Below, one piece after another: positions 1 through 64,000 of a stretch of 64,000 bases of DNA. Source of the stretch: Crambe crambe (lineage: Eukaryota; Porifera; Demospongiae; Poecilosclerida; Crambeidae); the NCBI GenBank assembly GCA_963924555.1, contig OZ004595.1, positions 4,334,599-4,398,598 of the forward strand. Reading direction: 5' to 3'. The stretch's first letter is position 1; every line of letters starts with the position of its first letter. A program made the position numbers and the translations under genes. The notes below the pieces were generated by a model. It was not told the DNA's origin. It did not search any database and saw nothing but the letters and a program-made list of their open reading frames with translations.

Positions 1-242
1 ATAGTTGATATTATAGCTAGTTCATCCAGATAGTTAAGGAATTAATAGCAAGAAGTATAAGAACAAGCTGATCAGAGTTCTTAATAAGATTCATGGCGAG
101 TTTTGAAGGAGATTCATAGTTAGCTAGGTGCTGATGAATTAATTCTTATCCAATACATGTTGCTAGCACTTCTAATTTCTTTAATAGCTGCAGGTAGCTA
201 TAGGTAGCTGCTATAGTATTCGAGTATCATCATAGCGCTGCC

Positions 243-345
243 TCTACATGACTAGTTCAATTTCCTTCTTATTGATAGAACAAAACATAGACAGTATCAT
301 TCCTGTCACCAAAGTTGGGGATCCCACACTAAGGTGCCTTCTTGT
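243..345 (-). pseudogene. FN3 first-half exon remnant
   Basis: The minus strand resembles the second half of the FN3a exon of the array genes (the part encoding [17 protein letters not shown]), but it is shortened, has no clear splice borders and lacks the start of the domain. The same remnant with the same flanks recurs at 19735-19830 and 45765-45860, each time downstream of a short-tail exon and upstream of the next gene's signal-peptide exon. It is a duplicated relic and not a functional exon. Confidence 0.6.
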
Positions 346-1017
346 GGTATTTATATATGTACTGTTCAACTAAATAACAGCAATCTTGCTAAGTCAACTG
401 TATTTAGCTAATGTGACCTGCACAGTGGCAATTCATCTAAAATGGAACTGTGGGTATAATACATAGAAAAACTCCCTAAGGCCATGGATGCACATTTATC
501 TGCATGAAAGATCTCCTCTCTCCTCTCTTCATAGGTTGGGAGGGGGGGCCCAGTGCATATGCCCCCTTGAAATAAATTTCCCCTTTGGTGCCCCCCTCCA
601 TATCATCTTCCCCTACCAATGCTCTTGGTGCTCTGTAGTAGCCTTCTTTTCCTGCTATGTATTGTGCATACCCTATTATGGATCTGCTATTTGGGGAAAG
701 TGGACCTGGTAAAGGTCAGTCACACCTTCTCCTAATCTCCTACTGGCCACGACCTTTGTCACATCGCTATGTGCAATGACATAATTACTACACCTCCATG
801 CAGTGATGTCATCACTGTACTTGTGCCATACATTGGCTGCACACCTCCCTCTATTATCTATAGGATAAAAATCTCTCAAACACAGCTATAATTATACGCA
901 AGTGCTAAAATCTATCATCAATAGGTCAGTCTTTTGATTGACCAAATGCATGAAGATCATGATGAAGTTCGTTAGTAGAGTAAATGAAGGATGATCGCCA
1001 CATGTTGAACTCTTCCA

Positions 1018-1170
1018 TTACTGTGCATGGTCAATAACTTCATAGGTTCCAGTCATCTCAGACTCACTCTCTATGTTAGCTTGTGGCCTACTCCTTGAGG
1101 ACCCGTATGATGGGGTTTCAAATCTTGCCCCAACTTGCTTGGATCCATATGAAAGATTATCCTTCAACAT
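1018..1170 (-). pseudogene. Truncated tail exon of a short-tail Eph-like gene
   Basis: The minus strand encodes the end of the conserved cytoplasmic tail (LSYGSK, TPSYGSSRSRPQ, TGTYEVIDHAQ and stop), but the 5' part of the exon with the transmembrane segment is absent; above about 1170 the sequence is unrelated. The 3' flank (about 690-1015) matches the flank of the pseudogene C tail (20240-20765). I read this as the last exon of a further array unit damaged by a rearrangement. Its partner exons would lie elsewhere. Confidence 0.6.
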
Positions 1171-1869
1171 GTTCAATCTCTGATATTTCTGAGGCTCTGA
1201 GTTCTTTCAGAAACTCTGGGCTACAAGATCTGGAGTGCATAACAAGCATCTAACCACATTAATCAGGATCATCAGGCTGCCCTGTTTTTCTCTCTTCTCT
1301 AGTCATGCATAATTTTTTGTCTTGTCACCAGAGTGCCAAGACAAAGTACCAAGTTGGTTGGTGGTTGAACATCATTAGTAGCTTGCATGTGAAATGATGT
1401 CATTAAATTAGCTGTGTGCATGGTGAATACAGGGGCCCTCTCATTTCAATCACCCTTATCAAAAACCCAAAATTTTCCTGGGGGAGCATGTCCCCAGACC
1501 CCCTAGATGGTGCACTTCACACGTTGTGTACAAGCTTCTACCAACATCAGTCCATTCCATCTCTCAATGGTTATATCAAGCAAACATAAATGCATCAAGC
1601 AATTCATCATTCCAGGAATGGATTCAGGAATTTGAAAAGGGGAGAAGGAGGGGGAGGGGCATGATGCCCATGCGGCAGGTTTCCATTGAGGAATTATAAT
1701 TTGTTGTTTTTCTAAGATTTGATCATTTGTGTAATTTATTATGTCCTTGAACGATTAACTAGTTTTGTGCTCATAGCACAGAAGGGTGAGCGAAGCAATG
1801 CTTTTGTAAAAACTTTAAATGTTGCATTATGATATTTTGGAGTTGCATGCCCTCTAGTCTCAGAGTCTA

Positions 1870-2180
1870 TAAGCCCTTGATACTACCCTAGCTTCTCTTT
1901 GTTCAGCAGACTCTGAATCTAATCTCTGCCTTTTTTTGTCCATCATTATTTCCCTGTCACTTTCAGATCTGCTCTCCTTTTTTCTCTATCTCTTTCACTT
2001 CATCTGTACTTGGCTCCTCAGACTCTGCTTGTCGTTTCTTTTTTCTCTATCCCATTCATTTCTTTTATCAAGTTTTGACTGTCTTTATTCACTGATAAAG
2101 AGTTTCTTCTGGCTCTATCCTTCGCATTCCTTCGATCTAACCTTGCTGCTCAATTTTGGAGCAGTGTTCATTCGCTTCAC
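1870..2180 (-). other. Decayed Arg/Glu-rich repeat coding fragment, probably transposon-derived
   Basis: The minus strand contains degenerate repeats such as RQRLDSESAEQREAR in shifting frames. A related fragment at 21250-21645 sits in an equivalent position near another tail exon. Repeats of this SAEQRxARL style occur in proteins of several animal transposons, but I cannot assign a family. On the plus strand the same stretch is only a pyrimidine-rich, Ser/Leu-rich open frame. Confidence 0.35.
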
Positions 2181-2229
2181 TTTCTAAAAGTTAGCTATTT
2201 TGCGCATGCACAGTATTTACTGATTATAT

Positions 2230-2450
2230 ATGAGAGTAAAAACATTTCTTCTAAATGAAAGAGTGATGTACGGAAACAAGGTGCTGGCTATGTACTACAT
2301 TTGCTCTGCTAACTATACATCACTGCATGGACTGCATTTGTCACTGTGCTCTGCATAACTGTCATAAAATTGACATAAACCCTACATTGCTGCTGCCATA
2401 TTATCCTTTTTGGCTACACCTTGCAACGATGACACACTGGTGCCAGTGAT
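2230..2450. mobile_element. Half copy of foldback element (family 1)
   Basis: It begins with the terminal sequence GAGAGTAAAAACATTTCTTC shared by the full palindromic copies at 10941-11348 and 29755-30165 and continues through about half of the palindrome to the central TTTTTGGCTACACCTTGC, where it stops. Half copies like this can form by deletion of one arm. Confidence 0.6.
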
Positions 2451-2575
2451 AGTCACTCTGTAGGGCGTTCTGGAGGGGCACTGGTGCCAGTAGGTACTTC
2501 TGGACATACGGCCAGAGGGCACTGGTGCCAGTGAGGGTTACTCCATAGGCTGTTCTGGAGGGCACTGCATGGGAA
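2435..2575. repeat. Short minisatellite based on CACTGGTGCCAGT
   Basis: Imperfect tandem units of roughly 40-45 bp contain CACTGGTGCCAGT followed by a GTTACTC..TAGG..TTCTGGAGGG block. The same array, longer, is at 26460-26735, in the matching position downstream of the gene D tail exon, so array and flank were duplicated together. Confidence 0.65.
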
Positions 2576-2951
2576 TCTCTGAGGGTGATAAATTGCTACG
2601 AGTTTACCTCTTCTTGCAGGGCATCCATCTAGCCTTATATTAAAATAAATTTTATGCAGGTCGAATCATGCCATTCCATTTGACTTCTGCACCTCTACCA
2701 CTGCCCCCTACACTAGCTAGCACCACAAAACCAAAGATACTTCCCTGTAGCTTATCATTGTAATGAATAATGGGTATAGTAACATGTGCTGCATGCTGCT
2801 CTACATGGCAGTATACTTGAGGGGATTCGAACGAACCCCTTTTTTCTAGCTATAACTATTGTAGCTTAACTAGGTAACCTTTGCTCCTGAAATCAAATGC
2901 AGCCAGCCTTATATTGCACTGTATAGGCGCAGCACTATAGGCTTGTTTATA

Positions 2952-3085
2952 CACTCTAAAAATGAAAGTGTGCATTGCATATCTAAGGAATGCTCCCTGT
3001 AAACAGTAAGGTATAAACTGCATACTTATACTGTTTACAGGGAACATTCCTGTGGTATAAAGTACACGCTCTTGTTTTTACTGTG
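2952..3085. mobile_element. MITE with CACTGTAAAAA-type ends, TA target duplication
   Basis: An inverted-repeat element has CACTCTAAAAATGAAAGTG at one end and TTTTTACTGTG at the other, and holds an inner hairpin (TGTAAACAGTA / TACTGTTTACA). It is flanked by TA on both sides. The duplicated flank of gene D at 27365-27385 reads straight through GTTTATAGGCTTATTG without it, which gives an empty site and confirms a 2-bp TA duplication. Confidence 0.7.
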
Positions 3086-3865
3086 TAGGCTTATTGAGAA
3101 GCTCAGTTGTATCTGAAGGGTTTAGTCTCACTAAATTGTTTACCAGGCTTGCAACATTGCAATACAAGAGCTATGAATTTCATGAAGCAAGGATAATTGA
3201 ACTTCAGCTTGCCTCTCTCCCACTATACTACTCATATCAGCCTCATCCCAAGCTCTTATGAACTTATGTGTAGTTAATTCAAGAAAAAAAAAAGAAGCTA
3301 TAGTCACCTCGAAAGAAATAATAGGCCTGGCATAACAAGGAGATGGATATAGGTATAGCTAATGACCTGCAAAAAAATTATATGAAAGAAACAAGTAAAT
3401 TTAGGAAGAATATTTATTCGAAGGTGATGTAGCTAGGGATTTACTATAGTTTCCTGTCAAAAGAGTTAGAATAAGAGCTGAATATATGGCCTAGCTTCTA
3501 TAGCATGTTCCAATTGGTGCACAGCTGGATAAGTAATATTTTTTGCAATTAATTACACATTGCATGCATGCAGCACTGTGCTGCATGGGCTGAACTCCAA
3601 CTGTATGAGTTTCATACATCACAGCCTATCCAAAAACAGTGAAGGATATAGCATATGGTACAGCTCCTTTGATCCACCCATGGGATAATGAAATAAAATA
3701 CCTCAAGAAACTATAGATAGTAGCTAAATGTTATTGTATAATTAGCTAGCTATTATGTCAGCTATAATTATAAAGTATTTGAATACATAATTATCATTAT
3801 TATTGAAAATAACTATTTTTATTATGTTACTGTGCATGGTTGATCACTTCATAGTCATCTCAGAT

Positions 3866-6800
3866 TCACCTTCTATGTGGCTTACTCCTTGAGGACCCAT
3901 ATGATGGGTTTTCATTCAGGTCAAAACTTGCCCCCACCTGTGGCTTGAATCCATATGCAAGATTATCATTCAAGTCAGAGCTTGCCTCCACTTGTGAGTG
4001 ACTTTGTGGAGAGTCCTGAATCCTTCTCTTATAGTGTATGGTAGTGGCCAACAGCAGCAGAATAATAGCAATCAATACCAGAACTATCAGCACTAAAACT
4101 ATCGTGGTTCCTGACAATGGAATACCTACAGTGACAACATAGCTATAATTGTAATAGCTATAACTAAATGCATGTCTATCAGATTAGAATATAGTTACTT
4201 GGCATGTACTTATTAGTATAACAACATTCTTCAAACATTCTGAATCTATCACTCATTATAATAAACCTGAGTGTGGAAGGCACTATGCATTAATATACAT
4301 AATGGGACATTGCACTGTACACTGTAAGTACCATGCATTTATATCATGGAACTCAAATGGAATCCAAAACTGCTATAAATTTTGTACGATCACATGACTA
4401 AATCACATCACAAGATATTTGTTTACACTTGTATGCATAGCACATGCATGCCATGATCAACTGTTATGGTATTCTTGGTCCCGTTAAACCATATATAGCT
4501 ATTATTTATTTTCCACCAATTACAAATACAGCTGCCAAACATTGCTGTCAGAAGTTTCTTGAGAATGGCTACATAGCTAACTTCAACCTCTAAGAAGTTA
4601 GCTACTCCACAAAAGTGTAACCACAAAAATTGTATGGTTACACAAATTCTAATAACCAATGTTGTGTAACATCCATCAATGAATGCATTACTTGTGAAAT
4701 AGAGTGCATCATAGCCAAGTTTGTGGTAGAAGAATTAATAATTACAGTTTAAGGGGGAATCAGTTGAGAGAGATTGGTTGGCTGAAGAAATATTCAGTGG
4801 AGTGTGGGCAGATGCAATTCCCTACTATATGTATGTATCTACCACCAAAGTTCACTGGGGGATCCCACATCAAGGTAACAGACAGAAGTCCGCAACTCTA
4901 TTCAAACATTTGTTACTGGAGAAGGAGGTTCTATGGAGAAAATTAAAAAAAATTTCACTACAGCAGCAACAACAGCCAGTGAGCCTCATCACATCATTGC
5001 AAATTGGCTCTGGTATTCACACTAATTTCCATTTATGACAACTTAAGAATTTATTTTTAAGAACAAGATCAGCTATACCATATAGCCAGAAATATTGACG
5101 AAGATTTAATTTGGCGCTTTGGCAGTTTAAGCATCAAATAGCCAAAAATAAACCGTTAAAAAGTCGCGTGGTTTAAGTTTGCAATACACTGTAAAAACAA
5201 AAGTGTTTTACTGCACACCATCCCAATACACACACTGTTTTGTTTATTGTGTGTGTATTGGGACAATTTAGTGTGCAGTACACACTTTCATTTTTACAGT
5301 GATATGTTGCGTGCTATTTATTGCACACCACTGCTGGAAAGATAACTTATAGGTGGAGTAGCGCCTAGCGCAATGAATTGAAGAGTCATCCATCACTATA
5401 AAGAAAGAGAGAACAAATTCTTCGAGAGATGTGTCCAACGATTGCAGCCGTCTTATAGCATAATGATCATTGTCAGTGTCAGTCTACACTCTAATTCTTC
5501 CCCAAGAATTGGAGTCCATACACTTTTGTAGACGTGATGGCCCCTCATACAACTGGAGAACTTGTGCTAAATTGATGATAGCTAGCTAGCTGTACACGGC
5601 TTGCATGCACGATGCACATGCATAATTTATTTTGTGCATTTTCGGATTCTGTCAAATTAAAACCGTCATTGGTATTTTTATGAGGAAATCGTATAATATA
5701 ATTCCTGTCAATATTTCCACCTATATGGCATAGTACATTTGGAGCAATTTAAATGCAGGAATTTTCTAGGTTTGAGCCTAATATGCTAGCATAATTTCAA
5801 GCAATAATAGGTACTCAGATATAATGTCAGCATAATAATTATATAGAAATTTAGTACATGCATGCAGCACAGGCAAAGGGGCCTCACTATTCTGTGGAAT
5901 GGAATGGAATAAAATTACGGAATGGAATTTTCACTGTGTATATGCGGTAAGAGTTAATAGTTTGGGGTCTATCTTCAGACCCTCGGCCAAGGACGTTTGT
6001 GCGCATGCACAGTGAAAATTCTAGGGTCTTGGGAGAACCATTCCATTCCGTTCCATAGGCCCCAGGCAAAGCCTCAAGGGTCAAGGTATTAATACCAGAG
6101 CTACTTGTATGACCTTATTCTGATGCCAAAACGTGTGTTATCACTCCTAGGCTACTCCAAATACAACTGCCACTGACTACAGTGAAACCTCTCTTAGGAG
6201 ACCCTCCCAGAAGTGGATGACCTCCTAATGGACAATCATCAAAGCACTGATTGAACTTACCACAGAACTAGTGTATTTAAAATCTCAGAGAAATGGACTA
6301 CCTTTGAACTCCAGACAACAGACACTAAATTGTTGGACATTAGGCAAGCCACATTCAGAGATTATTTGCTAAATGAGCATGTGAATGAAATTATTATTAC
6401 AATGATAGCTGTCCAGTAGCAGATCTTCTTAGAGGCAGATGACAGCCTTATAGCCTATAGAGACTGCTGGTGAGAAGCGAGTTTGAAGGAATAAGCACTC
6501 ATTCATGATTTTCTAAATAATAATTCACCAGATACTTATTTTTTACATATGGCCAGTGGCAGAGTGATTGGTCAGGTTAGTTAGGTTTTAACCTGACCAC
6601 TTTTCTCATTCTGAATGCTTTCAATCCCCCCTAGCTATAATATTTTGCTAATGTAAGGCATAACCAAAACTCTCAGGTTCAATCTAGTAAGCAAATCCAA
6701 AGCCAAAAATTGTTTTGGGTGGCATGCCCCCAGACCCACCTGGTGCACTATGTAGTCACAATAATACCTGACCACTTCATTTTTGTCACTCCTCCGTTAG

Positions 6801-8244
6801 AATTGTATAATAGGAAAAAAAATCAGTAGCTTGTTGATTGGTGCTGTATAAGCTATGCCTACTAGTAGTAGCTATTAAATTTTGTGTACACTAGTTTAAA
6901 TCATTTAACTAAACAGTATTGTAACAGCAATCTTGCTAAGTCAACTGGTACTCCATACACAGTACCATACATTCTAAATGAAATTGTGTGTATGATACAT
7001 TAAAAACAAAACAAAACAAAAAAACTCCCCTAAGGCCTGCTCTGACTCCATTCATCTTGTTAAGGGATTAACTTGCAAATCTTATATACTCACGGGTGCA
7101 TGGAAGGTCTTCTTCTCCTGGTGCTCTGTAGTAGCCCTCCATACAAGGACATACCACCAACCCAGGTTCCACACCCACACTGTTCTCAGGACAGCTACGA
7201 CACTCACCATAAGTCATTGACAGGTAAGTACCAGCCATACAAGCTGTAAACGAAATGAAATGCTCACAATGATATTGTCCTGAGCAGTCTAACCTTCAGT
7301 ACATGACGTTCCATTCTCTGTTGCCCAGAATCCTTGGTTACACTGACAACCTGACACAACACTCCACAGCCCTCCTGGGCTACAGGTCAGAATTGGTGCT
7401 GCTCCACTCTCTGTACTAGCATTTCCTACACACTGTCCTGTCACTCTGAGTGGTTCTTGACTTGGTGTTGTAATTGGAGGGGAAATGATCTCTGGTCGAA
7501 TCATAAGTTCTACAGTTTCTTGGGGGCAGACATTGTAGAATACTAGGACACGAGTAACTGCTAAACATGTGTCTTCATCTCTAATGGCAAAGTAAAATCC
7601 ACTTTCATCAGTTGCAAAGTTGAGATACCTGGTCTGATTCTGTAGATCGCCATCATTAGGGACTAATCTACTTATTAGCACATAGTTACTGGTATTCCTA
7701 GCTGCAACAGTGTTAATAGTAGATGTCTCATATTCGTACCATGAGGAGATCCTTGAGCAGCCCTCAATACAACCTTCCTGCTCAAATTCGATTTGTATAC
7801 TGACTTGAGGCAAACGAGTCCCATCAACTGTTGTTCTGTTGATGAACTGTGTAATCAGCCAGTTATCCTGGACACCATCTCTAAAACCACATGCACTCAC
7901 AATCTGTCGGCAAGCATTGTCACCACTCTGGAACCACTGCAAATAATACACATTGGAAAGTAATTAAATTCTAGCAAATCCACTTCACTTACAGTAGCTC
8001 CTCTGCCTTGTGAACTACTATTATCAACATCCACCTGCTGCCACACAGCACCACTTTGTGTCGCTAGTAAACGGATATAGTTGAAAGAGTCCATCAGTAT
8101 CCTTGCATTGACAGGGTATACTGGAGTTGCAATTCCTGGCGCACCAGGTAAAGTATTTGTACAGAATGAGTCACCATCTCTTGGAGCCTGAGCAATTACC
8201 ACTGATGGCAGAGCAGTCAGACACATGAAAAAAACATTATACAT
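3866..8244 (-). CDS. Gene A: kinase-less Eph-like receptor without FN3, clipped tail
   Basis: Exons: 8244-7993 (signal peptide and LBD start), 7936-7294 (rest of Eph LBD plus Cys-rich segment), 7243-7094 (EGF-like), 4125-3866 (transmembrane plus tail). All junctions have GT..AG and keep phase, giving 434 aa. LBD hallmarks: [30 protein letters not shown] and NVCPQE, matching the Eph LBD core; then [11 protein letters not shown]. The EGF-like exon has [20 protein letters not shown]-type spacing. The tail keeps NLAYG and NPSYG but a small deletion moves the frame into a stop after SKPHRR, so the TYEVI motif of the paralogs is lost. The FN3 exons are missing except for a broken relic at 4847-4945. 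It could bind ephrin-like ligands as a decoy or adaptor-docking receptor (inference). AATAAA lies just past where the ancestral stop was. Confidence 0.75.
4847..4945 (-). pseudogene. Broken FN3a exon relic in gene A intron
   Basis: The minus strand starts as an FN3a exon (AG acceptor, then PPSPVTNV) but carries a TGA where paralogs have CGA, is frame-shifted afterwards, and stops in the middle of the domain. Directly left of it, 4740-4846 matches the sequence that follows the FN3b exon in genes B and D. One deletion has therefore joined the FN3b 3' flank to the inside of FN3a, removing the rest of both exons and the intron between. Confidence 0.7.
5187..5301. mobile_element. CACTGTAAAAA-family MITE (palindromic)
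   Basis: A 115-bp near-palindrome with CACTGTAAAAACAAAAGTG at one end and CACTTTCATTTTTACAGTG at the other. The inner arms CCCAATACACACACTG / GTGTGTGTATTGGG also pair. Relatives are at 2952, 17342, 18038 and 32698. It has no coding capacity and presumably depends on a transposase elsewhere. Confidence 0.75.
5892..6056. repeat. Inverted repeat with GGAATGGAATGGAAT arms
   Basis: Arms GGAATGGAATGGAAT and ATTCCATTCCGTTCC enclose about 130 bp that also holds the pair TTTTCACTGTG / CACAGTGAAAATT. It is probably another small foldback element in the gene A intron. No target duplication was identified. Confidence 0.45.
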
Positions 8245-8585
8245 TATGCCCAGAACTATTGCAGTCTACAATTAACTAGTCATAAATGGGTGTGGTAGAG
8301 GCTAGTTTAGCTAGTTATAATGTCTATGAATATGATTACCAGGCTATTATATGTATGTTATAGCTAGATACGTATATATCAGCCAGATTATAGTTACAGC
8401 AGGAATCAAAAGCTGATCAGGGTTCCTCCCCCCCCCCCCCCCCACACCGCTTCTTTAATCCACCCATGGGATAATGAAATGATATCACTTCAAGAAACTA
8501 TAGGTACGTAGTAGCTAAATGTTATTGTAATACTATAGCTAATTAGCTACCTATTAATTACTTATTATGAAAACAACTATATATT

Positions 8586-8591
8586 TTTATT
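8586..8591 (-). promoter_or_regulatory. Poly(A) signal 3 nt after gene B stop
   Basis: The minus strand reads stop TAA, CAT, then AATAAA. The same TAACATAATAAAAAT arrangement is present after the tail of gene D (28387 downward) and at the matching position of gene A (about 3820-3826). It predicts an extremely short 3' UTR, in keeping with compact sponge transcripts. Confidence 0.55.
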
Positions 8592-8594
8592 ATG

Positions 8595-11500
8595 TTACTG
8601 TGCATTGTCAATCACTTCATAGGTTCTATCACCATCAGTCATCTCAGATTCACCCTCTATGTTAGCTTGTGGTTTACTCCTTGATGACCCATACGATGGG
8701 TTTTCATTCAGGTTAAAACTTGCCTCCACCTGTGGCTTGGATCCATATGCAAGATTACCATTCAAGTCACAGCTTGCCTCCACTTGTGAGTGACTTTGTG
8801 CGGGAGAGTGCTGAGTCCTTCTCTTATAGTGTATGGTAGTGGCCAACAGCAGCAGAATAATAGCAATCAATACCAGAACTATCAGCACTAAAACTATCAC
8901 TCCAATTGTGGTTCCTGACAATGGAATACCTACAGTGATAATGTATAACATAGCTATGAGTGCAAAAAATTTCTTCTAAATAAAAAGTAAAGTAGGATTA
9001 GCCATACAGACACTGCTAGCTAGCTGAGCTGAACTGCATCTGCTTAGTGGTGTAGAGCAACAGCATAATTAGCTGGAGTGTCTTTAGTGACAAGTCTACG
9101 ACAGTGTTGCCATGATAAGCTTTATGTAGCCATTAGCTACCTCAGAGTTCTCCAAGCATGTGGACTTTGTAATAGAGACATGCTAGCTAGCTCAACTGCT
9201 TTATAAATAATTGAAAATGAATGATACTTTTAAATACCTCCTGCTCATCAGTTATCTGCTCAATATCTGTAATAATTATTGATACTTAGGTAATAGGTCA
9301 ATTATACATAATGGGACATTGCCTGCACTGTACACTGTAAGTACCTGCAATTATATATCATGGAACTCAGATGGAATCCAAAACTGCTATAAATTTTGTA
9401 CGATCACGTGACTAAATCATATCACAAGATATTTGTTTACACATGCATAGCACATGCATGCCATTATGGTATTTTAGTCCTGTAGCTATTATTTGTTTTC
9501 CACCAATCACAAATACAGCTGCCAAACATTGCTGTCAGAAGTTTCTTGAGAATGACTACATAGCTAACATCAGCTACTCCACAAAAGTGTAACCACAAAA
9601 ATTTTATGAGTTACACAAATTTTAATAACCATGAATGCATTATAGAGTATGTTCTAAGCATCGTAGCCAAGTCTGTCCACACAGTAAATATGAGATGATA
9701 GAAAAATAGTAATAATTACAGTTTAAGGGGGAATCAGTTGAGAGAGATTGGTTGGCTAAATTGACAAAGTGGACTGTGGGCAGATGCATGTGTATGTACC
9801 TACTTAGTACCTAGTGTTCCCAACATATCAGTTGTGGTGGGGTTGGTAGGTGAAACGAAGAGAGGGGGGCTGCTTGCTATACCTGATACTCCATTCCTGG
9901 CAGTCACAAAGAACTGATAGTTGACACCAGGGGTTAGACCTGAGGCACACACAAATATACATGACCACCAAGGTGGGTGTACACAAAACAAAAATGCTAG
10001 TTAGCTGTGAGGGTTAGGTAATTGGACGATCGAAAAGTGGTTTTAAGTCCTTGACATAATTAGCCATTATCTAGAGACAGATGCATACATGCATGAGAGG
10101 CTTATAACCACAATAATACCTGTGATAGTTCCCATGGTAGTGTTGACTGTGTCTCCTTCTATACGTCTAGAACTTTGTTCTTCTTGATAGAATAAGACAT
10201 AGACAGTGTCATTCCTGCCACCAAAGTTCACTGGGGGGTCCCACACTAAGGTAACCGAGTCAGAAGTCAGCGACTCTATTCGAACATTCGTCACTGGAGA
10301 AGGGGGCTCTGAAAAAAAATAAATATTGAATTCAGTATTAACTGTTACATAGTAACACTAGGGCTATAGACTTCACAGAACAAATCGAGATGATATAATT
10401 AAAAAAAGAATCAGAATCACATGAACTACAGAATGGAATCAGAGTATGTACTCAAAGATGATCACAAAAAACACTTCACAGTATCATGTCACATTTCAGC
10501 ATCTGCATGAATTCCTCTTTTAGTGCCTTAACAGCTAGCCATTCAACTATTATGCTGTGATAGGTCAGATGACCCACTAACTGGATTCATCAAAATAGTA
10601 TTCTCTAATTAGGGATGGCAAGAATTGCCCCATTGCAATAATATGAAAAAATTATGCAGGAATGCTTCTCTTCTACTATCAACAACTCCAGTCTTGAAGA
10701 CAGAACACAGTATGAACAGCAGAAGATAAAGCAGTGTCATTCTACAGCGATTTCTAAAATCGCTGTTTTTCATCTGGTCATTCAACATCTTTTTTTACAT
10801 CATTATTAATTTTCAGATATGGTTCATTCAAATGCTATAATTTTTATACCACACTACTCAAAATTGACTGTGCTATACCTTTAACTTGACATGTTCTACC
10901 TGCTAGCTTTAAACCTACTACGTGGCAGACATTTTATAAAATGAGAGTAAAAATATTTCTTCTAAATGAAAGAGTGATGTAGGCTTCAGTACATGACTAT
11001 AAAAAGTACGGAAATAAGGTGCTGGCTATGTACTGCATTTGCTCTGTCACAGAATTAGCAAACCCTACATCATTGCATGGACTGCATTTGTCACAGTGCT
11101 CTGCTAACTGTCATAAGCTGCTGCCATACTATCCTTTTTGGCTACACCTTGCAGCGATGTAGGGTTTATGTCAATTTTATGACAGTTAGCAGAGCACAGT
11201 GATAAATGCAGTCCATGCAATGATGTAGGGTTTGCCAATTCTGTGACAGTTAGCAGAGCAAATGCAGTACATAGCCAGCACCTTATTTTTTATAGTCATG
11301 TACTCAAGCCTACATCACTCTTTCATTTAGAAGAAATGTTTTTACTCTCACTTGTTTGCACACAAGAACGATCCTTTACCAAATAATCTTACCACGCAAC
11401 AGTTTTTTTTCTCAGTGTATACATTATGTACAGCTATAGTTATAAGGCATCTTCCACCTCAGGCAGCTACTTACTTAGCTACTTTATTTGATGTTCACTT

Positions 11501-14500
11501 AAAGAGGATATCAAATGCACTGCTGCAGAACTAGCTACCCTATGGGATCCGGGACCCGTGTCTACGAAGCGTTCTAGCGTTCTAGTGTTGTCTACGTAGT
11601 GTATAAACTAACTGTGCTGTCTACGAAGCCTTCGAGAATTTGAGTCGTCCACGAAAGCACTCGAACGGCAATTGACAATTAGGACTTGAGCTGTACTTCA
11701 ATTTGAACAGTACCATTCCTTACCTGAGGTGTAGAGCTTCATGATGGTACCGGATGAAGCAATCGGGAGTTATGGCTGTCAAGCGTCCACAAAGGCACTC
11801 GGATGGCAATGACTTGAGCTTTACTTCAATTTGAACAATACCATTCCTTAGATCAGGTTTAGTGCTTCAATATGGTACCAAGATCGTAGATATAGGATGA
11901 AGCAGTCTAGAGTTATGGCTGTCAAGAAGAAGATTATTATTATTAATGAGCGTGGTCATTTTGCGTATCAAGCCTACATAATAAGTGAGTGCAAAAATTT
12001 TTTGTAAATAAAAGGTGAAGTAGGGATAGCCATAGGGATAGCCATAAAATTTAGCTGCATTCCTATCACTCCTACCCTCCTAATTTCAATAATCATGCCT
12101 ATCACCCAACTTAAATCCCCACTCTTCACTCCCCTTCAGCAATAAGTGAGTCAAGTAACCCCTTACCCATACCCATCACCAAACTCAAGAATCACAGCAA
12201 TAATATTATTACAAAACTATTATTCCTACTTCAGGATAGCAGCCTCGTATGAACTGCCATAGCTAGCTATAGGTAGTGGATGTAAATGTAGGGATTGTTT
12301 TCATACGAGGCTGCTATCCCTACTTAATTAACCTTTTTATTTAGAAGAAATTTTTTGTGCTCACTTGTTAAATCAAAACAAACAGTATAGTAGTTAAAAA
12401 TTAGCTACTACTATGACAGAAACTGTCACCTGATTGGTCAGTTGGTGATCAATATGAGGCCATGAGGCAGCCTATAACTGCATCATGTTCACTGCATCAT
12501 GATGACTGAGGTATTATGGAGGCAAGCCAATAACTGCATCATTAGCTACCAAAAGTACTGAACAATCGCACTCTCTGATATAACAGCTGCAAGAGCTGGG
12601 GGTCCCTAGACATAGGTGTAGTACTGGGTCAGGCCCAGGTCAGGCATTTGCCTGATCAATACAAGCCAACACATCTTCCACATCCTGATGGCCTCGCTTC
12701 AGGGAGGGTCTAGCTACAAGTGCATAACTTCAGAGAGAGTGGATAAGCAGCTCTCTGTTGAATGCAAATAGTCTTTAGTTTATACACCTCTGCTAGTCTG
12801 CTAGGCTGGGATCCCCATATCTACGTATGGGTCCCCAAATCTACCGTAGATATGGGGACGGGGGTCCCTATATCTATGTAGATTTAGGGATGAGGATCCC
12901 CATATCTACATAAATTTGGGGATGGGGGTCCCTAAAATGGGGGGTCCCCAAAACCTTATGACACTGGGTTTCATCTCTATGCACATGCGTACTATGAGTC
13001 AAAACGCACATGCGTATCACTAGGCAATTACAATGATACATACATAAAATGGATTCTAGTTGGGCTAGTACAAGCTCTGAGTCTGCTGAAAGTGCATCAG
13101 CTTCAACTGCAGGTATGAAATAAGTAGCTAATGTAGTTTTCTCCTGCATGTTAAGCTTGTTAATATAATTATATTTCTTTCCAGATGATCCTAGTAGATT
13201 AATATTGGGTAGTGGTAAAGTGAAGCAAAAGGAAAGAGAGAGGATGTGGGGTACTTTCTTCCATTCAAAAACATGTATAAAAGTGGAAACAATTGAAGCC
13301 ACTGGAACAGAAGCTTCCCTGACTCACAAAAATGGCGTTTAAGAAATTTTTCATTGAAGAAGATGAAGAAGTACAGCAACTCTCTTATGAAGAGTATAAT
13401 GCTTTAAAGTATACCACTGGCCATGATACATTCCACGAGCATTGCACAGTGACAAAATCTTCCCACATATTAAAAAGGAGTATATGACTTATTAGAAGAC
13501 AGTGAAGCAGAAGCTGACAGCTGTTCAGATATTTCTATAAAGTCTGAGGAAAGAGGTACGTCCTTCTACAAATGCTGACAGACTTGTTCATTAATGCATT
13601 TGCTAGCAGATGGATTGAGAAATACAAGATTGCCTGTCCAGAAGATGAACTGGATAATGTTGATTGAATGTCAAACTATATAATTATGTTGCTAGCTACT
13701 TAGAGTGTAACTGATAATTAAACATAATAATTATTATTATGGATAATGTTGATTGAATGTCAAAATTATGACATCTAGCTACTCCATTCTGTTCGCCAGG
13801 CCTCACTGCAAGAGGGTGATTTCATTTTCAGTTTCTTCATCATCTCAAGCTGCTCTTTTTCACTCTAGGCATCCCTTTAAAAATAACAATAAACCTAGCT
13901 ACATAGCTATAGGTATGAATGTTGATGTTTGGAGCACAAAAATTTCATTCTAATAGCAAACTATGAGAAGAAAGTGTTCATGATCATGCTTTAGCTGTGA
14001 GTTTGCAGTTACAGCTTCATCATAAAGTTTATCAAAAACACTTGAAAGCCTGTCATTGATCAGGGCCGGAGCCACAAAAAAATTAGTGGCCAGGTTAATA
14101 TATATGCAGGGTTTCATGAAATTTCATCTTAGGGGGGAAGCTCACTGATTGAGGGCTAGGGGGAGGGTGCGGAAGGAGGACGTGCCCCCTCCCGCGTGAA
14201 TCTCAAAATGCTTACTACTCTGAAGTATCCCAAATTCAGTGTTCTATCTAGAAATTATAATTTGGGGTAGAAGTGTTTGTTCTGATGGCAAGAGGCAAGC
14301 TACGTAGTTGAATAACTAGTAAGCCATGTAGACAATGTCATTATAACACGTCCTTTGTCCTTGTAATTTCAATTTGCATGCATAATGTGGTCACTGCTAT
14401 CTAGGCATGCAGTGTGTCAGGGCTGGATCCAGAATTTTTAGATAAGTGGAGTTGCAGGACTAGGAGCACAAACACTGGACCATAAGGAAAGATACAAGAA

Positions 14501-17500
14501 GGAGCATATTTATTTGGAGGACCCATGTTGGCTTCACTGGTACTCAAACTCGAAGTGACACATGCAAGGTCACGCCTCAAATTACAGTTAGTATGCACTG
14601 AGTTATCTAATGTGTGACCTTGAAAATGTAAGTCAAAATGTTCCAACAGATGTCTGAAGTGGTCACAGGTGTGATCGTAAAAGAAAATCAGTTAGTATGC
14701 ATGTGTGTGACCTTGAAAGTGAGAGCCAAAATGGATGTGTCATGTATAGCTACATTTTCTTTGACCATAGCCTTAACTGCATTAGTTTCTAGTTTAGTTA
14801 GTCCATACATGTAACATGTTCTTTCTTCTAATTACACTACTTTAGAGGAGAAATACAAGTTGTCAAAGAAAAATAGACATGGCTAAGTAAGAATTGTCAA
14901 ATTGCATTATCATTTTCAACCCCACCCCTGGATCCAGCCCTGTGTATAAGTGCTACACTCTATACTAATTTTAAGACTGTCTGCAGGTAAGTTTTGGGCT
15001 ACCCCACTTACCCCAGTAGATAGAACCCTGAAATTGGTCCTTCTGCTGAAGCTAAGCTGTCTGTGGATTATGTAGTTTGCTGAAGCAAAGTTAAGTAAAG
15101 TAATTGTGAGAAAAAGTGGTCAAAACCTGACCTATGGCTCTGACCCTGTTGATGGGTTATATTTCATACAGATATTGCTATTGATGAAAATGATCCATGC
15201 CATATCATGTGTGTACATGTAAACTTCATAGTTTCTGCTTTATAGAAGAATATTACTGCAACAGAAGACCTCTTCCAAATCCGAGTATTGCGTAGCAACC
15301 CGGATGTGCCGCGAGGATTTGTATTAGCCCTAATGGGCGCACGTGAGCTGTTTCCAATCCTGGTTACGTAGTCTATAATATATCTATGATAGAGAGTGCT
15401 ATCGCACTCTCTGATATGCTCTGCCCCTGTGCATGTGATTCATGGCCCCGTGCTCGTGATTTTTGGACCTTGACCTATATATAATATATGGACTGTCCTT
15501 GTCACCTTGAATTCCATTTTTAGTACACAAATTCATGCAAAAACAAAACAAATGATACAAGTCTCGCGTATCCAATCATTTACCTCCTTTTTATTGGGGT
15601 GGGGGGAGGGAAAGGTCTGGTCACATTCACATATAAACTTGTTCTAGTGCCACTATAGTGGTGCTGTGGTTCATTCTACTGCATTAATATGTCACCGTGC
15701 GTCATTCCTGCCACCTAGCTGGTAAAACTATGGTATGCATAATGATTCATGGAGCTAGTATGGGGGATAGGAATCCTCATAGTTGCCAACTGTCCAGATT
15801 TGGCCGAGACACTCACGATATTATACCTCTTGTCCCGGTCTCACCCGACATATTGTCCCGACAGATAGAGCTACAAGGTAGTCTCGCTGGCCAAGGAAAG
15901 AATCGAGTCACGAAACTACTACTACAGTAGTACTTCAGCTATAGCATTTATTACGCACGCACGCTCAGCACACATCATGTGATAAACAAATGACATCATG
16001 AAATCCAACGTGTCAGTGTGAGATCTCTCGGTTTTCTTACAACCTGCATCTTTTACTTTTACTACATCTTAAGCTAGTTTAATACCGAGGTCAAGTTTAA
16101 TCAAGATGGGCATGTTTAATAAAAAGTGGGCGTGGTCTAGAAAATTTTCGCGCGTGCCTGTGGCGCGCATAGACTGTCCCTATCCAAAAGTTGGCAACTA
16201 TGTAGGAAGCCAGGGTGCTCCATCTGCTGGTGCATCCCTACTTTTTGCCTTGGCACCGGAGTGCTGAGGTACAGGCGACTATGGTACAAGGGAACTATGG
16301 TACATACGTCTTATTAGTGCTGGTCACATGACTTGTGACCAATCAGATTCTCTGAAAAGTGTGCTTTAAATCTCATAAAGCACACTTTCATGTGCACTAA
16401 ATATTTAGTGCACACTTGAGAAACTGTGCTGAAGGTACATAGGAGCCTAGTGGAAGATCCACTAGGACTATGACCTTCCAGCCTCAGTCCCTAGTGCTTA
16501 CAGTAAGTATATGTCTTAATGTTTTCTTTTATAGACTTTAGCATTTCACTTTTTACATTGGGTTTCAAACAGGAAAACCTCAGGAATTTACCTCATTTAT
16601 TTTTTTGAATATTATTAAATTAGAGCATTCTTACTGAACCAAAGTGTGTCAGAGCTTGCTAGGTACCAGGGCTAGCTAGGGCTAGGCTAGGGCTAGGGTT
16701 CTGTAAGGACCAACTGGAATTTGATTGGTCACAAGTCATGTGACCAGCACTAAAATGTTTAGATCACTCTTTTCTAGCTCCATGTGTTTTAATGCATGGT
16801 GCACTCGAATGATGCTATAATGCTCTCGGTGATGTAATCGGCTCGTGCATTACATTCACCTCGAGCATTATAGCATCATTCTCGTGCAGGTGCATTAAAA
16901 CACTTAGAGCTAGAAAAGAGTGAACTAAATATTACTTAGTAGCACGTGCAAATAGTTATATGCATGCGTATGACCTTGACCTTACAAGCCACATGTATGT
17001 ACGAGCAGCAGGCTAGGCAAGTTAATGATTATCTGAGAGCAAACAGCAAGACCAGAGTGTAAAAATTAACCTCATGATCGTCTGAACAGCTAATAACAAG
17101 CTACAAAGCCAAGCTGCAAGATCAGGCATATTATAATAACAGAAAGTAAGCAAGAAAACCAACATGAATGCCATAAATACCGAGAGCAGAGGGTACAAAG
17201 CTCAAATCATCTAGCAGGATATAGCCAGGATATAGCCAGCATCAATCCTCCCCTCTCAACCGCTTAGAAGGAATTGGCTTATCAAAACGGTTTGGGCTTC
17301 CCTTATACCATGTATCTCTTACATGTCAATTATCTCCCCCACACTGTAAAAACAAAAGTGTTTGCTGCACACCATTTTGTCCCAATACACACACTGTTTT
17401 TGTTTTTGGTGTGTGTATTGGGCACTTTCATTTTTACAGTGCACAGACCTGAAACACTGGATGCTCTACTGAAATGAAATATAATGGAAGAATAAGACCA

Positions 17501-19367
17501 CTAACTTGGATATTTGACCTCCCCCAAAACCCCCCAATATACAGCAAGGTCATCAAGATGCAATTTGACTTATCCAACTCTTTTTTAACCAGATAACTAG
17601 TCATCCCTACATCACCATCATTTATTGATAGTGACCTACTATTAAAAGGCTTCGTCAATCAAGCCTTAATTGGAGCATGCACATTATGCACTTGCAGGGC
17701 GCTACTTTGCACGACACAAACACGTATGTATGTACCAGGCACATTTTATTAATTTCAACCTGAGAGTCAGTTCGTTCGCTCCACTCACTCACTGAAATTG
17801 ATAACTTAACAAGATTGCTAAGTCAACTGTTGCATGTGGAAATCCAATATGTGAATTTGTTTTGTCAATGTCACATTCAGATTGATAAACATTTTCTCAA
17901 CAATAGTAACTATTATTAATAACTTAGAAAGATTGCTAAGTCAAATGTGCATGTGTAGCTATCGTGCCTAAATAATGTAATTCAATGAGCTTTGATAAAT
18001 CACATAGTGAGTTATCCTGGGAATACTCATGCATCTACACTGTAAAAACTAATGTGTAAAAGCAACCCATTTTTAGGTTATCTGAGTTACAAATTGCAAC
18101 TCAGATAACCTAAAAATGGGTTGCTTTTACACATTTATTTTTACAGTGTAATATGTAATCAATATCCCACACATTAATCTTGTAAGGGATTAACGACTCA
18201 CGGGTACATGGAAGGTCCTCTTCTCCTGGTGCTCTGTAGTAGCCTTCCACACAAGGACATACTACCAACCCAGGTTCTACACCCACACTGTTCTCAGGAC
18301 AGTCACGACACTCACCATAAGTCATTGACAAGTAAGTACCAGCCATACAAGCTGTAAATAACACAGTTTCATATTATTCATGATAAATTATCCTATGCAG
18401 TCTAACCTCCAGTACATGATGTTCTATTCTCTGTTGCCCGGAATCCTTGGTTGCACTGACAACCTGACACAACACTCCATGTCCCTCCTGGGCTACAGGT
18501 CAGACTTGGTGCTGCTCCACTCTCAGTATGTGCATTTGCTACACACTGTCCTGTCACTCTGAGTGGTTCTTGACTTGGTGTTGAAATTCGAGGGGAGAGG
18601 GTCTCTGGTCGAATCATAAATTCTACAGTTTCTTGGGGGCAGACATTGTAGAATACTATGATACGAGTAACTGCTATACATGTGTCTTCATCTCTAATAG
18701 CAAGGTAGAATCCACTTTCACTAGTTGCAAAGTTGAGAAACCTGGTCTGATTCTGTAGATCGTTATCATTAGGGACTAATCTACTTATTAGCACATAGTT
18801 ACTGGTATCCCTGGCTGCAACACTGTTAATAGTAGACGTCTCATATCCATACCATGAGGAGATCCTTGAGCAACCCTCAACACAACCTCGCTGCTCAAAT
18901 TCTATTTGTATACTGACTTGAGGCAAACGAGTCCCATCGACTGTTGTTCTGTTAATGAACTGTGTAATCAGCCAGTTATTCTGGACACCATCTATAAAAC
19001 CACATGAAGTCACAACCTGTCGGCAAGCATTGTCAGCACTCTGGAACCACTGCAAATATAAAACACACTAGAAGTAAAATTCTAGCAAATCCATTTCACT
19101 TACAGTAGCTCCTCTGCCTTGTGACTGAATACCATCAACATCCACCTGCTGCCATGCAGCACTAGTTTGTGATGAGAGTAAACAGATGTAGTTGAAAGAG
19201 TCCATCAGTATCCTTGCATTGACAGGGTATACTGGAGGAGCAACTCCTGGCACGTTGGGTATAGTACTTGTACAGAATGAGTCACCATCTCCAGGAGCCT
19301 GAGCAATTATCACTGATGGCAGAGCAGTCAGACACATGAAAAAAACACCACTATACATTATGCCCAC
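8595..19367 (-). CDS. Gene B: intact kinase-less Eph-like receptor, 569 aa
   Basis: Six exons: 19367-19104, 19049-18407, 18351-18202, 10308-10120, 9939-9811, 8929-8595. Lengths sum to 570 codons including stop; every border is GT..AG and from LBD onward every intron is phase 1. Order: signal peptide (CLTALPSVIIAQA), Eph LBD ([31 protein letters not shown]), Cys-rich [14 protein letters not shown]-like ([22 protein letters not shown]), one FN3 ([36 protein letters not shown]), transmembrane helix about 466-489, basic HYKRR stop, 80-residue tail. Tail tyrosines: Y520 (NLAY), Y538 (NPSY, PTB-type) and Y562 (TYEVI, SH2-type). No kinase. The start could also be the internal Met three codons on. 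An AATAAA overlaps the region right after the stop. The EGF-FN3 intron (18201-10309) is swollen by repeats. Confidence 0.85.
10941..11348. mobile_element. Large foldback element, family 1 (about 408 bp palindrome)
   Basis: Two long arms (starting GAGAGTAAAAATATTTCTTC and ending GAAGAAATGTTTTTACTCTC) fold on each other over nearly their whole length, including internal GGTGCTGGCTATGTACTGCA and its complement, around the centre TTTTGGCTACACCTTGCAG. It is followed by a tail (11349-11975) that matches the tail of the 29755-30555 element, with the segment TTCAATTTGAACARTACCATTCCTT present twice in tandem. The usual terminal hairpin is not at the end of this tail. Confidence 0.75.
11981..12371. mobile_element. 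Foldback element, family 3
   Basis: Ends are GTGAGTGCAAAAATTTTTTG and AAATTTTTTGTGCTCACTTG, and an internal hairpin pairs GGATAGCAGCCTCGTATGAA with its complement. A partial relative starts at 8963. The sequence after it (12372-12582) ends in CGCACTCTCTGA followed by T, the same terminus as the hairpin-ended elements elsewhere, so this may be one composite unit. Confidence 0.6.
12806..12960. repeat. Tandem near-palindromic repeat of GGGGATCCCCATATCTAC type
   Basis: Units of roughly 35-45 bp alternate between GGGGRTCCCYATATCTACGTA and its near complement, producing repeated GGGG..CCCC symmetry. It is a G/C-run-rich island in an AT-rich intron of gene B. I do not recognise a family. Confidence 0.5.
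13049..13332 (+). other. Possible two-exon coding fragment, function unknown
   Basis: ATG at 13049 opens a serine-rich stretch (MDSSWASTSSESAESASAST) ending at a GT donor near 13113 in phase 1. A pyrimidine-tract AG acceptor near 13184 continues in phase (DDPSRLILGSGKVKQKERE) to a stop at about 13332. It lies inside the repeat-rich intron of gene B on the opposite strand and may belong to a transposon. I do not recognise the product. Confidence 0.25.
14418..14942. mobile_element. hAT-like non-autonomous element
   Basis: Perfect 15-bp terminal inverted repeats, CAGGGCTGGATCCAG and its complement, bound 525 bp. CAGGG..CCCTG ends are typical of hAT elements, but I see no clean 8-bp target duplication in the flanks. 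There is no coding region. A tandem internal duplication is visible (two copies of a CATGTGTGACCTTGAAA-like block). Confidence 0.55.
15391..15414 (+). repeat. Terminal hairpin AGAGAGTGCTATCGCACTCTCTGA
   Basis: This is a copy of the 22-nt hairpin followed by GA and then T that ends the elements at 29598, 30555 and 62114. The body upstream (about 15280-15390) is not clearly related to those tails, so this is either another family member or a fragment. Confidence 0.5.
15779..16201. mobile_element. MITE with ATAGTTGCCAACT ends
   Basis: Terminal inverted repeats ATAGTTGCCAACT / AGTTGGCAACTAT enclose about 420 bp that include CGCGCGTGCCTGTGGCGCGC. Superfamily is uncertain; a TA duplication is possible but not clear. 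It is the first of four adjacent inverted-repeat units in this part of the gene B intron. Confidence 0.5.
16314..16752. mobile_element. Inverted-repeat element, TTAGTGCTGGTCACATGACT ends
   Basis: About 32-bp terminal inverted repeats (TTAGTGCTGGTCACATGACT at the left, AGTCATGTGACCAGCACTAA at the right) bound roughly 440 bp. Inside are nested hairpins (AAAGTGTGCTTTA / TAAAGCACACTTT and GTGCACTAAATATTTAGTGCAC) and a GGGCTAGGCTAG tandem stretch. Confidence 0.6.
16757..16930. mobile_element. Palindromic foldback MITE
   Basis: Arms ATCACTCTTTTCTAGCTC and GAGCTAGAAAAGAGTGA continue inward through GATGCTATAATGCTC and its complement to a centre near 16845, so almost all 174 bp can fold. It abuts the element ending at 16752. 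Confidence 0.6.
17342..17441. mobile_element. CACTGTAAAAA-family MITE with empty site in gene F
   Basis: It has 100 bp with CACTGTAAAAACAAAAGTG and CACTTTCATTTTTACAGTG ends, flanked by CA on both sides. The duplicated intron of gene F at 43465-43485 reads CTCCCCCACAGACCTG without it, so insertion happened after the B/F duplication with a 2-bp duplication. Confidence 0.75.
18038..18148. mobile_element. CACTGTAAAAA-type MITE, near-perfect palindrome
   Basis: It has 111 bp with TA on both sides. The interior arms (AAGCAACCCATTTTTAGGTT and its complement) differ from the other copies although the ends match, so this is a sister subfamily sharing terminal sequences. It lies about 50 bp from the EGF exon of gene B. 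Confidence 0.7.
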
Positions 19368-19734
19368 AGCTATTGCAGTCTACAATGAGCTAGTCAAAAA
19401 TAGCTAGGCAGCCCAGACTCTATTGCTCATATATACAGATTTGGCAATAAATGGGTGTGGTAGGGCTAGCTACAATATCTATGAATATGATTGCCAGTCT
19501 ATTTGTATTCACATGCATACTTGATATTATAGCTAGCTACGTATCTAGTTACAGCAGGCTGATCAAAGTTCTTAATAGCTATCCAATACATGTGTATAGC
19601 TAGCTAATAGTGTAGTAGATTCACTTCTAGCTAGTATTTGACTATTTTTACTTTAATAGCTACAGGTAGCTATAGGTAGCTGTTATAGTATTCAAGTATC
19701 GTCATAGTGTTGACTGTAACTGCCTCTACATGAC

Positions 19735-19830
19735 TAGAATTTCCTTCTTATTGATAGAACAAGACATAGACAGTATAATTTCTGTTACCAAAGTTGGGGA
19801 TCCCACATTATTATAAGGTAACTGAGTCAC
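19735..19830 (-). pseudogene. FN3a remnant upstream of gene B
   Basis: Same relic as at 243-345 and 45765-45860: part of an FN3a exon (TTATTGATAGAACAAGACAT on the plus strand), shortened and without splice borders, between the tail exon of one array unit and the signal-peptide exon of the next. Confidence 0.6.
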
Positions 19831-21249
19831 CGGGTAGCTGAACTGAATAAAGATTTGACTGATTTAGGCAAGTCTGTGTGAGCCTCACACTGTTGTAAGT
19901 TGGCTCTATAGCTAACCATGTAATTTCAGAGACTCCAACCATACTGATTCATCAGTATTTTTACTGAAATTTGACCAAAAATACTGAAGAATTTTCAAAA
20001 ATAATAAACTTACTATACACATTTTATATTAGCATTACTATGAAAATGGCTGAAATACTGAAATCCATGGTAAAATATATACTGAAAATGGGAGCACTTT
20101 ATACTGAAATCAAAGTTCACAGGTTGGAGGCACTGTAATTTAGCTAGCTAGTTGATTGGTATATCCTATGCCTACTTGCTGTGTCGAAGGCTAGCTACTA
20201 CAGAGCACATTGACAATACATTAGTAGGCGTGAAAGAGAAAGTGGACCTGGTAAAGGTCCCCTTTTTCTAGTCACACCTTCTCCTACTGGCCGCGACCTT
20301 TGTCACATCTTGCAGCTGCAGATAGATGAAAATGAAACGAACAACACACTCAGGCAGCCTACCCATAAGTTATACTGATAAGCTCCCGACCACCCATTAC
20401 ATGGGTAATTGGGTGGGTGGAGAAAACCAGCTTTTCAAGATCTGAAGTTGCTAGCCACTGTTGCCATCCTCATAAATATATATAGCTATGCGCAATGACA
20501 TAATTACTGTGCCTCCATGCAGTGATGTCATCACTCTACTTGTGCCATACATTGGCTGCACACCTCCCTCTTTTAACCAAAATTGTCTATAGGATAAACT
20601 CTACTAAAAATCTCCCAAACACATAGCTAAGTGCTAAAATCTATCATCAATATAGGTCAGTCTTTTCATTGACCAGATGCATGAAGATCATGATGATTGT
20701 TGTGACAGTAGCTAAGTTCATTAGTAGAGTGAATTAAGGATCATTGCCACATGTTGAACTCTTCCATTACTGTGCATGGTCAATAACTTCATAGGTTCCA
20801 GTCATGTCGGACTCACCCTCTATGTTACTATTCCTTGAGGACTCATATGATGGGATTTCATTTAAGTCAAAACTTGCCCCAACTTGTAGCTTGGATCCAT
20901 ATGAAAAATTATCTTTCAAATCAAAGCTTGCCTCCACTTGTGAATGACTGTGTGGAAAGTGCTGAATCCTTCTCTTATAGTGTATGGTAGTGGCCAACAG
21001 CAGCAGAATAATAGCAATCAATACCAGAACTATCAGCACTAAAACTATCACTCCAATTGCGGCTCCTGACAATGGAATACCTACATACAGTGACAATAAT
21101 ATAGTTATCGTCTGTTATGGAACTGGAATAACTAGAGATGCTCGTATAGCATTAGTTGGGCGAGCAAGCAGCCAGTGGTCATTTCAATGTGTTCCTCCCT
21201 TATATAGCCCCAACAGTGACTTTCGATATCTAGCTATTCAGGTTGTTAA

Positions 21250-21645
21250 CTGACTTGGTGCATTCCCAGTTAGCATTAGAGTGTCTTCTCTGAACCCAGG
21301 CTACCACTCCTGTTCAGACTCAGTAGCTAGTCTCTCAAATAATGAGCCCTCATATGCTCTAATCTGGCAGCTCTGTGTTCTGCTGACTCTGCTCTCCTTC
21401 TGGCTCTCATTTCCTCTGCTCTTGCAGCATTATCTTCTGCTGACTCTGTACATTCCCTCCTCCTGGCTCTATCTGTCGCATTTCTTTGCTAGTCTTGTTT
21501 TTCTCTGTTCCTTTGACTCTGTTCTCCTTCTAGCTCTGTCTCTTTCATTTCCTTCATGAGGTCTCGCTCTTCTTTGCTGGTCAGTTTCTAGAGGGTGTTC
21601 TGGGGCCCTCCTTCGCTTGTTTTCTGGTTCTCTGGGTTCCATAAT
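21250..21645 (-). other. Arg/Glu-rich repeat protein fragment in pseudogene C flank
   Basis: The minus strand starts with a Met (MEPREPENKRRRAPEHP) and runs through RDRARRRTESKEQRKTRLAK, then in another frame ARRRAESAEHRAARLEHMRA to a stop. The repeat pattern matches the fragment at 1870-2180. It probably derives from a transposon protein with RRRAESAEQRxARL repeats; no catalytic domain follows. Confidence 0.4.
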
Positions 21646-23004
21646 ACTCGCTACAATAGTGTTTCAACTTCAAGCTTAACGAAAATGATTGCTTATTATG
21701 ACGTTGCTTAGTAGCTATTTCATGCGCATGCGTAAGCGCATGCGCATTTTGAGTGACGTACGTTACATATAAATATCGCGAATTTCCATTTTGACCAATT
21801 AGTGTGGGGCTTCGCTCGCTTCGCTCGCTCGCCAATAATAATAGTTATAGTCTTAAAAAGAATAGAAAGTCTTGCTAGCTGTAAGATATAGACACTAAAA
21901 TTTCAGGCTCATGCAGGCACAATTACTATGAGGCAATTTTCATTGTTGAGTCAGCATTTTGATTATTTGTTATTGATGGATTAAATGAGTAGTGCTTAGT
22001 AAAATCATTGATGGTCAATCTGTTCCAGTAAGGAACGAAAAGTTTGACTCTCTGAAACCTCTGATTAATAAGATCAGCCCTGATGACTGGAAGAACTGTC
22101 GATATGGACAACTGGAACTCTTATCATCTTAGCAATCACCATCATGAGCCACAGGTATTATCCATTTTATAAAGAACTACAGTCCAATTAGGTTCTCTAA
22201 CACAAATGACATATGCAGTATAGAGCACATGGTGAAAAGCTCCCTCAAAACAACAATAACAATAACAACAACAAACTAAAAAATAAAATAAAAACTGAGA
22301 AGAGAATCCTCAGCCATCAGATGTAATTTGAGTCTATGTAGTATACAGCCGTAGCTATTAGCATGTGGAAAGTTAGGCTAAGTATGATCTCGTCAGAAGT
22401 CACAATTTGCAGTTCCTATAGCTAGGGTTGGGCAATATGGGAAATATTCAGTTCTCAGCTTCTGTATTGTCCCCCTCTTTACAATCAGGCTGATACTGCC
22501 AGCCTTGAACTAAATAGCTTCCCCCCAGTCAGGAATAATAATTAGATCTATATTTAATATATGATTCAGTATGTCATCATTGAATAAGTTCCTTGCTTGA
22601 TGTTAGCTATCCCTACATAACTTTCATTTTACAATAAATGTTTAAAAAAAATATTATTATCATGTTTATTGTGTACTTAAGTTGATATCATCAAACAGAT
22701 CATATCTGATCGTAACCCTGTTACAGATAGTAAGTTTCCGGTTTATACTTGCACCTCTTTCTCAGAAAGAGGTAGTGGTCCGTAAACAATAACATGATGC
22801 AGATCTACTAATGCACACACATACTCTTGCTCCTACAGAGTACTGATTGCACACGCTGTTGTGCATATTATCACTTATACAGCTATGATAAAAAGAAGAT
22901 TGACTATGTTACTATGTTTTATTACTAGGTTTTATTTTTATATATGTAGCTCAGGGCAGTATATTGTATGTTGCACAATATCCTCACTGTTGACATAATT
23001 TGTA

Positions 23005-23142
23005 TAGGTAATCACATGCTTTTGAGTGTAATTTGGGTATGATTGCATGAGGAACTGGCTAGGTAATTGCATGAGGCAAAGCCGAGTGCAATTTTAGACA
23101 GTTCCGAATGCCAAATTGCACAAAAAAGCATGTGATTGCCTA
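23005..23142. mobile_element. MITE with TAGGTAATCACATGCTTTT ends
   Basis: Terminal inverted repeats TAGGTAATCACATGC / GCATGTGATTGCCTA bound 138 bp; inner ATTGCATGAGG motifs repeat. A second copy is at 37946-38049. Confidence 0.6.
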
Positions 23143-25123
23143 TTAATCATATGGTAAATTACCAGGCAGCTGCATGTAGGAACTGTTTATGTGAACCTGT
23201 AATGCTTGCCAAAAAACACTTACTTCACAGACTAGTGGTGGCCCACTAGGCCTACAATCCACATAGATAAGCATGCACATGCGCAGTAGGTAGGAGTGAG
23301 TGAAACTAGAGATGAACTAATGAGGGTAAATATACTAGTAAATATTAACCATATGATTATAGAGCTTATAAACTAAAGTAGGAAGGCTCCAAATAATTAT
23401 AGCACTAATTAAAAGCTAGCTAGTCAGCAATGAAAGCTTTGTGCATGGAGAATCCAAAACAGAGAGTCATGCATGTAAATTCTTTCCAGCTTACGCTTGG
23501 AAATATAAACTAAGCTATGTATCTACACTACATTCAGTATCTTGTTGCTCTTCTCTGGGCTTTAGTTGGCACTTTGTAGTGCCAGGAATCAAGAAACTTG
23601 CTTCTAGCTGTCTGAGCTGACTCTATAGTTTGAAATTCCATACACCCACTGATCTTTGGTTGTACATGCGTGCATAGGTGTGACCAGAAATAATGTTCAT
23701 GTTCTAAGCTTATTCAGGTTTTTTAAAACGCTATATCATTTTTCTTCTTGGTATGTGGTTGCCCTTGAAGAAAGAACAACAATGAAAAACAACAACGGAG
23801 AACAAAAAATAAAGATAACAACAACAACAACAACAAAAAAACAACAACCAAAAACTGCACCTTTCCTCTTGGCATGGTAGAAGGTCAGATCCTACACTTA
23901 ATCATAGCATTAACTCACGGGTGCATGGAAGATCCTCCTCTCCTGGTGCTCTGTAGTAGCCCTCCACACAAGGACATGCTGCCAACCCAGGTTCCACACC
24001 CACACTGTTCTCAGGACAGTTGCGACACTCGCTATCAGTCATTGACAGGTAAGTACCAGCCACACAAGCTGTAAACAACACAGAGTTACAGAGTTTCATA
24101 TTCATACCTTAGCTAATAGTCTAACCTTCAGTACATGACTTTCCATTCTCTGTTAATTGTCAGGAACCCTTGGTTACACTGACAACCTGACACAATATTC
24201 CATGTCCCTCCTGGGCTACAGGTCAGACTTGGTGCTGCTCCACTCTCAGTACTTGGATTTGCTACACACTGTCCTGTCACTCTGAGTGGCTCTTGACTTG
24301 GTGTTGTGATTGGAGGGGAAAGGGTCTCTGGTCAAATCATAAGTCCTACAGTTTCTTGGGGGCAGACATTGTAGAATACTAGGACACGAGTAACTGCTAA
24401 ACATGTGTCTTCATCTCTAATGGCAAGGTAGAATCCATTTTCATTAGTTCCAAAGTTGAGATACCTGGTCTGATTCTGTAGACTGTTATCATTTGGGACT
24501 AATCTACTTATTAGCACATAGTTACTGGTATTCCTGGCTGCAACACTGTTAATAGTAGACGTTTCATATCCATACCATGAGGAGATCCTTGAGCAGCCCT
24601 CAATACAACCTTCCTGCTCAAATTCTACTTTTATACTGACTTGAGGCAAACGAGTCCCATCAGCTGTTGGTCTGTTGATGAACTGTGTAATCAGCCAGTT
24701 ATCCTGGACACCATCTTTAAAGCCACATGAAGTCACAACCTGTCGGCAAGCATGGTCACCAGCTTGGAACCACTATATAAACATAAAACACTTTAAATTG
24801 AGCTCTAACACAATTTATTTTCTGTAACAATTAGTGGGTAGCTAGATCGATACCACATAACTTACAGTATCTCACATGCATTTCCTAGCCCTAGCCTTAG
24901 CTCTATTTTTTTTCAACCAAATAGCAAGCAGCCTGTCAAATAATTCCAAGCATTAATGTGTTAAAGCTTTGCAAGCCTAGCTTGATGCTTTTAAGGTAAA
25001 GCTGGAGAGAAACAGCCTGTCAAATATCAGGTTAATTACATTTACATTTTAGGCATTATTTACAGTGCATTATATCTATGATTAAAGCTTTGTGAGCCTA
25101 GCTTGACGTCCTAATATCCCCCC

Positions 25124-25129
25124 TCACAC

Positions 25130-25161
<32 letters not shown>

Positions 25162-25215
25162 CACACACATACACACACACACATGCACGCACGCATGCAC
25201 GCACGCACGCATGCA
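25124..25215. repeat. CA / CG-rich microsatellite
   Basis: (CA)n passes into GCACGCACGCATGCACGCAC repeats. It sits in the first intron of pseudogene C and produces only low-complexity open frames. Confidence 0.8.
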
Positions 25216-25224
25216 CGCAGGCTA

Positions 25225-25500
25225 CAACATTGTAGGGCAAATCTTGCATAACTTTATCGATTTCTGCTGAAACTGTGTAGTAATCATCAGCTGCTGGCCA
25301 GACTCCGACTTCTCTGCTCAAGTTACTCAAAGCCGTATCAATATTTGTCTGGTACTGCTGTTTAGCATCAGTTTGAATTTCTGTAAGCAGCTCTCTACTC
25401 ACAGTAACACGCTCCTATGATACCTGAGGAATAGCTCCTAAAAACTCCAGGTAGTGGTCATTAGGCCACTGCAAATCCTGTCCCATCAAGCCCAGGAACT
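25225..25500 (-). pseudogene. Unidentified coding fragment in pseudogene C intron
   Basis: The minus strand reads LGLMGQDLQWPNDHYLEFLG.., an in-frame stop, then TVSRELLTEIQTDAKQQYQT and WPAADDYYTVSAEIDKVMQD. The composition is that of a soluble coding sequence, unlike the surrounding DNA. It ends in the CA microsatellite. I do not recognise the family; it may be a captured piece of a host or transposon gene. Confidence 0.4.
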
Positions 25501-26459
25501 GCATGCAGGTGGGCGGCATTTTTTATTAACTGTTGAAGTAATAATTATATTGCCCACATGACAAGTAGACTGTTATCATATCTGTTGCATCAGGGGCTGT
25601 GTGTGTGTGTGTGTGTAGAGCTTTGAAATTTGTGTGGTATTGAGCCAAAGGGCATGCAATGAATATCAACATATATAGCAAAATTTTTTAATCTTTTTAA
25701 TCTTCGCTACAACGAGCCACCTATAATTATTGTAACTCTCTAGTTAGATCGATGATCACAAAATAAATGGGACAATGGTTTCTCTTGATTACTTATGGTG
25801 ATGAATCTGTGATCACAAAGAATTTCATAGTCTCACTCTCATACTTAGCTACTAGTACCCCTAAACCTCTATGGCCCCTCACTTACAGTAGCTCCTCTGA
25901 ACTACTATTATCAACATCCACCTACTGCCACACAGCACCACTTTGTGATGATAGTAAGCGGATGTAATGGTAAGAGTCCATCAGTATCCTTGCATTGAAG
26001 AGGTTTACTGGAGGAGAAAATATACTTGTACAGAATGAGTCACCATCTCCAGGAGCTTGAGCAGATTGCACAGCACTCAGACATATGAAAAACTACCACT
26101 ATACATAGCTACTTCTGTATAGTTAGCTAGCAGGATAGAATTGTTATAAGGGAGACTAAAATATAGCTACAGTGTGAAGATTAGACTATTGCTCTGATGA
26201 CATCATATCTCTTAGTAGCTAGCACAGCTGTTCAAATATCAGCCAGGTAGTCTTGCATCCTGGAGTCACAACTATATAGCTAGTTTAGTGGACTTAGTAT
26301 GGTTTGTATTTGTTATTATTATGTATAGTCATAGAGAACTATATAAAATTAATATCTGCTATTGTTATTAATCAATAATCAACTTATGCTCTTTACTGTG
26401 TATAAACTTTATTCAATCCAGCTAAACTGTGTACAAAATTATAGCTAAACTAGGCTGTT

Positions 26460-26735
26460 TTGGAGGTATTCTCAAGGCAGTGATGGTTACTGTGTGTCTG
26501 GAGGTAGCCTCAAGGGTACTGGTGCCAGTGATGGTTACTCTGTAGGCCATTCTGGAGGGGCACTGCATGGTGTCAGTATAGGCAGTTCTGGAGATAGACC
26601 CAAAGGCACTGGTGCCAGTTATAGTTACTCTGTAGGCCATTCTGAAGGGGCACTGGTGCCAGTAGGTAGTTCTGGACACAGGCCAGAGGGTACTAGTGCC
26701 AGTAGGCTGTTCTGGAGGGCATTGCATGGGGATCT
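26460..26735. repeat. Minisatellite, CACTGGTGCCAGT units
   Basis: About six imperfect units of 40-48 bp share GGCACTGGTGCCAGT and GTTACTCTGTAGGC. Both strands stay open by chance (units near a multiple of three), giving glycine/serine-rich or proline-rich false frames. The array is the downstream flank of gene D; compare 2435-2575 for gene A. Confidence 0.75.
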
Positions 26736-28387
26736 CTGAGTTACGAGTTTACCTCTTCTTGCAGGCACCTAGCCTTATCATATTAAAATAAATTTTATGC
26801 AGGTCGAATCATGCCATACCATTTGACTTCTGCATCTCCACCACTGCCCCCTCCACTAGCACAAGACCAAAGATACTTCCCTGTAACTTATTATTGTAAT
26901 GAATAATCAGGGTTTCATCTACTGAGGGGTGCAGGGGGGATCTTCCCCGCCAAACCCTCAATCTCCCCCCCCCCCCCACCAACTCCCTTTGGTGAACACA
27001 GGTTGTTACATGTAGTCACCAAAGGGAGTAATTAAGGACCAATTTGGGATACTTCAGGGTAGTAAGCATTTTTGGCTTCACACTTCACACACAGGAGGGC
27101 TCCCGCACCCTCCCCCTCACTGTGACCTACGGCCATGCGATCAGTGAGCTTCCCCCCCAAGGTGAAATTCCTAGATGAAACCCTGATGATGTATAAATAG
27201 GTATAATAGCATGCGCTGCATGCTGCTCTACTTGGTACAGTATATTTGAGGGGGTTCGAATGAACCCTTTTTTTCTAGCTAACTATTGTAGCTTAACTAG
27301 CTAACCTTTGCTCCTGAAATCAAATGCAGCCAGCCTTATATTGCACTGTATAGGCGCAGCACTATAGGCTTGTTTATAGGCTTATTGAGCAGCTCAGCTG
27401 TATCTGAAGAGTTTAGTCTCACTAAATTGTTTACCAGGCTTGATTGTGATCCAATGTTGCAACACAAGAAGCTATGAATTTCATGAAGTAAGGATTATTG
27501 AACTTCAGCTTACCTCTCTCCCACTACCACTCATATTAGCCACATTCCAGGCCTGAGAATGCACTCTTATGAACTTAATTATGTGTAGTTAATTCAAGAA
27601 AAAAAGAAACTATAGTCACCTCCTGCTAAAAGAAATAACAGGCCTGGCATAATAAGTAGATATAATGAGATGATATGACCTACCAAAAAATTATGTGAAA
27701 GAAACAAGTAGCTAACATTTATTCAAGGGATTAGCTACTATATATAGTTAACAAAAGAGTTGGAACAAGAGCTAAATATACAAGGATGAAGTCGACAGTC
27801 ATGCACTAGGTGTGACGTACCCACATTCAACTTTATCCTTAATTGGATAATAAGCTCTTGTTTCAACTCTTTATTGATAAGTTAACTATAGTCATCCTTA
27901 TTATCACCTAATAATTACTTAACCTGACCTAGTCCATAGCTAACAACTAGCAGACAGTCTGCTCAAAAAAATTATGTACCGTATAGCGCTCTATTTTCGA
28001 GGCACTAATATTTCGAGGATAGCTACCATTTCCTGGAATTATTTTCAAGGATGCCGCCTACAAAATGAAAACAATTACAGCGCACACACAGAATTGAACA
28101 CTTTTGTAGTTCCCCTTAATAGTAGCTGCTGTCTCTCACTCCGAGAATTTGCCAGGCTACACCATGTTCTACTGCTCTTCTTCCAGCCTTATGATATGGC
28201 CCTCTGGTGTTAGATCCCTGCTTCAAAATGGTAGAGACTTTCGAGTTTGCTGCTTCAATAGAAGAGGACGAACTGTCAGTGATATTTTACCACTAACTAA
28301 ATGTTATTGTATAATTAACTAGCTATTATGTCAGCTATAATTACAAAGTATCTGATCATTATTATGAAAACAACTATTTTTATTATG

Positions 28388-30714
28388 TTACTGTGCATTG
28401 TCGATCACTTCATAGGTTCCATCACCATCAGTCATCTCAGACTCACCCTCTATGTTAGCTTGTGGCTTACTCCTTGAGGACCCATATGATGGGTTTTCAT
28501 TCAGGCCAAAACTTGCCCCCACCTGTGGCTTGGATCCATATGCAAGATTATCATTCAAGTCACAGCTTGTCTCCACTTGTGAGGGACTTTGTGGAGAGTG
28601 CTGAATCCTTCTCTTATAGTGTATGGTAGTGGCCAACAGCAGCAGAATAATAGTGATCAATACCAGAACTATCAGCACTAAAACAATCACTCCAATTGTG
28701 GTTCCTGACAATGGAATACCTACAGTGATAACATAGGTAAGTATAATGAAAGGGAAAAAAATTTATGCTAAATAAAAAGGTTAGTCTGTACTTTTATCTA
28801 TAACAGTTTCTGTGAACAAACATCAAAATTATGCTACAGTACACCTTCAATAATAATCCCTACATCACTGCCTCCCACCAAGCTGCTTTAATTGTTCATG
28901 TCAGTGTAAAAGTTCTGCTTGGTTTAGTAGTGATGTAAGGATTATTATTGAAGGTGTACTGTAGCATAATTTTGATGTTTTTTCACAGAAACTGTTATAG
29001 GTAAAAGTACAGACTAACCCTACATGACCTTTTTATTTAGCATAAATTTTTTCCTTTCACTTGGTTGTTTACTTTTTATGTTATTTAGAGCTAGAGCTAG
29101 GTACTGATTGGCATGCGCGTACACATGTGATCGTGACAGACAGTTGTGTGTGACCATAGATACTATAGGTTACGTAGTCTATAGTATCTATGGTGTGACA
29201 AAATTAATGATGTCATTAATCAAAATGGCTGACTATTGAAAAGTCGTTTGATTACTTTGGAGGAAAACTGTGTAGATAACGATGGTAAAAGCACATTGCG
29301 TGATTATAACTGCACAAGTTGATATGAATTTGATTGTCATATGTGAAAGGATCATGGAGTTACAGCCTGGTAAGAAGATGAATCTGGTCATAAAAATTTA
29401 GATGGCGGCTTGTGTCGATTGTTGATGCTGTTCTGAAGGAGTTTGAGTGGACATATCATCTTCTGCATTTTTTCCAGATGTAAGAAGTTTGTAGCAAGAA
29501 TAGAAGAGATACAGAGAGTCCAGTTTGTATTGTTCAAATGAGAGAAACCACGCCCATTCCATACTAACCCTACATAGAGAGTGCTACCGCACTCTTGATA
29601 GCTAAATGCATGTCTATAGGATAATATAGTTATTTGGAATACTTATTAGTATAACAAATCCACTGCTCCATCATTCATAATTATTCTGAATCTACCACTC
29701 ACATTTTACTGTTGTGCATGCAATGCTAATAGGCAACAGGTCAATATACATAATGAAAGTAAAAACATTTCTTCTAAATGAAAGAGTGATGTAGGCTTGA
29801 GTGCATGACTATAAAAAGTATGGAAACAAGGTGCTGGCTATGTACTGCATTTGCTCTGCAGAATTGACAAATCTTACATGACTGCATTTGTCACTGTGCT
29901 CTGCTAACTGTCATAAAATTGACATAAACCCTACATCGCTGCTGCCATATTTTTTTTGGCTACACCTTGCGGCGATGTAGGGTTTATGTCAATTTTATGA
30001 TAGTTAGCAGAGCACAGTGACAAATGCCGTCCATGCAGTGATGTAGGGTTTGTCAGAGCAAATGCAGTACATAGCCAGCACCTTGTTTCCGTACTTTTTA
30101 TAGTCATGCACTCAAGCCTACATCACTCTTTCATTTAGAAGAAATGTTTTACTTTCACTTGTTTGCACACTTTTTTCAAGGGGCATACCAAATAATCTTA
30201 CCACGCCCACCGCAACTTAGCAAGACAGTTTTTTCTCAGTGTAAAACTAACTGTGTCTACGAAGCGTCTACAAAGTGTATAAACTAACTGTGCTGCCTAC
30301 GAAGTGTTCGAGAATTTGAGTTGTCCATAATAATATAATAATCTTCTTCTTGACAGCCATAACTCCCGACTGCTTCATCCTATATCTACGATCTTGGTAC
30401 CATATTGAAGCTCTACACCTGATCTAAGGAATGGTATAGTTCAAATTGAAGTAAAGCTCAAGTCCTAACTGTCATTGCCGTGTGAGTGCCTTTGTTAATG
30501 AGCGTGGGTGTTTTGCATGTCAAGCCTACATAGAGAGTGCTACCACACTCTCTGATAATGGCACACTGTGTACTGTATACAGTGCATGCAATCATATCAT
30601 GGAACTTAGGAACTTTATGGAACTCAGGACTGCACATGACTAAATCACATTATAATGATATTTCACACATGCATAGTACACACTAGTCTGGCGTCGCCAG
30701 CCCAGCTTTTCTTC

Positions 30715-30745
<31 letters not shown>

Positions 30746-33700
30746 GGGATGGGGAAGAAAAGTGGTCTGGGAGCTCTAGCATCAACTACTTGTGACGCCC
30801 GCGCCATCTCTCAAAATTAATTTAAATTGCAATATACATGCGTGTTGAATAATTTTCCGAAGCCAAATTGCGAACACATCACCCTTGAAAATTGCTGATA
30901 CAACTTCCAGCCGTTCAGGCTTCAGGCCAGGTATTCCTAGAATAAATCGTGGGTGTGTCTCGCCAACATTAATACTACTTCACGTGACTGAATAGAGCAA
31001 TCTGATTGGGATGCAGCTATAGCTGCGTGCGTGGGCGACACAAGTAGTTGATGCTAGAGCTACCAGACCACTTTTCTTCCCCGTCCCCCCAAAAAGAAGA
31101 AAAGCTGGGCTGGCGACACCAGACTAAGTACACACATGACATGGGCATTATGGTATCTTTAGTCGAGCATACAAAATTAACTTCACATTTTCCACCAATA
31201 GACTAACAAATACAGCTGCCAACATCAAAAATGTTATTAGAAGTTTCTTGACATAACACCAACTTCTCAGTGAAGTACTCCACAAATTCTAATAACCATT
31301 CTTGTGCGACATCCACAAATGAATGCATTTTGTGAAATAGAATGAGCAGTTTATGTTATTAAATTCTAAGCATTGTAGCCATGTCTGTCTACAATCCTGT
31401 CTCAGAAAATGCTTAGTAAGTCCAGATGACAGAAGACTTATCTTCAAGTATAGATTTAAGGAATCAGTTGAGAGAGAAGAGTTTACATTGACAAAGCAGT
31501 GGAGTCAATTAGCTGTGGGAAATGCAAGTGGGAAGATGTAATTCCCTATTATGTATATAGTTACTTAGTACCTAGTGTTCCTGACTCATCAGTGGTGGTG
31601 GGGTTGGTAGGTGAAACAAAGAGAGGGGGGCTGCTTGTTAAACCTGATACTCCATTCCTGGCAGTCACAAAGAACTGATAGTTGACACCAGGGGTTAGAC
31701 CTGAGGCACACATAAATATGCACAACCACCAAGGTGGGTGTACACAAAACAGAAATGCTAGTTAGCTCTACAGAATGTGAGAGCTAATTGGACAGTCGGA
31801 AAGTGGTTAAGTGCTTGACATGATTAGCCATTATCTAGAGACAGACACATACATGCATGAGAGACTTATAACCACAATAATACCTGTGATAGTTCCCATG
31901 GTAGTGTTGACAGTGACTGCCTCTACACGTCTAGAACTTCCTTCTTCTTGATAGGACAAGACATACACAGTGTCATTCCTGCCACCAAAGTTCACTGGGT
32001 GGTCCCATGCCAAGGTAACTGAGACTGACTCCATTCGAACACTTGTTACTGGAGAAGGAGGTTCTAAGGAGAAAATTGCGAGGATTATAGAAAAAATGAC
32101 AAAAAATCAGAATCATATGAACATCTGATACGTGCAAGGTCACAGGTGTGATCATTAAGGAAATTACAGTTAGTCTGCATTCAGTTATCAAATGATGTCT
32201 TAGGGTGGAGGGGGATGGGAATATTAAACTACTCTGAAATTAATGGTAGCTATAATTATACAGCACAATGCTTTGCATTCATCTGGTGAAGGGACCAATA
32301 TGCATATTATCTTACTCACGAGTGCATGAAAGGTCCTCCTCTCCTGGTGCTCTGTAGTAGCCCTCCACACAGGGACATATTGCCAACCCAGGTTCCATGC
32401 CCACGCTGTTCTCAGGACAACTACGACACTCACCATAAGTCATTGACAGGTAAGTACCAGCCGCACAAGCTGTAAACAACACAGAGTTATAGAGTTTCAT
32501 ATTCATAATGATATTGTCCTTAACAGTCTAACCTATACATAATGATTATTCACACATGCTATAGCATATGCCATGGGCTGTTTAGTCCAGCACAATTAAC
32601 CATATGTACTTCACCATAATTTGTTTAATTCTAACAAATATAGCTGCCAACATCTGTTAGAAGTTTCTTGAGAATGCACTACATAACACCATCCTTTCAC
32701 TGTAAAAATGAAAGTGTGTACTGCACACTAAATTATCCCAATATACACACTAATACCAAAACAGTGTGTGCATTGGGACATAATGGTGTGCAGTAAACAT
32801 TTTTGTTTTTACAGTGTTCAGTGAAGTAACCAAAAGTACTCCACGAACAAAAGTGTATGGTTACACAAATTCTAATAACCATTGTTGTGTGACATCCATC
32901 AATGAATGTATTAATTTCGTGAAGCAGTTTATGTCATAGTTAGAATTGACTCTCCACATGAAGAGAAGATCATGGCAAGGCTAGTGATGATAATTAGCTA
33001 TAGGTGGAAAAAAAAAAGCTTCAAAATTGGTGACTCCAGTTCCTTCTACCATAGCTAGATCTATCCATCACTCATTTGTGTTCGAATTACCAGCTCTTGC
33101 ATGTCTGATGGAACTAAATTTTGGGTGCATACATAACTTATTCTGAGTCAATACTTGGCAAATTAATAATTACAGAGCAAACTCAAACAATTTTTTTTGT
33201 AGTTATCAAGTTAAAGATGTCATAATATTATGTTGTCAAATTGCAGAATTGAAGAAATGTAGTAGATTCCAAAAAATAAGAGAGAATAACTACTGTTAAT
33301 ACTACTGTACTATTTCAATTGTATAAAGTAACAACCAACACCTTAACAGTCAGACACCTTATGACATTGTGTAACTACTACAGCTAGCTATGCCAACCTA
33401 CCTGTTTCCTCACTTTGGATAGCAATAGCCATTCTCATTCCAGGCTCAGTGTTGGTTGGAAAGCATGGACCACCCTCTTTCGTCCCATGAGGAAAAGCTG
33501 TTTTAAGAAAAGGTATACATAGCTGGCTGAATTAACTGCTTAGGTCACAGCTTAATGGTGTTATAGCAAGAATTAAATCTTGTTGAGAACAGTACAGAGG
33601 GCAACCCATTAGTACATTACACTATGAAAAATAGGAGATATCCTAGCCTGAAATCTGTAGGAAACTTGGAAAGAAATTCATAGAACACGCAAGGGCACGG

Positions 33701-34466
33701 CATGTTTCTGTGTTTCCTATTCAAAATCTTATGAAATATGCCGTGCCCTTGTGTATCTTACAAAAAAAACACTGCGTTTCCTTCAAGTTTCTCTTGGAAA
33801 CACAAAGGAAATCTCTAATTTTTCATAGTGTTATTGAATAGCTACCTACCCTATATGATTATGTACTTACATGCATAATAGTATGTTTCTCCTGGTCTAT
33901 AATCAAATGAATTATCAAGTCCTTCAGAATTTTGATTGATCGTTATTTCTACAAATCTGAGCTGAGCAAAACAAGTTCTACTGACTAGCTGTGAACTAAC
34001 ACAACCTGCTTCAATTGCACTGCAGTTGCACATATCATACTGCCTTCTGTCAGTCTGTAATTGTAATAAGAATTAGCTATAACAATATTCAGTTATACCA
34101 GTAGTTCCTTACCAATACATAGATAGTGCTGTAGCTATCGTTTATACAATTTATTTTAAGTTTAACATCAGCACTCACAGTTAACGGAGAGCTGTAAAAT
34201 GATAGTAAGATTTAAAAAAAAAATCTTTTCTGCAGTGGGTTAGTAAATTTATACAAATTATGTAACTACATAGCTACGTACCTATACTCTCGATTGAGCT
34301 ATGATAAGCAATGACTACGATAATCTTACTGCATGACAGCTACTTACTTGGGCTTGTAGTTTGCAATGCCACTTCTGGTCCAATTGAGCTCAATGCCTAG
34401 GACTTTACCATTTTGAATCAGAGTAGAGCATCCAAGTGCAATAAATACAAGCCATTTAAGAAACAT
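28388..34466 (-). CDS. Gene D: ephrin domain on an Eph-type stalk with tyrosine tail, 422 aa
   Basis: Nine exons: 34466-34348, 34191-34113, 34054-33871, 33497-33402 (ephrin part), 32469-32320 (EGF-like), 32063-31884 and 31700-31572 (FN3), 28719-28388 (transmembrane plus tail); the first encodes the signal peptide MFLKWLVFIALGCSTL. Lengths sum to 423 codons with consensus GT..AG throughout. Residues 24-155 match the ephrin receptor-binding fold: IELNWT (ephrins IYWN), LTVSADVKLKINC (ephrins NDYLDIYC), TDRRQYDMC (ephrins VDREQYxxC), FDYRPGETYYYAS (ephrins FEFRPGxxYYYIS), then GGPCF and MRMAIAIQ. Cysteines at 55, 75, 94 and 139 match the ephrin set. The last ephrin exon ends in phase 1, exactly as the Eph LBD exons do before the same EGF exon. 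Transmembrane helix about 320-343; tail Y373 (NLAY), Y391 (NPSY), Y415 (TYEVI). FN3a is 3 residues shorter than in paralogs. The alternative is a separate truncated ephrin gene upstream of an orphan stalk; unspliced read-through after 33402 stops within a few codons and gives no GPI signal. Confidence 0.75.
28746..29598 (+). mobile_element. Hairpin-ended composite element, copy 1 (foldback head family 2)
   Basis: The first 315 bp (28748-29063) form a long palindrome (GAAAGGGAAAAAAATTTATG.. and its complement, centred near 28900). A non-palindromic tail of about 530 bp follows (GGTAAAAGCACATTGCGTGA, CTTCTGCATT, CATACTAACCCTACAT), ending with a hairpin GAGAGTGCTACCGCACTC, then TTGA and T. It is homologous along its whole length to 61263-62114. 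No coding sequence. It lies in the FN3-tail intron of gene D. Confidence 0.65.
29755..30555 (+). mobile_element. Hairpin-ended composite element, copy 2 (foldback head family 1)
   Basis: A 410-bp palindromic head (29755-30165), nearly the same as 10941-11348, is followed by a tail with CTACGAAGCGTCTACAAAGT, TTCTTGACAGCCATAACTCC and ATCTTGGTACCATATTGAAG, and by the terminal hairpin AGAGAGTGCTACCACACTCT at 30532-30553, CTGA, then T. The insertion site can be read from related introns at 9300-9325 and 53071-53095 (ATACATAATGG). ATAATG flanks the element on both sides, so either a 6-bp duplication or an A|T Helitron-like insertion fits. Confidence 0.65.
30684..31126. mobile_element. Mutator-like MITE, 9-bp target duplication
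   Basis: It has 443 bp with TAGTCTGGCGTCGCCAGCCC / GGGCTGGCGACACCAGACTA ends and terminal inverted repeats near 100 bp (CTCTAGCATCAACTACTTGT also pairs). A perfect 9-bp duplication AGTACACAC lies at 30675-30683 and 31127-31135. Nine-bp duplications with long inverted repeats are the signature of Mutator-like elements. One arm carries a run of 24 G where the other has a short C run. No transposase. Confidence 0.85.
32698..32816. mobile_element. CACTGTAAAAA-family MITE in gene D intron
   Basis: It has 119 bp with CACTGTAAAAATGAAAGTG and TTTTTGTTTTTACAGTG ends, TT on both sides, and inner GCACACTAAATTATCCCAAT pairing with its near complement. It lies in the intron between the last ephrin exon and the EGF exon of gene D. 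Confidence 0.7.
33620..33830. mobile_element. PIF/Harbinger-like MITE inside the ephrin-domain intron
   Basis: It has 211 bp with 20-bp ends CACTATGAAAAATAGGAGAT / ATCTCTAATTTTTCATAGTG and TTA on both sides, the 3-bp duplication typical of PIF/Harbinger elements. Interior GGGCACGGCATGTTTC pairs with CATATGCCGTGCCC-like sequence. It sits in the intron between ephrin exons 3 and 4 without touching splice sites. Confidence 0.65.
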
Positions 34467-34499
34467 GGCTCATACAACTTCGAGAAATCTGTTTTTGTT

Positions 34500-36330
34500 C
34501 ATGTAATCTATAGATATACTATCTATCTATATTTATGTGGAAACGGCGCTATGTTCATGAGCACATGCAGTCATATAATTATGCAATAGTGATCTTTGGG
34601 AAATTGAACTGCCATTCAAGCATAATAGCATTAGTAAACAAGGAGGGAATGTAATTATGAAACTGTTTCTGTTTCATAAAAATATTTTTAAAGCTAGATT
34701 AACCTGTTTAAAATTGTCTTTATCCAATGAAAAATTTACATCACATGAAAAACTATAAAGTAGCTAGTCTTGTGCTTTTTATGTGTTGAAATATGAGGAA
34801 CATGCACTGTCTCCTCTATGGAATAACAGCTTTTCTTTTTTTACTGGTGCATTAATTTTACTTACATGTTACATTCTTGAATCAATAATGAAAATTGTAG
34901 CAGCCATGATATCCATCAAAAGTCCCTCGCATCATTTCCATTCCACTAATATTTTACAATGATGCAGAGATTGATTCAATTGAGTCACTTTATATCAGAC
35001 TGACAGTATTTCCTTTGCCTCCTTCATGGATCATTAACATTGCCACTAAGACCCCAATATCTTTGTGCAAGTTAAATATCACCTCTATTTACTTTATCAA
35101 TGCAAAAATGGACTGGGGCATAACTTTATCCATAGCAATATCAACCCCTGAAATTGCCCTCTACTTGATAAATTACCACCCATTCTCTCTTTGGTCAATT
35201 CCATCAAAAGTACCATTTCCATGTTGGACTCCAGTATGGTGTAGGAGTGATATGGGGCCCCGGGCCCCCTGTGATATGCATGCCCCCCAGCCATATATAA
35301 CTAGTGAAATGGGGGCTTCAAAGCGCTAGTATCCAGTGAAATAGGGCCCATGCACGCACAGCTGGGAATAGCTAGCTATGTCAGTATTCCTAGCTACACA
35401 GCCATCAAAAAGTACTTGACAGGTGGAGTGTATCCTGATGGCTATGACAAGCAGTCTAAGCATGGTCTTAGAAAGACAAGGAGGAAGATCCACGAAACTG
35501 CAGCATATAAAAATTGCTATAGGCGCTAGGTTGATGTGTTGATTTGGTGGGCAGAACTTCTTGGAATTAGCCCCTAGAGACCCTGGCTAAAAACTGGAAT
35601 ACTGACTAGGTTCATGCGTGCCCGCCCTGTTAATCTAGGCATGCATAGCTAGCTGCCATGAGTTTCAGGGGGCTAACTGTGTGAGGTAGGTGCCATTGAC
35701 TTGGGCTAGCTGGAATGCATTGCATACAAGAGGCAAAGATACTTATTATAGATTCCTCATAGCTACAGTATTCTAATGGTGTGTTAGATAGTTGGAGTAT
35801 TATAACCATGGTCAAGTGTAAATTTTCTGACTTGCTTCATAGACTCTGTGACGTTGACCATGCAGACTGAGACACTTTTCTAGTGCTATGTGATACAGCT
35901 TACGGAGTAGAAAATAGGGAGCCTCACCTAGCTAGATAGCTATTTTGTGGTAGAAGTATCCAATTGTGGACCAAGATGACATTTTCTCATCTATAGCATG
36001 TGACATATATAGCTAGAGTTTCACCACGCTTCTTCCACGCTTCCTCCAAGGTGATTTTCATAGCTAGACTGGACACTGTAAAGCTAAAAGCTTTTATTTT
36101 GCTAGGAAGCTTGGAAAATTGCCCCATTTCACTACTAGCTACACCAGGAAATCCAGACAATTCCTTCCTGCAATTGTGGCACCTAACTTTTCATAGTCTT
36201 AATGAAACTCTAGTAGCTACATACGTATTATAGCTAGCATGACTGAACCCAAAATGGTTAGGTAAAGGTGGCCCTGCATTTCTGGATGATCTTTCATTTT
36301 CAAGTGGTGCTACCATATGGCATAATAACT
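34500..36330. other. Intergenic DNA upstream of gene D, no gene recognised
   Basis: AT-rich sequence between the gene D start and the gene F 3' side. It should hold the gene D promoter, but no confident TATA or initiator was identified. There is a short CCCGGGCCC-rich patch near 35250-35300 and short open frames without family resemblance. No exons of the array type are visible here. Confidence 0.4.
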
Positions 36331-36348
36331 GCATTTTTTAATCCAAGT

Positions 36349-36518
36349 GCACTTAGATAAGTCTAGTGCCTACAATCCACTTAGATATTAAAGTCTAGTG
36401 CCTACAATCCACTTAGATAAATCTAGTGCCTACAATCCACTTAGATAAGTCTAGTGCCTACAATCCACTTAGATAAATCTAGTGCCTACAATCCACGTCT
36501 AGTGCCTACAATCCACCA
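36349..36518. repeat. 29-bp satellite, about six units
   Basis: Tandem units of CTTAGATAAATCTAGTGCCT followed by ACAATCCAC, very similar to each other. The unit matches a dispersed sequence (GGCGCTAGGCTTATCTAAGT / GTGGATTGTAGGC) found singly near 23240, 37790, 39330 and 42110, so the array looks like an amplified transposon end. Confidence 0.75.
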
Positions 36519-36854
36519 TGCTATAATAAAGTGATGTAGAAACCAATCAAGCAAGGAGCATGCATGCCCATAAATGCATGTGTAGGGCGCTAGCTATTAT
36601 TGCAGACACCTACATACATTACCTACACTTGGGGCATTTTGTAGACCTAGCTTATAGAACAATTTTAATGAGTTATGACCTGAGAGTCAGCTCACTCGCT
36701 CGCTGAATTATCATTGCGAGCGAAGTGAGCCACTAGGGGGTCGAATGAGAGGTTGTACATTCTTCCGGTTCTGTCCTTTGCAATACAGTGACATCACTGG
36801 CTAAAGCTTCGCTCTACACAATACTTTGTGTTTCCCTAGCAGTTAGCTAGTCCT

Positions 36855-36857
<3 letters not shown>

Positions 36858-36951
<94 letters not shown>
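36858..36951. repeat. (GA)n microsatellite, about 47 units
   Basis: An uninterrupted GA run of roughly 94 bp is followed by an A-rich tract. It lies in the duplicated 3' flank of a kinase gene (compare 57120-57160, where the same position has only a short GAAGAAGAAG stretch). The serine/leucine open frame on the minus strand is an artefact. Confidence 0.9.
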
Positions 36952-36953
<2 letters not shown>

Positions 36954-37095
36954 AAAAAAAAAACAAACAAAACAACAACTAAAAAATAACAAAAAAACAA
37001 CAAATAAACAGTATTAAAATTAATGGTTGAAAAAAATTTTAGCCAGAAATTAGCATAAGGTATAAAAATGAAAACAGCACACATCTATAGCACTA

Positions 37096-37228
37096 TTTAA
37101 CTGGCTTTGCTGGAAAAGGCTGAAAACTCAAGGTATCCTGCTACTCCTTCCAGTATAGTGAGTCTATGCACAAGATCTTCAAAAAGGGACATTTTACAGG
37201 TGATGGATTCCAGCATTGAGTGATCTTT
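37096..37228 (-). pseudogene. Degenerate last kinase exon downstream of gene F
   Basis: The minus strand matches the last kinase exon of genes F and G ([23 protein letters not shown]) but with several small deletions and lost frame. Flanks on both sides (36690-37650) match the 3' flank of gene G (56970-57780), so this is the end of a further G-like unit left beside gene F. Confidence 0.75.
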
Positions 37229-37945
37229 CATATAAAATTTAATTAGTTACACTTTTTGTATAATTATATAGCTATTACTATACTCAAGCTCTCTGATCTT
37301 GCAAATTTTGAGGACTGATATGATGTAGTAGCCATGCAAGGCTCAAGATTTAAACTCATGCACAAACTATTATCAATGCAGTGTAAAACTCTTCCAGATT
37401 GCAGCAAAAATCATTTTCTAGTCATCAGCTTTGTCACTCTCAGCCTCTACTGTAGCATTGTTTGTATGTAGCTTGAGTAGAGCTAGCAAAAAGTGCACAT
37501 ATGTACTCATATAGTTGTCCACATAATACCTTCCCCTATATTATCATAATATGATACAGTACCCACTAAGGTGATCAGGAGAGCTCACCAATCATATGTA
37601 GCCAGCTACTAAGGTTTATTATTGGGTTGGCAAAGATGCCAGTTACCTGATTGGTCAGTTAGTGTAAACTGCCTATTGCTTGTCCCGGAAGTTTTGAAGT
37701 AGTTCACTCCTACCTACTGCGCATGTGTAGTAAGGACATCGTAGGCAAGCTTGATTGATTTCTACAGCGTTTTTTCAGGGTGAATTGTAGGCGCTAGGCT
37801 TATCTAAGTGGATTGTCGGCCTAGTAGGCCACCGCTAGGCTGTAGCAAGTGTTTTGTGGCAAGCATTACAGGTTCACATAAACAGCTTCCTACGTAACAG
37901 CTGCCTGGCTGATATAAGTAATTTACCATAATATCATATGATTAA

Positions 37946-38049
37946 TAGGCAATCACATGTAATTTGGGTATAATTGCATGAGGAACTGGCTAGGTAATTG
38001 CACGAGGCTTCATGCAAATTACACTCAAAAGCATGTAATTAGCTACCTA
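37946..38049. mobile_element. Second copy of TAGGYAATCACATG MITE
   Basis: Shorter relative of 23005-23142, with TAGGCAATCACATG and CATGTAATTAGCTACCTA ends and the shared ATTGCATGAGGAACTGGCTA interior. It lies about 100 bp past the gene F stop. Confidence 0.55.
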
Positions 38050-38145
38050 TGCTTATTATTCAAGGAAAAAAGTACTAATAAAAGGATTAATTTTTGTGAT
38101 ACAAAAATAAACTAATTAAAGTGAGGTATAAAAATGAAGTGCTTC

Positions 38146-41100
38146 TTAAATACTTTCAAAAAAGGCTGAAAACTCAATGTATCCTGCTACTCCTTCCAGT
38201 AATGAGTCCATTTCTTGCACAAGATCCTCAAAACAGAGACGTTTTTCAGGTGATGCATTCCAGCATTGAGTGATCAAGTCATACCTTTCATATGAAATTT
38301 GGGTTAAAATTTTTTGTACTTATGATATTATAACTACTGTAAGGCTCTCTGATCTTCGGACTAGACATTAGGCATGCAATCCAACCCAGGGTTCATAGCT
38401 GTCCACATACTGTATCACACTATGTAACAGGTACTTGTTTAGTATGATGGCAAGAAGCATTAATTTTATATGTCATAGCTACAATATAATTAAAGAAAGG
38501 TTTTCCACTCTAACTCCAAAAGCATAGGTGTTGATATGCCATAGATTTATGGAATGGAGGCTTTGAGAGTTAGTACCACTAGAAAAAAATGCAGCAGGAA
38601 AGCAGAAATCAACATTAGGAACTAAAAATCTCTAATATCAGCCATAGCCAACTTACACTTTATGTGTGCATCCTAGATTGCTGGGTTTCTGAAGTCTTTC
38701 TCCACTTTGGAGGAATTCTATGAGAGCTGAGGAATGAATAGTAGGGTAGGGGTTGTACCCAAGACTAAACACTTCCCAACAAGTTACTCCAAATGACCAC
38801 TGAGCAGACAATAAATGGAATAAAATAATATAGCCATGGTGGACACATGAGATTGTAGTAGATAATGCTTACCACATCTGTCTTCTCAGTAAAGATGCCA
38901 TCAAGAAGACTTTCCAAGGCCATCCATTTCACTGGGAGCTTCACTGGTGATTCCCTATCTCCTTTCCCCTGTCTGAAGTAGTTGCTGGAATATATATCTT
39001 CAGAGAGACCAAAATCCCCCACTTTGATCACAAAATGGTCATCTATCCTACAAAAATAATTAGACTATAAGGTTATCAACTCATAAAATACAGGTTCAGA
39101 GCCTTGAAATTAAAACCACAATCTATAATTATTGTAGTTTTAGTGAGCTGTCTAGCTAGTTTATGGTTAGCATTTAACTCATTAGTTCAAGTGCAAGCAA
39201 TTCCTAATTATTGTATAATTGCACTACTACACATGTGCAGACTAGCCTAATAGTAATGACATTTCTGAAGATAATTATGATAGGCAAGCTTGATTGGTTT
39301 CTACACATACAGCATTTTGTCAAAGGGAACTAGGCGGATTGTTGGTCTATAGTAGACCACTAGGCTTATCTAAAGCAAGCATTACAAGTTCAGTTTCCTG
39401 CATGCTGGAACCAATCAGTCGCTTACATGCAGTTACGAGCAGCCAAGTCCCTATGTACAATTTTTTCGGCTGTTAGATAACTCATTCCCTTAGCAATCTG
39501 GAAGCAGATCGAAAGAAGTTTTCTCTGGGAATCTTCAATCTTGAAAAGAATTTTTAAAATCATCACCACATAGCTAATAATTATTATAACCCAACCATTT
39601 CACTTCCAGCATCTTTGGGTAGAGTGAGGTGAGATCTCTTCTCTTTTCAAGTAAGCCAGGAGACTGCCATTGGCCATAAAGGGCATAACAATATACGGAC
39701 TTTCTCCTACATCAGTGCACACTCCAATTAAATTCATCACATTCGGATGGTTGAACATCATCATCTTTTCACTCTCAATCATTAAATTTTCAATATCCTT
39801 AGGTGTATAGAGACCTATCATGATCATGAAAGCCATTCAGACTTGTATAGCTATCCCTTGATTAGCTATACCTTTCAATGTCTTGATAGCTACAACTTCT
39901 GTTGTACTTCTTTCTCGCCAACCTGTGAGGTTACCTTTGTATACCAGTCCAAATTCTCCTATAAAGACATGATACAATGTTTATTGCTTGAACATTGGTG
40001 CTAGGTGACCTTCCCCATGCCCACATAAACTAGTTAGCTAGCCAAATTGAAAACGATTCAGAGGCTGCATTCATTTGAATTGTAAGCCTGTATGCATGCT
40101 CATACAGAAGCTCTGGCATAATGTACTCATCCCATAACTAACATTATTATTTCCCATACCTTGTCCTATAATATTGATGAGTTGAATAAATCGACCAGGT
40201 ATGATTACAGAAGAGTCAGAAAACTGTCTGGTGAATGGATTTTCAATCTTGCCATCTTTCAGTCATGAATCATAGATCATAATAATAAATGACTTTAAAA
40301 ACTTGCCTACCAGGGTTACTCATAACAGAGTTCACTTTTGAAAGTTCCATGGTTTTATTGCTATACATAATTAAAAAGTCAGATATCAGTTACATAGCCA
40401 TAAGGAATTAATAATATGCTAGCTTGAATCACTACAAGCCTTCCAAACTATTGCAAGAATATTAACTTACATCACTTTTAATGGTTCTGCATGTTCTGTG
40501 TCTCCTTTCTTGATAATTTCTGTCAGTATTTATCATCAGAATAATGATACACATACACAAACATAAAAACATGCAGCATGTATCCTAGTTACACTAACAA
40601 ACAATCAAGCTCAAGTGCTCTATAAGTAAGGATTTCCCTGATGACTGGCCATCTTACATTCTAGTATGTTCTAAAAAGGCATTCCAATAGGATATTAGGA
40701 GAATGAAATGTCCTCATACTGATTTGAGTTCTCTAGTACTTCCTCTAATGATGCTATTAGTGATATACTCACTTAATTTTCGACATCGCCAAAACCTGTA
40801 AGAGAATAAATGAAATCTGTTTAATTATGTTGAAGTTGCTACATAATAGAACACTTACACAAATACTGCAATAATGATTGACATCAAGAGGATGATGACA
40901 GCTGCAAGCACTCCCAGTACAATACCAATGACAAATCCAGACTCAGTGGTGGTAATGGTAGGTGAAACAAAGACAAGGGGCTTGCTTGCTACACTTGATA
41001 CCCCATTCATGGCAGTCACAAAAAACTGATAGTTGACACCAGGGGTTAGACCTGAAGCACACACACATACACATTAAATGTTACTATTCCAGGAAATCAC

Positions 41101-44100
41101 TATGATCCCAGCTTGCAGCAATGCTACAATAGCAAGCAAGTCTTGACTATGAAGGCAATGAGAAACCTTAAAGAAGAACTATACAGTAAGTTTCAACTAA
41201 GTATAAACATGAAAGGACAACCTTCATAGCAGCCTTATGAATTACTGTCCACATCCCCACTTGTGGACAATATATAATATGTATATGAGATGAAGTAAGT
41301 AACCAGAGTCAAGCCAATACTAATGTATGTACTTCATGGTTATGTAATTGGTAATGCAATATTACTTATTACTTCAGTGCTGCACATGCAGATAATATAC
41401 CTGTGATAGTTCCCATGGTAGTGTTGACTGTGCCTGCTTCTACACGTCTAGAACTTCCTTCTTCTTGATAGAATAAGACATAGACAGTGTCATTCCTACC
41501 ACCAAAGTTCACTGGGGAGTCCCACACCAAGGTAACCGAGTCAGAAGTCAGCAACTCTATTCGAACATTTGTTACTGGAGAAGGGGGCTCTGAAAAAAAT
41601 ATATATTGAATTCAGTATTAACTGTTATGTAGTGTCAGGGGCAGATCCAGCAATTTTGAAAGGGAGGGGGTCCAACATGCCCCTCCTGTGGAAGTCACGT
41701 CTGTTGGAAACCACTAGCATTTTCCAACCATGTACACTGCCGACTTGACGTTACCATATAAGGACATTCATGTTTCATGCTGATAAATCATATTCATTCA
41801 TAGACTTGATCATGGGCGTAGCCAGGGGTGGTTCGGGTGGTTCGGTCGAACCACCTTTTCAAAATGAATAAAAATATTTGCAGCGAGCAAGTGCAGCGAG
41901 CGAGCTGACTCTCAGGTCATGACTTATTGAAATTGTATATATATATATATATATATCTAGGTCTGCACACTCCAAAATGCCCCAGGCGTATGTATGGTAC
42001 GGTACGTGTCCGTGTATAGTAGCGCCTGCGTGTGCATAATGCGCATGCTCCAATAATTGTACTCGACATGCAAGCGATTGTTTTCTATAACCTTTTGTCA
42101 TAGAGGCGCTAGGCTTATCAAAGTGAATTGTAGGCGCTTGGCTTATCTAAGTGCTTGTGGTAAGTATTTACAGCTTTTGATGCATGGAGCTTTCTGGTTG
42201 GAACCACCACTTACATGACTTCTTGTCTCTGATGCAATATCAAGCACTAGCTACACATAAACCCTTCAGAGACTACACTGTCACTCTCATCCAAACCACA
42301 ACAAAAAACAAGGGAGCACATGCTTGCATGGATTTCGGAGCAGATTCAAAGAGCCTTCTTTTCCACAACCATAGCAGATGCACTGCAGCATAACCGGATT
42401 ATGATCCATGATGGTATTACTTACCGCCGCGCCAGGATCTAGGATCAGACGACTCTTCGCGCGCGCTCGGGGTGTGGCTGTATTATACTACTAATAATTA
42501 TGTATGCGCGCGCGCACGAGCAACTTCAGGCGGCGCGCGTGCACGTGCACGTGCAGGCCCAATGGAATAACGACCCTGTACCAGACCTGATAATGGCACT
42601 GGGACCAGCAGATAAAGGCCACTCTCCATTTCCCAGTCCAGAAAGAGCCTTCTATGGCTTTGCCTGTTATCTCAGTTCGTACCTTGTCGCTGGTGAGCCA
42701 TTAGCTTGGCTAGCTACGTGCAGAGTACTGACCCTTAAAATTTAATGTAGCATAGCATGTTATAATTATTAGGTAATTAAATTTTAGGTACTATTATAAA
42801 TGTTTGCCTTCATATATAGGGTTGTATTTGCTGTGGGCATTTCTTCCTGATGAATACCTTCATTTGATTGGTTTTTCATATTTCCCACAAAAGTGAGCTG
42901 GAGGCACACCCACCATGGCCACGTCCTGGCCTTACCACTAAAATTTTGCTTCCTGCGGGCCTGAAAGCTCGCGCGATCTAGCAAGAGAGCCTGCAAGAAA
43001 GCCCTTAAATAGCAAGAACAGAAACTACAAAGTCACAAGTAGCTGAAAGAGAGAGCCAAGCTATAGCTATGACCACCATAAAAGCTCGCTCTCTTAAAAA
43101 TAACTATAATAGCATTAACAAAAAAAAAACAAAAAAAAAAACAATAAAAACTATGATGTGATGATAATGACAGTGCATGGAAAAAAATAAGATCAGTATA
43201 ACTCCTATAATTATTTATATACCTACAAAAATAAATCAGTGATAACCAAATGATAATAAGTTTACTACATGCCAAGGCATCCAGTTTTTAAAAGACTAAC
43301 TTGTTAAGTAGCCAAAATTGCTATAAAATTATTCTGTCAAGAACAGATTGTAAATCTGAAAAGCTCTATCTCAAACCCTCCCCATATCAACCACTTAGAA
43401 GGAAGGAATTGGCTTTCAAAATGGTTTGGGTTTCCCTCATACGTACCATGTCTCTTACATGTCAACTATCTCCCCCACAGACCTGAAACACTGGATGCTC
43501 TACTGAAATGAAATGATGGAAATATATGGACCACTAACTAGGATATTTGACACAATCTCCCTCCCCCCCCCTCCCCCCCCCCCTCCCCCCCCCCCCCCCC
43601 CCAATATCCAGCAAGGTCATCAAGATGCAATTTGACTCATCCAGCTCTTTTTTGACCAGATAACTAGTCATCCCTACATCACCTTCGATAGTGCCTACTA
43701 TCAAAAGGCTTTAGAAATCATTCAAGCCTTAATTACAGTTGGAACATGCACATTATGCACTTGCAAGGTGCTACTTTGCATGACACAAACACATACATAC
43801 CATCGTACGTATATAGGTACATTTTAGGAGTGTAGACCTATAACAATTTCAACCTGAGAATCAGCTCATTTGCTCCACTCACTCGCTGAAATTGATAACT
43901 TAACAAGATTGCTAAATCAATAGTTGCATGTGGAACACTCATGCATCCAATATGTATAAAATATTTGAATTTGTTCTGTTAATGTCACATTCAGATTGAT
44001 AAACGTTTTCTTAATATCAGTAACTATTTTAATAACTTAGCAAGATTGCTAAGTCAACTGTGCATGCTATCATGCCTAAGTAATGTAATTTAGTCTCTGA

Positions 44101-45320
44101 GCCATTTATAAATCACAGAGTGAGTTATCCATGTAATCAATACCTCACACATTCATCTAGTAAGGACTCACGGGTACATGAAAGGTTCTCTTCTCCTGGT
44201 GCTCTGTAGTACCCCTCCACACAAGGACATACTGCCAACCCAGGTTCCACACCCACACTGTTCTCAGGACAGTCACGACACTCACCATAAGTCATTGACA
44301 AGTAAGTACCAGCCACACAAGCTGTAAATAGCACAGTTTCATATTCATGATAAATTGTCCTATGCAGTCTAACCTTCAGTACATGATGTTCTATTCTCTG
44401 TTGCCCGGAATCCTTGGTTACACTGACAACCTGACACAACACTCCATGTCCCTCCTGGACTACAGGTCAGAATTGGTGCTGCTCCACTCTCTGTACCAGC
44501 ATTTGCTACACACTGTCCTGTCACTCTGAGTGGTTCTCGACTTGGTGTTGTAATTGGAGGGGAAAGGGTCTCTGGTCGAATCATAAGTCCTACAATTTCT
44601 TGGGGGCAGACATTGTAGAATACTATGATACGAGTAACTGCTATACATGTGTCTTCATCTCTAATGGCAAGGTAGAATCCACTTGCATTAGTTGCAAAGT
44701 TGAGATACCTGGTCTGATTCTGTAGATTGTTATCATTTGGGACTACTCTACTTATTAGCACATAGTTATTGGTATTCCTGGCTGCAACACTGTTAATAGT
44801 AGATGTCTCATATCCATACCATGAGGAGATCCTTGAGCAGCCCTCAATACAACCTCCCTGCTCAAATTCTACTTGTATACTGACTTGAGGCAAATGAGTC
44901 CCATCGACTGTTGTTCTGTTGATGAACTGTGTAATCAGCCAGTTATCCTGGACACCATCTCTGAAACCACATGCAGTCACAACCTGTCGGCAAGCATTGT
45001 TAGCACTCTGGAACCACTGCAAATATAAAACACACTGAAAAATCCACTTCACTTACAGTAGCTCCTCTGCCTTGTGACTGAATACCATCAACATCCACCT
45101 GCTGCCATGCAGCATCAGTTTGTGATGATAGTAAACGGATGTAGTTGAAAGAATCCATCAGTGTCCTTGTATTGACAGGGTATACTGGAGGAGCAACTCC
45201 TGGTACATTGGGTAAAGTACTTGTACAGAATGAGTCACCATCTCCAGGAGCCTGAGCAATTATCATTGATGGCAGAGCAGTCAGACATATGAAAAAAACA
45301 CCACTATACATTATGCCCAC
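38146..45320 (-). CDS. Gene F: Eph-type receptor tyrosine kinase with one frameshift
   Basis: Fifteen exons: 45320-45057, 45016-44374, 44321-44172, 41589-41401, 41051-40859, 40795-40773, 40519-40471, 40360-40311, 40255-40160, 39958-39872, 39814-39596, 39539-39427, 39047-38873, 38799-38657, 38284-38146. Ectodomain: signal peptide, Eph LBD, Cys-rich and EGF-like, one FN3. Transmembrane helix ([20 protein letters not shown]) shares the FN3b exon. Kinase: [11 protein letters not shown] loop, VAIKTLK lysine near residue 578, [61 protein letters not shown], ending soon after CWNASPEKR with no SAM domain. The kinase motifs resemble Met/TAM/insulin-type RTKs more than vertebrate Eph kinases. Exon 39814-39596 has one base more than its gene G partner (219 against 218) in the YLKRE region, so as read the frame ends about 14 codons later, before the catalytic loop. 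This is a real defect, a polymorphism or a base error; all else is open (about 843 aa otherwise). Confidence 0.8.
42593..42892 (+). pseudogene. Duplicated first two exons of PIGP
   Basis: 42593-42692 encodes [20 protein letters not shown] and onward to SSYLVA with a GT donor; 42820-42892 encodes [20 protein letters not shown] and onward to YFPQ with its own AG and GT. Both are nearly identical to PIGP exons at 55359-55458 and 55561-55633, including the intron, but exons 3 and 4 are absent, so no complete subunit can be made. It lies on the opposite strand inside the EGF-FN3 intron of gene F. Confidence 0.85.
43561..43602. repeat. Poly(C) tract
   Basis: About 40 nt of nearly pure C with a few T, in the gene F EGF-FN3 intron. 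The matching site in gene B (17519-17537) is only CCTCCCCCAAAACCCCCC, so the run expanded after duplication. Confidence 0.85.
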
Positions 45321-45764
45321 AGCTATTGCAGTCTACAATTAACTAATCAAGGCAGCTCAGATTCTATTGCTCATATGTACAGATTTGGCAATAATGGGTG
45401 TGGTAGCTAATGAATATGATTACCAGGCTATTTGTATTCACATGCATAGCTGTACTTGATATAGCTAGCTACGTATATAGCTATCAGCCAGATAGTTACA
45501 GCAGGCCGATCAGAGTTCTTAATAAGATTCATGCATGCATGGCTTTGAGTTTTGAAGGAGTTCTTAATAAGATTCATAGCTAGGTGCTGATAAATTAATT
45601 CTTATCAAATACATGTATAATAGCTAGCTAATAGTGTAGTAGATTCGCTTCTAGCTAATATTTGACTATTCTACTTTAGTAGCTACAGGTAGCTATAGGT
45701 AGCTGTTATAGTATTCAAGTATCATCATAGCATTGACTGTAACTGCCTCTAGCTACATGACTAG

Positions 45765-45860
45765 AATTCCTTCTTATTGATAGAACAAGACATAGACAGT
45801 ATAATTTCTGTCGCCAAAGTTGGGGATCTCACACTATATATAAGGTAACTGAGTCAGGGG
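45765..45860 (-). pseudogene. FN3a remnant between genes H and F
   Basis: Third copy of the relic seen at 243-345 and 19735-19830. The LTR retrotransposon is inserted about 50 bp to its right. Confidence 0.6.
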
Positions 45861-45910
45861 TCCAAGATATTCATCACTGGGTAGCTGAACTGAACAAAGA
45901 TTTGATTGAT

Positions 45911-46208
45911 TGTCAGGAACTCTCATCAACAAACCGCCACAAGTAGCGAGAAGATGCAGCTTTTAAAATGTTATTATAGTAAATGTTAAATCTCTTACAA
46001 AAACAAACAGAACTACTCTGATCTCTCCCTGACCAGCTAGCTATCTCACTACTTCCAGAATCCAATAATCCACACACACAGAAAGTTCTAGACACACACC
46101 AAAGAGTCCACACATTTGCACAACATAAAATTCACAGAAGTAACAATTAAACACAAACATAAGTGTTAATCCACAGTTCAGGTTACATGTCAGGGGTTTA
46201 TCCTGACA
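45911..46208 (-). repeat. 3' LTR of the retrotransposon (left copy)
   Basis: 298 bp, TGTCAG..CTGACA. It is the downstream repeat relative to the minus-strand coding direction, preceded by a GA-rich polypurine tract. Confidence 0.85.
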
Positions 46209-49200
46209 TCTCCCCCTCCTTCAAGTCGGCAATAGTGGGGGGAGAATTTTCTCGAGAGAGTCCATCTGCATTTCCATTTTGTCTTCCTGGTTGGTGATTG
46301 ATGGAGAAATCGAATGGCTGGAGGTAAAGGCTCCACCTTGACAGTCGCCCATTACTGTCTCTCATCTTGTGTAAGTATTCTAATGATCTGTGATCAGTTT
46401 GTACTTGGAAATGTCTCCCTTCTAAGTAAACTTGGAAGGTTCATATATATACCTTCCATAACTGCAAGACACTCCTTCTCGACAGCGCGTATCGTCTCTC
46501 CCTTGGTAGTAGTTTCCGTGATGCAAATGCCACTGGATGCTCCTCTCCTTGATCGTCCACTTGTGTTAACACTGATCCAATTCCCAGGTCTGACGCATCG
46601 GTTTGTAATACGAATGGTATGGAGAAATCTGGGTTCCTCAGTAGCTATCGGTTCAGCTGTCAGTCGTTTCTTCAGCTCAACAAATGCTTTGTTTTGCTCC
46701 TCTTTCCATTCAACTTTGTTTGAAGCCGAGGCCTTCATCAGGTCAGATAGAGGTGCTGCGATAGTGGAAAAATCCTTGATAAATCTTCTATAGTAGCCTG
46801 CAAGTCCAAGGAAGGCTCTGACCTCATTCTTTGTCTGAGGCCTCTTGAAATTTTGAACAGCTTTGATTTTGCAGATTTCAGGACGAACCTTGCCTTCACC
46901 TACAACATGTCCGAGATAATTACAACAGTTCTTGGCAAATTGGCATTTCTTCTATTTGATTTTTAAGCCAGCTTTTCTCAAATTCTGAAAAACACACATG
47001 AGGTGTTGTACATGTTGCTCCCAGGTGTCACTGTGAATGATAACATCATTCAAGTATGCAGCTGCAAATTGGTGAACATCTTCCAGAACTTTGTCTATCA
47101 GACGCTGGAAGGTTGAGGGTGCTCCCATTAATCCAAAAGGCATCGTTGTGAACTCATACTTCCCAAATGGGGTGATGAAAGCCGTCTTCTTTGACTTTCC
47201 TTCTCAACCGGTACTTGTCAATAACCTTTTGTGAGGTCTAGCGCCGTGATGTATTTGGCATTTCCCAGACGGTCGATCAATTCCTCTACTCTGGGTATGG
47301 GGTATGGATCGGCTTTGGTAATGTGGTTCAACCTTCTGAAGTCAACACACAGTCGTTTGGAGCCATCCTTTTTGGGTACTAGGATGATTGGTGCAGCCCA
47401 TTCGCTAGTTGATGGCACAATGATTCCTTGTGTCAACATCTCTTTGATTTCTTCTCTCAAGGTGTCTCTTAGTGCTTGGGGAATCCTGTAAGGTGGCAGC
47501 CTGACTGGGCTTGCCTCTCCCGTGTCCACACTATGCTCAACAACATCTGTTCTTCCCGGTATGTCACTAATAACATATGCAAACTCCTTTTTTAGCTTCT
47601 TGAGATCTCTCTGCTGGTTGGGAGAAAGTTGATTACTACTTGTCTTTTCTTCTTGGTTGTCATTCCAGGTCAATGGTTCAACATCCTCACACTCAGCTGC
47701 AAGTAATACTGCTGGGACTGGCGAATTCTGCTGTTTGAGGGCATTCACGTGGAAAGTTCGTTTCCTCTTCTTGTGATCTGTCATGTCTACCTCATAAGTG
47801 ACATCTGACTTCTTCTGTAGGATAGGGTACGGCCCTATAGCCACTCTGTCAGCAACTTGTTCTGCTTCCTGGGGAGGAAGACTAGCACCATATCTCCCTC
47901 TTTGAAATTTCGGGTGGTTGTTTTCCTGTCACTTCTTGTGTTGAGTTTTGGCTTTCTGTTCATTCTCTCTCATTGACTCTCGCACTCGTTCCATTCTTTC
48001 TCTGAGCAGCCTCAGGTATTCCACGACTGGTACTGGATACGTAGTATCTTTTTTCCAACGTTCTGCAAGTTCATCCAGCCCATCTCTCATTTCCTTGCCA
48101 TAGACGAGTTCGTAGGGTGAATATCCGGTTGAAGCATGTTCTGTTCCTCTGTAGGCCCACATCAGGTATGGCAGGCATAGGTCCCAAACTTCTGTCGACT
48201 TATCAACCAACTTCCAATGTAGCATCAAATCTTTTGACCATGCCATCCGTCTCAGGGTGGTACGCACTAGTCCTGATGTGTTTGACTCCTGTCAGAGCGT
48301 GAAATTTTTCCATCAGCTTGGAGGTGAAATTGGAGCTGTTGTCAGTTAAGATTTCATATGGAATTCCTACTCTGGCAAATACTTCAATGAGAGTTCTTGC
48401 AACTGTCTCACTGTCAACCATCTTTAATGGAAATGCTTCAGGCCATTTGGTTGCGTAATCCATGATGACTAACACGTACTTATTTCCTCTCTTTGTCCTT
48501 TTTAGAAGGCCAAAAATATCCATGGCTATTCTTCGGAAAGGTACATCAATCACCGGCAGTGGCTGGAGTGGTACCCTCTTACTCTTCACTGGGTTTGCTT
48601 TCTGGCATTTTGGACAAGATTTGCACACCTGGGCGACGTCCTTCCTGATTCCTGGCCAGTTGAATCTGGACAGGTGTTCAGTCGGCTGAGTGTTCTCTTC
48701 CTTCCAAAGTGTCCAGCAATTGGAGTAGAATGAGTCATCTTGAGGATTTCCTCACGACATACCTGTGGAAGAACAAAAAGTGGGTTAAGTGAGTGAACAT
48801 CTGAGTCAGGGTCCTCTTTGTGTCGGATAAGCAGGCCATCTTTCCAGCAGTAGAGTCCTTTGCCATCGTCTGCCTGTCTCCTAGCGTCTTTCAAAGTAGG
48901 ATCCTCTCTCTGCAAGGCAGCTAGCTTATCTTTGTCAATGGTCTCAGGTCGCTGCTTAGTAGCCTCTTTCACCCTAGTAAACTCCTGCCACTTCTCTGCT
49001 CTGGTCAGTTTCTTTTTGTCTTTGGAAACCTGCATGAAAAGAGAAGGGTCCAGTTCGTAGAGATCACCCAGATTACTGTCAGCAATTTCCACACTTTCTT
49101 GTTCAACATTTGAATGTTCAGCAGCTTCCGAATCATCTCGATAGATTCTGTCTTCAGCACCCGAATTTCTGAGGTCCGACTCTGAGAGTTCATATCTCTC

Positions 49201-50712
49201 CATGGTGTCATCTTCTAGCAATAGTTCCGGGTGTACTTCATCTTCTGCTTCTCTTTGCCTGGCTTCCATATCTTCTTGTTCTTGTTTTCGGGTCTGTGCT
49301 CTCGTTACCACCAAAGCACTGTCATAATTCCTGGCTGCCATCATTAGAAGTTTTGGGAAGTCTGGAATATCATTCCCAAAAAGTGCATCAAGTTCAATTG
49401 AGTCCGACACCGCAACCGTCAAATTGTACTGCTTTCCCTCCACTTCAATCTTGGCTCTTAATTCCCATTGGTAATTGGACCAGGTTGTCACTCGCTGTCT
49501 TGAACAACCTCTTCCAGCCCAACATATCCTTATCTGTCAACATCCTTGGGTGGACAAATGTACTGGTAGCTCCACTATCAAGCAGTAGTTTCTTAGAAGG
49601 TTTTCCATTCACCTTGCCCTCTATCTGCCATTGAGTTTGGTCCCCATTCTCTTGGTCTTGTCCTCCATAGTTGATAGCCTCAGCTGCTTCTGGACACCGT
49701 GCCTTGATGTGACCCCACTTCTGGCAGTTGAAACACTTGGGCCCTTGCTCACGGTCCCATTTCTTTTCTCCGCTGCTCTCTCCATCTTTTGACATCTTCA
49801 ACTTCTCCTTGGAACTTAGAATGTCCTTCAGATTTGAGATTTACATCATCTGGATGATTGCTTCTTCCTTGCCACTTGGTTCTGCCACTTCTTTCATCAG
49901 CTATCCAAGCACTTTCATGGGCACAGATGGACTTCATTAGGTCGTCAAATGTCTTGTGTTGAAGCTCCCTCATCCTAACTTGTAGTCTTGTGGGCAGTTG
50001 TTGCAGTAACCTCTCCAGCAACATCAAGGTGTAAGCATTCATACCTCTTGCTTGTAACCAGCGATCGAACTGGAGTTTCACCCAACGACCCCATTCTTTC
50101 GATCATAAGTATTGTCCAAGAATCGCAATCTGTACACATCTGCAGACACGCTGTAGGCCTCAAGCACCTGTGTCTTCACTGTTTCATACATTTGTTTCGC
50201 TTCGGCATCCAGCTTAGAATAGGCTAACAATCCCTTTCCTGACAGCACAGTTACAAGCTGACTTGTCCATCTCTCCTTGGGCCATTTTTCTGATGTCGCA
50301 GTTGCCTCAAAACCCTCAAGGAATGAATATCATCACTTTCCTCAAGAAATTTATGCAACTTTGCACGAGGCATATTTGGGTCCTTCGGTTCCTCTGTTCT
50401 TCTCAAAAAACAATTTCATTAGCTTCTCCTGTCTTTGTTGCATCTCTTGCTCCCATTCATGGCGTCTTTCTTCTTCTCGTTCCAGTCGTCTAGCCTCTTC
50501 CTCTCGGTGTTTTTCTGCTTCCGAACGTCGACGTTCTTCTTCTTGCTCCAAGCGTCGAGCCTCCTCCTCTCAGCGCTTTTCTTCTTCCAAACGTCGTCTT
50601 TCATCCTGGACTTTCAGCATCTCCATAAACATCGCCATCATCTCTGTTGACTCATATTGAGCTGTAGCCTTCAGTGTCCTCTGGGTTCTTCGGTCATCGT
50701 GCTGCCACCAAA

Positions 50713-51014
50713 TGTCAGGAACTCTCGTCAACAAACCGCCACAAATAGCGAGAAGATGCACCTTTTAAAATGTTATTATAGTAAATGTTAAATCTCTTAC
50801 AAAAACAAACAGAACTACTCTGATCTCTCCCTGACCAGCTAGTTACCGTATCTCACTACTTCCAGAATCCAATGATCCACACACACAGAAAGTTCTAGAC
50901 ACACACCAAAGAGTCCACAACATAAAATTCACATGACACACAGAAGTAACAATTAAACACAAACATAAGTGTTAATCCACAGTTCAGGTTACATGTCAGG
51001 GGTTTATCCTGACA
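50713..51014 (-). repeat. 5' LTR of the retrotransposon (right copy)
   Basis: 302 bp, about 98 percent like the other copy apart from a few small length differences. Just inside it is a TGGTGGCAGC stretch that could serve as a primer-binding site; the tRNA was not identified. Confidence 0.85.
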
Positions 51015-51019
51015 CTGAT

Positions 51020-52610
51020 TTAGGCAAGTCTGTGTGAGCCTCACATTGTTGTAAGTTGGCTCTAGTAACCAAGTTAGTAATTTCAGAGACTCCAACCATA
51101 CTGATTCATCAGTATTTTTACTGAAATTTGACCAAAAATACTGAAGAATTTTCAAAAATACTGAAATTTAGATAAACTTACTATACACATTTTATATTAG
51201 CATTACTATGAAAATGGCTGAACTGAAATTCATACCGGTAAAATACTGAAAATGCTTTATACTGAAATCAAAGTTCACTGGTTGGAGGCACTGTAATTTA
51301 GCTAGCTAGTTGATTATGCCTACTTGCTGTGTGGAAGGCTACTACACATATTAGCCTACGAAACTCAATACTAGCACGCGCCAATTTTTGACCACATCCG
51401 TGTTGTCGAAGGAGCGGTTTCGGCCATTGGGTGGTTGCTAAGGAAAATTCATGTAGTGTCAAAATGGAAGAGCGATAATTTTAGAGAGGCAAATAAGCTG
51501 TTAGCAAAGGGATGTTTTAATTTTGTGGCGAATAAGAAACTACAGTTATAGTAAAAATTAGCCAGATAATGGAAGTAATAGGCAATTATACCGTATTTTT
51601 TACTCTTGGGCCCCTTTTTTGGCTCACTGGATATATTAAAAACCTGATAAAATATACCAAAATATCACCAATAAGTTATAGTGTGCTATAAAGTGCAAAA
51701 TCACCTGCCTGATTGCGTTATAAGAGATACAATCACTGAAGGTATTCAAGGTGCATTCATTGGGCCCCTTTCCTGACTTACAACTTTGAGTGTTGCAGTC
51801 TTCTTCCATGCTAACAGCTACATCATAGGCTGTAGTGCGCTAATGTTTAGAACACTCCTTGCATTTACTGCAAGTATAATAAGGAAACTTGAGGTGTGAA
51901 ACAGACATTGCATGGATATATCAATGTTTCATATTACCCGCCAATCGTAGTAGACGCGCACGCCATGGCCCACGCACCAATAACATGGATGTTGTCATTT
52001 CAAAGTACGGAATTTCCAATCCCCGTAAGGCTAATGCTGCCCTGCCATGTATTACGTGTCACCGGACCCTCGCGCCTTCGGCACTGTCACGAAATATTTG
52101 GTCCAGGGAAATATTTTGTCCGGGGCGGATGAAAATTTTGCAATTTTTTGTCCGGCGCTGCCATAAATTGTCTTCTTGACCTCTTTACATGCATTAGCTA
52201 TAATAGCTAGCTAAGTACTAACTAATAAGCTGTAGCTAACAAAATTTAATAGCTTGTTACTAATTCCCAGTATCAGAAATAATTATGCCTGATAAACAAA
52301 TTTTTTGTCAGACATCAAGTGCCACTGTAATACTAGCCATTTCTTGCTGTAGTGTAGTTCACTAATTTGTTTTCCTTTCCCCCTTGCATCATTTATAACC
52401 CATATAACTCAACTGAAAGATTAGCAGATTCTTAATTGTGGCTGTCTGCTCACAAATATTAGCTACAGTATAATGATAAATACTGCTAAAGTTCTAGCTA
52501 TAATAATTAATTCAAACACCTACTATATATCACTTCAAGAAGCTGTTATATAGAATGTATGTCAGACACACAGCTATAATTATAAACGAAGTATTTGATC
52601 ATAAAACACT
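51020..52610. other. 3' flank of gene H plus unrecognised sequence
   Basis: 51020-51345 matches the flank of pseudogene C (19865-20165). 51355-52180 is different DNA, partly GC-rich (ACTAGCACGCGCCAATTTTT, GACGCGCACGCCATGGCC), with overlapping short open frames on the plus strand near 51890-52180 that I cannot assign. It may be an inserted element. Confidence 0.35.
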
Positions 52611-52616
52611 ATTATG

Positions 52617-55183
52617 TTACTGTGCATGATCAATAACTTCATAGGTTCCAGTCATCTCGGATTCACCCTCTATGTTAGCTTGTGGATTACTCCTTGAGAA
52701 CCCATACGATGGGTTTTCATTTAGGTCAAAACTTGCTCCAACCTGCTTGGATCCATATGCTTTCAAGTCAGAGCTTGCCTCCACTTGTGAGTGACTTTGT
52801 GGAGAGTACTGAATCCTTCTCTTATAGTGTATGGTAGTGGCCAACAGGAGCAGAATAATAGCAATCAATACTAGAACTATCAGCACTAAAACTATCACTC
52901 CAATTGCGGTTCCTGACAATGGAATACCTACAGTGACAACATAAACAATTATAATAGCGAGTCTATGGGATAATATAGTTATTTTTTAGTATAACAAATC
53001 CACTGGTCCATAATTCTTCAAACATATTCTGAATCTATACCATTTACATTTAACAATGTAAATAGGCAACAGGTCAATATACATCATAATGGCACACTGC
53101 ATCACTGTACTGTATACAGTGCATACAGTGCATGCATAATATGTGACTTTGATAATGCAGTCAAAGTATAGTGTAATACAGATACTTCAAAAGATATCTT
53201 TGAAGTGACACAGGTGTAGGAATATTGTTAGGGTAGATGATCTGGAGGTCACCTCAGCTCTATTAACACTTGATAGTGATTAAGAATTTGATGATAACAA
53301 AAGTTCATATATGGTTGTATGTGTGTGAGTTGTTGATTGAATTGTTCTGTGTCAGTGTCCAAGCTAGAATGGAAATTTTATGTTTACAATTTATTTTGGT
53401 TGTTAGAGCTTACTTATTAGCTTTTACACTATTAAGGTAATTAAATTTCTTGATTAATTTTCTTTGTTGAACATGACCATGAGTATAAATTAACATTGTT
53501 ATTTCTTTCTTCTACTAATTTTCTGTTACCAGGGTGAATAGCTAGTGCAGAACCTTTTGTCTCCTTACGAAGAACCCACAACAGTATGCACCGAGTTATC
53601 TAATGTGTCACCCTGAAAATGCAAGCCAAAGTAAAGTGCAATACGGATGCCCTAAAAGATATCTCTGAAGTAACACATGCAAGGTTATAATTATACAGGT
53701 GTGATCATTAAGGTAATCACAATTAGTATACACAGAGTTATCTAATGATGTCTTAGGGTGGAAGGGAAGGAAACACTCTATACAGCAAAGTAATAATTAC
53801 GACTTTAGCCAATCCTGCCCCCAATCACCTGTAATAGTATAGACTGTACATGTGGTATGTATTTGTGTTTGCTATTAAATTGTTTAGCACTCTAAAGTGT
53901 GACCTGCATAGTGGCAATTCAATTGTGTGTATAACAAATCTAAAAACTCGTTAAGTCTTGCTTCCACTTCATAATGCTTGACATTCATCTGATGAAGGGA
54001 CTGACATGCATTTAATCTTACTCACGGGTGCATGGAAGGTCCTCCTCTCCTGGTGCTCTGTAGTAGCCCTCCACACAGGGACATACCACCAACCCAGGTT
54101 CCACACCCACACTGTTCTCAGGACAGCTACGACACTCACCATAAGTCATTGACAGGTAAGTACCAGCCACACAAGCTGTAAACAACACAGAGTTACAGAG
54201 TTTCATATTCACAATGATATATTGTCCTTAACAGTCTAACCTTCAGTACATGACTTTCCATTCTCTGTTGCCAGGAACCCTTGGTTACACTGACAACCTG
54301 ACACAACACTCCATGTCCCTCCTGGGCTACAGGTCAGAATTGGTGCTGGTCCACTCTCAGTACCAGCATTAGCTACACACTGTCCTGTCACTCTGAGTGG
54401 CTCTTGACTTGGTGTTGTAATTGGAGGGGAAATGGTCTCTGGTCGAATCATAAGTCCTACAGTTTCTTGGGGGCAGATATTGTAGAATACTATGACACGA
54501 GTAACTGTTAAACATGTGTCTTCATCTCTAATAGCAAAGTAGAATCCACTTTCATTAGTTGCAAAGTTGAGATATCTGGTCTGATTTTGTAGATTGCCAT
54601 CATTAGGGACTAATCTACTTATTAGCACATAGTTACTGGTATTCCTGGCTGCAACACTGTTAATAGTAGATGTCCATACCATGAGGAGATCCTTGAGCAG
54701 CCCTCAATACAACCTTCCTGCTCAAATTCTATTTGTACACTGACTTGAGGCAAATGAGTCCCATCAACTGTTGTTCTGTTGATGAACTGTGTAATCAGCC
54801 AGTTATCCTGTACACCATCTCTAAAACCACATGCAGTCACTTTCTGTCGGCAAGTATTGTCAGCACTCTGGAACCACTGCAAATATAAAACACACTAAAG
54901 TAAACTCTAGCAAATCCACTTCACTTACAGTGCTTTGTGAACTGCTATTATCAACATCCACCTGCTGCCATACAGCACCACTTTGTGTCGAAAGTAAACG
55001 GATATAGTTGAAAGAGTCCATCAGTGTTCTTGCATTGACAGGATGTACTGGAGGAGCAATTCCTGGCACACCAGGTAAAGTATTTGTACAGAATGAGTCA
55101 CCATCTCCAGGAGCTTGAGCAATGACTACTGATAGCAGAGCAGTCAGACACATGAAAAAAACACCTCTATCTACATCATACAT
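52617..55183 (-). CDS. Gene H: short-tail Eph-like receptor without FN3, one frameshift
   Basis: Exons: 55183-54929, 54876-54241, 54175-54026, 52927-52617. The first exon lacks three codons (GRGA region) in frame relative to gene B. The LBD exon is 636 bp against 643 in genes A, B and F: seven bases are missing within the [10 protein letters not shown] region, which throws the frame, so the downstream part of the LBD ([22 protein letters not shown]) is in another frame. EGF-like and transmembrane/tail exons are open; the tail retains NPSY and TGTYEVI but has lost several residues including the NLAY motif. No FN3 exon lies in the 1.1-kb EGF-tail intron. As read it is a pseudogene, perhaps recently broken, or an allele. 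Confidence 0.75.
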
Positions 55184-55358
55184 AGTAGCTAGCTGCTACA
55201 ATATTATACGTACAATAATAACGTACATATACATGCGCGCGAACAAAATTAATCGGCTTGCAGGTGTGGGGGCGGGGCTTGACATTCTGCGCGCGCACGT
55301 AGAACCAAATTTGATAATGCACGCGCGAACTTCAGTCATAACGACCCTGTACCTAGTA

Positions 55359-56516
55359 ATGGCACTGGGACCAGCAGATAGAGGCCACTCTCCATTTCCC
55401 AGTCCAGAAAGAGCCTTTTATGGCTTTGCCTGTTATCTCAGTTCGTACCTCGTCGCTGGTGAGGCATTAGCTAGGCTAGCTGCGTGCAGAGTACTGAATG
55501 TAGCATTGTATGATATAAATTTTAGGTATCACAATAAATGTTTGCCTTCATAATATATAGGGTTGTATTTGCTGTGGGCGTTTCTTCCCGATGAATACCT
55601 TCATTTGATTGGTTTTTCATATTTCCCACAAAAGTGAGCTGGAGGCTATACAGGCACTTTATTTTTCTGTTAAAGCTCAGCTCCCAGTCTACAAAACAAG
55701 ATCATGAAAATTTAACCTTAGGCCCATCAACTTTTTGAAGGAGCTTGGCTATGGCTATGAAGTTAATTATCAGAATTATTATACTTTTACGCTTCTGTGT
55801 ATTTTGTACATCATGTAATCATTTATGTGTTTTGTGATTGCATGCATGTGGAGATGCACGCAGTATACTAATGTCAATATAGTACTCATGAGTGTTATTG
55901 TTTTTTAGGTACTGGGCAGTAGCTATCCCAACATACTGCTGTGTTGCATTTATAACTGTGATCATCCTTTACTTTGGGTCAAATTTGTTACTAGTCCCAG
56001 ACATTAATGATATCAGGAACTTGACAGGTTAGTGGTTAGTAATCTTTATGCTTATTCTTTATCCTCTCTTCAGAAGTATTTCGTATTATAAAAAGTTCAT
56101 GAGATAACTCCTAAATACCTTGAATGGTAAATAGAAAACCATTGACTGATCTCAGCTTCATGTCTATTTACAGCCTAATGGCCTAGATTCACTTTCGACT
56201 TTAAAAAATCAGTTCAAATCTTTTTCTAATTTTGTGGAATTTACCAATAGCACTCAAATGTATCTAAGCCACAGAGTTGTAAATTTTGTACCCAGAGCAC
56301 TATGGGTAACTTTACTGGAAAGGTGTTTATTTTGGTTTCATTGTACTTTCTAATATTTATTTTCATTCTGTGACAGACTCGCACGCCCTTGCTCCTCCAG
56401 CCCAGCCCTATCAATCTTCCATCCCCCCACTCTACGACATACCCATAGAGCAAGTGAATGAAGTCATGTTTGGAGAACATAAGCTAAGAAATCAAGGTCC
56501 AGAAAATTTTTTTTAG
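55359..56516 (+). CDS. PIGP: PIG-P, subunit of GPI-GlcNAc transferase
   Basis: Four exons: 55359-55458, 55561-55633, 55909-56027, 56377-56516, in phase with GT..AG borders, giving 143 aa, close to the usual size of PIG-P. PIG-P is a small ER membrane subunit of the complex that transfers GlcNAc to phosphatidylinositol, the first step of GPI-anchor synthesis. Family features seen: [20 protein letters not shown] leading into the first transmembrane helix, [20 protein letters not shown], then QKYWAVAIPTYCCVAFITV (second helix), and a C-terminal IPPLYDIPIEQVNEVMF matching the family's DI.I..VN motif. The gene lies head-on between genes H and G of the receptor array. An AATAAA is at 56604-56609. 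The first exon is GC-rich upstream (GCGCGCGCACG). Confidence 0.93.
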
Positions 56517-56603
56517 AAGTCAGTGCATGTGGTTGAGTACACCCATGACTATATAACTCTGTATTTGCAAGGCTCTATAGCCAATGCTTTGACATGGATG
56601 GTT

Positions 56604-56609
56604 AATAAA
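56604..56609 (+). promoter_or_regulatory. Poly(A) signal of PIGP
   Basis: AATAAA 88 nt after the PIGP stop, the first such hexamer downstream on this strand. Confidence 0.5.
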
Positions 56610-56636
56610 AAATCGTGCTGCCACAGTTGGCTCTTC

Positions 56637-56640
<4 letters not shown>

Positions 56641-56670
<30 letters not shown>
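56641..56670. repeat. (ATT)n microsatellite
   Basis: Ten uninterrupted ATT/TTA units, just past the PIGP 3' end. Confidence 0.85.
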
Positions 56671-56672
<2 letters not shown>

Positions 56673-57244
56673 TTATTTCAAAGTCATAAAGATAACAGTG
56701 CCTAATGGCATAATATGTATGTTCCCTGGTCATGAAAAGGCAGGGAATTTCTCTTTGTTATAATATGGGGCAACGTGTCATCCCTACAACAGATGGATTC
56801 AAAATAAGTCATACAATAGCAGCTACTCCCCTATACTAATCAGGAATTGATGAGCAGCTTGTAATGGTACGTTCACATCCAGTGAGGAACAGGAAGCCAG
56901 TTTCTAGCAGCCAATATCATGGACGAGCCACTCTGTAGTCATTTTAAATTATACAAATTAGGGATAATATTATCATTGCGAGCGAAGCAAGCCACTATGG
57001 GGTTGAATGAGAAGTTGCTATTATTTATATTGTAGCTATGTACATTAATATTCTTCTGGTTCCGTCCTTTGCAATAATTATGGTGACATCATTGGCTAAA
57101 GCTTCACTCCGCCACTATACTTTGCATTCAAAAAGAAAAAGAAGAAGAAGAAAGCATTAAAATTAATGGTTGAATTTTCTTGAAATTAGCTAATTAAAGG
57201 TATAAAAAATAAATACAACTACACAACAGCACACAGAGTCACAT

Positions 57245-60200
57245 TTAACTGTTGCTGGAAAAGGCTGAAAACTCGAGGTATCCTGCTACTCCTTCCAGTA
57301 ATGAGTCTATTTCTTGCACAAGATCTTTAAAAAAGGGGCGTTTTTCAGGTGATAGATTCCAGCATTGAGTCATCAAGTTGTACCTTTCATATGAAAATTA
57401 ATTAATTGTACCTATAGATACTCAAGATCCAAATTTTGAGGACTGGACATGATGTAGTAGCCATACAAGGCTCAAGATTTGTACTTACATTATTATGCAC
57501 AAACTATTATCAATGCAGTGTAAAACTCCTTCAGATTATAGCAAAAATCATTTTCTCTATAATAATTATAGGTAAATTAGTCATCAGCTTTATTGCAATT
57601 CAATAGGTCACAGCATTGCTTGTAGCTATGTAACAAAAAGTGCACATATGTACTCATAGTTGTCCACATACCTTCCCATAATTATATCATGTGACGCAGT
57701 ACCCACTAAGGTGATCAGAAAGCTCACCAATAATATGTAGCCAGCTAGCTACTATAAGGTTTATTATTGGGTTGGCAAATTAAGAAGCACTTTTTGTGTC
57801 ATAGGTTTTCCACTCTAACTCCAAAAGCATAAGGTGTATGGATTCTATATTTATAGCATAATTTATATGGAGGCTTTGAAAGTATAGAATAATATCACTA
57901 GAAAAAAAGTTCAGGAGTGGGTTAGCAAAATATCTGAGAAATCTATCACTAACTCAAAAACTGTAGCTAAACTTACACTTTATGTGTGCATCCTGGATTG
58001 TTGGGTTTCTGGAGTCTTTCTCCACTTTGGAGGAGTTCTATGAGAGCTGAGGGATGAATAGTAGGGTAGGGGCTGTACCCAAGACTAAACACTTCCCAAC
58101 AGGTTACTCCAAATGACCACTGAGTAGACAATGCATGGAATAAAATAATATAGCCATGGTGGACACATGAGATTGTAGTTGATATATGCTTTACCACATC
58201 TGTCTTCTCAGTAAAGATGCCATCAAGAAGACTTTCCAAGGCCATCCATTTCACTGGGAGTTTCACTGATGATTCCTTATCTCTTATCTCCTGTCTGAAG
58301 TAGTTACTGGAATATATAGATTCTGAGAGACCAAAGTCCCCCACTTTGATCACAAAATGGTCATCTATCCTACAAATAATAATAAGATACAAGTTCAAAT
58401 ATCTGCAACCACCAGAGCCTCAAAATTAAAATCACAGTCAATACAGTAGCTAACTTACACTTTGTGTATTTTTTGAGAACTAATTCTATTCAGTACTGTA
58501 GCTAGCTAGTTCAAATTTCACTAGTAGCTAGAATATTATTACTAATTTTACTAATACACAATGACATTAACACATCACTAAGTACCCTTGTACCCATGAG
58601 GCTAGTTAATTGTATGCAGCTTACATGCAGTTACGAGCAGCCAAATCTCTATGCACAATTTTTTCTGCTGCTAAATAACTCATTCCTTTAGCAATCTGGA
58701 AGCAGATTGAAAGAAGTTTTCTCTGGGAATCGTCAATCTTGAAAAGAATTTTTAAAATCATCACCACATAGCTAATAATAGTATAACCCAACCATTTCAG
58801 TTTCAGCATCTCTGGGTAGAATGAGGTGAGATCTCTCTCTTTTCAAGTAGGCCAGGAGACTGCCATTGGCCATAAAGGGCATAACAATATACGGACTTTC
58901 TCCTACATCAGTGCACACTCCAATTAAATTCATCACATTTGGATGGTTGAACATCATCATCTTTTCACTCTCTATCATTAAATTTTCAATATCCTTGGTT
59001 GTATAGAGACCTATATGATCATGAAAGTCTACAGACTTGTATAGATATCCCTTGATTAGCTATATAGCTACCTTTCAATGTCTTGATAGCTACAACTTCT
59101 GTTGTACTTCTTTCTCGCCAACCTGTGAGGTTACCTTTGTATACCAGTCCAAATTCTCCTATAAAACAATGTTTATTGCTTGAACAGTGGTGCTAGGTGA
59201 CCTTCCTCATATCCTTTTGTGTTATTGTGTATTTAATAGTGATGACCATAAGAGGGTGTTGTATTTCAAAAGAGGAGCAAGTCACACATGTACATATATG
59301 TTTGTATATCATATAATGTTATGGTTATGCATAGATTATAGCTACATATGTACATAGGAAGTTTACTTTCCATGCCCACAGCTGAGCTAGCTAGCTAGCC
59401 AAATTGAAGACATATAGAAGCCCCAGCATAGGGTAACTACTTGTCCCATAACTAACATCTCATTTCCCATATACCTTGTCCTACAGTATTGATGAGTTGA
59501 ATAAATCGACCAGGTATGATTGCAGAAGAGTCAGAAAACTGTCTCTGTCTGGTGAATGGATTTTCAATCTTGCCATCTTTCATGAATCATAGAATCATAA
59601 TACCGTATACAGCAAATATTTCAAGTGGGGAAAAATTCACGGATTTCGCCTGAAATCTTCACTCACAAAATAAGTGAAATTGATATCACTTACTGTCTAG
59701 TTTGTAGTAGCTATAGCTAGCTAGCTAGCTGCACAATCAATCTACGTACTCATAGCTATAGCAAAACGTTACTTGATACTATATAGCTACCAGATCCAAG
59801 AGGTCCCCTGTCAGTAACTGTGCCAATAAAAGTTGCAAACACGGAAGTGAGCCTATAAACTAACCAGCTAGCTAATATTATGAAAACCTGAAAGAAGTCT
59901 ATTAGCTAGAGCACAACAAGAGCTAAAGGTAGCCATCATTATTTAACAGAAACGTGGTCATGCGAATATAATATCAATAATGTCTCAGATGCAAATTTAT
60001 TACTGCGAAATCTGATCCTCCCCACTTGAAATATTTGCTGTATTATGGTAATTATAAATTTAAAAACTTGCTTACCAGGGTTACTTACTCATAACAGAGT
60101 TCACTTCTGAAAGTTCTGTGCTATAATAGAAATATCAGATAGCATAATTATAGCCATAATGAATTAATGAGATGGCTATAGCTAGCTTGAATCACTATAA

Positions 60201-62603
60201 GCCTATTGAATACTACACACTATGAAGTAGTCTGTATAATATAGTTTCATAGAAATGATCATACAATGTCTCATGAATAATGATGAGTAAAGTTCTGTAT
60301 ACCATAACCTTAGTGCTTGACTTACATCACTTTTGATGGTTCTGTATCTCCTTTGTGTCCCTTTCCTGTCAGTATCATCATCAGAAAGTCACCTGAATTT
60401 CGACACTGCCGAAAACTGAAAGCGAATGAAAAGCACTAAGTGCTAACCCTCAGCACACATTCAGACCATATAAGAGTGCTTAGTACCAACATAATTGTGT
60501 ATATGTGTTTGCAGTAAGTAATGCTTGGCAGGAGTACAGAGCTGGAGAGCTTGACTTCTTTCCAGAATAAGGCCTATTCCAAAAAAAAAAAAAAAAAGGC
60601 TCAATTTAAACACTGGAGAGTATCCTCTAGACATCGTTAAGGCTGAAATTGAAGTGTTCTAATCGCTACTGGCAGTGTGGTGGTGGATGTAACAGATGCG
60701 GAAAATATAGTATGGAGTGCCTTCTTTCCGGAATAAAGCCTATTTCAAAAATCAGCTCAATTTAAAGACTGCATGCATGGACAGTAGCTATTGTCTAGAT
60801 ATCTAAAATTGAAGTGTTCTGATTGCTACTGGCAGCGTGGTGGTGGATTTAACAGATACACACACAGACACAGCTGAGTACTGTAACCCTCACACATGCG
60901 CTGAGGGTTAATAAAGAAATCTGTTTAATTATGTTGTAGTTGCTACATACAGAACACTCACATGAGTACTGTAATAATTGCCCCTATTAATATCAAGAGG
61001 ATGACAGCCGCCAGCGTTCCCACTACAGCACCAATGACAGATCCAGATCCAGACCCAGTGGTGGAAACAAAGACAAGGGGGGTGCTAGCTACACTTGATA
61101 CTCCATTCTTAGCAGTCACAAAGAACTGATAGTTGACACCAGGGGTTAGACCTGAGGCACACACACATACACTTAATACCAACATAGTACCAGGTGGAAG
61201 TGTTGTACCATTCAAGGAAATTATTATGATCCCAGCTTGGAAAAATGCAGCAATGCTATAGATACAAGTGAAAGGAAAAAAATTTATGCTAAATAAAAAC
61301 GCCATGTAGGGTTAGCCTGTACTTTAACAGTTTCTGTCAACTCAACAAAAATCAAAATAATGCTGCCTTCAATAATAATCCCTACATCACTGCCTCCCAC
61401 CAAGCTGCTTTAATTGTTCATGTCAGTATAAAAGTGTTCTGCTTGGTTTAGGCAGTGATGTAGGGATTATTATTGAAGGCAGCATTATTTTGATTTTTGT
61501 TGAGTTGACAGAAACTGTTAAAGTACAGGCTAACCCTACATGGCCTTTTTATTTAGCATAAATTTTTTTGTTTACTTTTTGTACAACCTAAAGGTTGAAT
61601 ATTGTTTTCAAATAAAAATAGCTGGTTGGCACGCGTGTACGTGCACGTGATAGTGACAGACGCGCGAGCGTGACAAATGATTCATTTTAAAATGGCTGAC
61701 ATAGTTATGATGAAAAGTCGTTCGATATGAGTGATCATTTTGAAGGGAAACTGTGGATATAACGATGGTAAAAGCACATTGTGTGGTTATAACTGCACAA
61801 GTTGATATGAATTTCATTGTCGTATGTGAAAGGATCATGGAGTTACAGCCGTCAAAGAAGATGATGATGATGATGATGAACGAATCATAAAAATTTTAGA
61901 TTTAGGCGGCAGCTGGTGCCGATCGTTGATGCTGTTCTGGAGGAGTTTGAGCGGTCATATCATCTTCTGCATTGTTTTTCAGATGTAAGAAGTTTAGTTG
62001 AGCCTGTAGCAAGAATAGAAGAGATACAGAGAGTCTAGTTTGTATTGTTCTAATGAGAGAAGCCACGCCCATTCCGTACTAACCCTACATAGAGAGTGCT
62101 ACCGCACTCTCTGATGAATCTTATTGCCCCTCATGAATTGAAAGGAAGCTTGAAACACATGAGGACAAATGAGAAACTTTGAAGAAAAAGCTCCAGAAAT
62201 ATCATGTTTCAACCAACACATTCGGTATAAACATAAAAGGATCACCTTCATAGCAGCAATAAATGTGATGAAGTAAGTAACCAGAGTCAAAATCATTACT
62301 AATGTAGGATCTATGTACACAGTGCTGAGACACTATAACCAAGCCAAAACCATTATTGAACAATGTATGCACATTGATATTGCATGGATATGTATTACTT
62401 CACAGACAATGTACCTGTGATAGTTCCCATGGTAGTGTTGACTGTGACTACCTCTACACGACTAGAACTTCCTTCTTCTTGATAGAACAAGACATAGACA
62501 GTGTCATTCCTGCCACCAAAGTTCACTGGGGGGTCCCACACCAAGGTAACTGAGTCAGAAGTCCGTGACACTATTCGAACATTCGTCACTGGAGAAGGGG
62601 GCT
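57245..62603 (-). CDS. Gene G: Eph-type receptor tyrosine kinase, 5' exons outside the window
   Basis: Exons seen: 62603-62415 and 61151-60962 (FN3 plus transmembrane helix), 60415-60393, 60365-60326, 60120-60089 and 59576-59475 (juxtamembrane to glycine loop), 59158-59072, 59010-58793, 58737-58625, 58369-58195, 58119-57977, 57383-57245 (kinase). All phases close and no interruption is seen. Kinase landmarks match gene [66 protein letters not shown], ending [18 protein letters not shown]. There is no SAM domain. In exon 60120-60089 an extra AAGT relative to gene F would bring a stop, but creates a GTAAGT donor after ATGA that restores phase, so a shorter exon is predicted. Signal-peptide, LBD and EGF exons are not found up to 64000. 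Confidence 0.82.
59601..60050. mobile_element. MITE with TACCGTATACAGCAAATATT ends in gene G intron
   Basis: About 30-bp terminal inverted repeats (TACCGTATACAGCAAATATT..TTCAAGTGGGG and its complement) bound 450 bp. The matching intron of gene F (40256-40310) lacks it. A second AATATTTCAAGTGGGG-independent single end (ACCGTATAGCGC..TATTTCGAGG) occurs at 27976. No coding region. Confidence 0.65.
61263..62114 (+). mobile_element. Hairpin-ended composite element, copy 3 (foldback head family 2)
   Basis: A palindromic head of about 310 bp (61265-61573; GAAAGGAAAAAAATTTATGC and its complement) is followed by a 540-bp tail homologous to 29064-29598 and ended by the hairpin AGAGAGTGCTACCGCACTCT at 62091-62112, CTGA at 62111-62114, then T. 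The tail carries GGTAAAAGCACATTGTGTGG and a TGATGATGATGATGA run. It is inserted in the FN3 intron of gene G; the gene F intron (41070-41400) lacks it. Confidence 0.65.
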
Positions 62604-63009
62604 CTGAGGAGAAAATAAAATTCAAATTCAGTATTAACTGTAGTAGGGCTATAGACTTCACAGAACAAATACTCTCGACTACAGAATGGAATCAGAATCA
62701 CTGAATCATGTCACATTACAACACCTGCATGAGCACGAATTTCAGGGCCTACTTTTCTATGACACCTGCACAAAACTTTGCACACAGTCCTTATAACCCT
62801 CGTACTACAAGAATTAAGTCTTGTTTGCTGTTCATTAGTATAGTGCTTTGTTGATGGTGGGAGGAGCATGCAACATGTGGAATGTGGCCTAGGCATGGCG
62901 CTTGCTGCTTTAAAGTAGTCTTTTCATTCTAGCTGTGCCAGCAACTGTGCCTGTCAGTTGTGTTATCTTTTTGTTGTCATTTTCACTCTAGCAATGGTGC
63001 CAGTTAGTG

Positions 63010-63419
63010 ACCTTTTACTTCCTTTTTTTATTGAGGGAAAGGGACTCTGGTCACATTAAAACTTATTCTACAGGAATGGTACAGACAACCAGAAGCCAAC
63101 TGTGATGTCACAAGAAGTCATTAATGTAGGCAGACAATATTGAGCTAGCTTGCAGTCTTGGGCTGCACTGAGCTGCAGAATTAACTTATCTGGATCCGAT
63201 TTGAAAGGATGTCCTGAGTGCCATGGTAGAGTCGTGCAGGGCCCAGCTAACCCTGGGAAATTGTGTTGGAAGTGCCTTCACAACTTCAATAAGTTTTCTA
63301 ACTTGCAATGTGCTAGCAGGGAAGCTACGTATTAAAGATTTGAACTGTGGTATGTGCCATAGTGGTACAAATGTGACCAGACCCTTTCCTTCCCCAATAA
63401 AAAAAGGAGGTAAAAGGTC
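63010..63419. mobile_element. DNA element with GACCTTTTACTTCC ends
   Basis: About 48-bp imperfect terminal inverted repeats (GACCTTTTACTTCCTTTTTT..GTCACATT left, AATGTGACCAGACCC..GGAGGTAAAAGGTC right) bound 410 bp. A single end of the same family is at 15584-15650. A cysteine-containing plus-strand open frame (GCPECHGRVVQG, LCWKCLHNF) lies inside; it could be a zinc-ribbon relic but is too short to assign. Confidence 0.5.
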
Positions 63420-64000
63420 GGCTATGTGAGACTAGGTGCCAGTAGTGCTTGTCGTGGTTATAAATGGGAGTCAAGGAGAAAAGGACTGTCCTGGAAATAA
63501 AATAGTCAAACACTATGTAGGTGGGCTAACTTATGTTTGGCTGCAGGAAAAGGCTTGCAAGATCAGACAGAAAGGTTACTGTCATCAGAAATCCAGAGGA
63601 TAGCCAGGATCAATAATTTCCCCCCATCTCAACCATTATAGAAGGACTCTCAGTCCTTATCAAGTAAAATTGCATCAATGATATAGGCACAGTTTTAGCA
63701 GGTCATATCATTTTTCTTTTCTGTACAATCCTTAAAGGCTTCGAATAAAACGTTAAACAGTCAAACTTCAGGGACCCATGCAGAAGTGTTGATTTCATGA
63801 GAATACGAAGTATCCTGAAGATTCCTGCAAACTCAGCATAATGCCATATTGAATGGCTACCATTTTAGTGTGAGTTTGTAGCTTTATTCTAGAAAAGATG
63901 GTGTAAATGTGCATTTATTCAAAGGTAGGAAAGGTGTACTCCTGAAGGTAATGATGGAAGCTGATGAAGTAGCTAATTATATCACCAGACTTCCTGAGGC
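63420..64000. other. Right edge, no gene recognised
   Basis: AT-rich DNA, presumably the intron or 5' region of gene G between its EGF and FN3 exons. 63590-63640 (TAGCCAGGATCAATAATTTC, CATCTCAACCATTATAGAAG) resembles intron sequence at 17225-17270 and 43375-43405, which lies in the EGF-FN3 introns of genes B and F, so the missing EGF exon of gene G is expected just beyond the window. Confidence 0.45.

Follow-up and report, generated by a model that had tools for sequence, protein, structure and literature searches.

Eph receptors and ephrins are a textbook pair of separate membrane proteins which signal bidirectionally, and the ephrin cysteines are paired in disulphides. Exon shuffling in phase 1 is a known source of chimeric genes and involves phase 1-1 extracellular modules. 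For sponges, kinase-less Eph-like receptors are described in the part of Krishnan et al. 2019 (PMC6485061) available here, which also gives four ephrin cysteines forming two conserved disulphides. According to the available portions of PMC6485061 and PMC10176882, the ephrins published for sponges came from iterative HMM searches or from structure searches, and the Spongilla ephrin was detected by a plain Pfam profile (PMC10176882, same portion). No described ephrin-Eph stalk fusion was found in the main texts of the open-licence PMC literature.

The window analysed here, a stretch of 64,000 nt from an apparent sponge genome, carries an array of Eph-like receptor genes. One of them, gene D, is probably a recent exon-shuffled chimera, predicted to place an ephrin head on an Eph stalk and likely to act as a membrane-tethered ephrin (Table 1). 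It lies on the minus strand, and the peptides and coordinates quoted for it in the first-pass annotation were found in the sequence. Its exons add up to 1,269 nt, that is 423 codons including the stop (422 aa), the sum given previously. The count of nine exons was wrong, however, since eight suffice for this frame, and the nine-exon model was dropped. All seven introns are GT-AG, as claimed, with exon end phases 2,0,1,1,1,1,1 and an intact frame. The exon structure of the ephrin part is supported by three paralogues with equal exon lengths and near-identical splice sites. This part was also said to end in phase 1 like the Eph LBD exon, which is true: the LBD-to-EGF intron is in phase 1 in the five window genes read, so that joins between such introns keep the frame. 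The match is weaker evidence than it sounds, because in gene D every intron from 3 to 7 has phase 1.

Table 1. Features of gene D and its surroundings (window coordinates).
Feature	Position	Strand	Description
Gene D exon 1	34348..34466	-	Predicted to encode a signal peptide and the first strand of the ephrin domain (NWTRSG); also in 3 paralogues
Gene D exon 2	34113..34191	-	Predicted ephrin domain (LTVSADVKLKINC); paralogue comparison
Gene D exon 3	33871..34054	-	Predicted ephrin core (TDRRQYDMC ... FDYRPGETYYYA); Pfam Ephrin match at residues 60-138
Gene D exon 4	33402..33497	-	Predicted end of ephrin domain (GGPCF ... MRMAIAIQ); end phase 1
Gene D exon 5	32320..32469	-	EGF-like/cysteine-rich exon, Eph-array type; acceptor TTTACAG
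Gene D exon 6	31884..32063	-	FN3 first half; fn3 E = 9.2e-11
Gene D exon 7	31572..31700	-	FN3 second half
Gene D exon 8	28388..28719	-	Predicted transmembrane helix and short cytoplasmic tail, YEVIDNAQ then stop
Segment common to other ephrin genes	32936..34508	-	Exons 1-4 with introns 1-3, plus a little 5′ flank and some of intron 4
Chimera junction, intron 4	32924..32935	-	Ephrin-derived sequence gives way to array intron sequence
Array FN3-to-TM intron-type sequence	32634..32923	.	Broken by dispersed palindromic repeat at ~32698-32817
Upstream neighbour, Eph receptor tyrosine kinase	37100..45332	-	LBD, CRD, EGF, FN3, TM, kinase; 3′ end approximate

By profile comparison, the predicted head is a divergent ephrin domain. 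Searched against the whole Pfam library, it matched PF00812 Ephrin only (E = 0.00036), at 20.9 bits, under the gathering cutoff of 25 bits. With hhalign, its profile aligned to human ephrin-B2/A5 with E = 0.00031 and a score of 29.9, compared to a maximum of 20.0 in 60 column shuffles (above 60/60). In this alignment C55, C75, C94 and C139 pair with the four canonical ephrin-B2 cysteines, and W29 with the YWNSS tryptophan of human ephrins. Among the seven heads compared, five, gene D included, matched the Ephrin family in Pfam; other families were matched by one head each (E of 0.037 or worse). The profile check suggested earlier is therefore in agreement with the ephrin-type domain announced by the first-pass annotation. 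An exon-wise search for PF00812 returned nothing in this genome and is uninformative, since 14 control genomes gave nothing either; the ephrin paralogues were located by a protein search of the genome.

In a phmmer search of the PDB, residues 157-304 were collinear with the EGF and FN3 domains of EphA4 and EphA2 (E = 1.6e-15 and 3.5e-15, respectively); two titin entries scored higher, on FN3 repeats alone. The stalk thus carries a cysteine-rich/EGF module, whose Ephrin_rec_like match is weak (E = 0.069), and one FN3 instead of two. The second profile check suggested, for the Eph LBD, gave no match to Ephrin_lbd (PF01404) in the gene D protein at E up to 1. No kinase or SAM occurred among the Pfam families with E up to 1, and exon 8 reaches its stop after a short tail. 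As the first-pass annotation had it, the EGF, FN3 and transmembrane/tail exons recur elsewhere in the array. The EGF acceptor TTTACAG is identical in 6/6 EGF copies of the window. The transmembrane/tail exon has three other intact and two decayed copies there; YEVI stands near the C-terminus in 6/6 copies, and the tail tyrosines of gene D recur in other copies of exon 8. The donor of stalk and tail is, as judged by these likenesses, a kinase-less gene of the Eph array, contributing an EGF, FN3, transmembrane and tail module.

Of 26 EGF exons taken from the C18 arrays, 21 have an Eph ligand-binding match at most 1.2 kb upstream (two of the 21 matches fall below the Pfam cutoff). Within 1.2 kb upstream of the gene D EGF exon there is no such match, and the ephrin is found instead. 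Stops or breaks affect 4/8 FN3 first-half and 2/6 transmembrane/tail copies in the window, while EGF (6/6) and FN3 second-half (4/4) copies are all open. The upstream neighbour, whose LBD lies at 45332-44372, matches Ephrin_lbd (E = 1e-11) and Ephrin_CRD (E = 9.9e-6), and three of its exons match kinases (E = 2.5e-11 to 2.2e-12); it is a possible partner of gene D. Kinase exons of the window were identified by motif and ORF listing and, in this gene, also by Pfam. The kinase family search covers 121 of 1,944 candidates, so that absence there means nothing.

A plain transmembrane ephrin at C18:2603574, 1.76 Mb from gene D and taken here as the parent, has the same four exons as the gene D head (96% identical), followed by its own linker and transmembrane exons. 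This 2.60-Mb copy aligns to gene D from 34497 to 32936, and the 3.33- and 3.35-Mb ephrin copies from 34508 to 33016; in both cases the alignment then stops. The shared sequence begins 31-42 bp 5′ of the gene D ATG. The possibility that the 5′ flank was carried along with the ephrin was rejected, since the alignment stops at this point. Further out, up to 36349, the flank had no further match in the compared loci, and a genome search gave no other match for 34490-35227 among the matches listed. The copied piece is flanked by array sequence on both sides, and intron 4 is a patchwork containing a dispersed repeat. Both parent families are thus identified and the junction lies inside an intron of matching phase. 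As read from these alignments, exons were shuffled at the DNA level when an ephrin copy became linked to an array gene.

Over 34466-33016, gene D and the plain ephrin differ by 21 indels in introns and 0 in exons; the exact indels assigned to the gene D branch number 8 in introns vs 0 in exons. Changes were synonymous in 33 of 66 cases vs 24.5% expected without constraint (P = 7e-6), counted between gene D and, for the head, the 2.60-Mb copy and, for each stalk exon, the closest intact copy in the window, a pairwise measure in which the constraint may lie on the paralogue branches. On the gene D branch itself, the head shows 4 silent and 4 amino-acid changes (P = 0.085), and there is little constraint on FN3 exon 7 (dN/dS 0.56-0.79). 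Silent divergence of the head from its relatives is ~7%.

The reading of a ligand on a receptor stalk fails if the head is another, non-ephrin, cupredoxin-like domain, which we consider very unlikely. Such a domain would fit the sub-threshold Pfam score, the extra cysteines C77 and C84 and the absence of the human LW residues, in the hhalign alignment, from a loop which we take to be the ephrin G-H loop. When a profile built from the seven heads was run against the PDB, no ephrin came up, and for the C3 relative an unrelated Pfam family slightly outscores Ephrin. Nevertheless, the four ephrin cysteines align in order with a score beyond all shuffles, Ephrin is the only Pfam family for this head and the one shared by most of its relatives, and published sponge ephrins likewise came to light through iterative HMM or structure searches (PMC6485061, PMC10176882, in the parts available). 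A misjoin of an ephrin contig into the Eph array during assembly is extremely improbable: despite near-identical ephrin copies elsewhere in the assembly, the gene D head has substitutions and intron insertions of its own, none of which occurs in the three copies it was compared with, and with array-derived sequence on either side an artefact needs two misjoins and a lost locus.

Alternatively, two fragments may be juxtaposed, an anchorless ephrin piece beside an array gene devoid of its LBD, with a transcript ending in intron 4 or no transcript at all. The product would then be a secreted ephrin head ending in SEETGRLA, as translation continued beyond exon 4 adds four residues before a stop codon. 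Two other ephrin copies lack an exon resembling the transmembrane exon of the parent; downstream of the 3.33-Mb copy (8.6 kb) a transmembrane scan gave nothing above threshold, and downstream of the 3.35-Mb copy (8.3 kb) two unrelated hydrophobic ORFs. The frequent decay in the array and a 5′ flank different from that of the parent ephrin also favour this alternative, which we judge unlikely, since none of the eight exons of gene D or their splice sites is disrupted and the phases agree. The exon-4 donor is identical in gene D and three ephrin paralogues, the EGF acceptor is conserved in the six window copies, and the exons are free of the indels that are numerous in introns.

In the chimera that we favour, a genomic segment carrying an ephrin signal peptide and receptor-binding domain would have been copied into the tandem Eph-like receptor array, where it would substitute for the Eph ligand-binding domain. 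The predicted product is a kinase-less, single-pass surface protein with an ephrin head, EGF, FN3, a transmembrane helix and a short tyrosine-bearing tail, most likely a membrane-tethered ephrin on a receptor-type stalk. The head may engage, in trans, the Eph LBDs of an adjoining cell, for example those of neighbouring Eph kinases. Because of the shared stalk, the protein could also enter Eph clusters in cis or block them, and any reverse signal would be carried by the tail. The fusion proposed by the first-pass annotation is partly supported: the head is of ephrin type, the stalk of Eph type, the junction is in phase 1 and the frame is intact, and the genomic sequence supports an origin in which an ephrin copy was linked to an array gene; we infer transcription, splicing, binding and signalling.

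A second candidate ephrin chimera was found on contig C17, where an ephrin joins a kinase-less receptor-type ectodomain, with a predicted splice from exon 3627161-3627250 to 3627837. An ephrin-headed kinase at this locus was dropped: the kinase-motif ORFs are probably part of the following gene, for which we read a separate signal-peptide exon. A palindromic repeat family occurs in intron 4 of both this candidate and gene D. Recombination at the repeat was considered as a mechanism of the join, but the repeat is dispersed genome-wide, so its presence in both introns could be chance. The architecture of gene D suggests that Eph arrays in this lineage diversify recognition through head swapping. 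Somewhat doubtfully, ephrin heads might even be mobile and repeatedly captured by receptor ectodomain genes (C18, C17), giving functional hybrids in which a ligand sits on the stalk of its own receptor, with one array supplying both sides of a diversified system of recognition at cell contacts.

If true, gene D would be a domain swap made by nature between two binding partners, with the ligand head mounted on the stalk of its receptor. It would test whether binding depends on the head alone, and whether clustering and reverse signalling depend on nothing but stalk and tail. Its young age (~7% silent divergence) and mapped junction would make it a clean case of new signalling proteins arising by recombination in introns.

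Like ephrins of the B type, gene D has a predicted signal peptide, a receptor-binding domain, the four canonical cysteines, a single transmembrane segment and a tyrosine-bearing tail. Unlike these, in which the membrane anchor follows without a receptor-type stalk, it has Eph-type EGF and FN3 exons between head and membrane, and its transmembrane segment and tail appear to derive from an Eph-array gene. With Eph receptor tyrosine kinases it shares an EGF/cysteine-rich exon, FN3, a transmembrane segment and a place within an Eph array, but it differs by the lack of an Eph LBD, a single FN3 and the absence of a detected kinase or SAM. The kinase-less Eph-like receptors of sponges, as described in the available part of PMC6485061, are of the same kind as the putative stalk and tail donor. 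Kinase-less array genes carry an Eph LBD, whereas gene D has the ephrin domain at this place. As in phase-1 shuffled chimeras, its modules came together within an intron following a segmental copy; what sets it apart is that a ligand is combined with the family of its own receptor.

Gene D, a predicted minus-strand gene placing an ephrin head on an Eph-receptor stalk, extends from 34466 to 28388 in the window, which corresponds to C18:4334599-4398598, and comprises eight exons. The first-pass annotation counted nine, while its coordinates, peptides and codon sum were all reproduced when the exons were re-derived. All introns are GT-AG with end phases 2,0,1,1,1,1,1, and the spliced 1,269 nt encode 422 amino acids and a stop, the 423 codons being free of premature stop or frameshift. 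A five-codon uORF (MSHVS, stop; 34473-34456) overlaps the start of this frame and is common to gene D and its three closest ephrin copies.

The predicted head (exons 1-4) is an ephrin domain. The ephrin profile search proposed in the first-pass annotation gave a match: Ephrin is the sole Pfam family found by hmmscan, with E=0.00036 and 20.9 bits, below the gathering cutoff of 25 bits. With the whole protein it ranked second after fn3 (E=0.002; 12 families, E up to 1). Ephrin was matched by five of the seven heads scanned in this genome, gene D among them, and other families by one head apiece with E of 0.037 or worse; for a relative on contig C3, Ephrin (E=0.0073) was outranked by an unrelated family (E=0.0026). 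No ephrin appeared among the PDB matches to a profile built on the seven heads. Profile-profile alignment of the heads with human ephrin-B2 and ephrin-A5 covered 105 columns (E=0.00031, probability 39.6) with a score of 29.9, whereas the best of 60 column-shuffled controls reached 20.0. Here C55, C75, C94 and C139 of gene D pair in order with the four ephrin cysteines, and the YWNSS-motif tryptophan is also paired. Sponge ephrins were found by iterative HMM searches and termed divergent in the available text of Krishnan et al. (PMC6485061); that of PMC10176882 reports that the Spongilla ephrin required sensitive HMM or structure searches, yet was detected by the plain Pfam profile too.

The predicted stalk is that of the Eph array, the tandem Eph-like receptor genes on the same contig (C18). 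An Eph array of this size is in keeping with the sponge origin stated in the first-pass annotation. Its FN3 domain matches Pfam firmly (E=9.2e-11) and Ephrin_rec_like weakly (E=0.069). Residues 157-304 (EGF and FN3) are collinear with EphA4 (E=1.6e-15) and EphA2 (E=3.5e-15) in PDB, ranked below two titin entries matched through FN3 repeats alone. Other copies of the EGF, FN3 and TM/tail exons lie mainly at C18:4.24-4.53 Mb, with further ones at C18:4.08 Mb, C18:1.80 Mb and elsewhere. The Eph ligand-binding domain (LBD; PF01404) gave 33 matches, 30 above cutoff, across the genome (143 Mb, 119 contigs). Twenty-six EGF exons were taken from the C18 arrays (4.08-4.54 Mb). An LBD match precedes 21 of them by no more than 1.2 kb, in two cases with a sub-cutoff score; no such match precedes that of gene D, two exons that follow another EGF exon at a distance of 1.2-1.5 kb, a broken exon and an isolated exon. 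Gene D ends in YEVIDNAQ, and YEVI and the final AQ are present in all six TM/tail exon copies of the window, two of them decayed. YEVI also fits a YxxPhi sorting motif.

A protein search located eight ephrin-head loci, leaving out the weak match at C18:3320950 (E=0.005). One, C18:2603574, is a plain transmembrane ephrin in which the same four head exons are followed by its own linker exon, TM exon and longer tail; its head is 96% identical to that of gene D, with identical exon lengths and nearly identical splice sites. The DNA alignment with this 2.60-Mb copy runs through exons and introns from 34497 to ~32936 and then ends; that with the 3.33- and 3.35-Mb copies runs from 34508 to 33016. Downstream of the latter two, no counterpart to the TM exon of the plain ephrin was found. 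From 32923 downward, intron 4 is array sequence: a piece otherwise found in FN3-to-TM introns, in which a dispersed palindromic repeat is embedded, then the intron that elsewhere precedes the EGF exon, reaching the old LBD donor. On the upstream side, 36993-37634 aligns (73%) with 3′ sequence from a different kinase gene of the array. Since exons and introns align and array sequence lies on both sides, an ephrin segment was copied into the array with its introns and is not a retrocopy; two misjoins would be required for an assembly error. Between the head and its relatives, silent divergence is ~0.068. Another dispersed repeat (35238-36058), ~0.8 kb upstream of gene D, occurs at 39 or more other places with 77-90% identity. 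Outside the main array, in C18:2576-2608 kb and 2676-2690 kb, three LBD matches have three ephrin heads within ~70-115 kb; ligand and receptor genes are loosely linked there.

Is gene D a living gene? Over 34466-33016, 21 indels separate it from the plain ephrin, all in introns, and the eight exact indels assigned to its own branch are likewise intronic. Silent changes are in excess (33/66, P=7e-6) when gene D is compared with the head at 2.60 Mb and, for each stalk exon, with the closest intact copy in the window; these comparisons share the branch with other paralogues, and the constraint may lie there. The intact frame, intron-only indels and silent excess argue for a living gene. Against it stand the shared branch, the changes placed on the gene D branch when only the head is counted (four silent, four amino-acid; P=0.085), the little constraint on exon 7 (dN/dS 0.56-0.79) and frequent decay nearby, affecting 4/8 FN3 first-half and 2/6 TM/tail copies of the window, with none in six EGF and four FN3 second-half copies. 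The decayed copies point to birth and death inside the array. Reading through intron 4 would yield a secreted ephrin head.

Coordinates of array genes, decayed copies and ephrin-head loci
Feature	Position	Evidence
Eph-type receptor kinase gene	window 45332-38149	LBD/CRD/kinase Pfam matches, ORFs
Eph-type receptor kinase gene	window 62604-57248	kinase motif and ORFs only; LBD match past window end
Decayed FN3 copies	window 45821-45723, 19858-19706, 4931-4838, 316-239	stops or breaks
Decayed TM/tail copies	window 4123-3830, 1275-1021	stops or breaks
Near-identical ephrin-head copies	C18:3330582-3331402 and 3350265-3351085	repeated Gly-rich linker segments after head
Candidate chimera	C17:3625889-3628943	kinase-less model: ephrin head, then in-phase receptor-type ectodomain, TM, short tail

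Within the window, kinase-less genes stand beside two Eph-type receptor kinase genes. The next same-strand gene upstream of gene D encodes an Eph receptor kinase: it has three kinase exons and matches Ephrin_lbd (E=1e-11) and Ephrin_CRD (E=9.9e-6). Its 3′ kinase-tail region is duplicated (37114-37300 and 38160-38356, 77% identical). The predicted gene D product is a type I surface protein whose Eph stalk would raise the ephrin head. Most likely, the head would bind array Eph LBDs in trans, those of neighbouring kinases included, and trigger their forward signal; in cis, the shared stalk could place the protein in Eph clusters or poison them, and the tail may pass on a reverse signal or serve endocytosis.

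A candidate second chimera lies on contig C17. Its ephrin exons (3625889-3627250) are followed by a same-strand, in-phase exon (3627837-3628772) encoding a receptor-type ectodomain and TM, and a tail exon completes the model. Its six exons stay open over 508 aa; one intron is GC-AG, and the acceptor at the join looks weak. The ectodomain had no Pfam match with E up to 0.1 and has relatives at six other places in the genome, one being the next gene, which appears to have a signal-peptide exon of its own and is followed downstream by kinase-motif ORFs. No such signal-peptide exon was found in intron 4 of the candidate; the sole Met-started ORF of at least 20 aa there is hydrophobic, could mimic a signal peptide, and sits in a palindromic repeat of the family also present in intron 4 of gene D.

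As to known systems, a legend (2) in Arcas et al. (PMC6993872) adds two bacterial proteins. Kinase-less Eph architectures are described in sponges, with no ephrin-headed one mentioned in the available text of Krishnan et al. (PMC6485061). Searches of the main text of open-licence papers yielded no description of an ephrin-Eph fusion. Gene D is best described as a predicted exon-shuffled chimera of the phase-1 kind, joining a ligand to the receptor of that ligand.
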